Shown here piece by piece: positions 1-64,000 of a stretch of DNA of 64,000 bases; positions within the stretch are counted from its first letter, which is position 1, and the number at the start of each line of letters is the position of its first letter. The notes under the pieces were generated by a model, which searched no databases, was not told where the DNA came from, and was given only the letters and a program-made list of their open reading frames with translations. The translations under genes and the position numbers were made by a program. The stretch is taken from contig NZ_CP059472.1 of assembly GCF_014041915.1 (NCBI RefSeq), forward strand, positions 2,356,001-2,420,000, in the 5' to 3' direction. This DNA comes from Marnyiella aurantia (lineage in GTDB: Bacteria > Bacteroidota > Bacteroidia > Flavobacteriales > Weeksellaceae).

Positions 1-2
1 CG

Positions 3-140
3 GTTTGGACGCAGAAGATTTTTATAAAGGAAACATCGGCAACCCTTCTATTTTCGAAGGACAATTTTCTGTTCGCCGTTCAAAGCGTATCGGAATCAGG
101 AAATGTAAGCCTGCCGGTAATTCCAAAAGTATCCAGATAA
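3..140 (+). CDS. C-terminal end of a probable M28-family metallopeptidase (partial)
   Basis: The window opens inside a plus-strand gene. The third frame is open from the edge to a TAA at 138-140 and reads as about 45 residues ending KDNFLFAVQSVSESGN then VSLPVIPKVSR. This pattern, an NFxFAVQSV strand followed by GNxSLPV, resembles the end of flavobacterial exported M28 aminopeptidases, where it closes a fibronectin-like tail. No catalytic residues are inside the window, so the family call rests only on tail resemblance. The gene is followed by a hairpin shared with the convergent fabI. That this frame is coding is fairly secure; the family is less so. Confidence 0.55.
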   Translation, partial: VWTQKIFIKETSATLLFSKDNFLFAVQSVSESGNVSLPVIPKVSR

Positions 141-175
141 AAAAAATCCGTTCGGTGAGGAACGGATTTATATAG
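137..175. terminator. Bidirectional terminator between the M28-like gene and fabI
   Basis: Arms AAATCCGTT (144-152) and AACGGATTT (161-169) enclose an 8-base loop. Read on the minus strand the hairpin is followed by a run of T, so it fits best as the fabI terminator; it can also stop transcription from the left. Confidence 0.75.
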
Positions 176-189
176 TAGTTCTGAATGTA

Positions 190-1011
190 CTATTCAGGAG
201 CGTTCATATCGTACTTGTTTACTACTTTCTGCGAAACTCCCGTATTGCTGAAACCGCCGTCGTGGAAGAGATTCTGCATCGTTACCATTTTGGTTAGGTC
301 ACTGAACATGGATACACAATAGTTGGCGCAGTCCTCAGCAGATGCGTTGCCAAGCGGAGACATATCATCTGCATATCCAAAGAAACCGCCAAAGCCTTTC
401 ACACCGCTGCCCGCTGTGGTCATTGTTGGCGACTGCGAAATGGTGTTCACACGAACTTTTGATTTTTCGCCCCAATAATAACCGAACGTTCTGGCAATAC
501 TCTCCAGATAGGCTTTGTTATCGGACATGTCATTATAATCCGGGAAGGTTCTTTGTGCTGCGATATAGCTAAGTGCCAAAATGCTTCCCCAATCGTTCAT
601 ACAGTCTTTCTCCCACGCCACACGCATCACTTTATGGAAGGAAACGGCAGAAATGTCCCAGCCTTTTTCCAGCCAGTCATAATTCATTTCCGTGTAGTGC
701 TTGCCTTTTCTTACATTTACGGACATTCCGATGGAATGTAGGATAAAGTCGATTTTACCGAATTTTTCAACGGCTGCATCAAAGAGTTTTCCAAGGTCCT
801 CTACTGAAGTCGCATCTGCACCAATGACTTCAGAACCGGTCTTTTCGGCAAGTTCATTAAGTTCGCCCATCCGCAGCGCAATTGGAGCATTGGAAAGAAT
901 AAATTCAGCACCTTCCTCATGGCATTTTTCAGCAACTTTCCAGGCTATCGACTGGTTGTTCAGAGCACCGAAAATAATCCCCTTTTTTCCTTTTAATAAT
1001 CCGTATGACAT
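190..1011 (-). CDS. fabI: Enoyl-[acyl-carrier-protein] reductase (NADH) FabI
   Basis: Catalyses the last step of each fatty-acid elongation cycle, reducing trans-2-enoyl-ACP with NADH in the cytoplasm. The 273-residue protein is a full-length atypical short-chain dehydrogenase. It has the FabI-type N-terminal nucleotide site (LLKGKKGIIFGALNNQSIAW), the ADAT segment near 65, LHSIG near 91-95, SYIAAQR at 148-154 and the catalytic Y159-x6-K166. An SSPTMTT-like loop (SQSPTMTTAGSGV) follows near 195. It stands alone: its terminator lies at 144-169 and a flavobacterial -7 box (TACTTTTG) sits 18 bases before the start. Function is secure. Confidence 0.97.
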   Translation of the reverse strand: MSYGLLKGKKGIIFGALNNQSIAWKVAEKCHEEGAEFILSNAPIALRMGELNELAEKTGSEVIGADATSVEDLGKLFDAAVEKFGKIDFILHSIGMSVNVRKGKHYTEMNYDWLEKGWDISAVSFHKVMRVAWEKDCMNDWGSILALSYIAAQRTFPDYNDMSDNKAYLESIARTFGYYWGEKSKVRVNTISQSPTMTTAGSGVKGFGGFFGYADDMSPLGNASAEDCANYCVSMFSDLTKMVTMQNLFHDGGFSNTGVSQKVVNKYDMNAPE

Positions 1012-1029
1012 AATTTATTTTTTGATTAA

Positions 1030-1037
1030 CAAAAGTA
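1030..1037 (-). promoter_or_regulatory. -7 promoter box for fabI
   Basis: On the minus strand TACTTTTG matches the Bacteroidota -7 consensus TAnnTTTG, about 18 bases upstream of the fabI ATG. No convincing -33 TTTG is present. Confidence 0.6.
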
Positions 1038-1060
1038 AGAAATTAATTGTTCGGGACATA

Positions 1061-1087
1061 AAAAAGAGAGCCGAATTACTTCGGCTC
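1061..1087 (-). terminator. Terminator of the LEA-like gene
   Basis: Perfect 8-bp stem GAGCCGAA (1068-1075) / TTCGGCTC (1080-1087) with loop TTAC. On the minus strand it is followed by a T-rich run, so it ends the 1102-1413 gene. Confidence 0.8.
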
Positions 1088-1101
1088 CCTTTGGTTACTT
1101 A

Positions 1102-1413
1102 TTATCTTGTTGTGTCATTCCAGGTATCTCTGGTAGTATCTGCAGCGTCATCGGCTGCATCTTTTGTGTCTTCCCAGGCCTCTTCTGTCCAGTCTTTTGT
1201 TTTTTCCCAGGCGCTGGAAACTGCATCTTTTGTATCTTCCCAGGCATCTGCTACATTATCTTTAGCTCTTTCCATCCATCCTTCTGCAGTAGCCTCTCTG
1301 TTATTACGCTTCTGCTCACGGATGTAATCCTTTGCTCTGTCTGCATAATCATTTACCGTCCACTTTGCATTGTTTACTGCGTGTTCTGCTTTGTTGTAAT
1401 CTTGATTGTCCAT
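1102..1413 (-). CDS. Small LEA-like repeat protein, function unknown
   Basis: A 103-residue, highly charged, Trp/Asp/Lys-rich protein with no signal peptide or membrane segment. Its C-terminal half is built from 11-residue repeats: AWEDTKDAVSS, AWEKTKDWTEE and AWEDTKDAADD, then degenerate copies ending TWNDTTR. An 11-residue amphipathic period is the hallmark of group-3 late-embryogenesis-abundant (LEA) proteins and related bacterial stress proteins (CsbD/YtxH-like). The role, perhaps desiccation or osmotic protection, is inferred from that pattern alone. The gene has its own terminator directly downstream. No promoter of the usual TAnnTTTG type was found, which would fit a stress sigma factor but does not show one. 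Confidence 0.8.
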   Translation of the reverse strand: MDNQDYNKAEHAVNNAKWTVNDYADRAKDYIREQKRNNREATAEGWMERAKDNVADAWEDTKDAVSSAWEKTKDWTEEAWEDTKDAADDAADTTRDTWNDTTR

Positions 1414-1646
1414 TTTTTTGATTTTTTAAATTAATAATTGTGATTTGGTGTTTGTGATTACATAGGTAACAATTAATATTCCGAATTTCGTTAATGTTAT
1501 GTTAAACTCATTTAACCTTGCTTTAGTGCTTCCTTTTGTCAAAAGTGTTCATCTACAGTGCCACTCATTACAAAAATCAATAGTTTTATCCAGCAAGAAA
1601 AATTGTAATAGCTTGAACCTGGTGTTTAACCGATAAATTAATTAAG

Positions 1647-2204
1647 ATGGAAATTATAAGGTGCCCATGGTGTGAGAAGGATGACCTTTACCGAAAATAT
1701 CATGATGAGGAATGGGGAAGGCCGGTTTTTGATGACTCGGTAATTTTTGAATTCCTGGTGCTCGAAAGTTTTCAGGCCGGCCTTTCATGGTACACAATTC
1801 TTAAAAAGCGCGAAAATTTCAGAAAGGCTTTCGATGGTTTTGATTACCGGAAAATTGCTCTATATAATGAACTTAAAACTGCTGAACTGCTGCAGGATCA
1901 GGGTATTGTGCGCAACAGGCTAAAGATTCTGGCCACTGTACATAATGCCCAGCGTTTTCTGGAAGTACAGCAGGAATCCGGAAGCTTCTCGGATTATATA
2001 TGGGCATTTGTAGACGGAACACCGGTCATAAACAGACCCATTACCCTTGCTGATGTGCCTGCTACGAGTGCAGTTTCGGATGCTCTTGCCAAAGATTTAA
2101 AGAAACGTGGATTTAAATTCTTAGGTTCTACAGTGATGTACGCACACATGCAGGCCACGGGAATGGTGGACGATCATTTAATTTCCTGCCATTGTAAGAA
2201 ATAG
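1647..2204 (+). CDS. tag: DNA-3-methyladenine glycosylase I
   Basis: Removes 3-methyladenine from alkylated DNA, starting base-excision repair. The 185-residue protein matches the Tag family in length and motifs: RCPWC at 5-9, YHDEEWGRP near 18-26, and FEFLVLESFQAGLSW near 33-48. The zinc ligands expected from E. coli Tag (Cys4, His17, His175, Cys179) fall here as Cys6, His19, His177 and Cys181, with the same spacing. The tail DDHLISCHC is typical. It is transcribed alone; the next gene has its own promoter 24 bases downstream. Identity is secure. Confidence 0.95.
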   Translation: MEIIRCPWCEKDDLYRKYHDEEWGRPVFDDSVIFEFLVLESFQAGLSWYTILKKRENFRKAFDGFDYRKIALYNELKTAELLQDQGIVRNRLKILATVHNAQRFLEVQQESGSFSDYIWAFVDGTPVINRPITLADVPATSAVSDALAKDLKKRGFKFLGSTVMYAHMQATGMVDDHLISCHCKK

Positions 2205-2205
2205 G

Positions 2206-2235
2206 TTGCCCCGTTTCTTTTTATTGTTAGTTTTG
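2206..2235 (+). promoter_or_regulatory. Promoter of the 2255 gene (TTG-N19-TAGTTTTG)
   Basis: A -33-like TTG at 2206-2208 lies exactly 19 bases before TAGTTTTG (2228-2235), a full match to the Bacteroidota -7 consensus. The start codon follows 19 bases later. Confidence 0.65.
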
Positions 2236-2254
2236 TCTGAATAACAAAAACCGA

Positions 2255-3064
2255 ATGAAGAAAATTTTACTACTTAGCTCGATGCTGCTTTTATCCTCAA
2301 ATCTCTTCTCGCAATATGCTGACAGGAAGGACTATATTGCCGAGTTCGCCATGGAGGACGGAAGCACATTCAGAGGTCATTATATAGGAGAAGTAACCCG
2401 CTCAACATCAATGGGAGGTTTTATTTTGAGCAACAGAATTGCTGCCTTTCAGTACGCCGACATGGAAACTAAAAAAAGAAAAAGGCTGAACTCCCGTGAT
2501 GTTAAGAGAATCGTTTACTATAACGGCGGGGATGTAGCTAAAGTTCAGGAAAAAATTCAGGTGAAGCAGGTTACCAATAACTTTAAACTAAGCGCTGAAA
2601 CCGATGAAGAGTTTGAGTTCCTGCTTCGTGACGGCAAGATTCAGCTTTACGGTTCCAATGTGTTCCGGTGCGAAGATATGTCATGCTACTATACGCACAG
2701 TAACTTTTACCTTAAAAAAAGCGCCGATCCCTATGCTGTGCTCGCTGTAAAACCTAAAAGTCAGATCAGTTTCAAATTAGGTTCGTCCATTGAAAATACG
2801 GTGGATGCATTCAGAATGGTAGGAGGCAAGTGTGCTGCCTTCAATGACTACCTGGATTTCTTTGATAAGACAGTGATTAAAGAGCAGCAGCTGGATAAAA
2901 AACTGCAGAAAGACTATCAGTCAATATTTAAGGAAACCATGAAAGAACTGGCAGCTATGAAGCAAACCCGTTATCTTTTTGATGAAGTTGCCGGCCGCGT
3001 GCAGGCTCACCAGATGGAAATTTTTCTCGGTATACTGAACGAGTATGAGAAATCCTGCCCATAA
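2255..3064 (+). CDS. Exported protein of unknown function
   Basis: A 269-residue protein with a clear signal peptide (MKK followed by a Leu/Ser-rich core, cleavage probably after FSQ near residue 20). The mature part contains a short beta-rich start (EFAMEDGSTFRGHYIGEV), a middle with two cysteines in CEDMSC near 145-150, and a helical, Lys/Glu-rich C-terminal third. I do not recognise the family. It is flanked by tag and, convergently, a nucleoside phosphorylase, and has its own promoter and terminator, so the neighbours give no functional hint. It is probably periplasmic or surface-associated. Confidence 0.85.
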   Translation: MKKILLLSSMLLLSSNLFSQYADRKDYIAEFAMEDGSTFRGHYIGEVTRSTSMGGFILSNRIAAFQYADMETKKRKRLNSRDVKRIVYYNGGDVAKVQEKIQVKQVTNNFKLSAETDEEFEFLLRDGKIQLYGSNVFRCEDMSCYYTHSNFYLKKSADPYAVLAVKPKSQISFKLGSSIENTVDAFRMVGGKCAAFNDYLDFFDKTVIKEQQLDKKLQKDYQSIFKETMKELAAMKQTRYLFDEVAGRVQAHQMEIFLGILNEYEKSCP

Positions 3065-3065
3065 T

Positions 3066-3098
3066 AAAAAATTGATTTCAATTTTGAAATCCTCTTTT
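3066..3098. terminator. Bidirectional terminator
   Basis: Perfect 8-bp stem GATTTCAA (3074-3081) / TTGAAATC (3084-3091) with a 2-base loop. It is flanked by an A-run on the left and a T-run on the right, so it serves both convergent genes. Confidence 0.75.
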
Positions 3099-3953
3099 TT
3101 ATTTAATGATCCGTTCCAGTACCCATTCTATCATATTGGCTTCCGATTTCTGGTGATCTGCAGAGAATTCACCGCGACGCCTGTTGGCGATAACGCAGTT
3201 AACGGTGATTGCCTTATGCCCCAACAGTTTTGAAAGACCGTAGATTGCTGATGTTTCCATCTCAAAATTACTTACGCCAAGTTCATTCAGTGTTTCCAGG
3301 AACTGGTCATCCAGTGCTTTCAGACGCAGCTGCCTGCCCTGTGGCGCGTAGAAACCCGGGAAGGTAGCCGTATTGCCATGGTATTTGGCATCTGCATAAT
3401 ATGCAGAAATATCCTCTGCCCAATCAGAGAAGTAGAGCATGGGTTTTATTTTATCATATGGGAATTTGGCCATGAAGTTCCGCGAAAATTCATTTTCAAA
3501 GGAGTAGTCCTGATAAAAATGCAGCAGTCCGTCCAGACCTACCACATTCTGCGTTACAAGCATATTATCTACTTCAATGTCCGGGTTCACGCTGCCGCAG
3601 GTTCCCAAACGGAAAAGCTCCAGCGACTGATGCTCGCTGCGGAATTCCTTTGCTTTCAGGTCAATGTTTACCAGCGCATCAAGCTCGTTCATCACGATAT
3701 CGATGTTCTCTGTTCCAATCCCTGTGGACATAACAGTAATCCGTTCACCGCGAAGCGTTCCGGTATGTGTGTAAAATTCCCTTTTGTTTTTTTTAATCTC
3801 AATGGTATCGAAATACTTTGAAACCTTTGGTACCCGGTCCGGGTCCCCAACCAGGATCACTTTTGGTGCCAGGTCTTCCGGCAAAAGGTTCAGGTGGTAT
3901 ACACTTCCGTCTGCATTAAGAACCAGTTCCGAAGCCGCTAGTTTATTGATCAT
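3099..3953 (-). CDS. Nucleoside phosphorylase (uridine phosphorylase-like)
   Basis: A 284-residue member of the NP-I family, which splits nucleosides with phosphate to a free base and (deoxy)ribose-1-phosphate for salvage. Visible motifs are the phosphate-binding VGDPDR near 35-40, STGIGTENIDIVMNEL near 75-90, RLGTCGSV near 115-122, and the nucleoside-binding NFEMETSAIY near 230-239. The Glu-Met-Glu of the last motif is the ribose-binding signature. The sequence resembles flavobacterial proteins annotated as nucleoside or uridine phosphorylase; substrate choice cannot be read with certainty. It shares a terminator with the convergent gene on its left. Confidence 0.88.
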   Translation of the reverse strand: MINKLAASELVLNADGSVYHLNLLPEDLAPKVILVGDPDRVPKVSKYFDTIEIKKNKREFYTHTGTLRGERITVMSTGIGTENIDIVMNELDALVNIDLKAKEFRSEHQSLELFRLGTCGSVNPDIEVDNMLVTQNVVGLDGLLHFYQDYSFENEFSRNFMAKFPYDKIKPMLYFSDWAEDISAYYADAKYHGNTATFPGFYAPQGRQLRLKALDDQFLETLNELGVSNFEMETSAIYGLSKLLGHKAITVNCVIANRRRGEFSADHQKSEANMIEWVLERIIK

Positions 3954-4005
3954 GATACTGTGATTTAAGTTGAATAAGATTTAGGCATGAAGAACGCTTA
4001 CTAGA

Positions 4006-4329
4006 TCAGCCGCCAACGCGTTTTGTTTTGTAACCCATATCGTGAAGCATTTTCATTATCTTGTCACGGTTATCACCCTGTATAACTATGGTTCCGTCTT
4101 TTTCAGAGCCACCGATCCCAAATGTGGTCTTTATTTTTTTTGAAATGACCTTAAGGTCCGAATCTGAACCTTCAAAACCTTCAATAACCGTCACCGGTTT
4201 TCCGTTCCGGCCTTTTTTTTCAAATTTGCAGATGAGTGGTTCGCGCTGTACAAACTTTTCCTCAGGCATTGTAAAATCCTGCTCATCGTGATCTGGGAAG
4301 AGATTTTTCAGTTGATCCCGTATATCCAT
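4006..4329 (-). CDS. yciH: SUI1/YciH-family translation factor
   Basis: About 107 residues with the eIF1/SUI1 fold: a variable N-terminus starting MDIRDQLKNLF, then GRNGKPVTVIEGFEG near 50-64 and the C-terminal signature GIGGSEKDGTIVIQGDNRDKI. In bacteria YciH acts at translation initiation fidelity and is often tied to stress. I chose the ATG at 4329, where the family normally begins, rather than an in-frame ATG at 4359 that adds ten unusual residues (MLLHLKREPK). A -7 box for this gene lies at 4382-4389, in an inverted-repeat arrangement with the gpmI promoter. Confidence 0.88.
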   Translation of the reverse strand: MDIRDQLKNLFPDHDEQDFTMPEEKFVQREPLICKFEKKGRNGKPVTVIEGFEGSDSDLKVISKKIKTTFGIGGSEKDGTIVIQGDNRDKIMKMLHDMGYKTKRVGG

Positions 4330-4381
4330 CTTTGGTTCTCTTTTTAGGTGCAGAAGCAATAATTCGCTGCTTTTTCACTGT

Positions 4382-4408
4382 CAAATCTACATAAAATAAG
4401 TAGATTTG
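4382..4408. promoter_or_regulatory. Divergent promoters forming an inverted repeat (yciH / gpmI)
   Basis: CAAATCTAC (4382-4390) and GTAGATTTG (4400-4408) are perfect inverted repeats 9 bases apart. Each arm contains a full -7 box, TAGATTTG: the left one on the minus strand facing yciH, the right one on the plus strand (4401-4408) facing gpmI. Confidence 0.65.
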
Positions 4409-4429
4409 TAAGATATTAAAAATCAAAAA

Positions 4430-5959
4430 ATGTCAAAAAAAGCATTGTTAGCCATACTTGACGGCTGGGGTTTAGGTACAGATCCGGCGGTTTCGGCACT
4501 GGCTCAGGCAAATACTCCTTTCATTGACCGCTGCCTGCGTGATTTCCCCAATACAACATTGGAAGCCAGCGGTATCGCTGTAGGATTACCTTTCGGACAG
4601 ATGGGCAATTCAGAAGTGGGCCACATGAATCTTGGCGCCGGCCGGGTGGTTTACCAGAATCTGGTGAGACTGAATATGGCAGTTGAAAATGCCACCCTTG
4701 GCAAGGAAAACGTAATTACCGAAGCATTCCAGTATGCCAACGAATATAACAAAAACGTACATTTTATAGGACTTTGCTCAGACGGAGGCGTCCATTCCCA
4801 TATCAACCATCTGAAAGGTCTGCTTACCGCAGCCTTTGAAAACGGCATTGCCGACAAGACCTTTGTACATGCGTTTACAGACGGACGGGACTGCGATCCT
4901 CATTCGGGTGTAGGTTTCATAGAGGAGTTGCTGAACCATATGAAAGTAACCGGTGGCCATCTGGCCTCTGTAACAGGCAGGTATTACGCTATGGACCGCG
5001 ACAAAAGGTGGGAACGGGTAAAGCAGGCTTATGATGCTATGGTGAAAGGCGTTGGTATCCGTACCCGCGACGTCCTGCAAACCATGAGGGAATCGTATCA
5101 GGCAGGAATAACGGATGAATTCCTGAAACCGCTTATTTGCCTTAAAGAAAGTCATCTTCCGATGACTAAGATCGAGAATGGCGACGTGGTTATCTGCTTT
5201 AACTTCCGTACCGACCGCGGACGGGAGATCACTGAGGCGCTTTGTCAGAAGGACTTTCCGGATTTTGGGATGCACAGGCAGGATTTGTATTATGTAACGC
5301 TGACCAACTATGATAAAGACTTCAAAGGCGTCAGGGTGGTCTTTAACGAAGAGGTACTTCAGGAAACGATGGGTGAGGTTCTGGAAAGACACGGAAAATC
5401 ACAGATCCGTGTAGCCGAGACTGAAAAATATCCTCACGTAACTTTCTTCTTTTCCGGCGGTCGCGAAGAACCGTTTGAAAATGAGAAGCGTATTCTCTGT
5501 CCAAGCCCGAAGGATGTGCCGACCTATGACTTCAAGCCGGAAATGTCGGCTTATGATATTGTTGAAAATATACTACCTGAAATAGAAGCTGCAACTGCCG
5601 ATTTTATCTGTCTGAATTTCGCCAATGCAGATATGGTGGGTCATACAGGCGTCTTCGAAGCAGCGGTTAAAGCTGCAGAAACCGTGGATCAATGCATTGA
5701 AAAAGTAGCTGTGGCGGCTTACGAAAATGGTTATGCGGTTTTTATCATGGCAGACCACGGTAATTCAGATTTTATGATCAATCCGGACGGATCGCCTAAT
5801 ACCCAGCATTCGACTAATCTGGTACCGCTTATTGTGATGGATCCGGAAAAAACGTGGAAACTTTCCCCCGGAAAACTTGGTGATGTGGCACCTTCTATAC
5901 TGAAGGTCATGGGCATTGAGCCACCCGCAGCCATGACCGGTGAAATCCTGGTGGAATAG
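4430..5959 (+). CDS. gpmI: 2,3-bisphosphoglycerate-independent phosphoglycerate mutase
   Basis: Interconverts 3- and 2-phosphoglycerate in glycolysis and gluconeogenesis through a phosphoserine intermediate, using two Mn2+ ions. The 509-residue protein has full family length. D11 in ILDGWG and the phospho-accepting S61 in MGNSEVGHMNLGAGR are in place. The phosphatase-domain metal motifs also appear, ADHGN near 440 and HSTNLVP near 462-468. The inserted transferase domain (FVHAFTDGRDCDPHSG) lies between. It starts 22 bases after a good -7 box and has no co-transcribed neighbour. Function is secure. Confidence 0.97.
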   Translation: MSKKALLAILDGWGLGTDPAVSALAQANTPFIDRCLRDFPNTTLEASGIAVGLPFGQMGNSEVGHMNLGAGRVVYQNLVRLNMAVENATLGKENVITEAFQYANEYNKNVHFIGLCSDGGVHSHINHLKGLLTAAFENGIADKTFVHAFTDGRDCDPHSGVGFIEELLNHMKVTGGHLASVTGRYYAMDRDKRWERVKQAYDAMVKGVGIRTRDVLQTMRESYQAGITDEFLKPLICLKESHLPMTKIENGDVVICFNFRTDRGREITEALCQKDFPDFGMHRQDLYYVTLTNYDKDFKGVRVVFNEEVLQETMGEVLERHGKSQIRVAETEKYPHVTFFFSGGREEPFENEKRILCPSPKDVPTYDFKPEMSAYDIVENILPEIEAATADFICLNFANADMVGHTGVFEAAVKAAETVDQCIEKVAVAAYENGYAVFIMADHGNSDFMINPDGSPNTQHSTNLVPLIVMDPEKTWKLSPGKLGDVAPSILKVMGIEPPAAMTGEILVE

Positions 5960-6090
5960 TAATTGCTAAAGATAAGTCCGGTCATCCGGATTAAATATCT
6001 TACTGTTAACATCATCCATGCTCCACTGTATTTTGCGTCAAACAGCGCTTAAATGAAAGGACTTATGTGATAAATAGCAGTATTTTGACC

Positions 6091-6098
6091 TATATTTG
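6091..6098 (+). promoter_or_regulatory. -7 promoter box for the acyl-ACP desaturase
   Basis: TATATTTG matches TAnnTTTG 20 bases upstream of the ATG at 6119. Confidence 0.6.
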
Positions 6099-6118
6099 CA
6101 CCCTATAAAATAGTAAAA

Positions 6119-7096
6119 ATGTACAACAAACTGGTTAGACTGGAAGTAATGAAGAATCTGGGTACGGAGGTAAACGATTTTATCGCCTCATACCTTACTC
6201 CCGTTGAAAAAATTTGGCAGCCTACCGACTTTTTGCCGGATCCCTCTGCCGAAAGTTTCAAATATGATGTGGAAGAACTGCAAACCTATGCACGTGAGAT
6301 GGGCTATGACCTTTTCGTTACACTGATTGGTGACTGTATTACGGAAGAGGCACTCCCAAGTTACGAGTCATGGATTATGGGTATTGACGGTGTAGACCAG
6401 GAAGAACGGAGTGGCTGGTCGCAGTGGGTGAGAAGCTGGACGGCCGAAGAGAACCGTCATGGCGACCTGCTGAATAAGTACCTTTATCTTTGTGGTCGTG
6501 TAAACATGCGTGAAATGGAAATTACCACTCATTATCTCATACAGGATGGTTTTGATTTGGGAACATCTATGGACCCTTATAGAAACTTCATTTATACAAG
6601 CTTCCAGGAGACAGCAACCAATATTTCTCACCGCAGGGTAGGGTCTCTGGCCAAGCAGACCGGTAATACCAAACTATCCAGAATGTGCGGCGTGATTGCT
6701 GCAGATGAGGCCAGGCACGCAAAGGCTTATAAGCATTTTGTTACCAGAATCTTTGAACTGGATCCATCGGAGATGATGCTTGCCTTTGAAGATATGATGC
6801 GCAAGAAAATCGTGATGCCGGCACACCTCATGCGTGAGTCCGGGCAGAAAGCAGGCGAGCTTTGGGGCCATTTTTCAGATGCTGCACAAAGAGCGATGGT
6901 TTACACCGGGCAGGATTATATAAACATCCTCAGCGAACTGCTGGACGACTGGAAAATTGAACATGTAGACGGCCTTAATGAGCAGGCTCAGAAAGCGCAG
7001 GAATATCTTATGAAACTTCCGGGCAGACTTCAGAGAATCACCGACAGACTTGCCACTCCGGATCAGGAGTATCAGTTCAAGTGGGTTAAAAGCTAG
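6119..7096 (+). CDS. Acyl-ACP desaturase (diiron, soluble)
   Basis: A 325-residue relative of plant stearoyl-ACP desaturases, which insert a double bond in acyl-ACP using a non-haem diiron centre, O2 and ferredoxin. The two iron-binding helices are visible: EENRHGDLLNKY near 117-128 and DEARHAKAYKHF near 198-209. Paired upstream carboxylates lie near DCITEEALPSYE. Length and spacing fit the family. It probably tunes membrane unsaturation. It has its own promoter box and a strong terminator, so it is monocistronic. Position and chain-length specificity cannot be read from sequence. Confidence 0.93.
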   Translation: MYNKLVRLEVMKNLGTEVNDFIASYLTPVEKIWQPTDFLPDPSAESFKYDVEELQTYAREMGYDLFVTLIGDCITEEALPSYESWIMGIDGVDQEERSGWSQWVRSWTAEENRHGDLLNKYLYLCGRVNMREMEITTHYLIQDGFDLGTSMDPYRNFIYTSFQETATNISHRRVGSLAKQTGNTKLSRMCGVIAADEARHAKAYKHFVTRIFELDPSEMMLAFEDMMRKKIVMPAHLMRESGQKAGELWGHFSDAAQRAMVYTGQDYINILSELLDDWKIEHVDGLNEQAQKAQEYLMKLPGRLQRITDRLATPDQEYQFKWVKS

Positions 7097-7117
7097 TTTA
7101 CAACGCAACAGACATAC

Positions 7118-7145
7118 GAGCCGGATTTTTCCCGGCTCTTTTTAT
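7118..7145 (+). terminator. Terminator of the acyl-ACP desaturase
   Basis: 7-bp stem GAGCCGG (7118-7124) / CCGGCTC (7132-7138) followed by TTTTTAT. Confidence 0.8.
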
Positions 7146-7152
7146 ATCTTTG
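7145..7152 (+). promoter_or_regulatory. -7 promoter box for the HAD-map-methyltransferase operon
   Basis: TATCTTTG matches TAnnTTTG immediately after the preceding terminator and 25 bases before the ATG at 7178. Confidence 0.65.
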
Positions 7153-7177
7153 CACTCTTAAATAACTAAGATTTATA

Positions 7178-7609
7178 ATGCTTAACAATAAAAAACTTGC
7201 GATAGATTTTGACGGTACCGTGGTTGATGATGCCTATCCCGGCATCGGTAAGCCAAAGACTTTCGCTTTTGAAACCCTTAAGAAACTACAGTCAGAGGGT
7301 TATCGCCTCATACTCTGGACCTACAGACACGGTAAATCCCTGGAGGAAGCTGTAGAGTTCTGCAGAAAGAACGGCGTGGAGTTTTACGCTGTTAATTCCA
7401 GTTTTGAAGGTGAGATATTCGACAGTGAAAATGCTTCCCGGAAAATTGATGCAGACCTGTTTATAGATGATAGGAACCTGGGCGGATTCCCGGGTTGGGG
7501 CGAAATCTACAACATCATCAATCAGCGGATTGAGTTCCGTGTGGATGGTGGAGAAGTGCTGGCATATTCAAAAATTAAAAAAGACAAGAAAAAAGGCCTT
7601 TTCTGGTAA
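7178..7609 (+). CDS. BT0820-like HAD-superfamily hydrolase
   Basis: A 143-residue small haloacid-dehalogenase-type phosphatase. It has the nucleophile motif DFDGTVVDD near 9-17, a motif II-like LILWTYR near 44-50 and the acidic metal motif LFIDDRNLGG near 94-103. The family is named after a Bacteroides thetaiotaomicron structure; the physiological substrate is unknown. It is first in an operon: map begins 4 bases after its stop. The basic tail ends KKDKKKGLFW. Confidence 0.85.
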   Translation: MLNNKKLAIDFDGTVVDDAYPGIGKPKTFAFETLKKLQSEGYRLILWTYRHGKSLEEAVEFCRKNGVEFYAVNSSFEGEIFDSENASRKIDADLFIDDRNLGGFPGWGEIYNIINQRIEFRVDGGEVLAYSKIKKDKKKGLFW

Positions 7610-7613
7610 TACT

Positions 7614-8423
7614 ATGATTCATCTGAAAACCCTTCCCGAACTGAGGCTGATGCGCGAGAGTGCTCAGTTGGTTTCTAAGACCCTTGGTTTGTTGGCAAAA
7701 GAAATAAAACCCGGCGCTACAACCAATCACCTGGATAAACTTGCCGGCGAATATATCCGCGACAATGGTGGCGAACCCGCGTTCCTTGGAATGTACGGTT
7801 TCCCCAAGAACCTCTGTATATCTCCTAATGCCGAGGTAGTACACGGTATCCCAAATGATACGCCGCTTAAGGAAGGCGACATCCTGTCTGTAGACTGTGG
7901 CGTGTTTATGAACGGCTTCTATGGTGACCACGCCTATTCTTTTGAGGTAGGCGAGGTAGCGCCCGAAGTACAAAAACTTCTTCAAGTGACCAAAGAATCA
8001 CTGTACAAAGGCATTGAACAGTGTGTTCGCGGTAAGCGTATCGGCGATATTTCCTACGCCATACAGCAGCACTGCGAAAAGCACGGTTACGGAGTTGTGC
8101 GCGAACTTGTAGGCCATGGACTTGGCAGAAAAATGCATGAGGATCCTCAGGTTCCCAACTACGGACGCAAAGGCAGCGGAAAAGTCATTAAAGACGGCAT
8201 TGCAATCGCCATTGAACCAATGGTAAACATGGGTACGGAGAAAGTGAAATTTCACGATGACGGCTGGACGGTAACTTCACTGGATATGTCACCATCTGCA
8301 CATTTTGAGCATGATGTGTGTGTTATTGCAGGAAAGCCTGTTTTACTATCGACCTATAAATACATTTACGAAGCGCTTGGTATTGTAAGTGATGAGGAGG
8401 ACCGTTTTACTTTGGATTTTTAA
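7614..8423 (+). CDS. map: Methionine aminopeptidase, type I
   Basis: Removes the initiator methionine from new proteins using two metal ions. From the ATG at 7614 the product has 269 residues. The same frame stays open further upstream inside the previous gene, but those extra codons do not look like Map, so 7614 is the start. Metal ligands are recognisable in SVDCGVFMNGFYGDHAYSFEVG (two Asp), GHGLGRKMHE (His), IAIEPM (Glu) and FEHDVCV (Glu). The length and lack of an N-terminal zinc finger fit type Ia. The stop overlaps the next gene's start by one base (TAATG), so the two are probably translationally coupled. Confidence 0.95.
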   Translation: MIHLKTLPELRLMRESAQLVSKTLGLLAKEIKPGATTNHLDKLAGEYIRDNGGEPAFLGMYGFPKNLCISPNAEVVHGIPNDTPLKEGDILSVDCGVFMNGFYGDHAYSFEVGEVAPEVQKLLQVTKESLYKGIEQCVRGKRIGDISYAIQQHCEKHGYGVVRELVGHGLGRKMHEDPQVPNYGRKGSGKVIKDGIAIAIEPMVNMGTEKVKFHDDGWTVTSLDMSPSAHFEHDVCVIAGKPVLLSTYKYIYEALGIVSDEEDRFTLDF

Positions 8424-9190
8424 TGAAGAAAATCTTTAAAATTCTTCTGAACCGCATTCCGCGGCCGGTGCTCATAAATCTGAGTGTCTTTTTCAGGCCG
8501 TTCATCTATCTTTTTTTCAAAGGGTCCCGTTTTACTGATCCTATCGACGGAAGGTCGTACCGCAAATTCCTGCCCTACGGTTATGGCAGGCAGCGTGAAA
8601 ATGCACTTTCGCCGGGCACGCTGAGTCTGGAGAGGCACCGTCAGATGTGGCTGTACCTGCAGAATGAGACCGATTTTTTCAGTAAAAATTATAAAGTTCT
8701 TCATATTGCTCCCGAACAGGACTTTCTGAGAAGGTTTAAAAAGATGAAGAATCTGAACTACACCTCCGCAGATCTGTTTTCCCCGATTGTAGATGTAAAA
8801 GCCGACATTCTGGATTTACCTTTTGAAGATGAATCGTATGATATCGTTTTCTGCAACCACGTTCTGGAACATATTCAGGATGACCGCAAAGCAATGAGTG
8901 AGCTATACCGCGTAATGAGGAAAGGCGGATGGGGAATTCTGCAGGTACCTATGAAGACCTCGCTGCAGGAAACCTATGAAGATTTTTCTGTTACGGATCC
9001 TAAGGAGAGGCAGCGGCTTTTCGGGCAGTATGACCATGTACGCTGGTACGGAATGGATTATTTCCAAAGGTTGGAAAGTGTAGGATTTGAAGTAGAGGTC
9101 AATTTTTACTCCAGGACATTTTCAGAAGCTGACCGGAAAAAATATGGGCTGATGGAGAATGAAATTCTGCCGGTGGTTTATAAAAAGTAG
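8423..9190 (+). CDS. Class I SAM-dependent methyltransferase
   Basis: A 255-residue protein with a Methyltransf_11-type core. It has a SAM motif variant (KVLHIAPEQDF near 91-101), an acidic turn (SADLFS), DILDLPFEDESYDIVFCNHVLEHI near 131-154 carrying post-motif I, and LYRVMRKGGWGILQVPM. The first ~40 residues are basic and hydrophobic (LINLSVFFRPFIYLFF), suggesting membrane contact. It overlaps map by one base. The substrate is unknown; family members often act on lipids or polysaccharides. Confidence 0.85.
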   Translation: MKKIFKILLNRIPRPVLINLSVFFRPFIYLFFKGSRFTDPIDGRSYRKFLPYGYGRQRENALSPGTLSLERHRQMWLYLQNETDFFSKNYKVLHIAPEQDFLRRFKKMKNLNYTSADLFSPIVDVKADILDLPFEDESYDIVFCNHVLEHIQDDRKAMSELYRVMRKGGWGILQVPMKTSLQETYEDFSVTDPKERQRLFGQYDHVRWYGMDYFQRLESVGFEVEVNFYSRTFSEADRKKYGLMENEILPVVYKK

Positions 9191-9204
9191 TCAATTGTTA
9201 TCAT

Positions 9205-9212
9205 TACCTTTG
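9205..9212 (+). promoter_or_regulatory. -7 promoter box for era
   Basis: TACCTTTG matches TAnnTTTG, 45 bases upstream of the era ATG. Confidence 0.5.
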
Positions 9213-9257
9213 TGGTCGGGACGTTCTGTTCCGGTTAAACTTTTTAATTTTATTTGA

Positions 9258-10133
9258 ATGCATAAAGCAGGATTTGTAAATATTGTAGGCAAACCAAACG
9301 CCGGAAAGTCCACGCTGCTTAACCAGCTGATGGGCGAAAAACTCTCTATTGTTACTCAGAAAGCGCAAACTACGCGTCACAGGATATTTGGAATTTATAA
9401 TGAAGAGGATCTTCAGATTGTATTTTCAGATACACCCGGCGTGTTGGATCCCAAGTACGGTCTGCAGGAAAAGATGATGGATTTTGTGAAGGATTCCCTT
9501 CAGGACGCCGACGTTTTCCTTTTCATCGTAGATATCCTTGATAAAACGGAGCCGTTTGAATTTCTGGTAGAGAAACTCAACAAAATTCCCGTTCCGGTAC
9601 TTATTCTCATTAACAAGATAGACCAGTCCAACCAGGAAGACCTGGAAAGAATCATGCAGCAGTGGCATGAGCGGATCCCAAAGGCTGAAATCCTCCCGAT
9701 TTCTGCACTGAAGGCTTTCAACACAGATGTCATTCTGCCAAAACTAAAATCCCTGCTTCCGGAAAATCCACCTTACTATGACAAAGACCAGTATACTGAC
9801 AAGTCTGAGCGGTTCTTTGTAAATGAGACCATTCGTGAGAAAATCCTCCTGAACTATGAAAAGGAAATCCCTTACTCCGTGGAAGTTGTAACTGAAATGT
9901 TCAAGGAAAAGGAAGGTATTATTTTCATCGATTCCATTATTTATGTGGAACGCGATACACAGAAGGGAATCATTATAGGTCATAAGGGTGATGCCATCAA
10001 GAAAGTAGGTACTGAGGCCAGACTGGATCTGGAAAAATTCTTTTCAAAGAAAATTCATCTTAATCTTTTCGTAAAAGTGAAAAAGGACTGGCGTAAGAAT
10101 GACCGCGACCTGAAGAACTTCGGGTACCGCTAA
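9258..10133 (+). CDS. era: GTPase Era
   Basis: Ribosome-associated GTPase that binds 16S rRNA and assists 30S assembly. The 291-residue protein shows the G motifs in order: GKPNAGKST (P-loop, near 12-20), the TT of G2 near 36-37, DTPGVLD (G3), NKID (G4, near 120) and SALKAF (G5). A C-terminal KH domain includes the RNA-binding GHKGDAIKKVG loop near 243-253. Length and architecture are standard. It has its own promoter box and is probably monocistronic. Confidence 0.97.
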   Translation: MHKAGFVNIVGKPNAGKSTLLNQLMGEKLSIVTQKAQTTRHRIFGIYNEEDLQIVFSDTPGVLDPKYGLQEKMMDFVKDSLQDADVFLFIVDILDKTEPFEFLVEKLNKIPVPVLILINKIDQSNQEDLERIMQQWHERIPKAEILPISALKAFNTDVILPKLKSLLPENPPYYDKDQYTDKSERFFVNETIREKILLNYEKEIPYSVEVVTEMFKEKEGIIFIDSIIYVERDTQKGIIIGHKGDAIKKVGTEARLDLEKFFSKKIHLNLFVKVKKDWRKNDRDLKNFGYR

Positions 10134-10163
10134 CTGCGCTAAGGTTTAACGGGTTTTTTTCGT

Positions 10164-10171
10164 TACATTTG
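10164..10171 (+). promoter_or_regulatory. -7 promoter box for the DoxX-family gene
   Basis: TACATTTG matches TAnnTTTG, 17 bases before the ATG at 10189. Confidence 0.55.
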
Positions 10172-10188
10172 GACGTAAATTAATTTGT

Positions 10189-10617
10189 ATGAATTATTTC
10201 AGTTCAGTTAAAGTAAACCCACTTATTGCAGATATAGTACTTTTAGTGGTGCGGATATTTATTGGTTTTGCCATGATTTCGCATGGTTTCCCCAAACTGA
10301 TGCAGCTTACGTCCGGAGAGGAAATTCAGTTCTTCAATTTTCTGGGTCTTGGCGAACGTTTTTCCCTGATACTGGCTGTGATTGCAGAATTTGTAGGTTC
10401 CATTTTCATTATCCTCGGCCTTTTCAGCCGTCCAGCTGTTTTTCTGCTTATAATTACAATGGCGATAGCAGGGCTTATTGTACACAGTGCTGATCCTTTT
10501 CCCAAGCGCGAGGCAAGTCTTATTTACCTGTCTGTATATCTGATGCTTTTTGCTTTCGGACCCGGCCGCTATTCCATTGACAGTATGCTGGAACGCCGGC
10601 GTGAAACTGCCTGGTAA
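10189..10617 (+). CDS. DoxX-family membrane protein
   Basis: A 142-residue protein with four predicted membrane spans. Its N-terminal signature LVVRIFIGFAMISHGFPKL is typical of DoxX/DoxD-like proteins, which are often linked to redox stress or quinone-related processes. No cofactor-binding motif can be assigned. It has its own -7 box and sits between era and the SatD promoter, so it is likely transcribed alone. Confidence 0.85.
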   Translation: MNYFSSVKVNPLIADIVLLVVRIFIGFAMISHGFPKLMQLTSGEEIQFFNFLGLGERFSLILAVIAEFVGSIFIILGLFSRPAVFLLIITMAIAGLIVHSADPFPKREASLIYLSVYLMLFAFGPGRYSIDSMLERRRETAW

Positions 10618-10687
10618 GAAAAATATTTTTTGTTCTTGATATAAGCTATATCACTAATAATCCTGTTTATAAGCAAATGAATTTATA

Positions 10688-10718
10688 TTTGCCTGCTGAT
10701 TTAATTGTGGTATCTTTG
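10688..10718 (+). promoter_or_regulatory. Consensus promoter of the satD-DUF3307 operon
   Basis: TTTG (10688-10691), exactly 19 bases, then TATCTTTG (10711-10718): a full match to the Bacteroidota TTTG-N19-TAnnTTTG consensus. The ATG follows 5 bases later, so the transcript has almost no leader. A second -7-like box, TATATTTG at 10684-10691, overlaps the -33. Confidence 0.75.
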
Positions 10719-10723
10719 CAATC

Positions 10724-11332
10724 ATGAAAGCGGTTATCACCGGAGACATCATCAAATCTCAAAGTATCCCGTCCGAAACCTGGCACCATGCGCTGCGCGG
10801 CGTCTTCGGGCAGGAAAACAGCGAAAATTGGGAAATCTACCGTGGCGATGAATTTCAATTACTATTGCACAATGCTGCAGATTCTTTCAGCAAAGCCATC
10901 GAAATAAAATCACGTATCAAAAGTATACCTGGACTGGATGTACGTCTTTCCATAGGGATAGGTAACCAGGATTTCCAGGCGCCAAAAGTAACGCAGTCCA
11001 CCGGTAGTGCATTCGTACATTCCGGACGTACTTTCGAGAAGATTAAAGCCGAGAAAATTACACTAAGTATTGCCTCAGACTTTCCGGATTTTGATGAGGT
11101 GATGAACATTACCTTCAAATGGATGAATTCAAGCCTGGACAGCTGGTCTGTAGTATCGGCCGCGATTGTTCAGATCTTCATCAAAGACAATAACCTGAAT
11201 CAGGAAGAAGTGGCTCAGCAGCTTAATGTTTCCCAGTCATCAGTCAGTCAGCGGCTGAAGCGCGCAAACTATGACCTGATTATGCAGACAGACAGGATTT
11301 TTCGCAAACGAATTTCGGAACTAAAGGCATGA
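10724..11332 (+). CDS. SatD-family protein
   Basis: A 202-residue soluble protein. The N-terminal ~140 residues (VITGDIIKSQSI, YRGDEFQLLL near 40-49, VRLSIGIG near 68-75) resemble the nucleotide-cyclase-like SatD fold. The C-terminal ~60 residues form a helix-turn-helix (NQEEVAQQLNVSQSSVSQRLKRA), suggesting DNA binding. Its start lies 5 bases after the -7 box, so the mRNA may be nearly leaderless. It overlaps the DUF3307 gene by four bases (ATGA). No ligand is known to me; a sensor-regulator for the membrane partner is a reasonable inference. Confidence 0.82.
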   Translation: MKAVITGDIIKSQSIPSETWHHALRGVFGQENSENWEIYRGDEFQLLLHNAADSFSKAIEIKSRIKSIPGLDVRLSIGIGNQDFQAPKVTQSTGSAFVHSGRTFEKIKAEKITLSIASDFPDFDEVMNITFKWMNSSLDSWSVVSAAIVQIFIKDNNLNQEEVAQQLNVSQSSVSQRLKRANYDLIMQTDRIFRKRISELKA

Positions 11333-12027
11333 TACTCACTAAACTCATATTGGCTCACCTTATCGGAGATTTTATCTTACAGCCTACCAAATGGGTTGCT
11401 CATAAAGAAGCAAAAAAAACCGCAAGTCCATACCTCTATCTTCATACGCTGATCCATACCGGACTCTGTATGCTTTTCCTTTGGGACCTGGATCTCTGGT
11501 GGATCGCGGTGCTTGTGGGAGGAAGCCATTTTATTATAGATGCACTGAAACTCCATCTGCAGAAAGCTACTACCAAAAAAAGCTGGTTCATCACAGATCA
11601 GGCACTGCATGTGATGGTCATCCTGGGAGTGGGTGCAGCTACGGACCAGTTGGATATGAAGCTTCTCATGAGTCCTCAAACACTGATATTCCTTACCGGT
11701 GCGGTATTTCTTACCACACCTGTTTCTATCCTGATCAGGACCCTGCTTTCCGCCTGGACACCAGTAGCCATGGAACATGGTAAAGTGCAGACGGACAGCC
11801 TGGTCAATGCCGGGAAATATATAGGTATCCTGGAACGTTTGTTAGTTTTCACCTTCATTGTAGTAAATCATTGGGAAGGCGTTGGTTTTATGATTGCCGC
11901 AAAATCGGTTTTCAGGTTCAGTGATCTGGCAGAAGCCAAACAGCGTAAGCTTACAGAATATGTATTGGTAGGAACCTTACTGAGTTTTGGGATTGCGGTA
12001 CTGACCGGTGTGCTGGTTAAAATGTAA
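11329..12027 (+). CDS. DUF3307 integral membrane protein
   Basis: A 232-residue polytopic membrane protein. It begins with the DUF3307 signature LAHLIGDFILQPTKWV near 6-21. Further HLIGDF/GGSHFIIDALK elements place conserved His and Asp at membrane edges, and several spans follow. It is translationally coupled to SatD by an ATGA overlap. The two recur together in Bacteroidota, so they probably work as one unit, but the activity is unknown. Transcription could read on into purC, 40 bases downstream. Confidence 0.85.
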   Translation: MILTKLILAHLIGDFILQPTKWVAHKEAKKTASPYLYLHTLIHTGLCMLFLWDLDLWWIAVLVGGSHFIIDALKLHLQKATTKKSWFITDQALHVMVILGVGAATDQLDMKLLMSPQTLIFLTGAVFLTTPVSILIRTLLSAWTPVAMEHGKVQTDSLVNAGKYIGILERLLVFTFIVVNHWEGVGFMIAAKSVFRFSDLAEAKQRKLTEYVLVGTLLSFGIAVLTGVLVKM

Positions 12028-12067
12028 ATAAGAAAAGTTAAGTTCAATTATAAAGAGTAAAAGAAAG

Positions 12068-12787
12068 ATGACAAAAGGAGCAATGTTATACGAAGGCAAA
12101 GCCAAGCAGGTTTTTGCTACCGACAATCCGGAGCAGGTAGTTGTACGCTTTAAGGACGATGCCACGGCATTCAATGCCCAAAAACGCGGTAATGTGGATC
12201 TGAAAGGCGAGATGAATAATGCCATTACCACGCTGATCTTTGAATATCTGAATGAAAGAGGAATCCAAACCCATTTCATAAAGAAACTGGACGAGCGCGA
12301 GCAGCTTGTGGTGAAGGTTGATATCATTCCGCTGGAAATGGTGGTCCGTAACTACTCGGCAGGCAGCATGGCGCAGCGCTTAGGTGTGGAGGAAGGCATT
12401 AAGTCTCCTGTGACCATCTTCGATATATGCTACAAGAAAGATGAGTTGGGAGATCCGCTTATCAACGACCACCACGCAGTGTTTCTGGGTGCAGCAACTT
12501 ATGAGGAACTTAAGGATATGTACACGCTTACGGCGCGCATCAATGAAATACTGATTGAACTTTTTGACAAAATGAATATCATACTTGTTGATTTTAAGAT
12601 CGAACTTGGGAAAACTGCCGACGGAACCATTATCTTGGCTGATGAAATTTCACCGGATACCTGCAGACTGTGGGATAAGGATACAATGAAGAAGCTGGAC
12701 AAGGACCGTTTCCGCCGTGATTTGGGCGAGGTGACCGAGGCGTACGTAGAAATTTATGAACGACTGAAAAAAGTGCTGGATAAATAG
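12068..12787 (+). CDS. purC: Phosphoribosylaminoimidazole-succinocarboxamide synthase
   Basis: Joins CAIR and aspartate using ATP in purine synthesis. The 239-residue protein is full length for the short bacterial form. Motifs include [10 protein letters not shown] (nucleotide loop, near 7-16), [27 protein letters not shown] near 92-104 and [14 protein letters not shown] near 187-200. It precedes purF by 18 bases, so the two form a purine operon. Function is secure. Confidence 0.96.
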
Positions 12788-12805
12788 AGATTTCAGCTTA
12801 TAAAA

Positions 12806-14296
12806 ATGACAGAATTACAACAGTTTAAGGAAGATTACCTAGCGCAGTTTAAAGAAAGGACCTATGGCAGGAACCTGCTGAAGGCTGAAGACCCTTTTGA
12901 TGCCCCATCGGAGGAGTGTGGAATTTTCGGCATTTACTCAGATACCGATCTGGATACCTTTTCACTTTCGCAGTTTGGGCTTTTTGCCCTGCAGCACAGA
13001 GGTCAGGAGGCTTGCGGTATCTCCGTAATGAAAAATGGCAAGATTGTAAACATTAAGGACGAAGGTCTTGTACTGGATGTGTACAAGGAAATCCGCGATC
13101 CTGAAATGTTTATGGGCAACTCGGCCATCGGCCATAACCGCTATACAACTGCCGGCGACAAGAAAAAATACAATTACCAACCTTTCTTCGCCAAAAATGA
13201 ATATGACCAGATTGTGCTCTCAATCGCACATAACGGAAACCTGACTAATGCCACAATTCTTAAGAAGGAACTGGAGGCCGAAGGGGTGGTTTTCCGTGCT
13301 ACTTCGGATTCAGAAGTAATCCTGAGGCTTATCCAGAAAAATCTGGATCTGGGTCTGCGAGGTGCCATAAAGGCAACCATGGAGAAGATTGAAGGTGCCT
13401 ACTCCGTGGTAGGAATGACACGTAATAAATTCTTCGCTTTCCGCGACTTTAACGGAATCCGCCCATTGGTTCTGGGTGCGATAGACGAAAAAACGTTCGT
13501 GGCCGCTTCCGAATCTGTGGCACTTGATGCCGTAGGTGCACAGTATTTACGCGACATCCTGCCGGGTGAAATTGTATATACAAGTGAGAATGAGACCGGT
13601 TTGAAATCTTTCCTTGTTAAGGAAAACTGTGAAAACAGGATCTGTGCCTTCGAATATATTTATTTTGCCAGACCCGACTCCCTGCTGGAGAACATCAATG
13701 TTCATGAGATCCGTGAACGCTCCGGTGAGAAAATCTGGGAGCAGGCGCCGGTTGAGGCAGACATCGTAATTGGAGTGCCGGATTCCGGTGTACCGGCGGC
13801 AATTGGTTTTTCCAAGGCATCCGGAATACCTTTCCGTCCTGTTTTGATTAAAAACCGATATATTGGCCGCAGTTTCATTGTTCCCACTCAGGAAATGCGC
13901 GAAAGGATCGTTAACCTGAAACTGAATCCAATCATCTCCGAAATAAAAGGGAAGAGGGTAGTGATCATTGACGACTCCATCGTTCGTGGGACCACTTCCA
14001 AGCGACTGGTGAAGATAATGAAAGATGCCGGGGTGAAAGAAATCCATTTCAGAAGTGTTTCGCCGCCAATTATTGCTCCATGCTATCTGGGGATAGATAC
14101 GCCGTCTAAGGATGATCTGATCTCTGCCAATATGACTAAGGACGAATTACGAGATTATTTAGGTGTAGATTCACTTGAATTCCTGAGCATGGATAACCTT
14201 AAAGTATTGCTTGGAAGCAGCAACCACTGCTTTGGCTGCTTTACTGAAGTATATCCTGTACCGCCCGGACCGAGTTCCGATTACACAGACGAATAA
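12806..14296 (+). CDS. purF: Amidophosphoribosyltransferase
   Basis: Makes phosphoribosylamine from PRPP and glutamine, the committed purine step. The 496-residue protein has an N-terminal Ntn-hydrolase glutaminase whose nucleophile is the Cys of EECGIFGIY near residue 38. The preceding residues look like a propeptide that must be removed to expose Cys. GLFALQHRGQEACGI follows. The C-terminal part holds the PRPP motif VVIIDDSIVRGTTSKRLVK near 390-408. The cysteine-containing tail (NHCFGCF) may belong to an iron-sulfur ligand set, as in the B. subtilis type. It ends at a strong terminator. Confidence 0.96.
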   Translation: MTELQQFKEDYLAQFKERTYGRNLLKAEDPFDAPSEECGIFGIYSDTDLDTFSLSQFGLFALQHRGQEACGISVMKNGKIVNIKDEGLVLDVYKEIRDPEMFMGNSAIGHNRYTTAGDKKKYNYQPFFAKNEYDQIVLSIAHNGNLTNATILKKELEAEGVVFRATSDSEVILRLIQKNLDLGLRGAIKATMEKIEGAYSVVGMTRNKFFAFRDFNGIRPLVLGAIDEKTFVAASESVALDAVGAQYLRDILPGEIVYTSENETGLKSFLVKENCENRICAFEYIYFARPDSLLENINVHEIRERSGEKIWEQAPVEADIVIGVPDSGVPAAIGFSKASGIPFRPVLIKNRYIGRSFIVPTQEMRERIVNLKLNPIISEIKGKRVVIIDDSIVRGTTSKRLVKIMKDAGVKEIHFRSVSPPIIAPCYLGIDTPSKDDLISANMTKDELRDYLGVDSLEFLSMDNLKVLLGSSNHCFGCFTEVYPVPPGPSSDYTDE

Positions 14297-14332
14297 AAAA
14301 AGGTTGAGAATTTTCTCAACCTTTCTTTATTT
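14296..14332. terminator. Bidirectional terminator between purF and the OmpW-like barrel
   Basis: 10-bp perfect stem AGGTTGAGAA (14301-14310) / TTCTCAACCT (14313-14322), with an A-run on the left and CTTT-type run on the right. It serves both convergent genes. Confidence 0.85.
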
Positions 14333-14347
14333 GCTTAAGTGGTATGC

Positions 14348-14971
14348 TTAGAATTTGTAAGCCAAACCAGCCTGGAAGACGTTGTTCTTAACTGCATCAC
14401 CGGAGTTTTGACCATCTTTATAGATGTCTGTAAATCCAGCAACATATCTTGCTGTAATACCGATGTTAGGTGTGAAGAAGTAACCAGCTCCGATACCAGC
14501 TCCAAAGTTAAAACCGTTAAGGCTGTCTTTGTAGTTATCTGACTCTGCTAATGTTTCACCAGTAGTTTCGTTCTTAGCTTTGTCTTTAGCTGAAACCAAC
14601 AGTCCGAATTCTGGACCTGCTTCAAGGTAGAAAGATGGAGTAACATTGTACTGCAGCATAACAGGAAGAGCTACATAGTCCAGGTGCGTTGCGCCGGAAT
14701 ATCTTGTTTCGTCAGTAATAATTGTTGAAGGAACAGTGTAGTCATATTTTTCACCATACTGCGTATAGATCAACTCTGGCTGAACGGAAAAGCTCGCTGC
14801 GATTGGAATGTTAGCAAACACACCTGCGTTGAATCCAATTTTAGATCCCTGGTCACTTAGGTTTGAATCCTCAGATAATGAAGAAACGTTCATACCCGCT
14901 TTAACACCAAACTGCTGTGCAAATGTTAATGTACTCATTACCACGGCTGCACTTAAAAATAACTTTTTCAT
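14348..14971 (-). CDS. Outer-membrane beta-barrel protein (porin family)
   Basis: A 207-residue protein with a signal peptide (MKKLFLSAAVVMSTLTFAQ) and an outer-membrane barrel of the PF13568 type. Alternating strands are visible, such as FGVKAGMNVSSL, YVALPVMLQYNV, FYLEAGPEFGLLVSA, FNFGAGIGAGYFF and IGITARYVAGFTDIY. The terminal Phe (AGLAYKF) is the usual barrel-assembly signal. The specific function is unknown; small barrels of this family are abundant surface proteins. It has a long upstream region (14972-15298). Confidence 0.88.
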   Translation of the reverse strand: MKKLFLSAAVVMSTLTFAQQFGVKAGMNVSSLSEDSNLSDQGSKIGFNAGVFANIPIAASFSVQPELIYTQYGEKYDYTVPSTIITDETRYSGATHLDYVALPVMLQYNVTPSFYLEAGPEFGLLVSAKDKAKNETTGETLAESDNYKDSLNGFNFGAGIGAGYFFTPNIGITARYVAGFTDIYKDGQNSGDAVKNNVFQAGLAYKF

Positions 14972-15298
14972 AACTTTTAATTTTAATTGTCTTAATTTTT
15001 CTTAAATTTTTGCCAATTTTATAATGCTTGTAATTTATGTAAGCTGGTTTGTTATACAATTGCTGAAATAACTTATACAATTTTCATAAACCTGCACTAT
15101 TACTGGAGTTCCTATTTGTTGTTCACGGATACCAAGTACACAAACGCTGTGCCAAATAAAGATGGAGAGGTGTTAAATTAAACAATAGTTTAAAAAAAAG
15201 AAAATATAAAGTATTGGAAATCAGAATGATATATTGCTTTGGCAGTCTTTATTTTAACACCTTTAAAATGATGGACTGCCTGCCAAAATGCGTAAAAA
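14972..15298. other. Intergenic region between the barrel gene and aroB
   Basis: AT-rich, with no ORF of credible composition and no full TAnnTTTG box. On the minus strand TAAAATTG, just upstream of the barrel gene, differs from the box by one base. At its right end lies a long imperfect hairpin (15241-15280), listed separately. Nothing else was recognised. Confidence 0.5.
15241..15280. repeat. Long imperfect hairpin downstream of aroB
   Basis: Outer arms GGCAGTC (15241-15247) / GACTGCC (15274-15280) and inner arms ATTTTAA (15251-15257) / TTAAAAT (15263-15269) can pair into one extended structure. It lacks a T-run on the aroB strand, so it may be a weak terminator or a 3-prime-end stabiliser of the mRNA. 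Confidence 0.5.
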
Positions 15299-16339
15299 TC
15301 AGGACAAATTTTGATAATAATGCAAAGCATTACAAATGTTATCTTCCTTAACGGATACGTTGTAGCTGCAAGTGCCGGGAGCAGTTACCAATGAAAAGTT
15401 GGTTTGGCCGTGAGAGTTCTTTTTATCAGACTTCATCAGGGTTAACAACTGCTCGTGGCTGATGTTTTCAAGAGATATTTGTGGGAAAAATTTACAGATA
15501 TTCCGGATAATGGCCTCACCGTCTTCTTCGCTGATCAATCCCTGCAAAAGTGAAAGCCGTGTCTCGCAGATCATTCCCAAGGCCACCGCTTCGCCGTGTA
15601 GAATTGGCTTTCCCGTTTCCAGAAAGAGACTTTCTACTGCATGGCCTATTGTATGTCCGAAGTTCAGGGTTTTTCGGATGTTTTTTTCATGAAAATCAGC
15701 CTTCACCACATCCAATTTTATTTCGCAGGAACGGCGGATATACGGATAGAGTTGCTCCGCTTTCAATTCTGGCAGAGTTATTAAGTGTTCCCAATGCTGT
15801 TTGTCCGCAATTAGTCCGTGCTTCAGCATCTCGGCGAAACCACTTCTTAATTGCTCGAAAGGTAATGTCCTTAGAAAGTCGGGGAAAATCAAAGTCAACT
15901 CAGGTTCCGCGAAGGTCCCGATGATATTCTTGATAAAGCCGTGGTCTATACCTGTTTTGCCGCCAATTGAAGCGTCGCACATGCCTAATAGAGTAGTAGG
16001 TATGTTGATGAAACGGATGCCGCGTTTGTAAGTTGAAGCTATGAAACCGCCCAAGTCGGTGATTACTCCGCCGCCCAGATTAATGAGTACCGCGTTACGG
16101 TCGGCTTCAAATTCGGCCAGGACTTCCCAAAGCTGCGCAGCCGTGTTCAGCGTTTTCATCTCTTCGCCGGGTTCTATCTCCAGAATCTCGTAAGGTACAG
16201 TGGTTTCCATGTTTCCAAGGAGGGTAGGCAGGCAATACTCATGCGTATTTTCATCGACCAAAATAAAGATTTTGGAAGGCTTCAGCTTTTCCAGAGTAGA
16301 GTTAAGTTGTGAGAAATCGGTATCAGCGAAGGTGAGCAT
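15299..16339 (-). CDS. aroB: 3-dehydroquinate synthase
   Basis: Second enzyme of the shikimate pathway, turning DAHP into 3-dehydroquinate with NAD and a metal ion. The 346-residue protein shows the NAD-binding NLGGGVITDLGGF near 88-100. The active-site stretch NIPTTLLGMCDASIGGKTGID lies near 116-136. The metal ligands are in FAEMLKHGLI and FGHTIGHA/LHGEAVALGM. It stands alone, next to the large repeat island on its upstream side. Confidence 0.96.
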   Translation of the reverse strand: MLTFADTDFSQLNSTLEKLKPSKIFILVDENTHEYCLPTLLGNMETTVPYEILEIEPGEEMKTLNTAAQLWEVLAEFEADRNAVLINLGGGVITDLGGFIASTYKRGIRFINIPTTLLGMCDASIGGKTGIDHGFIKNIIGTFAEPELTLIFPDFLRTLPFEQLRSGFAEMLKHGLIADKQHWEHLITLPELKAEQLYPYIRRSCEIKLDVVKADFHEKNIRKTLNFGHTIGHAVESLFLETGKPILHGEAVALGMICETRLSLLQGLISEEDGEAIIRNICKFFPQISLENISHEQLLTLMKSDKKNSHGQTNFSLVTAPGTCSYNVSVKEDNICNALHYYQNLS

Positions 16340-17150
16340 TGTTTTTTTTTGGCAAATTTAGGGATTAGAGTTTAGATGGGAGATTTCAGATGTCAGATGT
16401 CAGATGTCAGATTTCAGAATCAAGAACCAAGAGCCAAGAGCCAAGGAAAAAGTAAAAAGTAAAAAGGCAAAAGTAAAAAGTGAGCTTTAAGGCGTTTGCT
16501 CTTTGACAGCAGGGCGTATAGCTTAAAGCGTATTGGTTATAGCCTGCCCAAGAGCCAAGGCAAAAGTAAAAAGTGAGTTTTATGAGTTTTCTCTAGTTAG
16601 AATACATAAAGCTTAAGCATGGTGCGTACAGCCCGAACCAAGGAAAAAGAAAAAGGGCAAAAGTGGTTAGGAGGTTAGAGCCAGGAATCAAGAATCAAGA
16701 GCCAAGGCAAAAGTTAAAAGTAAAAAGTTTGGAAGAAAGAGGAAAGAAGAACGAGGAAAGAAAAAAGATAGGGCCGTGGAGATTTTTTGCGGCTTTCTTT
16801 GTGTTCCTTGAGAAAGACTTTGTGAACTTTGTGGTTAGATGAAAGCTGAGAGCACAGAGCTGAATGCAGAGAGCCAGGAGCCAAGATTCAAGGCAAAAGT
16901 AAAAAGTAAAAAGTGGGTTTTCTGGGTTTTGTCCCAGTTAGAAGACATAAAGCTTAAAGCATAGTACGCACCGACAGAACAAAGGAAAAAGGAAAAAGTG
17001 AGTTTTAGAATACCAAAGCTTGTCACATTCAACCCAAACCTATACCCGCTCCCGTAACACCTGTCTCCGCATTAACTAATCACTAATCACCATCCACCAA
17101 TCACCAATCACCACTCACCACTCACCACTCACCACCTCAACCCAAAAAAC
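16340..17150. repeat. Degenerate repeat island with no gene
   Basis: About 0.8 kb made of short drifting words such as TCAGATGTCAGATGTCAGAT, AAGAGCCAAG, GGCAAAAGTAAAAAG, and CACCAATCACC/CACTCACC tandems near the right end. Inside are three spaced copies of a ~95-base unit, at roughly 16466-16560, 16559-16656 and 16892-16998. The last two are clearly related: each runs from GGCAAAAGTAAAAAGT through AGTTAGAA and CATAAAGCTTAA to AAGGAAAAAG. A TTTGTGAACTTTGTGG word near 16818-16833 is also of the repetitive type. Short open frames here are by-products of repeat composition. Confidence 0.75.
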
Positions 17151-17152
17151 CG

Positions 17153-17160
17153 TATCTTTG
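17153..17160 (+). promoter_or_regulatory. -7 promoter box for the pseudouridine synthase
   Basis: TATCTTTG matches TAnnTTTG, 18 bases before the ATG at 17179. Its last three bases form an in-frame TTG that could be mistaken for the start codon. Confidence 0.65.
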
Positions 17161-17178
17161 CGTAAATTTTTTAGTAAT

Positions 17179-18294
17179 ATGAGCCGCGATAACAGCAATT
17201 CAGGAAAATCCCAAAGACCGGGAGGTTCCAAATCATCATCCGGTGCAGGTAAATCTCGCGCGCCCCAGTCCGATAAACCAAGAGCATCAAAACCTTCTTC
17301 AGGCGCCGACAAACCCCGTACGCCGAAAGCAGATACATTGGGAGCCAAATCCCAGCCGCGTGCCGGTAAATCCAGAACTTCCAAACTGGAGCAGCCGCGC
17401 GAACCCCGACTTTTCACTCAGGGTGAAGTCCGCAATTTTGAACGTATGCCGGCCGCCAAAAGAGGTGGAAATACTGCCGGTAAAGAGTTGGGCCGTAAGA
17501 TCATCAACAGAAATGACGATGCCGAAAGAACCCGCACCTTTGTACAGAAAAGAAGACTTGAAAAGATATCCAAGGAAGTTCCGAAAGAGAGCATCCGCCT
17601 TAATAAATATATCGCCAACAGTGGAATCTGCAGCCGCAGGGAAGCCGACGAACTGATTGAGCAGGGACTTGTGCAGGTGAACGGCCAGGTAGTGACCGAA
17701 ATGGGCTACCAGGTGCAGAAAACCGATAAAGTAGTCTTTGACGGCCAGGGTATTACGCCGGAAAAACCGGTTTATGTACTGCTGAACAAGCCTAAAGGAT
17801 ACATCTCCACCACCAAGGACGAGAAGGCCAGGAAAACCGTAATGGACCTCGTGGCCAATGCTTCGCCCTACAAAGTACATCCAGTGGGCCGACTGGACCG
17901 TTCAACAACAGGGGTAATCCTCCTTACTAACGATGGGCACATGACGAAGAAACTTACGCACCCTTCATTCAATGCCAAGAAAATCTACCACGTTACGCTG
18001 GACAGAAAACTGGACCGTGCGGACCTTAACGCCATTGCTGAAGGAATCCGTCTGGAAGAAGGCATAGCCGAAATAGACAGCATTTCCTATATTGAAGGTA
18101 AGCCGAAGAATGAGATTGGCATCGAGCTGCACATTGGCTGGAACCGCGTTGTAAGACGTATTTTCCATAAACTCGGATACGAAGTAGAGTTGCTGGACCG
18201 TGTCATGTTTGCAGGCTTGACCAAGAAAAACATCAAACGTGGTCACTGGCGCATCCTTACAGACCTGGAGGTGAATAACCTTAAAATGCTGTAA
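17179..18294 (+). CDS. RluB/RsuA-family 23S rRNA pseudouridine synthase with a long basic N-terminal extension
   Basis: Converts a specific rRNA uridine to pseudouridine. The 371-residue product starts at the ATG at 17179; an upstream in-frame TTG lies inside the -7 box and cannot be used from this promoter. Residues ~1-125 are low complexity, rich in Ser, Lys, Pro and Gly (repeats of the SGAGKSRAPQ / GADKPRTPK type), and probably disordered. Then come an S4 RNA-binding domain (IRLNKYIANSGICSRREADELI near 135-156) and the catalytic domain with GRLDRSTTG, where Asp is the nucleophile. RluB is the closest match, but RluF/RsuA-type targets cannot be excluded. It ends at a clear terminator. Confidence 0.9.
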   Translation: MSRDNSNSGKSQRPGGSKSSSGAGKSRAPQSDKPRASKPSSGADKPRTPKADTLGAKSQPRAGKSRTSKLEQPREPRLFTQGEVRNFERMPAAKRGGNTAGKELGRKIINRNDDAERTRTFVQKRRLEKISKEVPKESIRLNKYIANSGICSRREADELIEQGLVQVNGQVVTEMGYQVQKTDKVVFDGQGITPEKPVYVLLNKPKGYISTTKDEKARKTVMDLVANASPYKVHPVGRLDRSTTGVILLTNDGHMTKKLTHPSFNAKKIYHVTLDRKLDRADLNAIAEGIRLEEGIAEIDSISYIEGKPKNEIGIELHIGWNRVVRRIFHKLGYEVELLDRVMFAGLTKKNIKRGHWRILTDLEVNNLKML

Positions 18295-18313
18295 AACACT
18301 TTTTGTAGAAATA

Positions 18314-18345
18314 ATAAAATCCGTCTTTTAGGCGGATTTTTTTTG
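18314..18345. terminator. Terminator between the pseudouridine synthase and the alpha/beta hydrolase
   Basis: Stem AAATCCG (18317-18323) / CGGATTT (18333-18339) followed by TTTTT on the plus strand. The A-rich left flank lets it also act for the convergent gene. Confidence 0.8.
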
Positions 18346-18355
18346 GTTGAAGGAA

Positions 18356-19018
18356 TTATGGCGCTCCCCTGAAATTTTTCAGTTGCTGATGTAGTATGCT
18401 GTTTATTTCTTCAGCTTTATTAAGCGTCATCAGGTGCCCACCATCTTTCACTCTTGCGTCACATTTAACAAACCAATCAGGTAATATTTTATCGTGTGTT
18501 CCATGAATATGAAACACATTTTTTGTGGATGTATAATTTTTCCATCGGGTGATACTGTCAATTGCCCATTTTAGAAAAGTCCCGTCGGTGTCTGCAAGGA
18601 TTTGTTTTAAAAGTCTTTTTTCAGACTCCGAATTTGCTCCGAACATCCAGTTTATGAAAAAGCTAGGCCTTTTTAAAAGTTTTTCAGATAGGAGTTTATG
18701 CAGCCTGAGTTGTCCGGCTATGCGGAAGTAAAATGGTATTTCCGTTCCTGTTTTTGCAGATGCGATTAAGATAACTTTTTCGGTGTCGATTTGTTTTGCC
18801 ACTTCCACAGCCATCATTCCCCCGAAGGACAGTCCGATCAGAATTGGTTTAACTGTTTTTATTTGCAGAATAATCCTGGATGCATAGCTTTCAATTGTTT
18901 CCGGCCCTTGTGGATCGATCCATTTTATATGCGTTATGTGGAAACCCGAAAAGTCCAGCTTTTGGAAAACTCTTTCATCTGCACCCAATCCGCTGAACAG
19001 ATATATTTCTTTTGTCAA
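18356..19018 (-). CDS. Alpha/beta-hydrolase
   Basis: A 220-residue protein with the alpha/beta-hydrolase fold. It has FSGLGADERVF near the start (oxyanion-loop region), the nucleophile elbow GLSFGG near 62-67, an acid candidate in HGTHDKIL near 167-174, and the catalytic His in GGHLM near 193-197. No signal peptide is seen. The substrate is unknown. It opens the accessory-looking stretch of the window and has no obvious operon partner. Confidence 0.83.
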   Translation of the reverse strand: MTKEIYLFSGLGADERVFQKLDFSGFHITHIKWIDPQGPETIESYASRIILQIKTVKPILIGLSFGGMMAVEVAKQIDTEKVILIASAKTGTEIPFYFRIAGQLRLHKLLSEKLLKRPSFFINWMFGANSESEKRLLKQILADTDGTFLKWAIDSITRWKNYTSTKNVFHIHGTHDKILPDWFVKCDARVKDGGHLMTLNKAEEINSILHQQLKNFRGAP

Positions 19019-19098
19019 AATTCCTTTAGATTTAAGTTTAACAGAATTATTTTTTAAAATAGATTGTGAAGTTTAGGATATTTAACTGCATTTGCATA

Positions 19099-19722
19099 TC
19101 AAGTCACTTCGACAATTATTAAAGTTATTAAAATTGTGGTGATGACTGCAGTTTTCAATCTAAGCTTTTTGAGCCTCAATCTGTTTCCTATAAAAGTAAT
19201 TCCTGCACTCAGTAGTAATCCGATAATATACTGTACTACCTGGATCGGCTCTTGATCTAAAGATTTTGATATGATTAGTAACAACAGAAAAATTCCTAAA
19301 ATCATTATTATTGCTCCATATTCACTTTCCCTTTGCACTTTAGCAAGCTTAGAAAACTTTAGTGAATAATAGAAGAGTATGATGCCAATTAGTAAGTTCG
19401 CTAGAATTATGGGGTTTGATATTAGATATGTTCTGCTAAAAGAATATAAAATTAAATCAGAAAGGAAAGTGTAATAAATTGAAAGTGGTAACATAATTAT
19501 GCTGCCGACTATAAATAGCCTTGAGTAAATCTCAGTATTCAGTCTTTTTACAAAAAATGATAAAGCAGACAAGCCCGGCAAAACTATCAGAACAATATTG
19601 AGTAAAGCGATGTTTAAGGAGTCAACTTCACTTTTTGAGCTAATATAGGTATCAATAATACCTAAGACAGATATTAACAAGACTATATAGTTGAAAATCC
19701 TGTTTGAATATATTTCTTTCAT
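19099..19722 (-). CDS. Multispanning membrane protein of unknown function
   Basis: A 207-residue protein almost wholly made of about six hydrophobic segments (e.g. YIVLLISVLGIIDTYI, IALLNIVLIVLPGLSAL, YGAIIMILGIFLLLLII) joined by short charged loops such as SKSEVDS and KLAKVQRESEYG. No family recognised. The coding sequence is noticeably AT-rich relative to the flanking housekeeping genes, which fits acquired DNA. It is isolated, with loosely spaced neighbours. Confidence 0.75.
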   Translation of the reverse strand: MKEIYSNRIFNYIVLLISVLGIIDTYISSKSEVDSLNIALLNIVLIVLPGLSALSFFVKRLNTEIYSRLFIVGSIIMLPLSIYYTFLSDLILYSFSRTYLISNPIILANLLIGIILFYYSLKFSKLAKVQRESEYGAIIMILGIFLLLLIISKSLDQEPIQVVQYIIGLLLSAGITFIGNRLRLKKLRLKTAVITTILITLIIVEVT

Positions 19723-19973
19723 CTGTTTATTTATGTCCTATTTTCAATCTAGGATTCCCATTGGCTGCGGTAACTCGCTTCTCATTCACCCGTCCAAAAC
19801 GGCCTGAAGATATTCTGCAGCCATTTCATTGCTGCCCGGGTACTCGTAGATATTAAATTTTCCGTTACTATTTTTCTTTTTTTAGGGCAGAGTCCTGAGC
19901 GATATTACGAAAAAGTTAGGATCTTAGACATATATTTTTAACTTAGCAGGTAACATAACTGTAATCAGTCACC
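19723..19973. other. Intergenic stretch with a possible gene remnant
   Basis: No complete gene. On the minus strand 19786-19881 reads as 31 codons ending KFNIYEYPGSNEMAAEYLQ then AVLDG and TGA, which looks protein-like but has a stop just upstream and no start. It may be the tail of a decayed gene or chance. Confidence 0.35.
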
Positions 19974-20258
19974 ATGGAACTGCCACAATACTTCTACTGG
20001 ATTCAACTAATTCTTGGAATCTTCACCCTGTCGTATCTGTTAAAGTCAAAAAACCAGCTTCAACGAGCGGTCGGAACTACAGAGAAGAAGTTTATTGCAC
20101 GTATGTTAATCTCAGGACTGATCCTATTTGTAACAGGTATATTTTTTGTTGACGACTATTCCTTAAGCAATATCTACACGGTTTTCATTGTGACGCTCAC
20201 CATGGTTTGGGCCGTTGCCGCACTTTATATTTTAGTGCGAAGATGGAAATCAATTTGA
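19974..20258 (+). CDS. Small membrane protein of unknown function
   Basis: A 94-residue protein with three likely membrane helices: YWIQLILGIFTLSYLL, MLISGLILFVTGIFFV and VFIVTLTMVWAVAALYILV. Basic loops between them (KSKNQLQR, RRWKSI) suggest a cytoplasmic C-terminus. No family recognised. It ends 17 bases before the Gre factor start and is on the same strand, so the two may be co-transcribed. Confidence 0.68.
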   Translation: MELPQYFYWIQLILGIFTLSYLLKSKNQLQRAVGTTEKKFIARMLISGLILFVTGIFFVDDYSLSNIYTVFIVTLTMVWAVAALYILVRRWKSI

Positions 20259-20275
20259 ATTTAAAAGAATGTATT

Positions 20276-20776
20276 ATGAGCAGAGGTTTTGTAAAGGAAA
20301 GCGATCAGGAAGATTTGCCAATGGTTCCGCCGCGTGCCGACTTACCCGCCGGCATGGTGAATTACGTTACTGAGGTAGGTTACGCAGAGTTACTTGCAGA
20401 ACGCGATCAGCTAATTCATGAGCGCGACACACTTGCAGTTTCAGATGAAAACGAAAAGCGCATCACCGTTAATTTCATCAATGCCAAATTAGACTTGCTC
20501 AATGACCGCATCTCCAGCGCGAAAGTGGTAGACCTTTCAAAGCAGCCAAAAAACAAAGTACGTTTCGGCGCGGAGGTGTTCTTTACGAAAGATTCAGATC
20601 CAAAAATTCAGCACTATCAGATCGTAGGTGTAGACGAGGCCAATATTGCCAAAGGAAAAATTGCATTTACCTCGCCCATTGCGAAGATATTTATGGACCG
20701 AAAAGTGGGCGAAACTGCAAAACTGAAACTTGAAAAAGGGGAGAAGGAGTTTAAGATTGTGGAGGTGACGTATTAA
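20276..20776 (+). CDS. GreA/GreB-family transcription elongation factor
   Basis: Gre factors rescue backtracked RNA polymerase by stimulating transcript cleavage. From the ATG at 20276 (MSRGFVKESDQ) the product has 166 residues. The frame is open 69 bases further up into the preceding gene, but those codons do not resemble the family. An N-terminal coiled coil spans about 35-85 (ELLAERDQLIHERDTLA, INAKLDLLNDRI). The C-terminal FKBP-like domain carries VRFGAEVFF, YQIVGVDEAN and the family signature ISPI-like FTSPIAKIFMDRKVGE. It differs from the usual housekeeping GreA and resembles GreB-type paralogues. Confidence 0.87.
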   Translation: MSRGFVKESDQEDLPMVPPRADLPAGMVNYVTEVGYAELLAERDQLIHERDTLAVSDENEKRITVNFINAKLDLLNDRISSAKVVDLSKQPKNKVRFGAEVFFTKDSDPKIQHYQIVGVDEANIAKGKIAFTSPIAKIFMDRKVGETAKLKLEKGEKEFKIVEVTY

Positions 20777-20914
20777 CGTAGAAAGTTACCGTAAGTTCAA
20801 ACTGTGAATCTCTGTGAAATCTTCGGTTTGCCTCACCTTCGGATTCGTGTGTTTCAGACAAAACGGGCCCAGGGGGAGCGGAATGGAGTGAAGCTTAAGT
20901 ATTATTAGGAGCAG

Positions 20915-21361
20915 TTATTTCCAGTTTTCTAATCTCCAGTTCTGTTCCAGTCGTTCGACCATCAACCTGTCATTCATTATTCCGTGTGGTGATAGTTTTA
21001 AGTTCTTCTCATCCAGGTCTGACTTTAGTTCTCTCTTAAGAGTTGATTTATGTACAATATGCCATCCAAGAAATTCTCCTCGGATATTGTATTCACTGCG
21101 AGCAAATTCAGAGTTGATAAATGTTTTAGGAATTTCAAAATTATCAACCATTTCCACAATTTTTCTCCTTACGGCTGTCTTCAAAGGGAATCCAATATTC
21201 CATCTTTCAGTTTGATCCACGCCAGCTTAGGTTATTTCTCCATTTGCTGATATCGGTTCCAGAACCCGTACAAGATCAATTCCTAATTTATCTGTTTCCA
21301 CATACTGTAAGTATCCGAAACCTATGTTAGTCTTTATTTTAAAAACGTCACCTATTTTCAT
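20915..21361 (-). pseudogene. Immunity-protein-like gene interrupted by one in-frame TAA
   Basis: A single reading frame runs from ATG at 21361 to a stop at 20915 (149 codons) but is broken by TAA at 21227-21229. The first 44 codons begin MKIGDVFKIKTNIGFGY. The rest continues in the same frame (NIGFPLKTAVRRKI, EFLGWHIVHKSTL, LSPHGIMNDRLMVERLE). Together the pieces resemble small cytoplasmic proteins of the Imm26 type, which protect against polymorphic toxins; this family call is tentative. A GTG after the stop (21220) could restart the second part. A sequencing error or stop-codon readthrough are alternatives to decay. Confidence 0.6.
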
Positions 21362-21446
21362 GTTAATTGCTCATAATGACCGCCCAGCTTTCCCCCCCGC
21401 TTCTCGAAATAGATCCTGAACTGGCGCTTCCATCGGTTTATGCCTT

Positions 21447-21737
21447 TTATCCAATTGAAATATTAAGATGTTTCCCTAATCCAAGTTCAATCAATTTATA
21501 ATAGGTAGAAATTTGGATATCACTTAGTCCACGTTCTATTCTGGAAATATAACTTTTTTTCGTCCCTGTTTTTTCGGCAAGTTCTTCCTGAGTTAAGTTC
21601 GCTTCAATCCGCGCTTCTTTCAACATAACGCCTAATCTGAATGCAAGAGAATCCGCATCAAACTGATCTCTTTCATTATTTCCTTTTTTACCGTATTTCT
21701 CGTCAAGGAGTTCATCAAAAGTTTTAACGTCTTTCAT
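21447..21737 (-). CDS. XRE-family antitoxin (HigA-like)
   Basis: A 96-residue protein with a helix-turn-helix in its C-terminal half (LGVMLKEARIEANLTQEELA, then TGTKKSYISRIERG, near 31-67). The N-terminal ~30 residues are charged (DELLDEKYGKKGNNERDQ) and may bind the toxin. It overlaps the upstream toxin gene by 14 bases. Toxin-first order with an XRE antitoxin is the HigBA arrangement. As in other such systems it should repress the operon; the near-palindrome at 22079-22098 is the likely operator. Confidence 0.85.
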   Translation of the reverse strand: MKDVKTFDELLDEKYGKKGNNERDQFDADSLAFRLGVMLKEARIEANLTQEELAEKTGTKKSYISRIERGLSDIQISTYYKLIELGLGKHLNISIG

Positions 21738-22071
21738 CTTTTTTCTGTTTTAAATATTCCGTTTTCAAATTCTCTGCAAGATTGATCTCATTTTTAGGAG
21801 TTTTTTGGGTTTTCTTAACGAAAGCATTTGTCAAAATCACCAATGTTCCTTCATCCTGGACGCATAGGATTCGAATGCTTTTCTGTGATGTAATTATTCT
21901 AACTTCATAAATTCCATCCGTACTTTCCAGTTTCTTAAAGAACTTGATTGGAATCTGCCTTTCAAAGCGAACCAGATCCAAAACATATTCAATTTTTAAC
22001 TGAACTTTTGAATCCTGAGATTTATAAAAGTCAATTACATTGTCCCCGAAGAAAATAATTTCTCTTGCCAC
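21724..22071 (-). CDS. RelE/HigB-like toxin (Gp49-type)
   Basis: A 115-residue protein of the phage-derived Gp49/HigB type, which act as ribosome-dependent mRNA endonucleases in the RelE superfamily. Characteristic elements are IPIKFFKKLESTDGIYEVRI near 41-60, then SIRILCVQDEGTLVILTNAFVKKTQKTP near 65-92. The start is GTG at 22071, since a stop codon precedes it in frame four codons upstream. The -7 box lies only a few bases before it, so the message is probably leaderless. It forms a toxin-antitoxin unit with the overlapping XRE gene. Confidence 0.85.
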   Translation of the reverse strand: MAREIIFFGDNVIDFYKSQDSKVQLKIEYVLDLVRFERQIPIKFFKKLESTDGIYEVRIITSQKSIRILCVQDEGTLVILTNAFVKKTQKTPKNEINLAENLKTEYLKQKKDERR

Positions 22072-22075
22072 ATAA

Positions 22076-22098
22076 CAAAGTTAACTAATTAGTTTACT
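22076..22098 (-). promoter_or_regulatory. Promoter and probable operator of the higBA-like operon
   Basis: On the minus strand TAACTTTG (22076-22083) is a full -7 box. It overlaps the left end of a 20-base near-palindrome at 22079-22098, AGTnAACTAATTAGTTnACT, which breaks symmetry only at one mirrored position pair. An antitoxin bound there would block the promoter. Confidence 0.6.
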
Positions 22099-22366
22099 TT
22101 ATTCCAAATATTTATGAGGCTTTTTAAGTTCTGACGAAGTGTATATTGGGCCGATATTATTTTGCTCCGAAACGGAATGTGTCAAAGGCGGCAGTTGGAA
22201 AAACATCGTGTGAATGCAACGATGGTTTCCAAAATGTAAAAACAAATACTCCATAGACTGCTGAAATTCCGCTGAAAAGCTTCCGAAGGTGAGCCTGTCC
22301 AGAGCGCAGCGAAGGATCTAACGGGCTTTCATTGTTGGCTTTTCAAGCCTAACGAAAGCTTGCTTA

Positions 22367-23164
22367 TTATAAGCGGTTTTCCTTATCAGCATCTTGTTTT
22401 TTCCATTTTTCAGCAAATGAAATATAGTTTTCTTCAAATGTTTGTCCGTTAAAACTATAGCATTTAATTCCATTTACTTCTACTATCTCAGCAAATGCTT
22501 TACCTTCTTCTGTTAAATTTACAATTTCATTATCAACTGATAAATAACCTAATTTATGCAGTGTGCTTATATTGTTTTGTACCGATGTCCTTTGTGTACT
22601 CAATTTTTCAGCATCGCCATATTCCATATCTAAACGGTCAGTTGACTTTACAACTCCTTTGAAATCTCTAATCCCCAAAATTGTCGCTAAATGGTCTTGT
22701 CGTTTACCTGCCACTAAAACACTGAAAATTAATTCATACGTTTTTCTATTTATGGCTTTGTAATCAGTCAATAATGTTTTTAATGTAAGATCAAGTTGTC
22801 TTTCTAAACTTTCTTTTCCTTCAATTGAGTTTTCATATTTAATAATTCTAAAGTGTGCAATATCAAATGGTGTCTTATTATATTCTCCTTGTGTAATTAT
22901 GATTGTTTGATTTTGTTTTAATGTATGCGCCATCCCTAATTCATAGTACACATTTGGATTATTGTCTGAAATATCAACGATGATTATTGATGCATCCTTT
23001 ATTTCTTTAACAATGTCGTCATAAATTGGCTTAGTTGAGAAGATATCATCCGCTCTTCTTATCTCTAAATTATGTTTGTCACATATTTTCTTAACTGAGT
23101 AGTCGTAAGCATCTTTTGCAACTTTGTTTGAAAAAGGCATTACCATAAATACTTTTTTGTTCAT
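22367..23164 (-). CDS. TIR/nucleoside-deoxyribosyltransferase-like protein with a winged-helix C-terminus
   Basis: A 265-residue soluble protein. The N-terminal ~125 residues have a Rossmann-like TIR/deoxyribosyltransferase-type fold: a strand KVFMVMPFS near 4-12, DIFSTKPIYDDIVKEIKDASIIIVDIS near 40-66, then NPNVYYELGMAH near 69-80, whose Glu is a candidate catalytic residue. A linker is followed by a winged-helix-like region (STQRTSVQNNISTLHKLGYL near 190-209). Such TIR-like domains occur in NAD-degrading bacterial defence proteins and in uncharacterised regulators. Function here is unproven. It lies next to the toxin-antitoxin pair in the accessory stretch. Confidence 0.72.
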   Translation of the reverse strand: MNKKVFMVMPFSNKVAKDAYDYSVKKICDKHNLEIRRADDIFSTKPIYDDIVKEIKDASIIIVDISDNNPNVYYELGMAHTLKQNQTIIITQGEYNKTPFDIAHFRIIKYENSIEGKESLERQLDLTLKTLLTDYKAINRKTYELIFSVLVAGKRQDHLATILGIRDFKGVVKSTDRLDMEYGDAEKLSTQRTSVQNNISTLHKLGYLSVDNEIVNLTEEGKAFAEIVEVNGIKCYSFNGQTFEENYISFAEKWKKQDADKENRL

Positions 23165-23309
23165 ATTGTTCTTACTTTAAAATCGCTCATCACTTACTTA
23201 TAGGCACACCAAAAGCATACAAATCCAACCGGTTAATGTTGCATCATTATACTTTATTTTACCAAATATAATATAATTACTTCACCGCGCTGCATTTCCT
23301 GTTGAAAAC

Positions 23310-23344
23310 AAAAAAAGGCGGAAGAAGTAAAAACTTCCTCCGCC
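23310..23344 (-). terminator. Terminator of porX
   Basis: Long stem GGCGGAAGAAGT (23317-23328) / ACTTCCTCCGCC (23333-23344) with one mismatch. On the minus strand it is followed by seven T. Confidence 0.88.
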
Positions 23345-23381
23345 CAAGAGCCCAAAAATCAAATAAACTATGAAAAAAAAA

Positions 23382-24926
23382 TTATTTGGGCTCCAATATG
23401 CTGAACGGTACGATACACTCTTCCAGTGAAATGCCGCCGTGCTGGTACGTATCTTTATAATAGTTTACATAATGGTTGTAGTTCTTCGGATAAGCCAGGA
23501 ACATATTGTTCTTTGCGAAAATATACTTGGAGCTCAGGTTTCCCTTAGGCAGGAACAGTTTCTCCGGATTGCTTATGGCCCAAACGTCATTGTCTTCATA
23601 CGTCAGGCTTTTCCCGGTCTTGTATCGGATATTGGTTGATGTTTCCCTGTCACCCACCACCTTGCTGGGTTTCTTCACATAAATGGTTCCGTGGTCGGTC
23701 GTGATCACCAGTTTAAATCCGCTTTCTGCCGCCAGTTTAACAATCTTCAGTAAGGATGAGTTCTCAAACCAGTTATAGGTAAGCGAACGGAAAGTCTTAT
23801 CGTCACGTATCAGCTGGTTGATGATGTGGTTGTCGGTTTTGGCATGGCTCAGGATATCGATGAAGTTGTAAACGATCACCAAAAGGTCGTTGTTCTTATG
23901 CTGATTGAATTCCTCCAGAACCTTTTTCTCAAAATCCGAGTTCAGGATCTTCAGGTATTTCATTGATTTTGATGAAAGGCCCAGACGTTTCATCTGGTCT
24001 TCCAGGAATTCGCGTTCATGCTCGTTCTTGTTGCCGTCTTCATTATCGTTAAACCACTTGTCCGGGAAGCGTTTTTCAATTTCCGAAGGAAGCTGACCCG
24101 CAAAAAATGAATTCCGCGCGTATTGGGTAGCGGTGGGCAAGATGCTGTAATAGTAATCCTCGGAGGTTTTGTTATAGAACTTGGTGAAGAGCGGCTCGAT
24201 CATTTTCCACTGGTCGTAGCGCAGGTTATCGATCATCAGCAGCAGGACTTTGTCCTTTTCCACCTCTGCCTTTACTTTTTCCTTGAAAACGGTGTGGCTC
24301 ATCATGGGCTTGTCGGCACCGTGCAGCCATTCTTCATAATTGTTCTCGATAAACTTGCCGAACTGGATATTGGCTTCCTCTTTCTGGCTCTGCAGCAGGT
24401 CGGCAAATTCATTATCGGCCACCTTGTCGAACCGGATTTCCCAGTTCAGGATTTTCTTGTAATATTCGGCCCATTCTTCATAGGTCCTTACGTAGGAAAG
24501 TTCCATCGACAGCTGGCGGAAATCCTGCTGATAGCTTTGGATCGTGCGCTGCTCTACCAATTCGTCTTCCTGCAGGTTTTTCTTCAGTGAAAGCAGGATC
24601 TGACTGGGGTTCACAGGTTTCAGGATGTAATCTGCGATCTGCGAGCCAATGGCTTCTTCCATAATATGCTCTTCCTCACTTTTGGTTACCATAACGATCT
24701 TAATCGCGTTATCCCGCTGTTTGATCATGGGTATAGCCTCCAAACCGGAAATTCCCGGCATATTTTCATCTAAAAAAGTAAGTGCAAAATTTTCATTGTC
24801 AATGAGCTCCAGGGCATCATTCACGTTGTTTACAGGAGTAACGCTGTAACCTTTATTCTCTAAAAAGACAATATGAGGTTTCAGTAAGTCCACTTCATCA
24901 TCAATCCATAGTATTTTTCCTGACAT
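23382..24926 (-). CDS. porX: PorX: response regulator with PglZ-like effector domain
   Basis: Regulator linked to the type IX secretion system and gliding in Bacteroidota. The 514-residue protein starts with a receiver domain: acidic pair in WIDDEVDLL near 7-15, phosphorylated Asp in FLDENMPGISG near 51-61, and KPVNP near 103-107. A helical linker is followed by an alkaline-phosphatase-like PglZ domain, seen in LLLMIDNLRYDQWK near 226-239, PTATQYARNSFFAGQ near 262-276 and ITTDHGTIYVKKP near 408-420. Known PorX proteins pair with the histidine kinase PorY and a sigma factor, and hydrolyse cyclic oligonucleotides; neither partner is in this window. It is monocistronic. Confidence 0.94.
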   Translation of the reverse strand: MSGKILWIDDEVDLLKPHIVFLENKGYSVTPVNNVNDALELIDNENFALTFLDENMPGISGLEAIPMIKQRDNAIKIVMVTKSEEEHIMEEAIGSQIADYILKPVNPSQILLSLKKNLQEDELVEQRTIQSYQQDFRQLSMELSYVRTYEEWAEYYKKILNWEIRFDKVADNEFADLLQSQKEEANIQFGKFIENNYEEWLHGADKPMMSHTVFKEKVKAEVEKDKVLLLMIDNLRYDQWKMIEPLFTKFYNKTSEDYYYSILPTATQYARNSFFAGQLPSEIEKRFPDKWFNDNEDGNKNEHEREFLEDQMKRLGLSSKSMKYLKILNSDFEKKVLEEFNQHKNNDLLVIVYNFIDILSHAKTDNHIINQLIRDDKTFRSLTYNWFENSSLLKIVKLAAESGFKLVITTDHGTIYVKKPSKVVGDRETSTNIRYKTGKSLTYEDNDVWAISNPEKLFLPKGNLSSKYIFAKNNMFLAYPKNYNHYVNYYKDTYQHGGISLEECIVPFSILEPK

Positions 24927-24977
24927 AAAATTGGGTAGATTTATTTATAGCCGGATGCCGGCATTAGTATTGTTTAC

Positions 24978-25005
24978 AAGCTTCAAAAATACGACCAAAG
25001 CTTCA
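24978..25005 (-). promoter_or_regulatory. porX promoter with flanking direct repeats
   Basis: The minus-strand -7 box TATTTTTG (24984-24991) lies between two copies of AAGCTTCA, at 24978-24985 and 24998-25005, exactly 20 bases apart. A small GCCGG/CCGGC hairpin (24950-24962) falls in the leader. Confidence 0.5.
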
Positions 25006-25109
25006 TAAGTTTTGCCCAAATTTTTTGGCTGGAACGTTAAAGTTCAGTTAATGTAACTTATGGTGATTAAGCGGATATTCCAGTTCCGGCAGCTCTCAGT
25101 ACAAATCCC

Positions 25110-25117
25110 TAACTTTG
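25110..25117 (+). promoter_or_regulatory. -7 promoter box for the HD phosphohydrolase
   Basis: TAACTTTG matches TAnnTTTG, 20 bases before the ATG at 25138, supporting that start over upstream in-frame codons. Confidence 0.6.
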
Positions 25118-25137
25118 GGCTTTACATTTCAGGCTTC

Positions 25138-26349
25138 ATGCAGAACAAACTTAAAATCATCAACGATCCGGTACACGGATTTATAAAAATTCCCTACGAA
25201 CTCCTGTTCGATATCATTGAACATCCTTACCTGCAGCGCCTGCGGCGGATTTCGCAAACCGGACTCCTGAACCTGATATTTCCAGGAGCTACCCACACGC
25301 GTTTTCACCACGCCATTGGTGCTATGCATCTGATGTTTACAGCCCTGGAAACCCTGAAATTAAAAGGAGTACAAATTTCAAAGGAGGAGGAGCAGTCGGC
25401 TATGGCCGCAATTCTGATGCACGACATTGGGCATGGACCTTTTTCGCACGCCCTGGAAAGTATGCTGATGGATAACTGGCATCACGAGAAACTCTCGCTG
25501 CTGCTGATGGAAAAACTGAATACTGAACTTGGCGGGCAGCTGGATACAGCAATTGAAATGTTTAAAGGCAATTACCACCGCCGGTTCTTTAATCAGTTGA
25601 TCTCCTCGCAGCTGGATGTGGACAGGCTGGACTATCTGAAACGCGATAGTTTTTATACGGGCGTGTCTGAAGGTAATGTGAACACGCAGCGAATCATCTC
25701 CATGATGAACGTGTCTGGTGATGAACTGGTGATTGATGATAAGGGTATTTATTCGGTTGAGAACTATCTTACCGCCCGCATGTTTATGTACTGGCAGGTG
25801 TATTACCATAAAACCGCGGCGCTGGCCGAATTCCTTCTGGTGAAAATCATGCAGCGTGCAAAACAGCTGGTGCTGGAAGGGGTGAAGCTGCCTGCGTCCG
25901 GAAATCTTGCTTATTTCCTCTATAAAAACCAGTTCGAGAGTGCGACTGAGGAAGATATCAGCCGTTTCACCGAACTGGATGATACCGATCTCGTTGCTGC
26001 CATGAAACTCTGGCAGGATGCCGATGATTTTGTACTGTCGTATTACTGTACCGCGCTTATGAAGCGTAAGTTTCCAAAGACTATAATATCTTCCACACCC
26101 TTTTCGCAGGAATTTATTGATGAAAAAGTTCAGGCCGCAAACTACAGTCTGGGTATCGATTGCGGCGATAAGTTGGTCCATCAGATCTCACGCAGTCTTT
26201 TGCCCTACAATCCGGTAAAGCAGCCTATCTTCTTACTTGGTAAAACCGGTGGCAGAATGCTGCTGAATGAATTTGAGGGCCAGATTCTTTCCTCATTCAT
26301 AGCAGAACCTACCACGCGCTATATCCTCTCCTTCCCGCGGGGCTTATAA
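25138..26349 (+). CDS. HD-domain phosphohydrolase (dNTPase-like)
   Basis: A 403-residue protein of the HD superfamily, related to deoxynucleotide triphosphohydrolases. The N-terminus IINDPVHGFI near 7-16 is typical. The metal site shows RFHHAIGAMHL near 57-67 and the defining ILMHDIGHGPFSHALE near 92-107, with a later Asp in SSQLDVDRLDYLKRDS. The ATG at 25138 fits both the family start and the -7 box; codons upstream do not look like the family. The substrate is unverified. It precedes lpxD, which has its own promoter, as in related genomes. Confidence 0.9.
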   Translation: MQNKLKIINDPVHGFIKIPYELLFDIIEHPYLQRLRRISQTGLLNLIFPGATHTRFHHAIGAMHLMFTALETLKLKGVQISKEEEQSAMAAILMHDIGHGPFSHALESMLMDNWHHEKLSLLLMEKLNTELGGQLDTAIEMFKGNYHRRFFNQLISSQLDVDRLDYLKRDSFYTGVSEGNVNTQRIISMMNVSGDELVIDDKGIYSVENYLTARMFMYWQVYYHKTAALAEFLLVKIMQRAKQLVLEGVKLPASGNLAYFLYKNQFESATEEDISRFTELDDTDLVAAMKLWQDADDFVLSYYCTALMKRKFPKTIISSTPFSQEFIDEKVQAANYSLGIDCGDKLVHQISRSLLPYNPVKQPIFLLGKTGGRMLLNEFEGQILSSFIAEPTTRYILSFPRGL

Positions 26350-26394
26350 GGTAAATAAATTAGTTCCGGAACAGTAGCCTTTTCGGGATTTTAT

Positions 26395-26402
26395 TATCTT
26401 TG
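26395..26402 (+). promoter_or_regulatory. -7 promoter box for the lpxD-lpxC operon
   Basis: TATCTTTG matches TAnnTTTG and ends only 6 bases before the lpxD ATG at 26409, so the transcript should be (nearly) leaderless. The box's own TTG is an in-frame false start. Confidence 0.65.
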
Positions 26403-26408
26403 CACGAT

Positions 26409-27440
26409 ATGGAATTTACAGCCTCCCAGATTGCGGGTTTTATTGACGGAAAAATAATCGGCGACGAGAATGCGCTGATTTCCGGTGTTTCTCCCATAGA
26501 ACGCGGTGAAAAAGGCCATTTGTCCTTTGTAGCGCAGGAAAGGTTTGCACCCTATCTGGAAACTACCGCCTGTTCGGTCCTTGTCGTTACAGAACGGCTT
26601 CTTTCAGACAAAAACTATGCTCCTACAATCATTGCGGTGGAGGATGCTTACCTGTCCTTTCAGGTGCTGATGAATATTTATGAGCAGATGCGCGGTAGGA
26701 AGTCCGGCATTGAGCAGGGCTCCAATATCCATGAAACAGCTGTCATCGGCGAGGATGTCTACATCGGTTCCTTTACCTATATCTCAGAAAAAGCCCGGAT
26801 CGGGAAGGGTTCTCAGATTCATCCGCAGGTCTATATCGGTAAAAATGTGAAGATCGGCGAAAACTGCCGCATAGACAGTGGTGTCCGTATTTACGATTAT
26901 TCAGTGGTGGGCGATAACTGCACCATTCATGCAAATACAGTGGTCGGAAGCGACGGTTTTGGTTTCCAGCCTTCTGCTGACGGTTATTCCAAGATTCCCC
27001 AATTGGGTAATGTGGTTATTGAAGACGATGTTGAAATTGGCTCCAACTGCTCCATAGACCGTGGTACCATCGGTTCTACCATCATCGGACGCGGTACGAA
27101 GATCGATAACCTGATCCAGATTGCTCATAATGTGAACATCGGAAAAAATAATGTGATTGCGGCGCAGGCCGGAATTGCAGGCTCTACAACTATTGGTGAC
27201 TGGAATATGATTGGTGGCCAGGTGGGAATTGTAGGCCATATCAATATCGGAAATAAAGTGAGAGTGCAGGCACAGAGCGGTGTGAACTCCAATGCGAAGG
27301 ACGGTGAAGTCCTTTATGGCTCGCCAGCTATCAACGCCGGGGATTACCGTCGCAATTACGTGCACTTCCGCAACTTCACCGATATCATAAAACGAATTAA
27401 TAATCTTGAAAATAACTCAAAAGAACAATCCAATGAGTGA
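26409..27440 (+). CDS. lpxD: UDP-3-O-acylglucosamine N-acyltransferase LpxD
   Basis: Third step of lipid A synthesis: transfers a 3-hydroxyacyl chain from ACP to the 2-amino group of UDP-3-O-acylglucosamine. The 343-residue protein has an N-terminal uridine-binding domain (~1-100), then a left-handed beta-helix of hexapeptide repeats ([19 protein letters not shown] and others). The catalytic His is in [11 protein letters not shown] near 239-249. The start is the ATG at 26409 rather than a TTG inside the promoter. Its end overlaps lpxC-fabZ by 8 bases. Confidence 0.95.
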
Positions 27441-28830
27441 TATGCAAAAAACCCTGAAAGAGGAGGTTTCTCTGTCCGGCAAGGGATTACATACAGGCAA
27501 GGAAGTTACACTAACCATTAAACCGGCAAAGGAAAATACCGGTTTTGTTTTTGTACGTACAGACCTGGAAGGCCACCCGCACGTAGAGGCAGATGTGAAT
27601 CATGTGACTACTACCGACCGCGGTACCACGCTGGAGAAACTGGGAGTGCGTATCCATACCTGCGAGCATGTTCTGGCAGCATTGGTAGGTTGCGATATAG
27701 ATAATGCTGTCCTGGAAATGAACAGTGCCGAACCGCCTATTATGGATGGTTCTTCTAAATTTTTTGTAGAAGCTATTGAAAATGCAGGTATCGAGGAGCA
27801 GGGAACTGCCCGCGAATATCTGGTGATTAAAGAAGTGATCTCCTATGTAGATTCTGCTACAGGCTCCGAAATTACGATGATCCCGTCGGATAATTACGAA
27901 GTCACCACTATGGTGGATTTCGGTACCAAAGTTTTGGGAACACAAAATGCTACCCTGAAGGATATTTCCGATTTCAAGGAAGAAATAGCTTCAAGCCGTA
28001 CCTTTAGTTTCCTCCATGAGCTGGAAATGCTTTTGGATGCCGGACTTATTAAAGGCGGCGATATTTCCAATGCCATAGTGTATGTTGATAAAGAGCTTAC
28101 CTCAGATACTGCCGAAAAACTTAAGAAAGCATTCAATAAAGACGATATTGCCATAAGGCCAAACGGCATTCTGGATAACCTGACCCTGAATCATCCCAAT
28201 GAGGCGGCCAGACATAAACTGCTGGACGTGATCGGTGATTTGGCTCTGGTTGGTGTAAAACTTAAGGGAAAAGTTATTGCCAATAAGCCCGGACATTTTG
28301 TAAATACGCAGTTTGCCAAGAAACTGAACCGTCAGTGGAAACTGCAGCGCAAGAAAAACGTGCCGGATTTCGACATCCATAAACCACCTGTTTTTGATAT
28401 TAACGGTATCATGAAGCTGATGCCACACCGTTACCCATTCCTGCTGATCGACAAGGTTCTGGAGCTTTCGGATACGCATGTTGTAGGATTAAAGAATGTA
28501 ACCTTTAACGAACATTTTTTTGTAGGACATTTCCCCAAGGAACCGGTGATGCCGGGTGTACTTCAGGTAGAGGCTCTGGCCCAGACCGGTGGTATCCTGG
28601 TCCTGGCCAGCGTACCCGATCCGGAAAACTATTCCACCTACTTCATCAAGATAGATAAGGTGAAATTCAAGAAGAAAGTTATTCCCGGAGATACTATTAT
28701 CTTCAAGATTGACCTGATCTCGCCGATAAGACGCGGCATCGTGCATATGCAGGGCTTCGGTTATGTGGGCGACAGTATTGTGGTGGAAGCAGAGTTAATG
28801 GCTCAGGTAGCTAAAAATACACCCACATAG
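27433..28830 (+). CDS. lpxC/fabZ: Fused LpxC deacetylase and FabZ dehydratase
   Basis: A 465-residue two-domain enzyme. Residues ~1-310 are LpxC, the zinc deacetylase committing to lipid A, with SGKGLHTG near 15-22, zinc ligand His79 in THTCEHV, and the HKLLD zinc motif near 266-270. Residues ~325-465 are FabZ, (3R)-hydroxyacyl-ACP dehydratase, with [13 protein letters not shown] and the catalytic His/Glu motifs [20 protein letters not shown]. This fusion is a Bacteroidota hallmark. It joins lipid A and fatty-acid synthesis, which compete for hydroxyacyl-ACP. The ATG at 27433 overlaps the lpxD stop; a TTG further up is less likely. Confidence 0.95.
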
Positions 28831-29619
28831 ATGATTCACCAGTTAGCAGCCGTAGATAAGCGGGCAAGAATAAAGAAAAATGTGATTGTTGAACCTTTCA
28901 CAACAATCGCGGGTGACGTAGAAATTGGTGAAGGTACCTGGATCGGACCCAACGTGACCATCATGGATGGCGCACGCATTGGAAAGAACTGCCGCATTTT
29001 TCCCGGAACTGTAATTTCTGCTGTTCCGCAGGATCTTAAGTTTGATGGCGAAGATACTCAGGTAATCATTGGCGACGGTACTACCATCCGCGAATCGGTG
29101 ACCATCAACCGAGGTACTAAAGCACTCGGCTATACTAAGCTGGGAAAAGACTGTCTGATTATGGCAACTTCCCATATTGCGCACGACTGCATAATAGGCA
29201 ATAACGTTATCATTGTTAATGGCTGCGGTATTGCCGGCCATGTGGAAATTGGTGATCATACGGTAGTTGGCGGACTTTCAGCCATTCACCAGTTCGGAAA
29301 AGTAGGGAAGCATGTCATGATTTCGGGTGGTACTTTGGTGCGTAAGGATATCCCTTCGTATATCAAAGTGGCGCGCGAGCCCATGTCCTACGCCGGTATC
29401 AACTCTGTTGGCCTCAGAAGACGGGGATTCACCAATGAGAAGATTTTTGAAATTCAGAGGATTTACCGCTACCTCTACCAGATGAAGATGAACGTGTCAC
29501 AGGCCGTAAGTCTTATTGAGAAGGAAATGTTGCCCACCGTGGAGCGTGACGAAATCCTGGAGTTCATTAAAAATTCGCCCCGCGGAATCGTAAAGGGTTA
29601 CGGAACGGGAAAAGAATAA
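28831..29619 (+). CDS. lpxA: UDP-N-acetylglucosamine O-acyltransferase LpxA
   Basis: First acyl transfer of lipid A synthesis, from 3-hydroxyacyl-ACP to UDP-GlcNAc. The 262-residue protein is a trimeric-type left-handed beta-helix with hexapeptide repeats from the start (IGEGTWIGPNVTIMDGARIG). The catalytic His lies in TSHIAHDCIIG near 117-127. A helical C-terminal domain begins near GLRRRGF at about 192. Its ATG abuts the stop of lpxC-fabZ without a gap, so the genes are co-translated. Confidence 0.95.
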   Translation: MIHQLAAVDKRARIKKNVIVEPFTTIAGDVEIGEGTWIGPNVTIMDGARIGKNCRIFPGTVISAVPQDLKFDGEDTQVIIGDGTTIRESVTINRGTKALGYTKLGKDCLIMATSHIAHDCIIGNNVIIVNGCGIAGHVEIGDHTVVGGLSAIHQFGKVGKHVMISGGTLVRKDIPSYIKVAREPMSYAGINSVGLRRRGFTNEKIFEIQRIYRYLYQMKMNVSQAVSLIEKEMLPTVERDEILEFIKNSPRGIVKGYGTGKE

Positions 29620-29630
29620 GTGGTATACCA

Positions 29631-29984
29631 ATGAAAAAAACAGCATTCATTTTATTCTTTTTACCGGTTTTCGCTTTTTCGCAGCAGTTATCTTTAATGA
29701 CGCAAGCGGCAAACGATTCACTGGCGAAAAAAAATGTCAATACTGTTTTACACTTCGCAAAAAAAAACTTTATAGAAAGCAGTTTCAGTTCATATTATGT
29801 GTCCGAAACCGCTTTAAATGTTTCAGAACTTAACCGAAATACCTACAACTTTAACACCCTGAACCGCAGTCTGTTTGTTGGCGAGCATATCGAAAACTTT
29901 ATGCCGGCTTTCCCTAACAGAGCAACGGTTGAACACGTGCCAGCCGCACGACAGCTCCTCCAAATACAGATTTTGGACAAATAG
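29631..29984 (+). CDS. Small exported protein of unknown function
   Basis: A 117-residue protein starting 11 bases after lpxA. It has a signal peptide (MKKTAFILFFLPVFAFSQQ) and a ~98-residue mature part with no cysteine. That part is rich in Asn, Ser and Phe and ends MPAFPNRATVEHV then PAARQLLQIQIL. I recognise no family. Its place between lpxA and efp in one operon hints at, but does not show, an envelope role. Confidence 0.72.
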   Translation: MKKTAFILFFLPVFAFSQQLSLMTQAANDSLAKKNVNTVLHFAKKNFIESSFSSYYVSETALNVSELNRNTYNFNTLNRSLFVGEHIENFMPAFPNRATVEHVPAARQLLQIQILDK

Positions 29985-30033
29985 TCAGTCCACCACACAC
30001 AAAATGTACAATAATTTACAAACTAAATAATTA

Positions 30034-30597
30034 ATGGCAACAAGCAACGATATTAAAAAAGGAATGTGTATTGAGTTCAGTAATGATATTTTCAAGATCA
30101 TTGAATTTCTGCACGTTAAACCAGGAAAAGGACCCGCTTTCGTAAGGACTAAAATGAAGTCCGTAACCAACGGTAAAGTTCTTGAAAATACTTTTTCTGC
30201 AGGTCATAAGATCGACGAAGTAAAAGTGATCACCCGTAAATTCCAGTATCTGTACGAAGACGATAACGGTTTCCACTTTATGAACAACGACGATTTTGCC
30301 CAGATTTATCTGGACAAGGAGATGATCGAGAATGCTCAGTTCATGAAAGCAGGAGAGGAGGTAACCATCATCCTTAAAGATTCTGATGAAACTCCACTTT
30401 CTGCAGAGATTCCACCAACTGTGTTTCTTGATGTGGTTGAAGCTGATCCTGGTGTAAAAGGTAATACAGCAACAAACGCCTTGAAAAATGCCATAGTTGA
30501 AACCGGCGCTCGTATTATGGTTCCGCTTTTCATTGAAGCTGGTGACAAGATTAAAGTGAATACCGAAGACGGCAGCTACCTGGAGCGCGTTAAGTAA
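30034..30597 (+). CDS. efp: Translation elongation factor P
   Basis: Relieves ribosome stalling at proline runs. The 187-residue protein has the three-domain beta-barrel architecture: domain I with FLHVKPGKGPAFVRTKMK near 25-42, whose tip Lys (K32 by this count) sits at the usual modification position; and a C-terminal domain with GARIMVPLFIEAGDKIKVNT and DGSYLERVK at the end. No modification enzyme (EpmA or EarP) is visible here. It lies 49 bases after the small exported gene and before the second LpxD-like gene. Confidence 0.95.
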   Translation: MATSNDIKKGMCIEFSNDIFKIIEFLHVKPGKGPAFVRTKMKSVTNGKVLENTFSAGHKIDEVKVITRKFQYLYEDDNGFHFMNNDDFAQIYLDKEMIENAQFMKAGEEVTIILKDSDETPLSAEIPPTVFLDVVEADPGVKGNTATNALKNAIVETGARIMVPLFIEAGDKIKVNTEDGSYLERVK

Positions 30598-30647
30598 TTC
30601 AGCTTCGGAGGTGTAATAACTACCGTATTCCAATCCAAAATTGATCA

Positions 30648-31547
30648 ATGACATTTAACAAACCTCAGACTCTCGGAGATATTGCTCAGTTAACAGGCGC
30701 CACTATGGTTGGCGATGCAGACTTTGCTGTGTACGGAACGAACGAGATCCACCGCGTGAAAAACGGCGAGATCGTATTCGTGAACCATCCCAAATATTAT
30801 GATGCTGCACTTAACTCGCCCGCAACAGTCATCCTGATTGATAAAGAAGTGGATTGTCCGGCTGGGAAGGTTCTTTTGATTTCAGATGATCCTTTCCGGG
30901 ATTTCAACCTTATCAACACTCACTTCACGAAAATCTCTAACTTTCAGGAGGAACTTCATGATATAGAGGTAGGAGAGGGTAGTCGTATTCATCCATCGGC
31001 AGTCCTCGGAAATGAGATCAGGATCGGTAAAAACTGCATTATTTATCCCAATGTGGTCATTGGCGACAGAACTGTGATCGGCGACAATGTGATCATCCAG
31101 GCCAATACGGTTTTGGGTGGTGATGCTTTTTATTACAGAAAACTGAACAGTAACTATGACAGGCTGATTTCAGTTGGTAATGTGGTAATAGAAGACCGCG
31201 TTGAAATCGGCAATAACTGCAGCATTGACCGCGGTGTTACAGATTCAACCATCATAGGTGAAGGTTCGATGCTGGACAATCAGATCCAAATCGGGCATGA
31301 TACGGTGATTGGAAAGAGAGTTCTTATTGCCTCACAAACCGGAATCGCCGGTTGCTGTATCATTGAGGACGATGTAACTGTTTGGGGTCAGGTAGGTATG
31401 GCTTCCGGCGTACGTGTAGCCTCCGGAACAGTTCTGCTTGCGAAATCCGGTGTGAACCGCGACCTGCCGAAAGGAACTTACTTCGGACCGCTGGCCGAAG
31501 AGTTCAGGCAGTATTTAAGAAAGGAGGTTAAGATTAAGAATTTATAA
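30648..31547 (+). CDS. Second LpxD-like acyltransferase
   Basis: A 299-residue paralogue of LpxD. It has a uridine-binding-like N-terminal domain (LGDIAQLTGATMVGDADF) and hexapeptide repeats (IHPSAVLGNEIRIGKNC, IGDNVIIQANTVLGGDAFYYRK). The equivalent of the catalytic His is kept in NQIQIGHDTVIG near 215-226. It is shorter than the first LpxD and lacks its C-terminal helix-like extension. It may use a different acceptor or acyl donor, or be a redundant LpxD; sequence alone cannot decide. It is last in the lpx-efp series. Confidence 0.88.
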   Translation: MTFNKPQTLGDIAQLTGATMVGDADFAVYGTNEIHRVKNGEIVFVNHPKYYDAALNSPATVILIDKEVDCPAGKVLLISDDPFRDFNLINTHFTKISNFQEELHDIEVGEGSRIHPSAVLGNEIRIGKNCIIYPNVVIGDRTVIGDNVIIQANTVLGGDAFYYRKLNSNYDRLISVGNVVIEDRVEIGNNCSIDRGVTDSTIIGEGSMLDNQIQIGHDTVIGKRVLIASQTGIAGCCIIEDDVTVWGQVGMASGVRVASGTVLLAKSGVNRDLPKGTYFGPLAEEFRQYLRKEVKIKNL

Positions 31548-31623
31548 AAGCCTATTGGTGATCAACTAATTTTTCCTCAGGCAAAATAGTACAGAAGACG
31601 ACAAAAAATCCAATATTATTGAC

Positions 31624-31631
31624 TAATTTTG
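31624..31631 (+). promoter_or_regulatory. -7 promoter box for sucD
   Basis: TAATTTTG matches TAnnTTTG, about 39 bases before the ATG at 31671. Confidence 0.55.
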
Positions 31632-31670
31632 TGTGTCCAAAAAAATAAGTAATTAATTAAACAATATAAC

Positions 31671-32543
31671 ATGTCAGTATTAGTAAACAAAGATTCTAAA
31701 GTAATCGTACAGGGTTTTACAGGGAATGAAGGGACTTTCCATGCACAACAGATGATTGAGTACGGAACCAACGTGGTTGGCGGTGTAACTCCAGGTAAAG
31801 GTGGTTCTGAGCATTTGGGAAAACCGGTTTTTAATACCGTTGCCGAAACTGTAGAGAAAGCAGGTGCTGATGTATCCATTATCTTTGTACCGCCGGCGTT
31901 TGCTGCTGATGCGATTATGGAAGCTGCTGAAGCAGGTATCAAGGTGATCGTTTGTATTACTGAAGGTATTCCTGTTGCTGATATGGTGAAAGTGAAATCT
32001 TACCTTGCTGATAAGGACTGCCGTTTGATCGGGCCTAACTGTCCTGGAATCATCACTTCAGATGAAGCTAAGATCGGAATTATGCCAGGTTTCGTTTTCA
32101 AGAAAGGAAAAGTAGGAATCGTTTCCAAGTCAGGAACCCTTACTTACGAGGCTGCTGACCAGGTGGTGAAAGCCGGTTACGGTGTTTCTACTGCGATTGG
32201 TATCGGAGGTGACCCAATCATTGGTACAACTACAAGAGAAGCTTTGGAACTTTTCATTAACGACCCGGAAACTGAAGCGGTTGTAATGATCGGTGAAATT
32301 GGCGGTAACCTTGAAGCTGAAGCTGCAAGATGGTACAAAGCCAGCGGTTCTACTAAGCCGGTTGTTGGTTTCATCGCAGGTCAAACTGCTCCTAAAGGTA
32401 GAACAATGGGTCACGCAGGTGCGATTGTTGGTGGCGACGAAGATACTGCGCAGGCAAAAATGGCCATTATGCGTGAGAACGGTATTAACGTAGTAGATTC
32501 TCCTGCAGATATCGGTGTTACAGTAGCTAAGGTGTTAGGTTAA
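31671..32543 (+). CDS. sucD: Succinyl-CoA ligase alpha subunit
   Basis: Alpha subunit of succinyl-CoA synthetase (TCA cycle), carrying the CoA site and the phosphohistidine. The 290-residue protein has the CoA-binding [10 protein letters not shown] near 17-26, [15 protein letters not shown] near 33-47 and IGPNCPGII. The catalytic His is in [12 protein letters not shown] near 242-253. The beta subunit gene (sucC) is not in the window, so the pair is split here. It has its own promoter and terminator. Confidence 0.96.
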
Positions 32544-32563
32544 GAAACCTTACTTATAAATAT

Positions 32564-32596
32564 AAAGACTGTTCCTTTGGGAGCAGTCTTTTTTTG
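32564..32596. terminator. Terminator between sucD and the HxlR gene
   Basis: Stem AAGACTG-TTCC / GGAG-CAGTCTT (32565-32590) followed by TTTTTTT on the plus strand; it can also serve the convergent gene. Confidence 0.8.
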
Positions 32597-32614
32597 TTAA
32601 AAAATCAGGCAGGG

Positions 32615-32941
32615 TTAATTCACTTTTTCGAAAAGATGCTTTTCACTCCACTGAAGGATATTCTGAAGCACCGGTATAAGGTCGCGGCCCTTGTCTGTAA
32701 TTCGGTAATGGTAAATCAGTTTATTTGTTTCGCTGTTCGTTTTTGTCAGCAGTTTCTGGTTCACCAGTTTCTCCAGTCTTTGTGCCAGCGTGTTGGTCGC
32801 AATTCCTTCCTCCATTTTGGAGAGTTCACCAAAAGTCGTCTTACCGTAAAATGCAATGTCGCGCAGGATGAGCAGTGTCCATTTATCTCCAAAAACATCA
32901 AGACCCCGGGCCAGGGGGCAAAACGAGCGGTAATTCTGCAT
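32615..32941 (-). CDS. HxlR-family transcriptional regulator
   Basis: A 108-residue winged-helix regulator. The N-terminal Cys (CPLARGLDVFGDKWTLLILRD near 8-28) is the usual redox or electrophile-sensing position of HxlR proteins. The recognition region reads KTTFGELSKMEEGIATNTLAQRLEKL, then the wing YHYRITDKGRDLIPVL. A near -7 box (TAACTTTA, one mismatch) lies upstream. Two TAGTAAA copies 16 bases apart (32941-32947 and 32957-32963) may be operator half-sites. No obvious target gene is adjacent. Confidence 0.85.
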   Translation of the reverse strand: MQNYRSFCPLARGLDVFGDKWTLLILRDIAFYGKTTFGELSKMEEGIATNTLAQRLEKLVNQKLLTKTNSETNKLIYHYRITDKGRDLIPVLQNILQWSEKHLFEKVN

Positions 32942-33136
32942 AGTAAACTGATTGTATAGTAAAGTTATGAAAATTTGCCCTGAATAACTAAATATGCATA
33001 CTAATTATGACGGATGTGTGTGGATTCAATAACTGAAATCAGAACATTAATCGTTTCAATAATCCTGTTTTAGGATTTGGAGCTTTAAATCTGAAATTTT
33101 TGTTTTCATTTTATTAATGCGCCATAAACTTCTTCC

Positions 33137-33167
33137 AAAAAAAAGGTGCAGAAATAAATTCCGCACC
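33137..33167 (-). terminator. Terminator of the catechol operon
   Basis: Nine-pair stem GGTGCAGAA (33145-33153) / TTCCGCACC (33159-33167), one G-T wobble, followed on the minus strand by eight T (33137-33144). Confidence 0.88.
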
Positions 33168-33195
33168 CAGATCTTTGCTTGAAAACCAAGTGTTT

Positions 33196-34413
33196 CTACA
33201 CGTTCACATTTTCCAGGATCACGGCATAGCCCTGTCCCACGCCCACGCACATGGTAGCCAGTGCATATTTCTTACGGGTCTTGTTTAATTCCAGTGCCGC
33301 GGAATAGGTAATCCTGGCTCCGCTCATGCCGAGCGGATGGCCCAGGGCGATGGCGCCTCCGTTCACGTTCACCCGCGCATCATCGCTGGCAATTCCCAGT
33401 TCCTTCAGGCAGGCAATGCTCTGTGCAGCAAAGGCTTCGTTAAGTTCAATAAGGTCAATATCTTCCAGTGTAAGTCTGGCACGTTTTAATGCCAGCTTAC
33501 TAGCTTCTACCGGACCGATTCCCATAATGCGGGGTTCCACACCAACAACCGCGGAGCTTACAATTCGCGCCAGTGGATTTAGACCGTAATTTCTGGTCGC
33601 CTCGCCGGAAGCGATGAGTACCGCAGCTGCACCATCATTCAGTCCGGAAGCATTTCCGGCAGTCACCGATCCGTTTTCCTTCACGAAGGCAGGCTTCAGT
33701 TTTGCAAGAACTTCCATGGAAGTAGCGGGTTTTATAAATTCGTCTGTGTTTACAGTTTTGGGTTCACCCTTACGTTGTGGAATAACGATATCTGTAATTT
33801 CCTCAGCAAATCTTCCGCTTTCGCGGGCCTTAGTGGCTTTCATCTGAGAATTTAGCGCAAACTGATCCTGCTCTTCTCTGGAGATGCCATACATTTCTGC
33901 CAGATTTTCAGCGGTCTTACCCATTGCTTCGGTTCCGAATATCTTTGCCATTTCCGGGTTGATGAATCTCCAGCCAAAACTGGAATCGTACATTTTCTGG
34001 TCGGTGGCAAAGGAACCTTCCGCTTTGGACAGCACAAAGGGCGCACGGGACATACCTTCTACTCCGCCAGCAATAAATACATCGCCCTCGCCGGCGCGTA
34101 TGGCTCTCATTGCCTGTACCACGGCACTCATTCCGGAAGCACAAAGTCTGTTCACAGTTTCGCCGGGAACTGTTACCGGCAGGCCTGCTAAAAGCAGTGA
34201 CATCCTTGCGATATTCCGGTTGTCTTCGCCGGCCTGATTGGCGCAGCCTATGATTACATCATCAATTTTGTCCTGAGGTAAGCCTGGATTTTTATCCATC
34301 AATCCTTTGATTACGGTGGCCATCAAATCGTCGGTCCTTACCGCCGCCAGGCTCCCTTTAAAGTTTCCGATTGGGCTTCGGGTACCGTCAATAATATATG
34401 CTTCTTTATTCAT
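33196..34413 (-). CDS. pcaF: 3-oxoadipyl-CoA thiolase
   Basis: Last step of the beta-ketoadipate pathway: cleaves 3-oxoadipyl-CoA with CoA to succinyl-CoA and acetyl-CoA. The 405-residue protein is a full-length thiolase. It has nucleophilic C91 in NRLCASGMSA, His in GHPLGMSGAR (H359) and C389 in CVGVGQG. GCANQAGEDNRNIARM near 57-71 is typical of PcaF rather than acetoacetyl-CoA thiolases. It is the last gene of the cat/pca operon, 72 bases after the FUSC-like gene. Position in the operon fixes the substrate choice better than sequence alone. Confidence 0.93.
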   Translation of the reverse strand: MNKEAYIIDGTRSPIGNFKGSLAAVRTDDLMATVIKGLMDKNPGLPQDKIDDVIIGCANQAGEDNRNIARMSLLLAGLPVTVPGETVNRLCASGMSAVVQAMRAIRAGEGDVFIAGGVEGMSRAPFVLSKAEGSFATDQKMYDSSFGWRFINPEMAKIFGTEAMGKTAENLAEMYGISREEQDQFALNSQMKATKARESGRFAEEITDIVIPQRKGEPKTVNTDEFIKPATSMEVLAKLKPAFVKENGSVTAGNASGLNDGAAAVLIASGEATRNYGLNPLARIVSSAVVGVEPRIMGIGPVEASKLALKRARLTLEDIDLIELNEAFAAQSIACLKELGIASDDARVNVNGGAIALGHPLGMSGARITYSAALELNKTRKKYALATMCVGVGQGYAVILENVNV

Positions 34414-34485
34414 TTTAATAGATCATTTTTTAAGGTCAAAAAGATACGAACTTTTAATTTTTCTCCTGCAACCATATAACCGCCG

Positions 34486-35010
34486 CTATTTTAAGAGTTT
34501 ATATTCAAACATAAGAACGCGTTTGTACGCAAACTTAATGATATAGGCTGTTATCAGCGTGATCAGCAGTCCAATCAGGCAACCTGCAAGTACGCTGAGA
34601 AAACGGTCAACTGGTGCCATGAAGCCATCATTTGGCTTCTCAATCAGGATAATGATCATGGCAACAACGGCAGTCCTGGCAACGGTGAGCAGATTGAAAA
34701 GTCGACACAGTATTGCCGCAAGAGTAATTCCTGCCAGCACTTTATAATATGTGCCGAGTGGCAGGTAAATAGGAAGAAAACCCGAGAAAGCACCAATAAG
34801 GTTGGCTTTCACCCGTTCCATTGACAGCCTCTTGGAATCTTTACCTTCCGGCGAAATAACAAGTACAATAGAAAGGAGCGCCCAAAAGAGATCAAAACGC
34901 GGAAATGTAAGCATAAGAAAGTAACCTGCGGAGAAACCGATGATGCACCGCAGGATATAAATGACAGTCGGCGAAAATGCCGCTTTCCGTACGCTCCTAA
35001 ATGTAATCAT
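34486..35010 (-). CDS. FUSC-like (aromatic acid exporter family) membrane protein
   Basis: A 174-residue membrane protein with five or six spans, among them [47 protein letters not shown] and [19 protein letters not shown]. The layout and the [15 protein letters not shown] element recall the FUSC/ArAE family of aromatic acid efflux proteins (YccS/YjcC type), though it is shorter than most. It overlaps pcaIJ by four bases, so it belongs to the aromatic operon and is likely co-translated. It may export toxic muconate or aromatics, or act in uptake; this is inference. Confidence 0.8.
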
Positions 35011-36356
35011 CCAGATATGTCTTCCTTAAAAATTGCAGCCGTCTTTCGCCGGACTTCCTCCAGTGTAGATCCGGGCATTATTTCAGTTAAAGTAAGTTGC
35101 CCCTCAATAAACCGGAAAACAGCGAGGTCGGTAATCAGCACATCAACAGCATTTAAAGCTGTTAAAGGTAAATCGCAGTCCTGTACGATTTTAGAGGTGC
35201 CGTCTTTTTCTGTATGCATCATTGTAATGATCAGTTTCTTCGCGCCTGAAGCCAGGTCCATAGCTCCTCCCACACCCAGCAGAGGTTCGCCGGGCACGGC
35301 CCAGTTTGCCAGGTTACCGGCAGTATCAACCTGCAGGCCACCCATCACCGCGGTATCCACATGTCCACCACGAATCATAGCGAAGGAATCAGTACTGTCA
35401 AAGTAAGATGTTCCCGGCAGTGCCGTAACCGGTATTTTTCCTGCGTTTACAGGATAATCCATCGCACCGCCACCATCAGCCGGTGCGGGACCAACGCCCA
35501 GCATTCCGTTCTCCGTGTGCAGAATTACTTCATGTTCGGGCGAGATCAGGTCGGCAACCAAGGTCGGAATACCGATGCCTAAATTTACAACATCGCCTTT
35601 CTGCAGTTCAGCTAAGGCGCGGCGGGCCATGTTCATTCTTTTTTCTGAAACCACTTTGGATTTGCTTACGGAACCTGAGCTTCCGAGTTCCTCTAAAGTG
35701 GTATGTGCTTCTACCAGATAGTCAATATAGCAACCCTGGGTGTGAATGTTTTCGGCCGCTATTCCGCCTACCGGCACTATTTCTTCCACCTCAGCAATTA
35801 CAAGGTCGGCCGCGGTTGCAAAAGCGCGGTTAAAGTTCTGTTCTGTCATGCGGTACTGCAGATTACCGGCCGTATCGGCACGCCAGGCCCGTATAAAAGC
35901 TACGTTTCCGCGTATTGCGGGTACAAAGACCATCTCCTGGCCGTTAATTACCTTGGTTTCTTTGCCTTTGGCAATATCAGTCCCCGCAGAAGTTACGGTA
36001 TAGAAGCCGCCAATACCTGCGCCGCCGGCACGCACCGCCTCGGCCAGAGTTCCCTGAGGGATAAGTTCATACTCTACCTTTCCATCCTGAGCAGCTTTTA
36101 CTGCTTCAGGATTTGAGGTGAAAAAGGAGCCTGTCATTTTGCGGATCTGCCCGTTCCGAAGCAGTCTGCCTCCGCCCAGTCCGGGTTCACCTACATTGTT
36201 TCCGATGAAGGTCAAATCTTTTGTTGTAGTTTCAGCCAGGGCATGCATCAGGTGCACAGGATTTCCGGTCATTCCGAAACCACCCTGTAATAAAGTGTCA
36301 CCGTTCTTCACAAATGCTGCAGCCTCCTGCGCCGTTATTTGGGGTACATTTTTCAT
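35007..36356 (-). CDS. pcaIJ: 3-oxoadipate CoA-transferase, fused alpha and beta subunits
   Basis: Moves CoA from succinyl-CoA to 3-oxoadipate. From the ATG at 36356 ([13 protein letters not shown]) the product has 449 residues. An upstream in-frame ATG at 36452 lies inside pcaD and adds residues unlike the family. Residues ~1-220 form the A subunit-like half ([23 protein letters not shown]). After a linker (SSGSVSKSK), the B half carries the catalytic Glu in [11 protein letters not shown] near 290-300. Fusion of PcaI and PcaJ as in SCOT is unusual for this operon, where subunits are normally split. Gaps are 19 bases to pcaD and a 4-base overlap with the FUSC gene. Confidence 0.92.
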
Positions 36357-36375
36357 AAAAATTATATATTTACAT

Positions 36376-37158
36376 TCAGCCTCTACCAAGGAACCGAAGC
36401 ACTGCTTCATTAAACTCCTTTGGTCTTTCAAATGCGGACAGATGCCGTGCATTCAGGATTACCAGCTGTGAATTTTTTATTTGACTGTGCATATTTCGGG
36501 CATCCTCTGTTGTGGTTACCGGATCCCCACTGCCAGCCACGATTAACACAGGTTGGTCAATTTCTTTAAGATTCTCCCGGAAGTCAGTATCCCGTACCAT
36601 CGCACAGTTGGATTGGTAGCCGGCAGGAGAATTATCCATGAAACGAGATAATATTTCTGAAACTTCCTCCTTTTCAGTTTGAATAAAATCATCAGTAAAC
36701 CATTTGATTGCAGTTCCATCTGCCACAGGTTTCAGACCTTCGCGACCAACCAGGTCGATACGGTCGTTCCAGCTTTTTTCGTCACCGATTTTAGGTGATG
36801 TGTTGCACAGGATAACCTTTTCCACCTTGCTTCCGCCATTAATGGCCAGCCACTGACCGATAAGTCCACCCATGGACAGTCCGCAAAAATGAAATTTATC
36901 AATTCCCAGCTTTATCGTAAGCTGCAAAATGTCGTTTCCGAGAAGTTCTGCAGAATAATCCCCACTAGTAGCCTCACTATGTCCGTGCCCGCGGGTATCA
37001 TAAAAAAGCAGGTTAAAATGTGCCGACAGCGCTTCTTCCTGGCCGGCCCACATGCTGAACTGTGTGCCCAGTGAATTGGAGAAAACCAATGTTTCGGGTT
37101 TTCCACTGTTAATCAGTTTGTAGTTAATCTCTGCGTTGTTGACGGTAATTTTGGGCAT
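36376..37158 (-). CDS. pcaD: 3-oxoadipate enol-lactonase
   Basis: Opens the enol-lactone from muconolactone to 3-oxoadipate. The 260-residue alpha/beta-hydrolase has the nucleophile elbow GLSMGG with S95 and the acid region [10 protein letters not shown] near 208-217. The catalytic His is in [10 protein letters not shown] near 241-250, and the oxyanion loop is [12 protein letters not shown] near 26-37. It lies 73 bases downstream of catA in the operon. Assignment to the PcaD class is supported by context and motifs. Confidence 0.93.
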
Positions 37159-37231
37159 GATGAAATTTATGGATTAAACGCCAAAACTCCACATCCTGAA
37201 ATGAAGAGTTTGGAACGTGTCAGTTCATAGA

Positions 37232-38167
37232 TCAAGCGGTTTGGTAGGCTGCCCTCTTACGGTGATTTTCACCATTATCAGGTGCAACCTTTTCTTTAAT
37301 GACCGAAAAGTTAAAGGTGGCCTGTGCGTATGGCTCCTTTTCATAGCCTTTAGCTTCTGCTTCTTCGGCAGTATGTCTGGTAATATGCGGCACCAATTCT
37401 TCACGGGTAGCGAAGGCGAAATCGTCATAAGTCAATGGGTCACCTTCAATATTTATTTGTGTAGTCAGTTTTCTGTATTCCGGATGGCTTACAAAAAAGT
37501 GAATGTGTGCAGGTCTGGCGCCATGCCTTCCCAGCATAGTCATCAAACGCTCCGAGGGGCTTCCCGGAGGGCAGGCATACCCAGGCGGCAGTACAGTTTT
37601 AAATCTGTATTTTCCGTCAGCGCCAATTCTAATAGCTCGTCGGAGATTAAACGCAGTCTGGCTGGTGTCAAAGTAGGAATACATTCCGTTTCCGTTACAG
37701 TGCCACACTTCCAGCAGGGCGGCTTCCACAGGATTACCATCAATATCCTTCACTTCGCCTTCCATATAAAATCTTTCCAGGTGCCGGTTCTCTTCAGTAT
37801 TATTTTCAAGCTCTGCGTAGGTATCTGTTTCCGGCGCACCTGCCACATATAACGGTCCTTCAATTGTGCGCGGAGTGACCCCCTGGATGCCCGCCTCCTG
37901 ATCGGCATGGTCTTCCATCACATCAATGAAATGCTCAATTCCGGTGCCGGCGAAAATAAGTCCCCACTGGTTGGTCTCACCAATTTCCCGAAGGAAATCT
38001 GCTGCATGCCACATTTCCTCAGAGGTAATATTCAGGTCTACCATGGCATAGAAAAGATCTTTAAGCAGTCTGTTGGTAATTTCCTTTACGCGTGGGTTCC
38101 CTTCGCCTTCTTTTTCTTTGGAGATTATTTTTGTCAAAACCTCATCTATCTGTTCTCTTGTCATCAT
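37232..38167 (-). CDS. catA: Catechol 1,2-dioxygenase
   Basis: Opens the catechol ring between the hydroxyls (intradiol cleavage) to cis,cis-muconate, using Fe(III). The 311-residue protein has the family length. The four iron ligands are in place: Y163 (GMYSYFD), Y197 (LPPGY), H221 and H223 (PAHIHF). The N-terminal helical dimerisation domain spans ~1-100. Substrate could include substituted catechols. It lies between catC and pcaD on one transcript, 26 and 73 bases away. Confidence 0.96.
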   Translation of the reverse strand: MMTREQIDEVLTKIISKEKEGEGNPRVKEITNRLLKDLFYAMVDLNITSEEMWHAADFLREIGETNQWGLIFAGTGIEHFIDVMEDHADQEAGIQGVTPRTIEGPLYVAGAPETDTYAELENNTEENRHLERFYMEGEVKDIDGNPVEAALLEVWHCNGNGMYSYFDTSQTAFNLRRAIRIGADGKYRFKTVLPPGYACPPGSPSERLMTMLGRHGARPAHIHFFVSHPEYRKLTTQINIEGDPLTYDDFAFATREELVPHITRHTAEEAEAKGYEKEPYAQATFNFSVIKEKVAPDNGENHRKRAAYQTA

Positions 38168-38193
38168 AATTATTTTGTTTTAGTGTTAATATT

Positions 38194-38484
38194 TTAAAGT
38201 AAATTTTCGTTTATCGCATTGGGATGTCTGCAGATGCCGGTCACTTTAATATCCATGTATGGGAAAAGCGGCAGCGAACTTAATATCTCATGCAGCTCGT
38301 CCGGACTCTCTACGTCAAGTACGCTGATGTTGGAATACCGTCCTGCAACCCGCCAGAGGTATTTCCATTTGCCGGTTTTTTGCCATTTTTGCGAGGTTTC
38401 CCTCTCTCTTTCCATAAAGGATTTCACTTTGTCTTCGTCCCAGGTATCCGGAAGGCGAACATCCATTTCAACTACGTATATCAT
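38194..38484 (-). CDS. catC: Muconolactone delta-isomerase
   Basis: Isomerises muconolactone to 3-oxoadipate enol-lactone. The 96-residue protein matches the small ferredoxin-fold family: N-terminal MIYVVEMDVRLPD, then KWKYLWRVAGRYSNISVLDVES near 39-60 and LFPYMDIKVTGICRHPN near 72-88. It begins 2 bases after catB ends, so the two are tightly coupled. Confidence 0.94.
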   Translation of the reverse strand: MIYVVEMDVRLPDTWDEDKVKSFMERERETSQKWQKTGKWKYLWRVAGRYSNISVLDVESPDELHEILSSLPLFPYMDIKVTGICRHPNAINENLL

Positions 38485-38486
38485 TT

Positions 38487-39611
38487 TTATTTTCTTTTAA
38501 AGTGGTTAAGTTTATCTTCATCAATTTCGATCCCCAAGCCGGGACCCTTAGGAACTTCAAGTGCGCAATCCTTATAAATAATAGGATTGACCACGATATC
38601 GTCGGTTAGCAGCATCGGTCCGAAAAGTTCAGTTCCCCATTCCAGGTTAGGGAATGTGCTGAATACATGTGCTGCCGCTACCGACCCGATGGTTCCCTCC
38701 AACATGGTTCCGCCGTAGAGACTGACATCAGATGCGTCTGCCATTGCAGCAATATTGCCAGCGTTGTAGAGGCCGCCACTCTTCATAATTTTAACAGCGA
38801 ACACGCTTCCACCTCTTATTTTGCAGAGTTTCATTGCGTCCCCGGTAGTCGCTACCGCTTCATCTGCCATGATTGGCACATGAAAGAAATCCGTAAGTCT
38901 TGCCAAACCGTCAAAGTTGGTCTTCACGATCGGCTGTTCTATCAGATCAATGCCGTTTTCCTGTAATTCCGTGATCCACGTCCTGGCAGTAGATTCGCTC
39001 CATGCCTGATTAATATCTACAGTGATCCGTATATCCGATCCCAGGGCCTTTTTTATTGCCACCACATGAGCCACATCCTTTTTCGGTTCGTTACTGCCTA
39101 TCTTCAGTTTAAAAGTATTGTGCCGGTTGATGGTTGTCAGATGTTGGGCTTCTTCAATATCCTTGTCGGTATCACCACTTGCCAGCGTCCACAAAACCGG
39201 CAGTTTTTCATTAACTGATCCTCCAAGAAGTTCCGCAACGGACACGCCGAGCCTTTTACCCTGTGCGTCCAGGAGTGCTGTTTCAATCCCGGCTTTGGCA
39301 AAGGTGTTTCCCTGCACATTCTTATTAATGGTTTTCATAACACTGTTAATGTTGGCAGCCTCTTTTCCAATGATTAGCGGAGCTATATAACGGTCAATGG
39401 TCAACTGGATGGATTCAGGCGATTCGGGTCCGTAGGACATGCCGCCAATTGTTGTAGATTCGCCCCAGCCAACCACGCCGTCAGATGAGCGTATTTTGAT
39501 AACGACCATGGTTTGGTGCATCATGGTGGCCATGGAAAGTTTGTGCGGACGGATCGTAGGAAGGTCAACGATAAACGTCTCGACCGCGGTTATGGTAGGA
39601 TAATTCAGCAT
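38487..39611 (-). CDS. catB: Muconate cycloisomerase
   Basis: Converts cis,cis-muconate to muconolactone. The 374-residue protein is a member of the enolase superfamily. It has the catalytic Lys in FKLKIGS near 166-172, metal ligands in VDINQAWS, IEQPIVK and ADEAV, and a later Lys in VKIMKSGG. It is the first gene of the catabolic operon, 172 bases downstream of the araC-type gene on the same strand. Context with catC and catA identifies it as CatB rather than another muconate-lactonising or racemase enzyme. Confidence 0.94.
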   Translation of the reverse strand: MLNYPTITAVETFIVDLPTIRPHKLSMATMMHQTMVVIKIRSSDGVVGWGESTTIGGMSYGPESPESIQLTIDRYIAPLIIGKEAANINSVMKTINKNVQGNTFAKAGIETALLDAQGKRLGVSVAELLGGSVNEKLPVLWTLASGDTDKDIEEAQHLTTINRHNTFKLKIGSNEPKKDVAHVVAIKKALGSDIRITVDINQAWSESTARTWITELQENGIDLIEQPIVKTNFDGLARLTDFFHVPIMADEAVATTGDAMKLCKIRGGSVFAVKIMKSGGLYNAGNIAAMADASDVSLYGGTMLEGTIGSVAAAHVFSTFPNLEWGTELFGPMLLTDDIVVNPIIYKDCALEVPKGPGLGIEIDEDKLNHFKRK

Positions 39612-39783
39612 ATAAGTAAGGTAATTTGCACAGACCGTTTAGTCTGATAAACAATTCATTACCCGAAATTACCAACTTTGCCGGTGGGAGAATAGGATTT
39701 ATTCAGCGATTAATAGGACTTTTTATAAAACTGCTGAATTTTATATTCAAAAAAAGGCAATAATGTAATGTTTGAAGTGTTAT
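39612..39783. promoter_or_regulatory. Probable control region of the catechol operon
   Basis: Lies between the regulator and catB. It contains CAGAC-N6-GTCTG (39631-39646) and a wider inverted repeat ATTCAGC (39701-39707) / GCTGAAT (39733-39739). No full -7 box is present; TAATTTCG on the minus strand differs by one base. These repeats are candidate regulator sites. Confidence 0.4.
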
Positions 39784-40653
39784 TCAGCGTAATCCGGAAC
39801 GGTATTCCTTCGGCGTTAAACCGGTTTTCTGCTTGAACAGGCGCGAGAAATAGCTGGGATCATCGATGTCAAACCTGTAAGAGACCTCAGAAATGCTCAG
39901 GTCATGATTTTTAAGCGCAGCTTTAATATTCAGGATTAAGAAGTCCAGAATAACTTCTTTTGGGGATTTGCCCGCTATGGCTTTACAAATCTGACTTAGT
40001 AACGCCACCGTGATGCCCAGATCCTGAGCATAATCTTCAATCCGCTTCTTTATAGAACTGTTTTCCTGCACGAGCTTTCTGAAATTTCTGAAAATACTGC
40101 GCTCATTCTGATTTAACGTATGAATCACCGTTTGATGGGAATGGTTGATTCTGTAAAGTCTCAGCAAGAGCATCCCAACAAGGTATTGCAGTGCCAGGTC
40201 TTTGCCTGCCAGATTACTTTGGTATTCCAGTATGCATTTCTGCAGGGTAGCGTAGGCATCATTGACCACAGAAATGTCCTGTGCTGTCTCTGTAATGCTT
40301 ATGGTGTCCAGTTCATAGATCACCTCCACATCGTAGCGAAGCATTTTTTCAACTGCATTTGCCGAAAGTGAAACCAAATGGCCTTTGGACCCGCTTTCAA
40401 ACTCCAGTCCGTGAACTACCGATTGCGGTATTGTAATTATGGAAGGTTTATTCACATAAAAATGTTCATTATTGGCCGTGAGTCTTACTGTTCCCTCCTC
40501 AATTACGAAGATCTGAAACAGATTTCTGTGCGCGTGGGATGAAATAGAATAACCAATCAGTGAGAACATTTCGTCCAGTGACACGATATTGATGATGTCG
40601 CGAACCAGCTTTATGTCCTGCTGACCAAAAATCCCATTGTAGTAAACCTTCAT
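39784..40653 (-). CDS. AraC-family transcriptional regulator
   Basis: A 289-residue regulator. The N-terminal ~150 residues look like an AraC cupin-type ligand domain (ISSHAHRNLFQIFVIEEGTVRL near 37-58). The C-terminal ~100 residues hold the two helix-turn-helix motifs (YAQDLGITVALLSQICKAI and LSISEVSYRFDIDDPSYFSRLFKQ, ending LTPKEYRSG). It is encoded directly upstream of catB, same strand, so it probably controls the catechol genes, with muconate or an aromatic as effector. In Proteobacteria this role belongs to LysR-type CatR or BenM, so an AraC regulator is notable. Confidence 0.88.
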   Translation of the reverse strand: MKVYYNGIFGQQDIKLVRDIINIVSLDEMFSLIGYSISSHAHRNLFQIFVIEEGTVRLTANNEHFYVNKPSIITIPQSVVHGLEFESGSKGHLVSLSANAVEKMLRYDVEVIYELDTISITETAQDISVVNDAYATLQKCILEYQSNLAGKDLALQYLVGMLLLRLYRINHSHQTVIHTLNQNERSIFRNFRKLVQENSSIKKRIEDYAQDLGITVALLSQICKAIAGKSPKEVILDFLILNIKAALKNHDLSISEVSYRFDIDDPSYFSRLFKQKTGLTPKEYRSGLR

Positions 40654-40724
40654 TATTTAAAATTACAGATTTATGTTGAATGGCTACGCTTATTTTTAAT
40701 CAGTAAGAATTATAAAATAGGTAT

Positions 40725-41528
40725 TTATGCGCCGTAACGGCTTTTCCGTTCAAACTGACGGTTAATGACAAGTGATTTCAGAAATGGCGGAACAAAGCGG
40801 CTTGCATGTAAGAAGGACTGATTCAGTAATCCGGGAATTATTGTTGTTTCGTTTCGGAACATACGGTCTATTGTTACTCTTGCAAGTTTTTCAGGATTAA
40901 GAACAGATTTACGGGCCAGACCTTTCATTTCTGAAATTATTTGTGTTGAATTAGGATTACTCGTAACGCCACCAGGGCAAACCAAAACGACTTTTATACC
41001 TGATCCTTTCAATTCGCACCGTAAGGAATTGCTGAAAGAATGGATAAATGCTTTTGAGGCAACGTAACTTACTTTTTCCGGAATGCAGAAAAAGCCTCCC
41101 AGGCTGCCCATATTCAGAATATAGGATGGGCCGCTTTTCTTAAGATTGCCGAGCAGTACTCTGGTGATAATTGTAGTATTTACCACATTGACCATAAGTT
41201 GCTTTCTGTAAAATTCCGGTGGCAGGTTTTCAAATATTTCTTTGGAACCTATACCTGCATTATTGATCAGGATATTGATGCTGAATCCGTTTGTGGTGAC
41301 CCATTTTTCAATTTCAGCGGGTGCATTTTCCTCAGAAAGATCCAGACCCAGTGTGTGGCAGATCACGCCATGACGTTCCTGAATTTTTTCAGAATAGGAA
41401 TGCAGTATTTCATCCGGCAGTGCAACGATCAAAAGGTTATGTCCACGTGATGCCAACTCTTCAGCAAAGGCTGCGCCGATTCCCGAGCTTCCTGCTGTAA
41501 TCAGTGCAAATTTACTGTCGGTATTCAT
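40725..41528 (-). CDS. Short-chain dehydrogenase/reductase
   Basis: A classical SDR of ~267 residues with the cofactor motif TAGSSGIG near 11-18, the NNAG motif (ILINNAGIG near 90) and the catalytic YVASK, preceded by the Ser in NMGSLGG. I use the second ATG (41528, MNTDSKFALIT), where the family usually starts. An ATG at 41546 would add six residues and a longer overlap with the gene upstream. It overlaps the epimerase-like gene, so they form a two-gene operon. The substrate is unknown. Confidence 0.85.
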   Translation of the reverse strand: MNTDSKFALITAGSSGIGAAFAEELASRGHNLLIVALPDEILHSYSEKIQERHGVICHTLGLDLSEENAPAEIEKWVTTNGFSINILINNAGIGSKEIFENLPPEFYRKQLMVNVVNTTIITRVLLGNLKKSGPSYILNMGSLGGFFCIPEKVSYVASKAFIHSFSNSLRCELKGSGIKVVLVCPGGVTSNPNSTQIISEMKGLARKSVLNPEKLARVTIDRMFRNETTIIPGLLNQSFLHASRFVPPFLKSLVINRQFERKSRYGA

Positions 41529-42501
41529 TGTCTGTAATGCTGTCATAGGTTTGTTTTAGGCCTTCTTCAAAGTTACGGTATCTGTACCCCAGTTCGTTCT
41601 GTGCTTTTGAAGCGTCCAATGCGTAATTATAGCTGTATTTCTTTATCCATTTGGGAGTGATCGGCGGTGGTGTTCCTGTTATTTTCTCCCTTAAAACCAT
41701 AAGATGCCCCCCCAATAACATTATTGGTAGCGGAGCATGGAAAAGCCGGTAGTTTTTGCCGGTGATTTTCTTCATGATGCCAAAGAATTCATTGTAAGAA
41801 AGATTTTCTCCAGACAGGATATAACGCTGGCCGGGCCGTCCGTGCTCCATTGCCAAAAGATGACCTGCGGCCACATCTTCTACATGGACATAGCTGCCGA
41901 TTCCTTTGCCGTCACCCGGAATAACCCGCCATTTTCCAGCATCGTAAAGTTTAAGCATCCGTGTAATGGAATTGCTTTCCTGATCTACTCCCGGACCATA
42001 GATCCGCGGGGGATTCACGATTACAATATCCATGTTTTTCTCTTTTACATACTGAAGACAAAGTTCTTCAGCCTGCGTTTTGGAATCTTCATACTCGTTC
42101 ATTATCTCACCAATCCGCTCGTCGTCCTCCTTCACCGGTCTGCTGACTGAAGGTCCCAATACACCGGCGGTAGATGTGAAAAGTGTTTTCTGAATTCCAA
42201 GACGGTGTGCAATATCCAGGATATTCTGCACAGCACGCAAATTAATCTGATAGTAGGTATCCGGGTTTTTTGCCCAGGGTTTTGCATAAGCAGCCAGATG
42301 ATAAACTTGTTCGCAACCCAGCATCGCAGCAGCAACTGCATCTGAATCGGTAATGTCGCCTTTAAATTTTACCAGATTAATGTGGTCTTCCAGATCATCT
42401 GGATTCCGGCAAAGTGCATGCACGGTTTCGCCCTTATCCAGCAGCATGGCTTTAACATATGAACCGATATAGCCCGTAGCACCAGTCATGAATATTTTCA
42501 T
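41512..42501 (-). CDS. NAD(P)-dependent epimerase/reductase, dihydroflavonol-reductase-like
   Basis: A 329-residue extended SDR. It has GATGYIGS near 7-14, the Asp-containing FKGDITDSD near 45-53, LAAYAKPW near 69-76, and the catalytic Y-x3-K as YEDSK near 136-140. NPPRIYGPG near 163-171 and an insert before YVHVEDVAAGHLLAM resemble 4-dihydroflavonol reductase or 3-beta-hydroxysteroid dehydrogenase relatives. The last codons overlap the start of the SDR gene downstream, suggesting two sequential reductions on one substrate; the pathway is unknown. Confidence 0.85.
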   Translation of the reverse strand: MKIFMTGATGYIGSYVKAMLLDKGETVHALCRNPDDLEDHINLVKFKGDITDSDAVAAAMLGCEQVYHLAAYAKPWAKNPDTYYQINLRAVQNILDIAHRLGIQKTLFTSTAGVLGPSVSRPVKEDDERIGEIMNEYEDSKTQAEELCLQYVKEKNMDIVIVNPPRIYGPGVDQESNSITRMLKLYDAGKWRVIPGDGKGIGSYVHVEDVAAGHLLAMEHGRPGQRYILSGENLSYNEFFGIMKKITGKNYRLFHAPLPIMLLGGHLMVLREKITGTPPPITPKWIKKYSYNYALDASKAQNELGYRYRNFEEGLKQTYDSITDNEYRQ

Positions 42502-42691
42502 TGGCTTATTTTGGTTTTTGCAGGCTCAAAATACGCAAAAATTAGGCCTTAGGCATAAGATTTAACGCATTATTATTGTGTTCCGTTTTCAAATGGTCTT
42601 CTTCCTGTAGGAGATATCGGAACATGAAGGCCGTACAGCCTCAGGCGTCAGTTAAGGTGGTTCTGCTATTTTATAAACTCTTTTATTTACC

Positions 42692-42699
42692 TAAATTTG
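42692..42699 (+). promoter_or_regulatory. -7 promoter box for glnS
   Basis: TAAATTTG matches TAnnTTTG, 18 bases before the ATG at 42718. Confidence 0.6.
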
Positions 42700-42717
42700 T
42701 AGGAACAATCAATATCC

Positions 42718-44391
42718 ATGGACGAAGAAAAAAAACCACTCAACTTTATTGAGCAAATTATAGAAGAGGATCTTGCTAACGGACTGCCGAAAGAAAAGCT
42801 GAGGTTCCGCTTTCCGCCGGAACCAAACGGTTATCTGCATGTTGGACATACCAAAGCCATTTGCATAAATTTTGGCCTTGGCGAAAAATATAGCGCCCCG
42901 GTAAACCTAAGGTTCGACGATACCAATCCGGAAAAAGAAGAGCAGGAGTTTGTAGATGCTATAAAGGCTGATATAGACTGGCTGGGATTCAAATACGATA
43001 AGGAACTGTACGCTTCAGATTATTTTGATAAGCTTTACGACTGGGCAGTTCAAATGATAAAAGACGGTAAGGCGTACGTTGACGAGCAGCCTTCTGAGGA
43101 TATCACGGCACAGCGTAAAAATCCTTTTGAAGACGGTGTTGAATCTCCGTACCGGAACCGCCCTGCGGAAGAGAGTCTTGATCTTTTTGAGCGGATGAAA
43201 AACGGTGAGTTTGAAGAAGGCGCCATGTCTTTACGGGCAAAGATCGATATGAAATCGCCAAATATGAATATGCGTGACCCCGTTATGTATAGGATTCTGA
43301 AGCGTCCGCACCACAGAACAGGTGAGAAATGGAAGATCTATCCTATGTACGACTGGGCACATGGTGAGTCTGATTATATAGAACAGATTTCCCATTCACT
43401 TTGCTCCCTGGAGTTTGAAAACCACCGTCCGCTCTATGACTGGTATCTGGATCAGGTTTATGAGGACAATACGGTTCGTAACAAGCAGCGCGAGTTTGCC
43501 AGAATGAATGTATCCTATATGATAACTTCCAAGAGGAAACTTCAGCGCCTGGTAGCTGAAAATGTGGTTACAGGTTGGGATGACGCCCGTATGCCCACCA
43601 TTTCCGGCATGCGCAGGCTTGGATATACACCCACTTCAATCAGGAATTTTATTGAAAGGGTAGGTGTGGCAAAAAGAGAGAACCTTATAGATATCCAGTT
43701 ACTTGAATTCTCCGTTCGCGAGGATCTTAACAAAGTAGCAACGAGAGTGATGGCAGTGGTAGATCCTGTGAAACTCGTTATTGAGAATTATCCCGAAGAT
43801 GGTGAAGAGTGGTTGGAAACGGAGAATAATCCTGAGCAGGAAGACGCGGGCATCCGTGAAGTTCCTTTCGCCAGAGAACTTTATATTGAGCGTGAAGATT
43901 TTCAGGAAGAGGCTAATAAAAAGTTCTTCAGGCTCAAACTTGGTGGTGAAGTTCGGCTAAAATCGGCCTATATAATTAAAGCTGAGCGCGTGGATAAGGA
44001 CGAAAATGGTGAAATCATTACCATTTACGCTACTTACGATGCAAAAAGCAAGTCCGGAAGCGGCACCGAGGAAAGCCTGAGAAAAGTAAAAGGGACGCTG
44101 CACTGGGTGTCGGCAAAGCACGCATTACCCATTGAAGTACGCATCTTCGACCGTCTCTTCACGACTCAGCAACCCGATGCTGAAAAAGAGACTGATTTTA
44201 TGGAATTCATAAATCCGGACAGTCTTAAAATTGTAGAAGGTTTTGCGGAGCCAAGTCTGCAGGACGCGGCGATAGGGCACCCTTACCAGTTTCAGAGAAT
44301 CGGATATTTCACCAAAGACAAAGATTCAACTTCGGAAAAGCTGGTCTTTAACAGAACCGTTACTCTGAAAGACGGTTATAAACCAGCATAA
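42718..44391 (+). CDS. glnS: Glutaminyl-tRNA synthetase
   Basis: Charges tRNA-Gln with glutamine. The 557-residue class I synthetase has the HIGH motif as HVGHTKA near 41-47 and the KMSKS-equivalent MITSKRKLQRLV near 268-279. The nucleotide-binding and tRNA-acceptor regions (RFDDTNPEKEEQEFVDAI) come early. The C-terminal ~200 residues form the two anticodon-binding beta-barrels. Direct GlnRS implies that Gln-tRNA does not need the GatCAB route. It is monocistronic with a shared terminator. Confidence 0.97.
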   Translation: MDEEKKPLNFIEQIIEEDLANGLPKEKLRFRFPPEPNGYLHVGHTKAICINFGLGEKYSAPVNLRFDDTNPEKEEQEFVDAIKADIDWLGFKYDKELYASDYFDKLYDWAVQMIKDGKAYVDEQPSEDITAQRKNPFEDGVESPYRNRPAEESLDLFERMKNGEFEEGAMSLRAKIDMKSPNMNMRDPVMYRILKRPHHRTGEKWKIYPMYDWAHGESDYIEQISHSLCSLEFENHRPLYDWYLDQVYEDNTVRNKQREFARMNVSYMITSKRKLQRLVAENVVTGWDDARMPTISGMRRLGYTPTSIRNFIERVGVAKRENLIDIQLLEFSVREDLNKVATRVMAVVDPVKLVIENYPEDGEEWLETENNPEQEDAGIREVPFARELYIEREDFQEEANKKFFRLKLGGEVRLKSAYIIKAERVDKDENGEIITIYATYDAKSKSGSGTEESLRKVKGTLHWVSAKHALPIEVRIFDRLFTTQQPDAEKETDFMEFINPDSLKIVEGFAEPSLQDAAIGHPYQFQRIGYFTKDKDSTSEKLVFNRTVTLKDGYKPA

Positions 44392-44428
44392 TAAAAGAAC
44401 TCCGGAATTAACCGGAGTTCTTTTATTA
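44391..44428. terminator. Bidirectional terminator between glnS and the 30-codon ORF
   Basis: A perfect 15-bp stem at 44391-44405 and 44412-44426 (inner part AACTCCGG / CCGGAGTT) with a 6-base loop AATTAA. Runs of A and T outside the GC part make it work in both directions. Confidence 0.9.
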
Positions 44429-44518
44429 AACGGTACCTCTCACGAAGAGCTGTTGTCGTAATTTTCTGAACATCAGCCTGTAGCCAACGCGGATTTTAGT
44501 GTAAAGTGAAGTTTTCAT
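44426..44518 (-). CDS. Possible 30-residue cationic microprotein
   Basis: An ATG-to-TAA frame of 30 codons starting at 44518. The product begins MKTSLYTKIRVGYRLM and has eight Lys/Arg and no Asp or Glu. Hydrophobic residues I9, Y13, F17, L20 and L24 recur every three or four positions, so it could form a cationic amphipathic helix. A promoter with TTTG-N19-TATCTTTA lies 20 bases upstream, and the ORF runs into a perfect terminator. No family recognised. It could be a membrane-active peptide, a ribosome-associated leftover, or a non-coding RNA with a chance ORF. Confidence 0.5.
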   Translation of the reverse strand: MKTSLYTKIRVGYRLMFRKLRQQLFVRGTV

Positions 44519-44538
44519 AATTGTATGTTTTTGTCGTA

Positions 44539-44569
44539 TAAAGATAGTGATTTCTAATTATACTGCAAA
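44539..44569 (-). promoter_or_regulatory. Promoter of the 30-codon ORF (TTTG-N19-TATCTTTA)
   Basis: On the minus strand TTTG (44566-44569) lies exactly 19 bases from TATCTTTA (44539-44546), matching the consensus spacing with one mismatch in the -7 box. Confidence 0.55.
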
Positions 44570-44635
44570 TTGTATTATTTTAAATTTATAATAACATAAT
44601 GTTAATAGAATAATCCTGAATTTTAACTCATTTCT

Positions 44636-46666
44636 ATGATAAAAATTTTCCGCCTTACGCTTACTTTGCTACCCCTCTTTTCATGCGCCCAGATAAGCGA
44701 TTCTGCACAATTAATATCAGAAGTTAAGATTGAGGCACACCGTAAACCTGTGTCTCTTATTGCATCAACAAAATCTGTCTCAGTTGCCGGACCGGCTTTA
44801 TTAAATCAAAATCCACCGGACAGACTGTTGGAGTCGGTTAATCTGCTTCCGGGAGCACGCATGGAAGAACGATCACCCGGAAGTTACCGTTTTGCTGTCC
44901 GTGGAAGCGCTTTGAGGTCTCCTTTTGGTGTACGCAACGTAAAGATCTATCTGGACGATTTTCTGCTTACAGATGCCGGCGGCAATACCTATCTTAATCT
45001 TCTTGATCCAGAAATAATCAGCAAAATTGAAGTCTATAAAGGCCCTGAAGGTGGTGAATTTGGTTCGGTCACTGGTGGCACAGTTCAGTTGAGTACACAG
45101 AGAGCAAGCGGTAAAAGTGTGGCCTTTTCCGGTGGTGAATTTCAAAATTATAAAGGCAGTCTGAGGCTTGCTGATGAAGCCGGGAAACATACGTATCAGC
45201 TTTTTACCGGCTACCAGAGCACTCAGTCCTACCGCGAGCAGTCGGCACTGGAAAGAAGGATAGTTTATCTTACGGACCGGTTTCAGTATTCAGACAAAGG
45301 AAATTTAGGGTTCATGTTCCTTAACTCAGATCTTCATTACGAAACTCCAGGTGGGCTTACATTTGAACAGAAGCAGGCAAACCGGCGGCAGGCCAGACCC
45401 GGTACCGCCGTTATGCCCGGAGCATTGTCTCAGCAGGCCGGAATCTATAATAGAATGGTTTTAGGGGGCATCTCGCACCGTTACAGAATTACGCCAGCCT
45501 TCAGCCATTTCATATCGGTTCAGGGCAGCTATACTGACTTCAGGAATCCTTTCATCACCAATTATGAGCAGCGTTACGAACGTAATCTGGCCTTCCGGAC
45601 CCATTTTAATTTTGAAACAGCCACTTCAAACAGTTTTTTTCAGACACGTGTAGGTGCAGAAGGTGGTAGCAACAGATCAGTAATCCGGAATTTTGATAAT
45701 GATGCCGGAATTCCCGGTGCTCCTCAAAACTTTGATGATATCTCCGCCGAAAGCGGTTTTATCTATCTAAGTCAGAAGGCTGAATTTTCTGACCGACTTT
45801 TTTTGGACGCTTCTGTTAGTCTCAACATAACCAGATACCGTTGGGAAGGAATCTTTCCAAACCATATTTCCGCCGTGAGACAACTGGATACAGAAGTTCT
45901 GCCAAGTCTCGGAATTTCTTACGTTCTGATGCCCGGCTGGTCCGTTCGGGCTAAGATCAGTAAAGGCAACTCTGCACCGACAATAGAAGAGTTACGGTCA
46001 TCCACACAACGGTTTAACACGGATTTGGCAGCAGAATACGGCTGGAACCGTGAGCTTGGAATTCGGAAGCAGTTTGGTAACAGTCTCTTCCTGGAAGTAA
46101 GTCTTTTTGATTTCCGCCTGAAAGATGCCATTGTCCGCCGCCAGACCGACGGTGGGCAGGAATATTTCCTAAACGCGGGATCCACCGTTCAGCAGGGGCT
46201 GGAAACGGTGTTGGAGACGAAACCGTTTCAACTGGATACTCAACTTTTAAAGTCCGTTAAGTTTTGGCTGTCCGGCAGTTTCTATGATTTCAGATTTAAG
46301 GATTTCAAACAGAATGAAAATGATTATTCCGGGAACAGACTTACCGGTGTTCCCATGCAAACTGTCCAAAGCCTTGTTTCATTAAAATTATGGCATTATA
46401 TAGGAATCGACTGGGCACACTACTACACTTCTGAAATTGCACTGAATGACAGTAATACGGTTGTTTCCGAACCCTCTCTGGTATCAAATATCACTCTTAG
46501 TTTTCCGTGGAGTACATCCTTTTTCAAGGCAGATCTTAACTTTACTGTTATGAACTTATATAACAGTGAGTACAGTTTAGGGCACGATATCAATGCTTTT
46601 GGCAGCCGTTTTTATAATCCTGCTGCAAAGAGGAATATTTCAGCCGGCATCCGCTTCCGTTTCTGA
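44636..46666 (+). CDS. TonB-dependent outer-membrane receptor
   Basis: A 676-residue outer-membrane transporter energised by TonB. It has a signal peptide (LTLTLLPLFSCAQ), then a plug domain: LLESVNLLPGARMEER near 65-80, PFGVRNVKIYLDDFLLTDAGG near 96-116, and IEVYKGPEGGEFGSVTGGTVQL. A 22-strand barrel follows, ending in the terminal GIRFRF. It lacks a carboxypeptidase-like N-terminal extension and is not followed by a SusD partner, so it resembles siderophore, cobalamin or metal receptors rather than glycan uptake systems. A lipoprotein gene follows 28 bases downstream. The ligand is unknown. Confidence 0.9.
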   Translation: MIKIFRLTLTLLPLFSCAQISDSAQLISEVKIEAHRKPVSLIASTKSVSVAGPALLNQNPPDRLLESVNLLPGARMEERSPGSYRFAVRGSALRSPFGVRNVKIYLDDFLLTDAGGNTYLNLLDPEIISKIEVYKGPEGGEFGSVTGGTVQLSTQRASGKSVAFSGGEFQNYKGSLRLADEAGKHTYQLFTGYQSTQSYREQSALERRIVYLTDRFQYSDKGNLGFMFLNSDLHYETPGGLTFEQKQANRRQARPGTAVMPGALSQQAGIYNRMVLGGISHRYRITPAFSHFISVQGSYTDFRNPFITNYEQRYERNLAFRTHFNFETATSNSFFQTRVGAEGGSNRSVIRNFDNDAGIPGAPQNFDDISAESGFIYLSQKAEFSDRLFLDASVSLNITRYRWEGIFPNHISAVRQLDTEVLPSLGISYVLMPGWSVRAKISKGNSAPTIEELRSSTQRFNTDLAAEYGWNRELGIRKQFGNSLFLEVSLFDFRLKDAIVRRQTDGGQEYFLNAGSTVQQGLETVLETKPFQLDTQLLKSVKFWLSGSFYDFRFKDFKQNENDYSGNRLTGVPMQTVQSLVSLKLWHYIGIDWAHYYTSEIALNDSNTVVSEPSLVSNITLSFPWSTSFFKADLNFTVMNLYNSEYSLGHDINAFGSRFYNPAAKRNISAGIRFRF

Positions 46667-46694
46667 TTGCCACAGTTTTTGCATACCTAACCCT

Positions 46695-47348
46695 ATGAAA
46701 AAGCTGTTAATGCCTATAATTGGCGTATTCATGCTGATCAGCTGCGAAAAAGAAGCTGCAGCATCCGGAACTGTGCAAACAGTTGGTGACCCAGCGATTG
46801 CAAAATCAGACACCTTAAACCTGCGCGAGAATGAAACTGCTGAAATTCAGTCAGCCAGTTCCATTAAGAGTGCGAATGACAGGATCTTGAATATTCTTCA
46901 ACAGAAAGATTATTGGGAACTCGGCTCATATATTCATCCCGAGAAAGGGGTCCGGTTTACAATGTATGCTTATGTGAGACCTGATAAAGACAAAGTTTTC
47001 AGTTTAGCCGATTACCGCAGGTACATCAATACTGAAGTGAAATTTACTTTTGGCGAAAAAGACGGGAGCGGTGACCTATATGTAGCTACGCTCAAGACTT
47101 ATCTTGATAAATGGGTTTATAAACGAGATTTCGCAACTGGCACGTATTACGAAAATACATTCCGCGGAACTGGGAACTCACTTAATAACCTGAAGGAAAT
47201 TTATCCGGCTCTTAATTTTACTGAAAATTATATTGAGGGTTCACAAAAATACGGCGGCATGGACTGGAATGCACTGCGGCTAGTTTTCGAGGAGTTCAAC
47301 GGCAGATATTATCTGGTGGCCGTAATTAACGATGAATGGACCATCTGA
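46695..47348 (+). CDS. Lipoprotein of unknown function
   Basis: A 217-residue lipoprotein from the ATG at 46695. The signal ends in a lipobox LISC with the acylated Cys near 17. The in-frame region further up overlaps the receptor gene and does not look like a signal peptide, so it is excluded. The mature part is charged at first (SDTLNLRENETAEIQ), then beta-rich (VRFTMYAYVRP, EVKFTFGEK, NALRLVFEEFNGRYYLVAVI). It probably shares transcription with the TonB receptor and may serve the same uptake function. Confidence 0.8.
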   Translation: MKKLLMPIIGVFMLISCEKEAAASGTVQTVGDPAIAKSDTLNLRENETAEIQSASSIKSANDRILNILQQKDYWELGSYIHPEKGVRFTMYAYVRPDKDKVFSLADYRRYINTEVKFTFGEKDGSGDLYVATLKTYLDKWVYKRDFATGTYYENTFRGTGNSLNNLKEIYPALNFTENYIEGSQKYGGMDWNALRLVFEEFNGRYYLVAVINDEWTI

Positions 47349-47352
47349 CTTT

Positions 47353-48651
47353 TTACTTTTGAGTTTCGTTCTTCAGTAACTCAGCCAACTTGGTTGTGAG
47401 ATTTTTTCTGGAGAATTTAGATACATCACGGTTTATAACAGATACTTCTCCGTTCTTCCATTTTGAGAACTCAGTCAGGACAAAAGTTTTAATTTCCTCA
47501 TGTGTAACATCATAAGAAAAATGGCTGCCGGCGCCGGTTTCAGTCAGTATGCTTCTTACATCGCTTTCTTTTGGTCCAAAAGAAAGTATGCTGTTTCCTG
47601 TGGCCAGATATTCAAATATTTTTCCCGGAATAATTCCCTGTGACTGATCGTTCGGAAAATTGGTGATAAGCAGCAAGTGTGAGGTCTGCATTTCCTGCTG
47701 CGAGGCAGCGTGATTAATATAGCCAAAGTTCCGTACATATTTATTGAGTTCCAGAGTGGCGATGTTTGAGAGTATCTTATCATCAATTCGGCCTACAAAT
47801 TTCAGTTCAAAATTGGATCTGAATTCGGAATCAGATTTCACAAGATCTTCCAAAACATCCCAAAGTATTTCAGGATTCCTCAACTGCTCCAAAACACCGA
47901 TATAACTCAGTGTGAAATTCTGGTTTCGTGCTCTATTACCCTTTGCCATCCCATCAAAACCATTGGTGATACAGAATGCGTTGGCGCCGTTTTTTCTGAA
48001 ATTCTCAGCATCGGTATAGCTGGTAGCCAAGGTGAGGTCAGCACCTTCAAAAACCTGTTTTTCAAGTTTGCTGTGCTTTTTATCTGCTGCTTCGGTAAGT
48101 TTAAGATGTTTATAATAGGAAATTTCGGTCCAGGGGTCGCGGAAATCCGCAATCCATGTCAGTTTCGGAAATGTTTTTTTCAGCTCGAGTCCAATCAGGT
48201 GCAGTGAGTGGGGTGGTCCGGTGGTAACTATTGCGTCAAAATGATTTTCTTTCAGATATTTCTTCAGGTATTTTACCGAAGGTTTTACCCAGAAAACACG
48301 TGCATCCGGAATAAAGAAATTTCCTCTGACCCAGATGGAGAGTTTGGACTTCCAGTTCTGGTTTTTGCCCACGTCGAACTGGCCGGCTTTAAATTTTTTA
48401 TTGTCCTTACCGAAGATCTCTGCCAGCTGGTAAGGTTCCCAGATTTTGGTTCTTATTATCTCCAGATCCTTAGAAACTTCATCTGCCAGTGTGTCGTCAA
48501 TAATCGGATAGCTGGGATTTTCAGGCGTAAAAACAGTAGGTGTCCAGCCGTTTTCAGGTAAGTATTTTGCGAACTTTAGCCAGCGCTGCACACCCGGACC
48601 ACCGGCGGGTGGCCAGTAATAGGTGATTATGAGAACTTTTTTGTCGTCCAA
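47353..48651 (-). CDS. Glycosyltransferase (GT4-like)
   Basis: A 432-residue glycosyltransferase of the GT-B fold. It has an N-terminal LIITYYWPPAGGPGVQRWLKFAK near 6-28, DAIVTTGPPHSLHLIG near 143-158, LTWIADFRDPW near 171-181 and the later donor-binding region (GIIPGKIFEYLATGNSILSFG near 350-370) with the Glu typical of GT4. It is the last gene of a minus-strand operon, 3 bases after the YfhO gene. Sugar and acceptor are unknown; surface polysaccharide or glycoprotein is likely. Confidence 0.88.
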   Translation of the reverse strand: MDDKKVLIITYYWPPAGGPGVQRWLKFAKYLPENGWTPTVFTPENPSYPIIDDTLADEVSKDLEIIRTKIWEPYQLAEIFGKDNKKFKAGQFDVGKNQNWKSKLSIWVRGNFFIPDARVFWVKPSVKYLKKYLKENHFDAIVTTGPPHSLHLIGLELKKTFPKLTWIADFRDPWTEISYYKHLKLTEAADKKHSKLEKQVFEGADLTLATSYTDAENFRKNGANAFCITNGFDGMAKGNRARNQNFTLSYIGVLEQLRNPEILWDVLEDLVKSDSEFRSNFELKFVGRIDDKILSNIATLELNKYVRNFGYINHAASQQEMQTSHLLLITNFPNDQSQGIIPGKIFEYLATGNSILSFGPKESDVRSILTETGAGSHFSYDVTHEEIKTFVLTEFSKWKNGEVSVINRDVSKFSRKNLTTKLAELLKNETQK

Positions 48652-48654
48652 AAT

Positions 48655-51207
48655 TTACTGATTTACAGTTTTTTCATCATCTACAATTTCTCCAGCGCTC
48701 TTATTTCTGTAAAGAAAGTATATTCCGCCAATACTTAACAGGAGGAACAGTCCAAAACATATCATTGAAACGATTTTACCAGTTTGGATAACCTCCGGTT
48801 CAAAAACCATACGTACTGTATGAACTCCAGCGGGAACGTAAACCGCCCTCAGCAGGTAATTGGCTTTGATGTATGGAACCTCTTTTTCATCGATAAACAT
48901 TTTCCAGCCTTTCGGATAATAGATCTCGGAGAAAACGGCCAGTTGTGGCGTCTTGCTCTCGGTTCGGAACTCCAGAGCATCGGCACGGTAACCTGTGAGT
49001 TTAAGAATTCCGGTACTGTCGGCCGCTAAAGGTTTTCCGTCAAAGTACTTACGGTCTGCAGCTGCAATAACAGCGGTATGTTTGGTATTTACTTCACCAA
49101 TAAGCTTGATCTCCTCGTTGGGTGTATTCACAAATTTTACATCAGATACAAACCAGGCATTCCCGTTGGCCTGCGGATTTGGAACTGCTTCCGGATTCTG
49201 GGTGTCGCCAAAGATCATATACTTGGTGTTCAGCATATTCAGGATCCTGGGGATTCTTACCGTATCCATTTTGCTGAAATATTCACCGATAAGATCATCA
49301 TAACGGCGGAGTTTTACGGCATGATATCCTCCCACGGACGCTTTGAAGTAAGAAGTATTGGTCTCGCCAAAGGGATTGATGGTCTGGTTGTAAATTCGGT
49401 AATGTCCCTTGTCTCTTTCGGCGATGGTTTCCAAAGTTTTGTTAACGTTCGCATTCATAAGCAAGGACTGAAGCTCACGGTTATCGCCCACTTTTTCAAC
49501 CATAAGTTCAGAAACTTCTGTCTGGAAAGGATTTTCGGCGAAAGCCGCATCAACAAAATTCTCACTGTTCAGGTAGCGCGTATTCACACTCCACAGATCC
49601 AGCATACTTACGGCTCCGATAACAATCAGCGCGATATTCTGTCTGAGTTTTTTCTTTAATGAAAGGAACAGCACGCCGGCGCAAATGCCCACGTATAAAA
49701 GTGCTTTCAGAGCGTCGGCACGGAACATTTTGAATCTTTCATCAACCAGATAATCCAGCAGATAGGGTGGAAGGTATGTTTTCTCAGTAGCTGTATGGAA
49801 ACCTAAAACGGATTTTCCGAACACCAACAGCAAAGCAAGACTTCCCAGTACCACGCCGCTTACAGTTGTAAGGATTTTCTTTTTGTACTCTTCATCCAGT
49901 TCTTCATCTTTAAAAAATCGGTATAATCCAATGATAGCAATAAGTGGGAACAAAAGTTCCACTACCACAAGGATTGAAGACGGCGCCCTGAATTTATTAT
50001 AGAACGGAACCAGGTCTATAAAAAGATCCGAAAGAATCATGAAATTGCTGCCCCAGGCCAGCATAATGGTAAGTACCGAAGCACCAAATATCCAGTAACG
50101 GTATTTCTTCCAGGCAAAGAAAAATCCGAGTACAGCCAGAAAAATCACGATAGCACCCTGATAAGCCGGTCCGGAAGTACCGGGCTGCTCGCCCCAATAG
50201 GTGGCACTAGTTAGTCCTTTAACAATATTATCTACCTCGGCCTGCGAGCGGGCATTGTCCTGCACGAGTTGCTGGATTTCGCCCATCATTTTTTCGCCTT
50301 CCTGTTCATTGCTTCCTCCGCCCATCAGCCTCGGAATGAAGAGGTTGAAAGTTTCCAGTTTGCCGTAACTCCACATCAGCATACTTTCCTTATCCATTCC
50401 GGACTTGTCCGCAGAATGAGTTTCGTGGGTAAGGATTTGCTTTCCTCTTACGGTTTCGGTTACGTATTCAGCATTGGCCATGATTCGCTGTGAGTTCATT
50501 CCCACACCTAACCCAAATGCCAGTGCAAGAACGCCGGTAGAAATACCGAAATGTTTCCAGTCAGTTTTGCCCATCGCAGCACGGATTAGTTCAGAAAGAA
50601 ACAGGAAGCCCAGCGCGATAAAGAGGTAATACGTCATCTGCGGATGGTTGGCAGCCATCTGAAGTCCCATAAACAGGGCAGTTACAATAAAGCCTATTAT
50701 GTATTTCCTTCGGATGTAAACCAGTAAGATTCCGGCCAGTAACGGCGCAAAATAAGCAATTGTATGCACCTTACCGTTGTGTCCGGCAGCGATGATAATG
50801 TAGAAATAAGTTGAAAGGCCAAAGAACAGTGAGCCAAGAAGCGCGTATTTCCAGTTCCGGACAGTTACCATTCCGAGAAGGAAAAACCCGGAAAAAAGGA
50901 GGAAGAGATAATTAACCGGCTTGGGCAGGAACATCAGAATATTGTCCACCTGTTTGATGATATCGCCGCGGAACTGCGATCCCATCTGATAGGTAGGCAT
51001 GCCGCCGAACATACTGTCGCTCCAGTACGTCTCTTCGCCATGCTGATCACGGTGGTCCAGAAGTTCCTTTGCGCCACCTTTGTACTGTACGATATCATGC
51101 TGGAAAAGCTGCTTGCCCGAAAGTACAGGATTGGCATACAGAAGTCCCAATATGATGAAAAGCACCAGACAGGCTGCAATGTAAATGATGTTTTTATTCT
51201 TGGCCAT
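48655..51207 (-). CDS. YfhO-family integral membrane protein
   Basis: A very large (850-residue) membrane protein with about a dozen or more hydrophobic spans in its first ~560 residues, a short linker (NTRYLNSENFVDAAF) and a soluble periplasmic C-terminal domain. YfhO proteins are GT-C-like and are linked to glycosylation of lipoteichoic acid in Bacillus. GG-rich loops (DSMFGGMPTYQMG near 64-76) carry the candidate acidic catalytic residue. Its neighbour downstream is a glycosyltransferase, suggesting one envelope-glycan job. The exact reaction is not known. Confidence 0.87.
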   Translation of the reverse strand: MAKNKNIIYIAACLVLFIILGLLYANPVLSGKQLFQHDIVQYKGGAKELLDHRDQHGEETYWSDSMFGGMPTYQMGSQFRGDIIKQVDNILMFLPKPVNYLFLLFSGFFLLGMVTVRNWKYALLGSLFFGLSTYFYIIIAAGHNGKVHTIAYFAPLLAGILLVYIRRKYIIGFIVTALFMGLQMAANHPQMTYYLFIALGFLFLSELIRAAMGKTDWKHFGISTGVLALAFGLGVGMNSQRIMANAEYVTETVRGKQILTHETHSADKSGMDKESMLMWSYGKLETFNLFIPRLMGGGSNEQEGEKMMGEIQQLVQDNARSQAEVDNIVKGLTSATYWGEQPGTSGPAYQGAIVIFLAVLGFFFAWKKYRYWIFGASVLTIMLAWGSNFMILSDLFIDLVPFYNKFRAPSSILVVVELLFPLIAIIGLYRFFKDEELDEEYKKKILTTVSGVVLGSLALLLVFGKSVLGFHTATEKTYLPPYLLDYLVDERFKMFRADALKALLYVGICAGVLFLSLKKKLRQNIALIVIGAVSMLDLWSVNTRYLNSENFVDAAFAENPFQTEVSELMVEKVGDNRELQSLLMNANVNKTLETIAERDKGHYRIYNQTINPFGETNTSYFKASVGGYHAVKLRRYDDLIGEYFSKMDTVRIPRILNMLNTKYMIFGDTQNPEAVPNPQANGNAWFVSDVKFVNTPNEEIKLIGEVNTKHTAVIAAADRKYFDGKPLAADSTGILKLTGYRADALEFRTESKTPQLAVFSEIYYPKGWKMFIDEKEVPYIKANYLLRAVYVPAGVHTVRMVFEPEVIQTGKIVSMICFGLFLLLSIGGIYFLYRNKSAGEIVDDEKTVNQ

Positions 51208-51228
51208 TATCTCTAATTATCAAATAAA

Positions 51229-51441
51229 TCAGTTGTTTGATTCCTTATCCTTCACCTCTTCATAATCCACAGTTTCCGCATCCCACTTCACTTTTTGCTC
51301 CACTTTTCCTCTTTTGGCAGTAGAAGCATCAGGTCGTGGTGGAAGGTTGCCGTAAAATTTGGTGAAAAAAATCTTCTTCATGATGTTCCACACAAAAAAG
51401 ATGATAATGGTGCTTAATATCGTTAAAAGAATGAATTTCAT
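51229..51441 (-). CDS. DUF4834 small membrane protein
   Basis: A 70-residue protein with one N-terminal membrane helix (FILLTILSTIIIFFVWNIM). A charged tail rich in Lys/Glu (YGNLPPRPDASTAKRGKVEQ, then DYEEVKDKES) follows. The layout fits DUF4834, found next to YfhO genes in flavobacteria. It sits between DUF6263 (6 bases) and YfhO (21 bases), so it is in the operon. Function is unknown. Confidence 0.85.
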   Translation of the reverse strand: MKFILLTILSTIIIFFVWNIMKKIFFTKFYGNLPPRPDASTAKRGKVEQKVKWDAETVDYEEVKDKESNN

Positions 51442-51447
51442 GAACTC

Positions 51448-52503
51448 TTATTTACCCGGATTTACAATTACGTTGGAATTGGTCGTGTTTTTCATGGTCT
51501 CCGATTTTTTACCGTCGCTGAAAGTTTGGCTCTGCGCGGTCTTCACATTGATGTTCTGTCCAAGGATCCAGCCTGAGTTCACATCGAACCGGTAGTTACC
51601 GTTTTGTGAAAGCTCGGAGCTCAGAGACTGGGTGATTCCGCCCTGTGTTTCCTTCTGCTGCTGCTTTGGTATTCCGCCGGAAACTGTAATTTCAGCCACG
51701 CCGTCTTTCACGCTTTTCAGAGTGTAGTTGGAAACGATCTTAACTTTACCGTCTGGTGAAGCATTTTCTGAAACAGTCCATCTTTCTCCTATTTTTGCGC
51801 CTTTTTTAGGCATGATGAAGATGTTTTTGGAGAACTGGTCTCTCAGGACCTCTTCATTGAAGGAAGCTTTAAGCTGTTCCAGGATTGCCTTTCTTTCATT
51901 GGCGTCTTTAGTAAGTCCGTTAACCGTGGTCGAGAACTTTGCGTATATAGGTTCGAAACCTGTAATTGATAAAATCTTACCCCTTTCATCAATCTTCATA
52001 TTGAGTTTGTTGCCGGTCATGGCCTTATCAATAACCCATCTGTTTTTCAGCGCTTCATCTTTCGGAGCGGCAGCCTTGGTATCTACTGTCTGTGTCTGAC
52101 CCTGCGCGGATTGTGATGTCTTCTTGGAAACGAAATTGATGGTCAGGTCATATACCTTGTCCTTTAGGCTGTTTACCGTAAAGCTTATCTCGTCCGTATT
52201 TTCACGGGTCATGCTTTGTGATTTACCATCAGGCATAGTGGAAGTAGCTACGTCTTTTTGCTGGGTGATGAAGGGATAGGTTTTACCCTGCTCCAGTTTC
52301 AGGGTCTGACTGTAGACACCAGCTGAGTCCTTGATCGCTGCCATGGCTGCCATCTCTTTGGCCACTTTCGCAGAGTCCTCGGCATTTACCTCAATGCGGA
52401 CAGTGTCGCCTGTTGTGGGGTCTATTTTAGTGATTGTTTTGCTTTCCTTTTTACAGGCAACCAGCGCTGCAGTTATAAGCGCAAGGGTTACGATGTTTTT
52501 CAT
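51448..52503 (-). CDS. DUF6263-like lipoprotein
   Basis: A 351-residue lipoprotein: signal MKNIVTLALITAALVAC, lipobox LVAC with Cys17. The mature protein is low in Cys and Trp, rich in Lys, Thr and Ser, and predominantly beta-stranded (SGVYSQTLKLEQGKTY near 60-75, SISFTVNSLKDKVYDLTINFV near 105). It resembles the DUF6263 family, whose role is unknown. It probably faces the periplasm or outer leaflet. Same operon as DUF4834 and YfhO. Confidence 0.78.
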   Translation of the reverse strand: MKNIVTLALITAALVACKKESKTITKIDPTTGDTVRIEVNAEDSAKVAKEMAAMAAIKDSAGVYSQTLKLEQGKTYPFITQQKDVATSTMPDGKSQSMTRENTDEISFTVNSLKDKVYDLTINFVSKKTSQSAQGQTQTVDTKAAAPKDEALKNRWVIDKAMTGNKLNMKIDERGKILSITGFEPIYAKFSTTVNGLTKDANERKAILEQLKASFNEEVLRDQFSKNIFIMPKKGAKIGERWTVSENASPDGKVKIVSNYTLKSVKDGVAEITVSGGIPKQQQKETQGGITQSLSSELSQNGNYRFDVNSGWILGQNINVKTAQSQTFSDGKKSETMKNTTNSNVIVNPGK

Positions 52504-52517
52504 ATAATTGATAGTAT

Positions 52518-53105
52518 TTAATTGTCTTTTTGTGCAAGCAGGTAGCGGCTCCAGGCCTCATCAAATGCCTTGCCGTCGCCCAGCGTCCAGATCTTTTCTG
52601 AAAAGTGCTTTATCAGTTTTTCTCGCATTGGATGTCCTTCTGCCAGGCAATCGCGGTTTTCGGAATCAAAAACATTTACTGCTGCATACATATACCGGAA
52701 ACTGCGTACACCGTTCGTAAATACGGTAAATTTTTCTGCTGAACCAAGCAAAAGTTTCACGTCGCGCCATACCAAAGTGTAATTGTTACCGGTGGACTCC
52801 ATTGCACGGTCCCACTGTCCAAAACCGTTAAACATCAGTATTTTGGTATAGTTTTGAGAATAAACACTGTGGAAGCGAAGCTCATTATAACTTTTGGTTT
52901 CCGTCTCAGTTTTGGTTTCAATTTTTGTAACAGAATAATCGCGGAAACCATTATTATAAAGATAATGTGTGAAGGGATTCGCCGTTTTCGAATATCCTCT
53001 GCTTTTTATTTTTGTTGGATCCTCCCCGGTGCTCATCTGCGCCGTACACAGAAAGCTAACAGTAAACAAGCCTGCAGTTAAGAGTAATTTTAGGTGGTTT
53101 CTCAT
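52518..53105 (-). CDS. Exported protein of unknown function
   Basis: A 195-residue protein with a signal peptide (LKLLLTAGLFTVSFLCTAQ near 5-23). The mature part has a charged motif KIETKTETETKSYNELRF near 59-76 and the stretch DRAMESTGNNYTLVWRDV near 97. Three Trp/Tyr-rich segments follow. No family recognised. It lies 37 bases downstream of rlmB and 14 bases upstream of the DUF6263 lipoprotein, so it belongs to the envelope-related operon. Confidence 0.78.
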   Translation of the reverse strand: MRNHLKLLLTAGLFTVSFLCTAQMSTGEDPTKIKSRGYSKTANPFTHYLYNNGFRDYSVTKIETKTETETKSYNELRFHSVYSQNYTKILMFNGFGQWDRAMESTGNNYTLVWRDVKLLLGSAEKFTVFTNGVRSFRYMYAAVNVFDSENRDCLAEGHPMREKLIKHFSEKIWTLGDGKAFDEAWSRYLLAQKDN

Positions 53106-53142
53106 TGTTATTTAATTAGTCCGGGTTGACAGTTATTGCTTA

Positions 53143-53895
53143 TCAGATTTCTGAAACCAGTTTCTGCCTTACTGCCTCATACAGGATGGCACCACAGGCT
53201 ACAGAAACATTCAGCGATTGCGTCTTACCCCCGATGGGCAATTTAATTTTTTCATCCGAATGATGAAGCACTTCTTTGGAAATACCGGTTTCTTCGTTAC
53301 CCATTACAACGGCGCAAGGCACAGAAAAGTCTGCCTCGTATACCAGTTTTTCAGCTTTTTCTGTTGCTGCATATACCATTACCCCGGATTGCTGCAGGAA
53401 ATCTACTGCATGAGCCAGGTTTTTCTCCTTACAAATCCTGATATTGTAAATGGCTCCTGCAGAGGTCTTTATGGCGTCTGAATTAATTGGCGCCGCACCT
53501 TTTTCAGGAAGAATGATGGCATCAATACCTACACATTCTGCGGTGCGGCAGATGGCTCCAAAGTTACGGACATCTGTAAGTCGGTCCAGGATCAGCAGGA
53601 AAGGAGTCTTGCCCTCCTCAAAAAGCTGTGGCAGAACATCTTGAATTGTTTCAAAGGGCACATCAGAGATAAATGCCACCACGCCCTGGTGGTTCTTCCG
53701 TGTAAAACGGTTCAGTTTTTCTACAGGAACATAGTTCGGCCTGATTTTGTGCTTGGCCAGCAACTGCTTCAGTTCGTGGTAAATTTCGCCCTGAAGCGCG
53801 TTCTGCATAAATATCTTATCTATGGTTTTACCGGCTTCAATGGCCTCAATAACGGGCCTCAGGCCAAATATAAAATCGTCTTTCTTATCTGTCAT
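53143..53895 (-). CDS. rlmB: 23S rRNA (guanosine-2'-O-)-methyltransferase RlmB (TrmH/SpoU family)
   Basis: Methylates the ribose of a guanosine in the 23S peptidyl-transferase region (G2251 in E. coli). The 250-residue SPOUT protein has an N-terminal RNA-binding domain (IFGLRPVIEAIEAGKTIDKIF near 9-29) and the knotted catalytic domain: LILDRLTDVRNFGAICRTAEC near 100-120, AVVMGNEETGISKEV near 193-207 and LNVSVACGAILYEAVRQ near 226-242. It is second in the operon, 2 bases after the DinB-like gene. Confidence 0.93.
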   Translation of the reverse strand: MTDKKDDFIFGLRPVIEAIEAGKTIDKIFMQNALQGEIYHELKQLLAKHKIRPNYVPVEKLNRFTRKNHQGVVAFISDVPFETIQDVLPQLFEEGKTPFLLILDRLTDVRNFGAICRTAECVGIDAIILPEKGAAPINSDAIKTSAGAIYNIRICKEKNLAHAVDFLQQSGVMVYAATEKAEKLVYEADFSVPCAVVMGNEETGISKEVLHHSDEKIKLPIGGKTQSLNVSVACGAILYEAVRQKLVSEI

Positions 53896-53897
53896 AA

Positions 53898-54368
53898 CTA
53901 AAATTTTTCTCCTAAAATGGCGCGCTTCTGGGCCATAATGTAACCGTAGTGGAGACTTTCGTGCATATTATTAAAGATAATGGCATCCTGAATGTTTTTT
54001 AGATCCAGACCAAAACTCGTTGTATAAGGTGTGTAATCCGAGAAAAAATCTGCATCATAGTCCTTCATCATAATCCTGGAAGTCTCTGTGAGAAGGAATG
54101 CCAAATCTTCCACCTCGGATTGCTGGACATCCATATTAGGAAGGGTTCCCTTTTTGTAGTTTTCAATCCAGTATTTATCAATCCTAAATGGATTTCCACT
54201 CAGATAGTAGCATAATAACTGCTGGGTCGCCACCGTGTGCGCAATATTCCAGTAGATGTTATTGTTAAATCCATCCGGAATCAGTGTGAGGTCCTGTACA
54301 GAGGTTTCCTGCAGGATTACAAGCAGGTTGTTCCGTACCTGGCGGTGAGCCTGAAAGTGATAGTTCAT
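53898..54368 (-). CDS. DinB-family protein (DUF1569/YfiT-like)
   Basis: A 156-residue four-helix-bundle protein with three candidate metal-binding His: one in NIYWNIAHTVAT near 38-49, and two near the C-terminus in NNMHESLHYGYI. That places it in the DinB/YfiT family, many of which are metal-dependent thiol- or DNA-damage-related enzymes. Substrate unknown. It is the first gene of the seven-gene operon and has a promoter with the full -33/-7 spacing. Confidence 0.85.
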   Translation of the reverse strand: MNYHFQAHRQVRNNLLVILQETSVQDLTLIPDGFNNNIYWNIAHTVATQQLLCYYLSGNPFRIDKYWIENYKKGTLPNMDVQQSEVEDLAFLLTETSRIMMKDYDADFFSDYTPYTTSFGLDLKNIQDAIIFNNMHESLHYGYIMAQKRAILGEKF

Positions 54369-54387
54369 CTGCGTTTACTTTAATTGT

Positions 54388-54417
54388 CAAAAATAGTGTA
54401 TTAAAGTGAAATCACAA
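54388..54417 (-). promoter_or_regulatory. Promoter of the dinB-rlmB-yfhO operon (TTG-N19-TATTTTTG)
   Basis: On the minus strand TTG (54415-54417) and TATTTTTG (54388-54395) are 19 bases apart, a good match to the Bacteroidota consensus, 19 bases before the ATG. Confidence 0.65.
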
Positions 54418-54593
54418 TTGTATTGATGCTTGCAATCGTTATTTTGCAGGCTTCCAAACATCAAACCGCTTGGAATTGAAGCAGTAGGACCGCAAGCCTC
54501 TAAAGATTAACAAACTTTAACTTGTAGCTGGCATTGATTGTGTTGATTGGTGTGGGGAATTATCTGAAATTTACCGTCAAATATTAAATAAAC

Positions 54594-55598
54594 ATGTCAG
54601 AATTACATCAGGCAGAGGATATAAAGCAATTAACTGAACGAGTAAGGGAACAGAATTACTTTTTCTCATTATTGAAACAGGAAATCAATAAGGCTATTAT
54701 AGGGCAGGAGTATATGGTAGACCGTCTGCTGATCGGCTTGCTGGGCAATGGTCATGTGCTGCTGGAAGGCGTTCCCGGTTTAGCCAAAACCCTGGCGATT
54801 AAAACCCTTGCCGATGCTGTTCAGGGCGAATTCTCCAGGATTCAGTTTACTCCGGATCTACTTCCGGCCGATGTAATCGGTACTCAAATCTACAATATTA
54901 AGGAAAATGACTTCTCGATTAAACGGGGGCCCATATTTGCTAATTTTGTTCTGGCTGATGAGATTAACCGTGCACCATCCAAGGTGCAGTCGGCTTTGCT
55001 GGAAGCCATGCAGGAAAAGCAGGTCACCATCGGTGACGAAACGATGCCATTGCCAAAACCTTTTTTAGTGCTAGCCACCCAGAATCCTATTGACCAGGAA
55101 GGTACTTACATCCTGCCCGAAGCACAAAGCGACCGTTTTATGCTGAAATGCCGAATAGACTATCCATCGTTGGAAGATGAAAGGCTTATTATGAAAATGG
55201 TAGCCTCTTCGCATCAGCCTGTGATCCGGCCTGTAATTTCACTGAATACTATTGTTGAGGCCAAAAACCTGATTAACCAGATTTATCTGGACGAAAAAAT
55301 TGAAAAATATATTCTGGATATGGTCTTTGCAACACGTTATCCGGAAAAATACGGTCTGGCTGATCTAAAGAATTTTATCAGTTTTGGGGCATCACCGCGT
55401 GCTTCCATTAACCTGGCCATTGCTTCGCGTGCCATGGCATTCCTGAAAAACCGGGCCTTTGTAATTCCTGAAGATGTTAAGGATGTGGCTAAGGATATTT
55501 TGCGTCACAGGATCGGTCTCAGCTTTGAGGCTGAAGCAGAAGAGGTAACTGCGGATGAAGTGGTGGACCGCATTTTAGCCAGAATTCAGGCTCCCTAA
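54594..55598 (+). CDS. MoxR-family AAA+ ATPase
   Basis: A 334-residue AAA+ protein of the MoxR group, ATP-driven chaperones that activate partner enzymes or VWA proteins. It has Walker A GVPGLAKT near 59-66, Walker B VLADEIN near 119-125, and sensor/arginine-finger regions (ATQNPIDQEGTY near 159-170). It is the first gene of the Bat cluster and probably works with the VWA proteins encoded downstream. Confidence 0.95.
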   Translation: MSELHQAEDIKQLTERVREQNYFFSLLKQEINKAIIGQEYMVDRLLIGLLGNGHVLLEGVPGLAKTLAIKTLADAVQGEFSRIQFTPDLLPADVIGTQIYNIKENDFSIKRGPIFANFVLADEINRAPSKVQSALLEAMQEKQVTIGDETMPLPKPFLVLATQNPIDQEGTYILPEAQSDRFMLKCRIDYPSLEDERLIMKMVASSHQPVIRPVISLNTIVEAKNLINQIYLDEKIEKYILDMVFATRYPEKYGLADLKNFISFGASPRASINLAIASRAMAFLKNRAFVIPEDVKDVAKDILRHRIGLSFEAEAEEVTADEVVDRILARIQAP

Positions 55599-55621
55599 TT
55601 CTGAAATATTTGTTCTAAATC

Positions 55622-56485
55622 GTGCAGATAAGAGATATCATACGAAAGGTAAAGCAGATTGAAATACGGACGCGGAAAAAGTCTGAAGCTACGCTTATGG
55701 GCCAGTATCACAGCGCATTTAAAGGTCAGGGAATGACTTTTTCGGAGGTAAGGCCATATCAGTACGGCGATGAGATCCGAAGAATAGACTGGAACAAAAC
55801 AGCGCGTTTTCGTGAGCCTTTCGTAAAGGTGATGGAGGAAGAACGTGAGCTTACTATGATGCTGCTTGTGGATATTTCGGCATCAATGAATTATGGCACT
55901 AAAACTCAGCTAAAAAAAGAATTTGTTGCCGAAATTGCGGCCAGTTTGGGGTTTTCGGCAGCTGGCAATAATGACAAGGTTGGGCTGATACTCTTTGCCG
56001 ACAAGGTTTATAAAGTTATTCCGCCTCAGAAAGGGCGGAAGCATATTTTAGCAATAATCTCCAATATTCTTACTGCTGATTATGTACCCGCAGCATCAGA
56101 TTTGAACAGTGCCCTGCAGTATATGCTGGGTATTTTCAAAAGAAAATCACTCGTTTTCCTTTTTTCTGATTTCAATGACGGTTACGATTCCAGGACGCTT
56201 AAGATTGCGGCGCGGAAACATCAGATGCTGGGTATACGGGTTTACGATGATAAGGATATAGAAATCCCTGATGTTGGCTACGCCCTCTTTCGTGATGCTG
56301 AAAGCGGGCGCCAGGTTTGGGGCAACACTTCCAGTAAAAGGTGGAGATATGAGTTTGCCGAATCACAGCAGCAATGGCAGCGGCAGGTCCAGCAGGACTT
56401 TATAAATGCCTCTGCAGGATTCATTAACATGAATACGGGTGAAGATTACTCCAAACACCTTTACCAATATTTCCGAAATAAATAG
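55622..56485 (+). CDS. DUF58/VWA-like protein of the Bat cluster
   Basis: A 287-residue protein starting with GTG (MQIRDIIRKVKQIEIRTRKK). It holds the DUF58 signature GQYHSAFKGQGMTFSEVRPYQ near 27-47 and RRIDWNKTAR near 53-62. A VWA-like metal site follows in LLVDISASMNYGT near 82-94 (DxSxS). It is cytoplasmic. DUF58 proteins regularly accompany MoxR ATPases in operons. It follows moxR by 23 bases and precedes the BatD-like gene by 18. Confidence 0.92.
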   Translation: MQIRDIIRKVKQIEIRTRKKSEATLMGQYHSAFKGQGMTFSEVRPYQYGDEIRRIDWNKTARFREPFVKVMEEERELTMMLLVDISASMNYGTKTQLKKEFVAEIAASLGFSAAGNNDKVGLILFADKVYKVIPPQKGRKHILAIISNILTADYVPAASDLNSALQYMLGIFKRKSLVFLFSDFNDGYDSRTLKIAARKHQMLGIRVYDDKDIEIPDVGYALFRDAESGRQVWGNTSSKRWRYEFAESQQQWQRQVQQDFINASAGFINMNTGEDYSKHLYQYFRNK

Positions 56486-56503
56486 TAGATTCATTTTCTG
56501 AAT

Positions 56504-57406
56504 ATGATTTTTAACAAAGCTTTTTTCTTTATACTTCTTATCCTGGGTGCAACCATGCATTCGCAGACCTTAGGTTCTAAGGTGGATAAGGAAACCCTTG
56601 CTCTTGGCGAAATCGGAACTTATACGGTTTATATATCCGGGCTGCAGGGTAAAGTTGTGAAATCGGCTCCAAAAAATGAACTGTTGCCCTTTCATTTCGA
56701 AGAAATTTCAGATTCCATAGCCGTCTCAGCGGAGCAGTATGAAAGGATTATACAGTTTACTGTGTTTGAGGAGGGAACATATACGGTTCCTGCATTGGAA
56801 TTCAATATTGACGGAAGTGTACAGAAAACGGTTCCCTACGAAATTAAGGTCGTAAATACAGCCCAGAAAGGGGATGTAATTAACGATATCAGAAATAATA
56901 AAGAAGTCAGGCTGGATGCTCTGGACTATTGGGCAATGTACAAATGGTATATTATCGGGATACTTGTCTTTCTCGCACTGCTTATTATGATTATCGTTCT
57001 CAGGAGATATGCCGCGGCCAGGAAAAATTCACCCCAGGTAAGGACGAACAGGGCCATGCGCGAACTGGATGATTTAAGGAAAAAGAAATTTATAGAGAAA
57101 GGCGATTACAGGTCTTACTATGTTGAACTTATTGACATTACCCGTAACTTCATCAGCAGGCAATATTCAATTCCCGCAGATGTGCTTCTTACAGACGACC
57201 TTATTGAGGTGATGAAACGAACGAACAGCATTTCTCCGGAGAATGAGGCGGTTGTTGAAGATGTATTTTTACGTGGTGACCTGGTGAAATTTGCCAAAAC
57301 ATTCCCCGACAGAGAAGTGATGGAAAAGGATTTTAATGATATCCGCGAGTTTGTGAAGAGGTCTACCCGGGACCTGGAAACAGAACAGTTAAGATCGGGA
57401 GTTTGA
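56504..57406 (+). CDS. BatD-like single-span membrane protein
   Basis: A 300-residue protein with a signal peptide (FFFILLILGATMHSQ), a periplasmic beta-rich domain (LALGEIGTYTVYISG near 31-45, FTVFEEGTYTVPALEF near 89-104), one membrane helix (WYIIGILVFLALLIMIIVL near 148-166), and a cytoplasmic helical tail (RAMRELDDLRKKKF, RDLETEQ). The N-terminal domain is like that of BatD, and this gene position is typical of flavobacterial Bat clusters. It may anchor the VWA/MoxR complex to the envelope. No catalytic motif is seen. Confidence 0.8.
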   Translation: MIFNKAFFFILLILGATMHSQTLGSKVDKETLALGEIGTYTVYISGLQGKVVKSAPKNELLPFHFEEISDSIAVSAEQYERIIQFTVFEEGTYTVPALEFNIDGSVQKTVPYEIKVVNTAQKGDVINDIRNNKEVRLDALDYWAMYKWYIIGILVFLALLIMIIVLRRYAAARKNSPQVRTNRAMRELDDLRKKKFIEKGDYRSYYVELIDITRNFISRQYSIPADVLLTDDLIEVMKRTNSISPENEAVVEDVFLRGDLVKFAKTFPDREVMEKDFNDIREFVKRSTRDLETEQLRSGV

Positions 57407-57414
57407 TAATTACT

Positions 57415-58425
57415 ATGGACTTCAACTTTTTTAATTTCGAATTTTACAGCCCTTACTTTTTCCTGCTGTTTCTGATCTTTATCCCGCTGATCATCCGGGA
57501 TATTCGTTCGGGCCCAAAACAGGGAACCGCCGTGCCCTCTACTGTTCGGATGCAAGAAACCGGTGGACATAAATTTGTGTTTTTCCTGCTGAAGTTCTTT
57601 AAATACCTAATCCTTTCTGCGATTATTATTGCACTTGCACGTCCACGCACTTTCACGGTTTCGCAGGACCGCGATGAAACCAAGGGAATTGATATCATGC
57701 TCTCCGTAGATGTGTCACTGAGTATGTTGGCCCGGGACCTGGAGCCCGACCGCCTTACCGCGCTTCAGAAAATCGCCATCCAGTTTGTAGGGCAACGTCC
57801 AAATGACCGGCTGGGCCTCGTGACCTATTCCGGTGAGGCATTTACTAAAGTGCCTGTTACCAGCGATCATCAGGTGGTCATCGATGAACTGTCAGTACTA
57901 AACCCGCTGGAACTGGAACCCGGAACGGCAATTGGTGAAGGTCTGTCGGTTGCAGTAAATCACCTGAAGGACAGCCGGGCTAAAAGTAAAGTAATCATCC
58001 TGATGACGGACGGCGTGAATACCATTCCAAATGCAATGAACCCGCTGCTCGCCGCGCAGTTGGCAAAAGGAGCAGGAATCAAGGTGTATTCCGTAGGAAT
58101 AGGAACGAATGGTTTTGCACTCATGCCAACAGGGACCGATATTTTTGGGGACCTGGTGTTTACAGAAACAGAGGTAAGGATTGATGAAGAAATGCTTCGT
58201 GAGGTTGCGGTAGCTACCGGCGGCAAATATTTCAGGGCTACATCCACCGAATCCCTGAAAAATGTATATAATGAGATCAACCAGTTGGAGAAATCTGAAA
58301 ATCAGGCTGCTAAACTGTATAATTATACGGAGTTCTACATATATTTCCTGTGGTTTGCCCTTGGTTTACTTCTGGTGGACGCAATGCTACGCTGGTGGCA
58401 ATATAAAATGTTTAATCAGGCATGA
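57415..58425 (+). CDS. batA: BatA: VWA-domain membrane protein
   Basis: A 336-residue protein starting at ATG 57415; the upstream TTG at 57403 overlaps the preceding stop. N-terminal membrane helices surround a short loop (NFEFYSPYFFLLFLIFIPLII). A VWA domain begins near residue 90 with the MIDAS motif SVDVSLSML (DxSxS) and later Thr/Asp sites (LVTYSGEAF, ILMTDGVNT). A C-terminal membrane anchor follows (YIYFLWFALGLLLVDAM). In Bacteroides the Bat proteins are linked to aerotolerance. It overlaps batB by four bases (ATGA). Confidence 0.9.
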   Translation: MDFNFFNFEFYSPYFFLLFLIFIPLIIRDIRSGPKQGTAVPSTVRMQETGGHKFVFFLLKFFKYLILSAIIIALARPRTFTVSQDRDETKGIDIMLSVDVSLSMLARDLEPDRLTALQKIAIQFVGQRPNDRLGLVTYSGEAFTKVPVTSDHQVVIDELSVLNPLELEPGTAIGEGLSVAVNHLKDSRAKSKVIILMTDGVNTIPNAMNPLLAAQLAKGAGIKVYSVGIGTNGFALMPTGTDIFGDLVFTETEVRIDEEMLREVAVATGGKYFRATSTESLKNVYNEINQLEKSENQAAKLYNYTEFYIYFLWFALGLLLVDAMLRWWQYKMFNQA

Positions 58426-59438
58426 ATTTAACGGACCTTAGTATAGGGAACTATTGGTATTTAGTCTGGCTGCTGCTGTTGCCGGTGTTGCTGCTTATGC
58501 TTTTTGGCTTTATGAAATGGAGGCATCGGGCTAAGCAACGTTTTGCAGAATCGCGCTTTCATGAAACTCTTTTTCAATCCTCTTCAGGTTTCAGGCGGTT
58601 TTTCCCTGCTTTTTATATTGCAGCCGTGACGTTCCTTTTGTTAGCGGCTATAGATGTACGCGGCGGCAGTGAAGAGGTAGAAACCAAACAGAATTTGAAC
58701 AACGTAATGTTTCTCCTGGATGTTTCCAATTCCATGAATGCGGAAGATGTTTTGCCTAACAGGCTTGTACTGGCCCGGAATATAATGATCCGAAGTATGG
58801 AGAAAATGACGAATGACCGGGTGGGCATCGTGGTTTTCGCAGGTGAGGCTACTTCAATTATGCCGCTGACCACGGATTATTCGGCAGCAGAAACGTATAT
58901 AGGCGGTATCGAAACAGGAATGATGAAGATTCAGGGTACCGATTTTCTGAAAGCTGTTCAGGAGACGGCCCGCAAGTTCAAAAACATTCCAAAGGGCTCC
59001 CGCAAAGCAATTCTTATAAGCGATGGTGAAGATAATGAGGGTAATGAAGAACGAGCTATCAGGTTGGCAAAAAATGAAGGTATCACTATAATTTCAGTAG
59101 GCATTGGAACTGAGCAGGGCGCACCTGTGCCCGAGTATATCTTCGGACAGCTGATGGGGTATAAGACCGACCGCAACGGTCAGGCCGTACTTTCGCAGCG
59201 TCAGACCCGCGCATTGGAAAAAATAGCTTCAGGCACCGGTGGTACTTTTATAGACGGCAATAATCTGGAAGACGCCTCAGAACAGATTATTGATGCGCTG
59301 AGCAGAAGTGGTTCCAGCTCCGCCACCATGGTTCGGTCACAGAACTCAGTCCTTTACTATCAATATTTCCTTGCAATCAGCCTTTTTTTCTTCTGTTTAA
59401 TTTTTCTGCTTAACCCTAAGCGCGATCTCAATATTTAG
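58422..59438 (+). CDS. batB: BatB: VWA-domain membrane protein
   Basis: A 338-residue partner of BatA with the same plan: membrane helices near the N-terminus (WYLVWLLLLPVLLLMLFGF, FYIAAVTFLLLAAID). The VWA MIDAS is in FLLDVSNSMNAEDV near 93-106, with IVVFAGEATSIMPLT and AILISDGEDNEG. A final C-terminal span reads YYQYFLAISLFFFCLIFLL. It is translationally coupled to batA. It is followed by a 97-base gap that contains a new promoter box for batC. Confidence 0.9.
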   Translation: MNLTDLSIGNYWYLVWLLLLPVLLLMLFGFMKWRHRAKQRFAESRFHETLFQSSSGFRRFFPAFYIAAVTFLLLAAIDVRGGSEEVETKQNLNNVMFLLDVSNSMNAEDVLPNRLVLARNIMIRSMEKMTNDRVGIVVFAGEATSIMPLTTDYSAAETYIGGIETGMMKIQGTDFLKAVQETARKFKNIPKGSRKAILISDGEDNEGNEERAIRLAKNEGITIISVGIGTEQGAPVPEYIFGQLMGYKTDRNGQAVLSQRQTRALEKIASGTGGTFIDGNNLEDASEQIIDALSRSGSSSATMVRSQNSVLYYQYFLAISLFFFCLIFLLNPKRDLNI

Positions 59439-59523
59439 GTCCGGATTTTGTTAAAAACAGCCCTGAAAGCCCTTTTAACCTAACTTTAACGCAAGCGGGG
59501 CAATTTATTAACAGATAAAGGGA

Positions 59524-59531
59524 TATTTTTG
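59524..59531 (+). promoter_or_regulatory. -7 promoter box for batC-batD
   Basis: TATTTTTG matches TAnnTTTG, 4 bases before the batC ATG at 59536, implying a (nearly) leaderless second transcript within the Bat cluster. Confidence 0.6.
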
Positions 59532-59535
59532 TAGA

Positions 59536-60267
59536 ATGCAATCCAGTACCTTCATTATCACCATGTTTACTCTTCTTTTCTGCGGAACCTTGGTTTCTGC
59601 CCAGAAAAGTTATAATGCTTTGGTGCATGAAGGGAACCGGCTGTATGAACAGAATAAGTATGAAGTTGCTGCATCTTCCTATCTGGAAGCTATAAAAACT
59701 GACAGTAAGGATTATACAGGTTATTATAATTTGGGTAATGCTCTTTACCGCAGTAAGAAATATGAAGAGGCTATCACCCAATATACTAAGGCCAGCGAAC
59801 TTTCACAGAACTTACCGGACAAGGCAGCTGCTCTTCACAACATCGGAAACGCTTATATGCAGTTAAATAAACCTGAAAAGGCAGCAGAGTTCTATAAACA
59901 GTCACTGAAGCAGGAACCGCGCAACGAACAGACCCGTAAAAACTATGAAATAGCCAAACTGAAAGAGCAGGAGAATAAGCAGAACCAGGGTGGCGGTGGT
60001 GAAGGTAATAAAAAGCAGGATCAGTCCGGCCAGGGCAATGAAAAGAAGGATGGACAGCAGGGCTCCGGAAGCGGTCCGGACAATGAGGGTAATGACAAAA
60101 GCGGAAGCAACCCTAACCAGAATAAAGATAATAATAATGGTGCGTTGCCCAAGGGCATGCAGGATGCCATCCTTAACCGGGTTTCAGAAAAAGAAAGAGA
60201 AACTGCGAAGAAAATTCTGAATAAGGATTCGTACTCGATGCCCGAGAGCAACGAGAAGGATTGGTAA
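59536..60267 (+). CDS. batC: BatC: TPR protein
   Basis: A 243-residue protein with a signal-like N-terminus and three or four tetratricopeptide repeats (~25-130), e.g. YNALVHEGNRLYEQNKYEVAAS, YTGYYNLGNALYRSKKYEEAI, ALHNIGNAYMQLNKPEKAAE. A low-complexity stretch of Gly, Asn, Gln and Asp (~155-205) follows, then a charged helical tail (SEKERETAKKIL). It is a protein-protein adaptor for the Bat complex. The stop overlaps batD by one base (TAATG). Confidence 0.88.
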   Translation: MQSSTFIITMFTLLFCGTLVSAQKSYNALVHEGNRLYEQNKYEVAASSYLEAIKTDSKDYTGYYNLGNALYRSKKYEEAITQYTKASELSQNLPDKAAALHNIGNAYMQLNKPEKAAEFYKQSLKQEPRNEQTRKNYEIAKLKEQENKQNQGGGGEGNKKQDQSGQGNEKKDGQQGSGSGPDNEGNDKSGSNPNQNKDNNNGALPKGMQDAILNRVSEKERETAKKILNKDSYSMPESNEKDW

Positions 60268-61988
60268 TGAGTAGATTATATCCCATACTTTTTATTTTAG
60301 CAGCCGCATTTTCCTATGCGCAGGTTAACCTGGTGGTTACAACAGATAAAAACGACCGGGATTTTCGCGATGACGATCCAATAGTAGTGAATATTCTGCT
60401 GGAAGTTGCCGGTAAGGATATGATACAGCAGACTCCGCTGCGGATGTTCGATACCTCCAGGTTCGAAGTGGTAGCCAGCGGGTCCGAACAGAATACTTTA
60501 ATTGACTCCAAAACGGGTTTCCGCGTAAACCGGACACTTTATCAGTATGTCCTTAAACCTAAGAAATCCGGAAAACTCAAGATCGGATCGGCTTCTGTGA
60601 TCGTTAATGATAAACTTTACCACACTGAGCCTTTCGATATTTTTGTAAGTGAAACCGAAAAGAAGGTGATTGCCGATAAAACCTTCAGTGATATTTATCT
60701 GAATGTAGAATTTGAAGGCAATGAGGTATACAAAAATCAGCCTACCGTTGCTGTACTGCGTGCGTATTCCAGGAACCTGAACAGTTTCCGTAAAGTCCGT
60801 AATATATCATTTCCGGACCAGGATAATCTGACCGTGCGGCAGATCAGCTCGGCAAGGTCTGAAATTGAACCTGCGGGTAATATATCCAGTCAGGTTTTGG
60901 CTGTCTTTCTGGTTTATCCTTCCGAATCAGGCAGGCTGGATATCAAGCCTGTGACCGCAAACCTCTCGTCTGAAAAAAGTAAGATACTCTCCAATAAATC
61001 CAAAATCAAGGTGAAAAGTCTGCCTGCCAGTGCGCCCGCAGGTTTTAAAGATGCGGTAGGTAATTTTGAGGTATTGCTGTCGCACCCCGGCGAAAAAGCC
61101 GAGGTGGATAAGCCTGTTAAAGTTTCCCTTAAAGTGCGTGGCGAGGGCAACTTTGATAATATGACCTTTCCGCGGATTAAGGAATCTGTAGACTACCGGT
61201 TTTATACGCCAAAGGTCATAACCAATACCAAAGCCTCACGAGCAGGAGTTACAGGTGAAGTAACTGCCGACTATCTGATAATTCCTCAGAAAGCAGGTCC
61301 TATAAAGGTGCTTACCGATCCATTTTCATATTTTAATCCCCAAACAGGAAAGTATGTTGATTTGGGCAGTCGGGAGGTGCTGTTGGAGGCACTTACGCAT
61401 AACGAAATTTTGGCCGCCCGTACACCGCTTGAAAAGGTGAATGATTATACAAATACTGTTTTGGAAACGGTAGACAGTCCCGTTCTGAAAACTACAAATC
61501 TGCGGGTTGAAGAAAGAAAAACGCTGAACTGGAATACGGTCTGGATTAATTTAGGACTTATGCTGACCATAGTGTTGGGCTTCCTGCTGTTCCGAAAGAT
61601 GCGCAGGGCAGCGGCTGCTTCAGAAAATAACCGCAGGAAAGATTTGGGAACCATAGCCGAAACTGAAAGCGAGATACGCGCCAGGCAACTGACGGATATA
61701 GGTGTATATGAACCTTATCTCCGTCAACTAAACGAGGACGGACAATACGACCGGTTCTTCCAGACCATCGAAGAAATGGACGCCGCTTTACGTAAGGATT
61801 ACGGAGCCGCATCGAATGAAGAATTTAAGACTATGCTCGAGAAAACCCGGGGTCGGCAACTTGCTGAAAACTACCGAAGTATGCGGCAACGCATACAGAT
61901 TGAAAAGTATGCGCCTGTACATACACACGAGTATATAAGTGAACTATTGGACGAAGCAGTTAATTTATATTCGCAAATTAAGAAATAA
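60267..61988 (+). CDS. batD: BatD: large single-span membrane protein
   Basis: A 573-residue protein starting at ATG 60267, one base into the batC stop; two codons upstream (TTG GTA) are also open but less likely. A signal peptide (LYPILFILAAAFSYAQ) is followed by several Ig-like periplasmic domains (e.g. VNLVVTTDKNDRDFRDDDPI, SVKLRVRGEG-like segments near 285). A single membrane helix (WINLGLMLTIVLGFLLF near 428-445) and a cytoplasmic helical tail follow. This is the standard BatD plan. Confidence 0.9.
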   Translation: MSRLYPILFILAAAFSYAQVNLVVTTDKNDRDFRDDDPIVVNILLEVAGKDMIQQTPLRMFDTSRFEVVASGSEQNTLIDSKTGFRVNRTLYQYVLKPKKSGKLKIGSASVIVNDKLYHTEPFDIFVSETEKKVIADKTFSDIYLNVEFEGNEVYKNQPTVAVLRAYSRNLNSFRKVRNISFPDQDNLTVRQISSARSEIEPAGNISSQVLAVFLVYPSESGRLDIKPVTANLSSEKSKILSNKSKIKVKSLPASAPAGFKDAVGNFEVLLSHPGEKAEVDKPVKVSLKVRGEGNFDNMTFPRIKESVDYRFYTPKVITNTKASRAGVTGEVTADYLIIPQKAGPIKVLTDPFSYFNPQTGKYVDLGSREVLLEALTHNEILAARTPLEKVNDYTNTVLETVDSPVLKTTNLRVEERKTLNWNTVWINLGLMLTIVLGFLLFRKMRRAAAASENNRRKDLGTIAETESEIRARQLTDIGVYEPYLRQLNEDGQYDRFFQTIEEMDAALRKDYGAASNEEFKTMLEKTRGRQLAENYRSMRQRIQIEKYAPVHTHEYISELLDEAVNLYSQIKK

Positions 61989-62002
61989 ATAAAAATTATT
62001 CA

Positions 62003-62010
62003 TATTTTTG
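62003..62010 (+). promoter_or_regulatory. -7 promoter box for marC
   Basis: TATTTTTG matches TAnnTTTG, 23 bases before the ATG at 62034. Confidence 0.6.
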
Positions 62011-62033
62011 CGAAATTATTAAAAGCACTTATA

Positions 62034-62630
62034 ATGTTTGAGCATTTTTCCTGGAAAGAGATTCTAACCTGTTCGATGGTTCTTTTTGCCGTAATTGATA
62101 TCATCGGATCGATTCCAATCATTGTAAGCCTGAAGAAGAAATTTGGCCGGATAGAGGCTGAAAAGGCAGCTATTGTCGCGGGTTTACTGATGATTGTGTT
62201 TCTGTTTGTAGGAAACAAGATCCTTAATTTCATTGGGGTTGATGTAAACTCGTTTGCAATCGCAGGTGCTTTTGTTATTTTCATTATCGCCCTGGAAATG
62301 ATTTTAGGTGTGCAGATACAGCGAAATACTGAGGCCACCTCTGCTTCTATTGTGCCTATAGCCTTTCCGCTTATTGCAGGAGCGGGTACACTGACTACCA
62401 CACTGTCGCTGAAAGCCGAATATCATGATATAAATATTATTTTCGGCATTGTACTCAACACAATATTTGTCTATGTTGTTTTGAAATCTGCAAACTGGAT
62501 AGAGCGAAAGTTAGGAACCGGAACGCTTAAGGTTGTCGAAAAAGTTTTCGGAATTATCCTGCTGGCGATCTCCATTAAATTATTTACCGCTAACTTTGCA
62601 CAGCTATTTCAAACCTACGTTCATTTTTAA
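62034..62630 (+). CDS. MarC-family integral membrane protein
   Basis: A 198-residue protein with about six membrane spans. It begins EILTCSMVLFAVIDIIGSIPII near 7-28 and contains the family signature VPIAFPLIAGAGTLTTTLSL near 108-127. Members are uncharacterised transport-like proteins; the old link with multiple antibiotic resistance is not supported. The function is unknown. It is followed by a 64-residue membrane protein, probably on the same transcript. Confidence 0.87.
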   Translation: MFEHFSWKEILTCSMVLFAVIDIIGSIPIIVSLKKKFGRIEAEKAAIVAGLLMIVFLFVGNKILNFIGVDVNSFAIAGAFVIFIIALEMILGVQIQRNTEATSASIVPIAFPLIAGAGTLTTTLSLKAEYHDINIIFGIVLNTIFVYVVLKSANWIERKLGTGTLKVVEKVFGIILLAISIKLFTANFAQLFQTYVHF

Positions 62631-62639
62631 TAAATAATC

Positions 62640-62834
62640 ATGCAGCTATATTATAAGATATTCCTGATTCTGTTCGCTATTTTTATCGCCTTTAACCTCT
62701 ATGCGGTTGACTGGAGAATAGGTCTGATGAATGAAGAGAATCTTAAATATGTATTCTCGCTTTCTGCCGGTATCGTAGGACTTCTGCTGGTATTTGTGCT
62801 GCATACCTGGAGCAAGCTTAAATCACGTCCGTAG
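62640..62834 (+). CDS. Small two-span membrane protein of unknown function
   Basis: A 64-residue protein with two hydrophobic helices (IFLILFAIFIAFNLYAV and YVFSLSAGIVGLLLVFVLHTW) separated by DWRIGLMNEENL, and a basic tail KLKSRP. It starts 9 bases after marC, so the two are probably co-transcribed. Its 3-prime end overlaps the end of the convergent isochorismate synthase gene by 17 bases, so the transcripts are complementary there. Confidence 0.75.
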   Translation: MQLYYKIFLILFAIFIAFNLYAVDWRIGLMNEENLKYVFSLSAGIVGLLLVFVLHTWSKLKSRP

Positions 62835-63813
62835 TTATAAGATTTTTTAGGATGGCGGCGGCTTTCAGTTCGGTTTCCTGCCATTCTTTTTCCGCATTGC
62901 TTTTCGCGTTAATTCCGCCACCTACATACAGGTGGGCGCCACTTTCCGTGAAACTGGCGCAGCGCAGGTTTACAAAATACTGTATCTCCTCATCAGTTTC
63001 AATCCGTATATAGCCTGCATATAAGGACCTCGGATGTTTTTCGAATGTTGCGATGGCTTTTTGGCAAAACTCTTTTGGGATGCCGCACACTGCAGGTGTT
63101 GGATGAAGGTCCGCGATGATCTGATCCAGGTCATTTTTCTTTATAATTGCCTTATAATCGGTCCTTAGGTGCTTTATGTTTCCGGAATGATGATCATAAG
63201 TCTCCGAAATATGGATAGTGTTACTGTATTTTTTCAGGATATCGGCGATGTAAAGCGAAACCGGCTTTTGTTCCTCGATTTCCTTTTCGGTCCATTCATC
63301 ATTCAGCGGCAGTGTTCCGGCCAGACTCATAGTCTCAAATGCTGACGTATTTTTGTTAAAGCGCCCCAGTAGTTCGGAGAAAGCGCCCATCCAACTCTTG
63401 CCCCCATCCTTAAAGATATAGGCGAATGCATTGGGATAACTTGAGCAGAGCTTCAGAAAACTTTTAGTGAAATCAATTTCCCCACTTCCCGAAAGGCTGC
63501 GGTAAGGCATATATTTTTGCCTGGAAAGCACCAGTTTTGGGATATTATTCTCCTTTACGAAGGTAATGACCTGCTCAATCTTTCCCTGATATTCCTCTTT
63601 GCTTTCTTCCCGAAACTGAAGATATCCATTGGATTTTTCATCAGCCATTGTTAATTCCATCCTTAGAAAGTCATCTTCCGAGATTTCAGTGAGCATGCCG
63701 CTGAACGTTACGGTTTCCTTTTCATCAAAAGAAACAAAACGTACAGGAATCTCTTTTGCCGGGCCCTGTACGGAGAAAATTTCAGGTTTAAAAGGGAATT
63801 TGAAAAAGATCAT
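62818..63813 (-). CDS. menF: Isochorismate synthase
   Basis: A 331-residue chorismate-binding enzyme converting chorismate to isochorismate. The C-terminal catalytic region shows FETMSLAGTLP near 176-186, LHPTPAVCGIP near 237-247, and RIETDEEIQYFVNLRCA near 270-290. VGGGINAKSNAEKEWQETELKA follows near 299-320, with the Mg-binding Glu. It is shorter than E. coli MenF, lacking part of the N-terminal domain. It overlaps the hotdog gene (TAATG), so both probably serve menaquinone synthesis, though EntC-type siderophore use cannot be excluded. Confidence 0.88.
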   Translation of the reverse strand: MIFFKFPFKPEIFSVQGPAKEIPVRFVSFDEKETVTFSGMLTEISEDDFLRMELTMADEKSNGYLQFREESKEEYQGKIEQVITFVKENNIPKLVLSRQKYMPYRSLSGSGEIDFTKSFLKLCSSYPNAFAYIFKDGGKSWMGAFSELLGRFNKNTSAFETMSLAGTLPLNDEWTEKEIEEQKPVSLYIADILKKYSNTIHISETYDHHSGNIKHLRTDYKAIIKKNDLDQIIADLHPTPAVCGIPKEFCQKAIATFEKHPRSLYAGYIRIETDEEIQYFVNLRCASFTESGAHLYVGGGINAKSNAEKEWQETELKAAAILKNLITTDVI

Positions 63814-64000
63814 TACGAAAGCTTGCTGTGCGGAATGATATTATTGGTCATGGTTGTGTGATTAATCAGATGGCCTTTCGCATCACGGATTTCAATCTGG
63901 GAAACATGCACCGTATTTCCTTTCCTTATAAAAGTTGCTTTGCCCGTTACTGTGCCTGTACGGATAGCCCGTAAATGGTTGGAGTTGATGTTTGTACCCA
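63813..64000 (-). CDS. Hotdog-fold thioesterase, C-terminal part (partial)
   Basis: The gene enters from the right edge; 62 full codons are visible, ending in TAA at 63813-63815. The sequence GTNINSNHLRAIRTGTVTG is the typical hotdog-thioesterase active-site region of MenI/PaaI/YdiI-like enzymes, followed by FIRKGNTVHVSQIEIRDAKG. The catalytic residue region lies beyond the edge. Overlap with the isochorismate synthase start by one base argues for menaquinone (DHNA-CoA hydrolysis, MenI). A phenylacetate-type thioesterase is possible. Confidence 0.7.
   Translation of the reverse strand, partial: GTNINSNHLRAIRTGTVTGKATFIRKGNTVHVSQIEIRDAKGHLINHTTMTNNIIPHSKLS

Follow-up and report, generated by a model that had tools for sequence, protein, structure and literature searches.

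A conserved cationic microprotein gene beside glnS in Marnyiella aurantia and a probable family of 25-30-residue relatives, many preceded by sigma-54-like promoters

The 64,000-nucleotide stretch of the Marnyiella aurantia genome analyzed here (the window) holds a minus-strand ORF of 30 codons at positions 44426-44518 (ATG start, TAA stop; MKTSLYTKIRVGYRLMFRKLRQQLFVRGTV) which, by its orthologues and its dN/dS, is almost certainly a real translated gene. On balance we lean towards the view that the ORF is an authentic microprotein gene from a hitherto undescribed family of cationic, probably helical peptides of 25-30 residues that would act as effectors of a stress regulon. The ORF is flanked by the convergent glnS (glutamine--tRNA ligase; 42718-44391, plus strand), for which the nearest named loci are from Kaistella and Chryseobacterium (89-90% identity), and by a divergent TonB-dependent receptor gene that starts at 44636 (44636-46666, plus strand). 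The initial annotation had proposed a peptide with eight Lys/Arg and no acidic residue, and the window sequence bears this out (K2, K8, R10, R14, R18, K19, R21 and R27; no Asp or Glu). Taken alone, this composition is weak evidence, since at least eight Lys/Arg and no Asp/Glu occur in 4 of the 122 ATG-initiated ORFs of 25-35 residues within the window; it is conservation of the peptide, not its composition, that raises the ORF above chance. A leader peptide was considered and rejected because no gene lies downstream on the same transcript: a terminator sits at the stop codon, followed by the convergent glnS.

Thirty-residue orthologues were present in all four genomes of the window genus, the three from the other genomes being 87, 67 and 33% identical to the window peptide. 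A search with the single peptide against 59 genomes matched three, namely the window's own, G001 (87%) and G003 (67%), and in the latter two the 30-residue ORF occupies the same place after glnS as in the window. The remaining genome of the genus, G002, was missed by this search; its 30-residue ORF (L035:4347-4439, minus strand) was found by reading past its glnS, lies about 1.2 kb beyond that gene and aligns without gaps to the window peptide at 33% identity. This ORF was added to the profile before that profile recovered it, so the recovery is not independent. Two minus-strand ORFs of 216 and 132 codons (L035:3195-4261) separate glnS from the microprotein gene in G002, where no hairpin abutting the microprotein stop codon was seen by eye.

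The pattern of substitution indicates that the peptide is under purifying selection in a single frame, with in-frame dN/dS of 0.17-0.32 across the window genus, the 25-residue group described below and the g26 sets; all values derive from uncorrected proportions, and those for the 29- and 30-residue groups exclude L035, L157 and L194. The window gene and its ortholog at L006 differ by 7 changes over 20 synonymous sites and by 4 over 67 non-synonymous sites (dN/dS 0.17; one-sided Fisher p = 0.0024). When L007 is included, the in-frame value is 0.27, as against 1.3 and 2.6 after shifting the frame on the same strand; a low value (0.31) was also obtained for the antisense frame with the third codon position in common, which such a frame would be expected to show. 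Five g26 genes gave 0.29 in frame and 1.08 and 1.12 in shifted frames, and 45 distinct 25-residue ORFs (two 26-residue ORFs being excluded) gave 0.32, compared with 0.95 and 1.18 when the frame was shifted on the same strand. The L045/L047 pair, with 6 changes, yielded 0.23 and one shifted frame at 0.46, and the g24 pair gave 0.55 with 3 changes; both have too few changes to be informative. Start and stop codons are unchanged across the window genus, and replacements are mostly conservative. The checks that had been suggested, a peptide search in relatives and a synonymous-rate test, returned a conserved peptide with dN/dS of 0.17-0.27 within the genus, and the proposed microprotein gene, complete with promoter and terminator, was upheld by a peptide of the same length in all four genomes, its wider occurrence in the family and the in-frame synonymous excess.

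The predicted promoter of the window gene was present upstream of the ORF at the spacing originally proposed, with TTTG at 44566-44569, a 19-nt spacer and TATCTTTA at 44539-44546 (44539-44569 overall, minus strand). Sequence and consensus identify it as a Bacteroidetes-type -33/-7 pair of the sigma-A type, in which A replaces the last G of TAnnTTTG, the flavobacterial sigma-A -7 box as given in the part of PMC9723704 drawn on here. The -7 box is retained in L006 and appears as TATATTTA in L007, this being a short box with no shuffle baseline. A scan of positions 42500-46500 for E. coli-type promoters and terminators gave nothing above shuffles and did not list the window terminator.

By sequence and folding, that terminator is a bidirectional intrinsic hairpin at 44389-44428 that spans both stop codons, its stem (arms at 44389-44405 and at 44412-44428 around a loop at 44406-44411) extending from the glnS stop codon to that of the microprotein ORF. 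Its folding energy is -29.6 kcal/mol (z = -7.8) on the minus strand and -26.8 kcal/mol (z = -8.7) on the plus strand, and none of 200 shuffles folded as well. The initial annotation was right that the stem is perfect and reaches the stop codon, but its length is 17 rather than 15 bp. The hairpin is not the microprotein's own, being common to this ORF and the convergent glnS, and since it is shared in this way, the description of the transcript as antisense to nothing fails for read-through transcripts from glnS. Each of five relatives that were folded (L006, L007, L045, L038 and L157) also has a hairpin 3' of its ORF, of a different sequence, giving a post-ORF hairpin in all six folded loci of the 28-30-residue group. 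A lookalike of the terminator stem occurs at G000:C1:2281874-2281914 (L003 and L004; 84-86% over 35-41 bases, both strands) and is probably another terminator sharing the hairpin core.

Relatives of 28-29 residues were found by searching 320 genomes of the family with profiles of 4 and 11 rows, which identified members in seven g26 and two g24 genomes; in G014 (g12), which reached only E = 0.02, a 29-residue ORF (MKAFAKIVRAKYYAWLTQMKENIFVNGVI) close to glnS is accompanied by a hairpin and a TACATTTG promoter. All ten of these relatives are convergent to glnS. A further 29-residue member (L194), the only clear one from a combined-profile search of 80 genomes, is located away from glnS in G308 (g26), between two other genes that we take to be prfA and fumC. 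No member was found in 20 of the 36 g26 genomes. Several candidates were set aside: none of 12 loci inspected among the weak matches of an initial 3-row profile (E 0.005-0.1) was a clear member; L148, antisense at the promoter of a secG-like gene, was judged a chance match because its frame crosses a hairpin and a promoter; and L147, within a long gene, and L150 were rejected. In four g26 loci (L038:1470, L040:1467, L048:1494 and L145:1494) an acidic out-of-frame small ORF overlaps the microprotein gene, starting 7-10 nt before its ATG, and is probably not coding because it is broken at once in L144.

A family-profile scan of 80 named glnS loci revealed a second group of peptides, of 25 or 26 residues (e.g., MKKIKKRFSYILTYIKKAIFVKDVI), encoded on the opposite side of glnS and, in five of the seven loci with neighbors listed, 11-440 nt from a gene that is presumably menC-like. 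A member of either kind was present in 28 and absent from 22 of the 50 loci L055-L104, and loci L105-L134 had no accepted member of either kind. Closeness of the 25/26-residue genes to glnS in the named loci is by construction, because only about 3 kb around glnS was scanned. A whole-genome search with the 25-residue profile, unconstrained by glnS, matched 182 of the 320 family genomes at E <= 0.001 (172 of 173 in g20, 8 of 36 in g26 and 2 in g22), with one match per listed genome except for two each in G144 and G154. The genus g20 is evidently Chryseobacterium, because several of its loci match named Chryseobacterium loci exactly, over both ORF and upstream sequence (e.g., L164 to L069 and L179 to L074). 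At the thresholds used, the two forms together match 197 of 320 family genomes (g1, 4; g20, 172; g26, 16; g24, 2; g22, 2; g12, 1), a count that includes unread members at the weak end, such as G298, G316 and G175 near E = 3e-4 and G024 at 6e-5. Among 296 order-level genomes there was no convincing match outside the family; the matches that did fall outside it (10/47 genomes, all at E = 2.4e-4 or weaker and unread) were taken as chance, and the best of them has an internal stop. As far as sequence searches reach, members occur within a portion of a single flavobacterial family, which the names of related loci indicate to be Weeksellaceae.

In 37 of 54 loci of the 25/26-residue group, including L074, L067 and L069, the stop codon is followed at 27-48 nt by a conserved element, ATTATCCGACCCTAnnATTACTTTA on the sense strand, versus 3.3% of shuffles. 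This element carries a TAnnTTTA-like box on the antisense strand, and a conserved -33 box on that side was not found. Possible roles are those of an antisense promoter, a regulator site or a functional RNA element.

Searches of the peptides against Pfam, NCBIfam, PHROGs, PADLOC and PDB, and of the window against Rfam at gathering scores, returned nothing beyond chance; weak library matches, both for a 25-residue relative, were to Imm2 (E = 0.16) and to a phrog of unknown function (E = 0.38). A literature search gave no recognized description of the family, which small-protein catalogs may list. We file it as a putative new family within a known kind, the conserved bacterial microproteins.

Upstream of the 25/26-residue genes, we scored a TGGCAY-N5-TTGCW-like pattern of the -24/-12 type, counting distinct upstream-plus-ORF sequences (49 for the 25/26-residue and 15 for the 28-30-residue group). 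An element scoring at least 9 of 11 was found within 100 nt in 47 of the 49 regions, versus 1.1% of base shuffles, although this count overstates independence because the upstream regions are interrelated. The elements lie 44-58 nt before the ATG, and the two regions below threshold are L057 (8/11) and L089 (7/11). From this pattern, sigma-54 control of the 25/26-residue group is highly likely. In the 28-30-residue group the element is present in 5 of 15 regions, all from g26 (L038, L040, L048, L144 and L145), versus 0.8% of shuffles, and 9 of the remaining 10, the window included, have a TAnnTTTG or TAnnTTTA box (counted without a shuffle baseline). None of the four upstream regions of the window genus has a sigma-54 element (best scores 6-7/11); the best score upstream of the window gene is 7/11, without the GG. 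The corresponding region of L006 retains a GG-N10-GA sequence (TGGGCTTGATTAGGAA, 6/11), which hints at recent loss of a sigma-54 element.

The assignment of the 25/26-residue group to a stress regulon rests on published flavobacterial work together with a comparison to groES. In Flavobacterium psychrophilum, sigma-54-type promoters precede the genes for GroESL, DnaK, GrpE-DnaJ, HtpG, ClpB, Lon and Skp, according to the portion of PMC9723704 used here, and the sigma-54 regulon predicted for Flavobacteriia in a comparative study is enriched in chaperones, as far as the part of PMC12316311 drawn on here extends. In 15 of the 17 genomes of the family checked (L224-L240), TGGCA...TT[AG]G lies 53-57 nt before the groES ATG and is a probable sigma-54-type groESL promoter. 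These elements score 7-9/11, three of the 17 reaching 9, with a shuffle rate of 3.7% (63/1700), and for this link position and conservation weigh more than score. In L229 the wrong start was taken, and in L234 a neighboring segment scored best though TTGGCAAACTTTTGGAG is visible. The window genome encodes rpoN and has seven Sigma54_activat matches, of which two are at true-activator strength; this domain model also matches other AAA+ proteins and matched in all 14 control genomes. The 25/26-residue group thus resembles the protein-quality regulon (SM4) of F. psychrophilum in promoter type and in that the genomes tested have rpoN and domains of the bEBP type, but no microprotein is among the selected SM4 promoters printed in the portion of Table 2 of PMC9723704 used here, and the window gene itself has a promoter of the sigma-A type. 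Since the window genus lacks the sigma-54 element, the stress link is not directly applicable to the window gene.

AlphaFold2 with a 26-row alignment predicted a single helix over residues 2-27 (mean pLDDT 80, pTM 0.35). The helix of the window peptide had been described as amphipathic, a claim that did not survive comparison with shuffled sequences, its best 18-residue helical moment being 0.43 versus a shuffled mean of 0.34 (p = 0.18). Across 54 distinct peptides, 33 had a moment above shuffles (p <= 0.05), all of them among the 39 of 25/26 residues and none among the 15 of 28-30 residues. Net charge is +6 to +10 in 14 of the 15 longer peptides (L157 is +4) and falls to between +2 and +4 in some 25-residue members.

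Several alternative explanations bear on whether there is a gene, and on whether there is one family. That the open frame is incidental, within a non-coding RNA or in a stretch without any gene, we regard as extremely improbable; the frame is very short and glnS would be expected to have a strong terminator anyway, but the frame-specific synonymous bias between the window and L006, the constant start and stop codons with mostly conservative replacements, and the absence of any window match to Rfam at gathering scores all argue against it. The initial annotation had left the function open among membrane-active, ribosome-binding and RNA-regulator roles, and the same codon evidence disfavors a purely RNA one. 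A different concern is that the two length classes are separate lookalike families, leaving the window gene real but confined to the smaller, mostly glnS-linked group. The classes score poorly against each other in HMM searches (best E = 0.0017 in one direction and 0.05 in the other), each has a constant length that differs from the other's, their promoter class mostly differs and, in the loci read, the 25-residue genes lie on the opposite side of glnS from the 28-30-residue genes that follow it, L194 excepted. Nevertheless, in a single hhalign comparison the two align at the C-terminus with a probability of 95.9 and E = 6.5e-9, most members across the two groups end in [ILV]-F-[VIA]-x-[GDN]-x-[VI]-stop, and L194 encodes an intermediate-looking peptide (MIKRLRTIRVHYYLFLKRLKKSIFVDGVV). 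Sigma-54-like elements occur in both classes, and the g26 genomes holding one class or the other form disjoint sets. We consider it very probable that the peptides form one homologous family, and separate origins accordingly quite improbable.

Two further alternatives concern function. The peptide could resemble a type I toxin, a cationic amphipathic peptide that depolarizes the inner membrane when over-produced and is kept low by antisense RNA, the source of which would be glnS read-through in the window, where nothing else is possible, and an RNA from the conserved 3' element in the Chryseobacterium genes. Type I toxin peptides such as TisB are likewise about 25-30 residues, cationic and helical, and the 25/26-residue group shares their amphipathicity in the 33 of 39 peptides noted above; the convergence of the window ORF with glnS, and the downstream element with its antisense TAnnTTTA-like box, fit as well. 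Type I toxin loci are generally patchy and multi-copy, however, unlike a family that has a conserved C-terminal motif and matches once in almost all genomes of a genus. Moreover, the antisense box lacks a conserved -33 partner, no hydrophobic stretch long enough for a membrane-spanning segment is evident by eye, and the four peptides tried had no PADLOC match at E <= 1, the sequence comparison with toxins being limited to the named libraries; we judge a toxin unlikely. An equally small likelihood attaches to a ribosome- or RNA-binding microprotein, e.g., a lineage-specific ribosomal protein or a stress or hibernation factor. The high charge of the longer peptides and the near-universal presence of the 25/26-residue form in one genus (172/173 genomes) would suit such a role. 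Against it stand the lower charge of some 25-residue members, the lack of a convincing match outside the family among the 296 order-level genomes, and the PDB, ribosomes included, in which neither the window peptide nor the 25-residue profile had a match at E <= 10 and the sole match of the 28-30-residue profile was a telomerase-associated protein (E = 0.32), a 30-mer comparison being weak.

A small helical effector of a sigma-54 stress regulon, as we propose, is a plausible if tentative assignment. In bacteria with the sigma-54 promoter, the microprotein would be induced together with the sigma-54 protein-quality and envelope stress regulon and would lie as one helix against a surface, which could be the inner membrane or a partner protein (chaperone or protease). 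Its fixed hydrophobic C-terminal tail may serve as the recognition element through which it would tune the protein-quality or envelope machinery. In the window genus the gene would instead depend on the housekeeping sigma factor and probably be made constitutively. Somewhat more doubtful is the most specific form of this proposal, a new, near-core microprotein family in which the 25/26-residue form is dedicated to the flavobacterial sigma-54 protein-quality and envelope stress response, the helix acts as an adaptor by docking its fixed free C-terminus into a chaperone or protease, and orthologues have come to differ in promoter type through switches between sigma-54 and sigma-A. Enterobacteria have tiny effectors induced by stress, such as MgtS and AcrZ, which modulate larger machines and are mostly single transmembrane helices; by description the present peptides are like them in being short and, as proposed, stress-controlled modulators of larger machinery, but differ as cationic helices with a fixed C-terminus.

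If this reading is right, a gene carried by essentially every genome of a large genus is missing from the family libraries searched for the reason that it encodes no more than 25-30 residues. The 25/26-residue form, with its strongly conserved sigma-54-like promoter, would provide both a ready reporter and a candidate effector for the sigma-54 stress response of flavobacteria, which has been little studied, and the contrast in promoters among related genera would offer a test case for regulatory rewiring.
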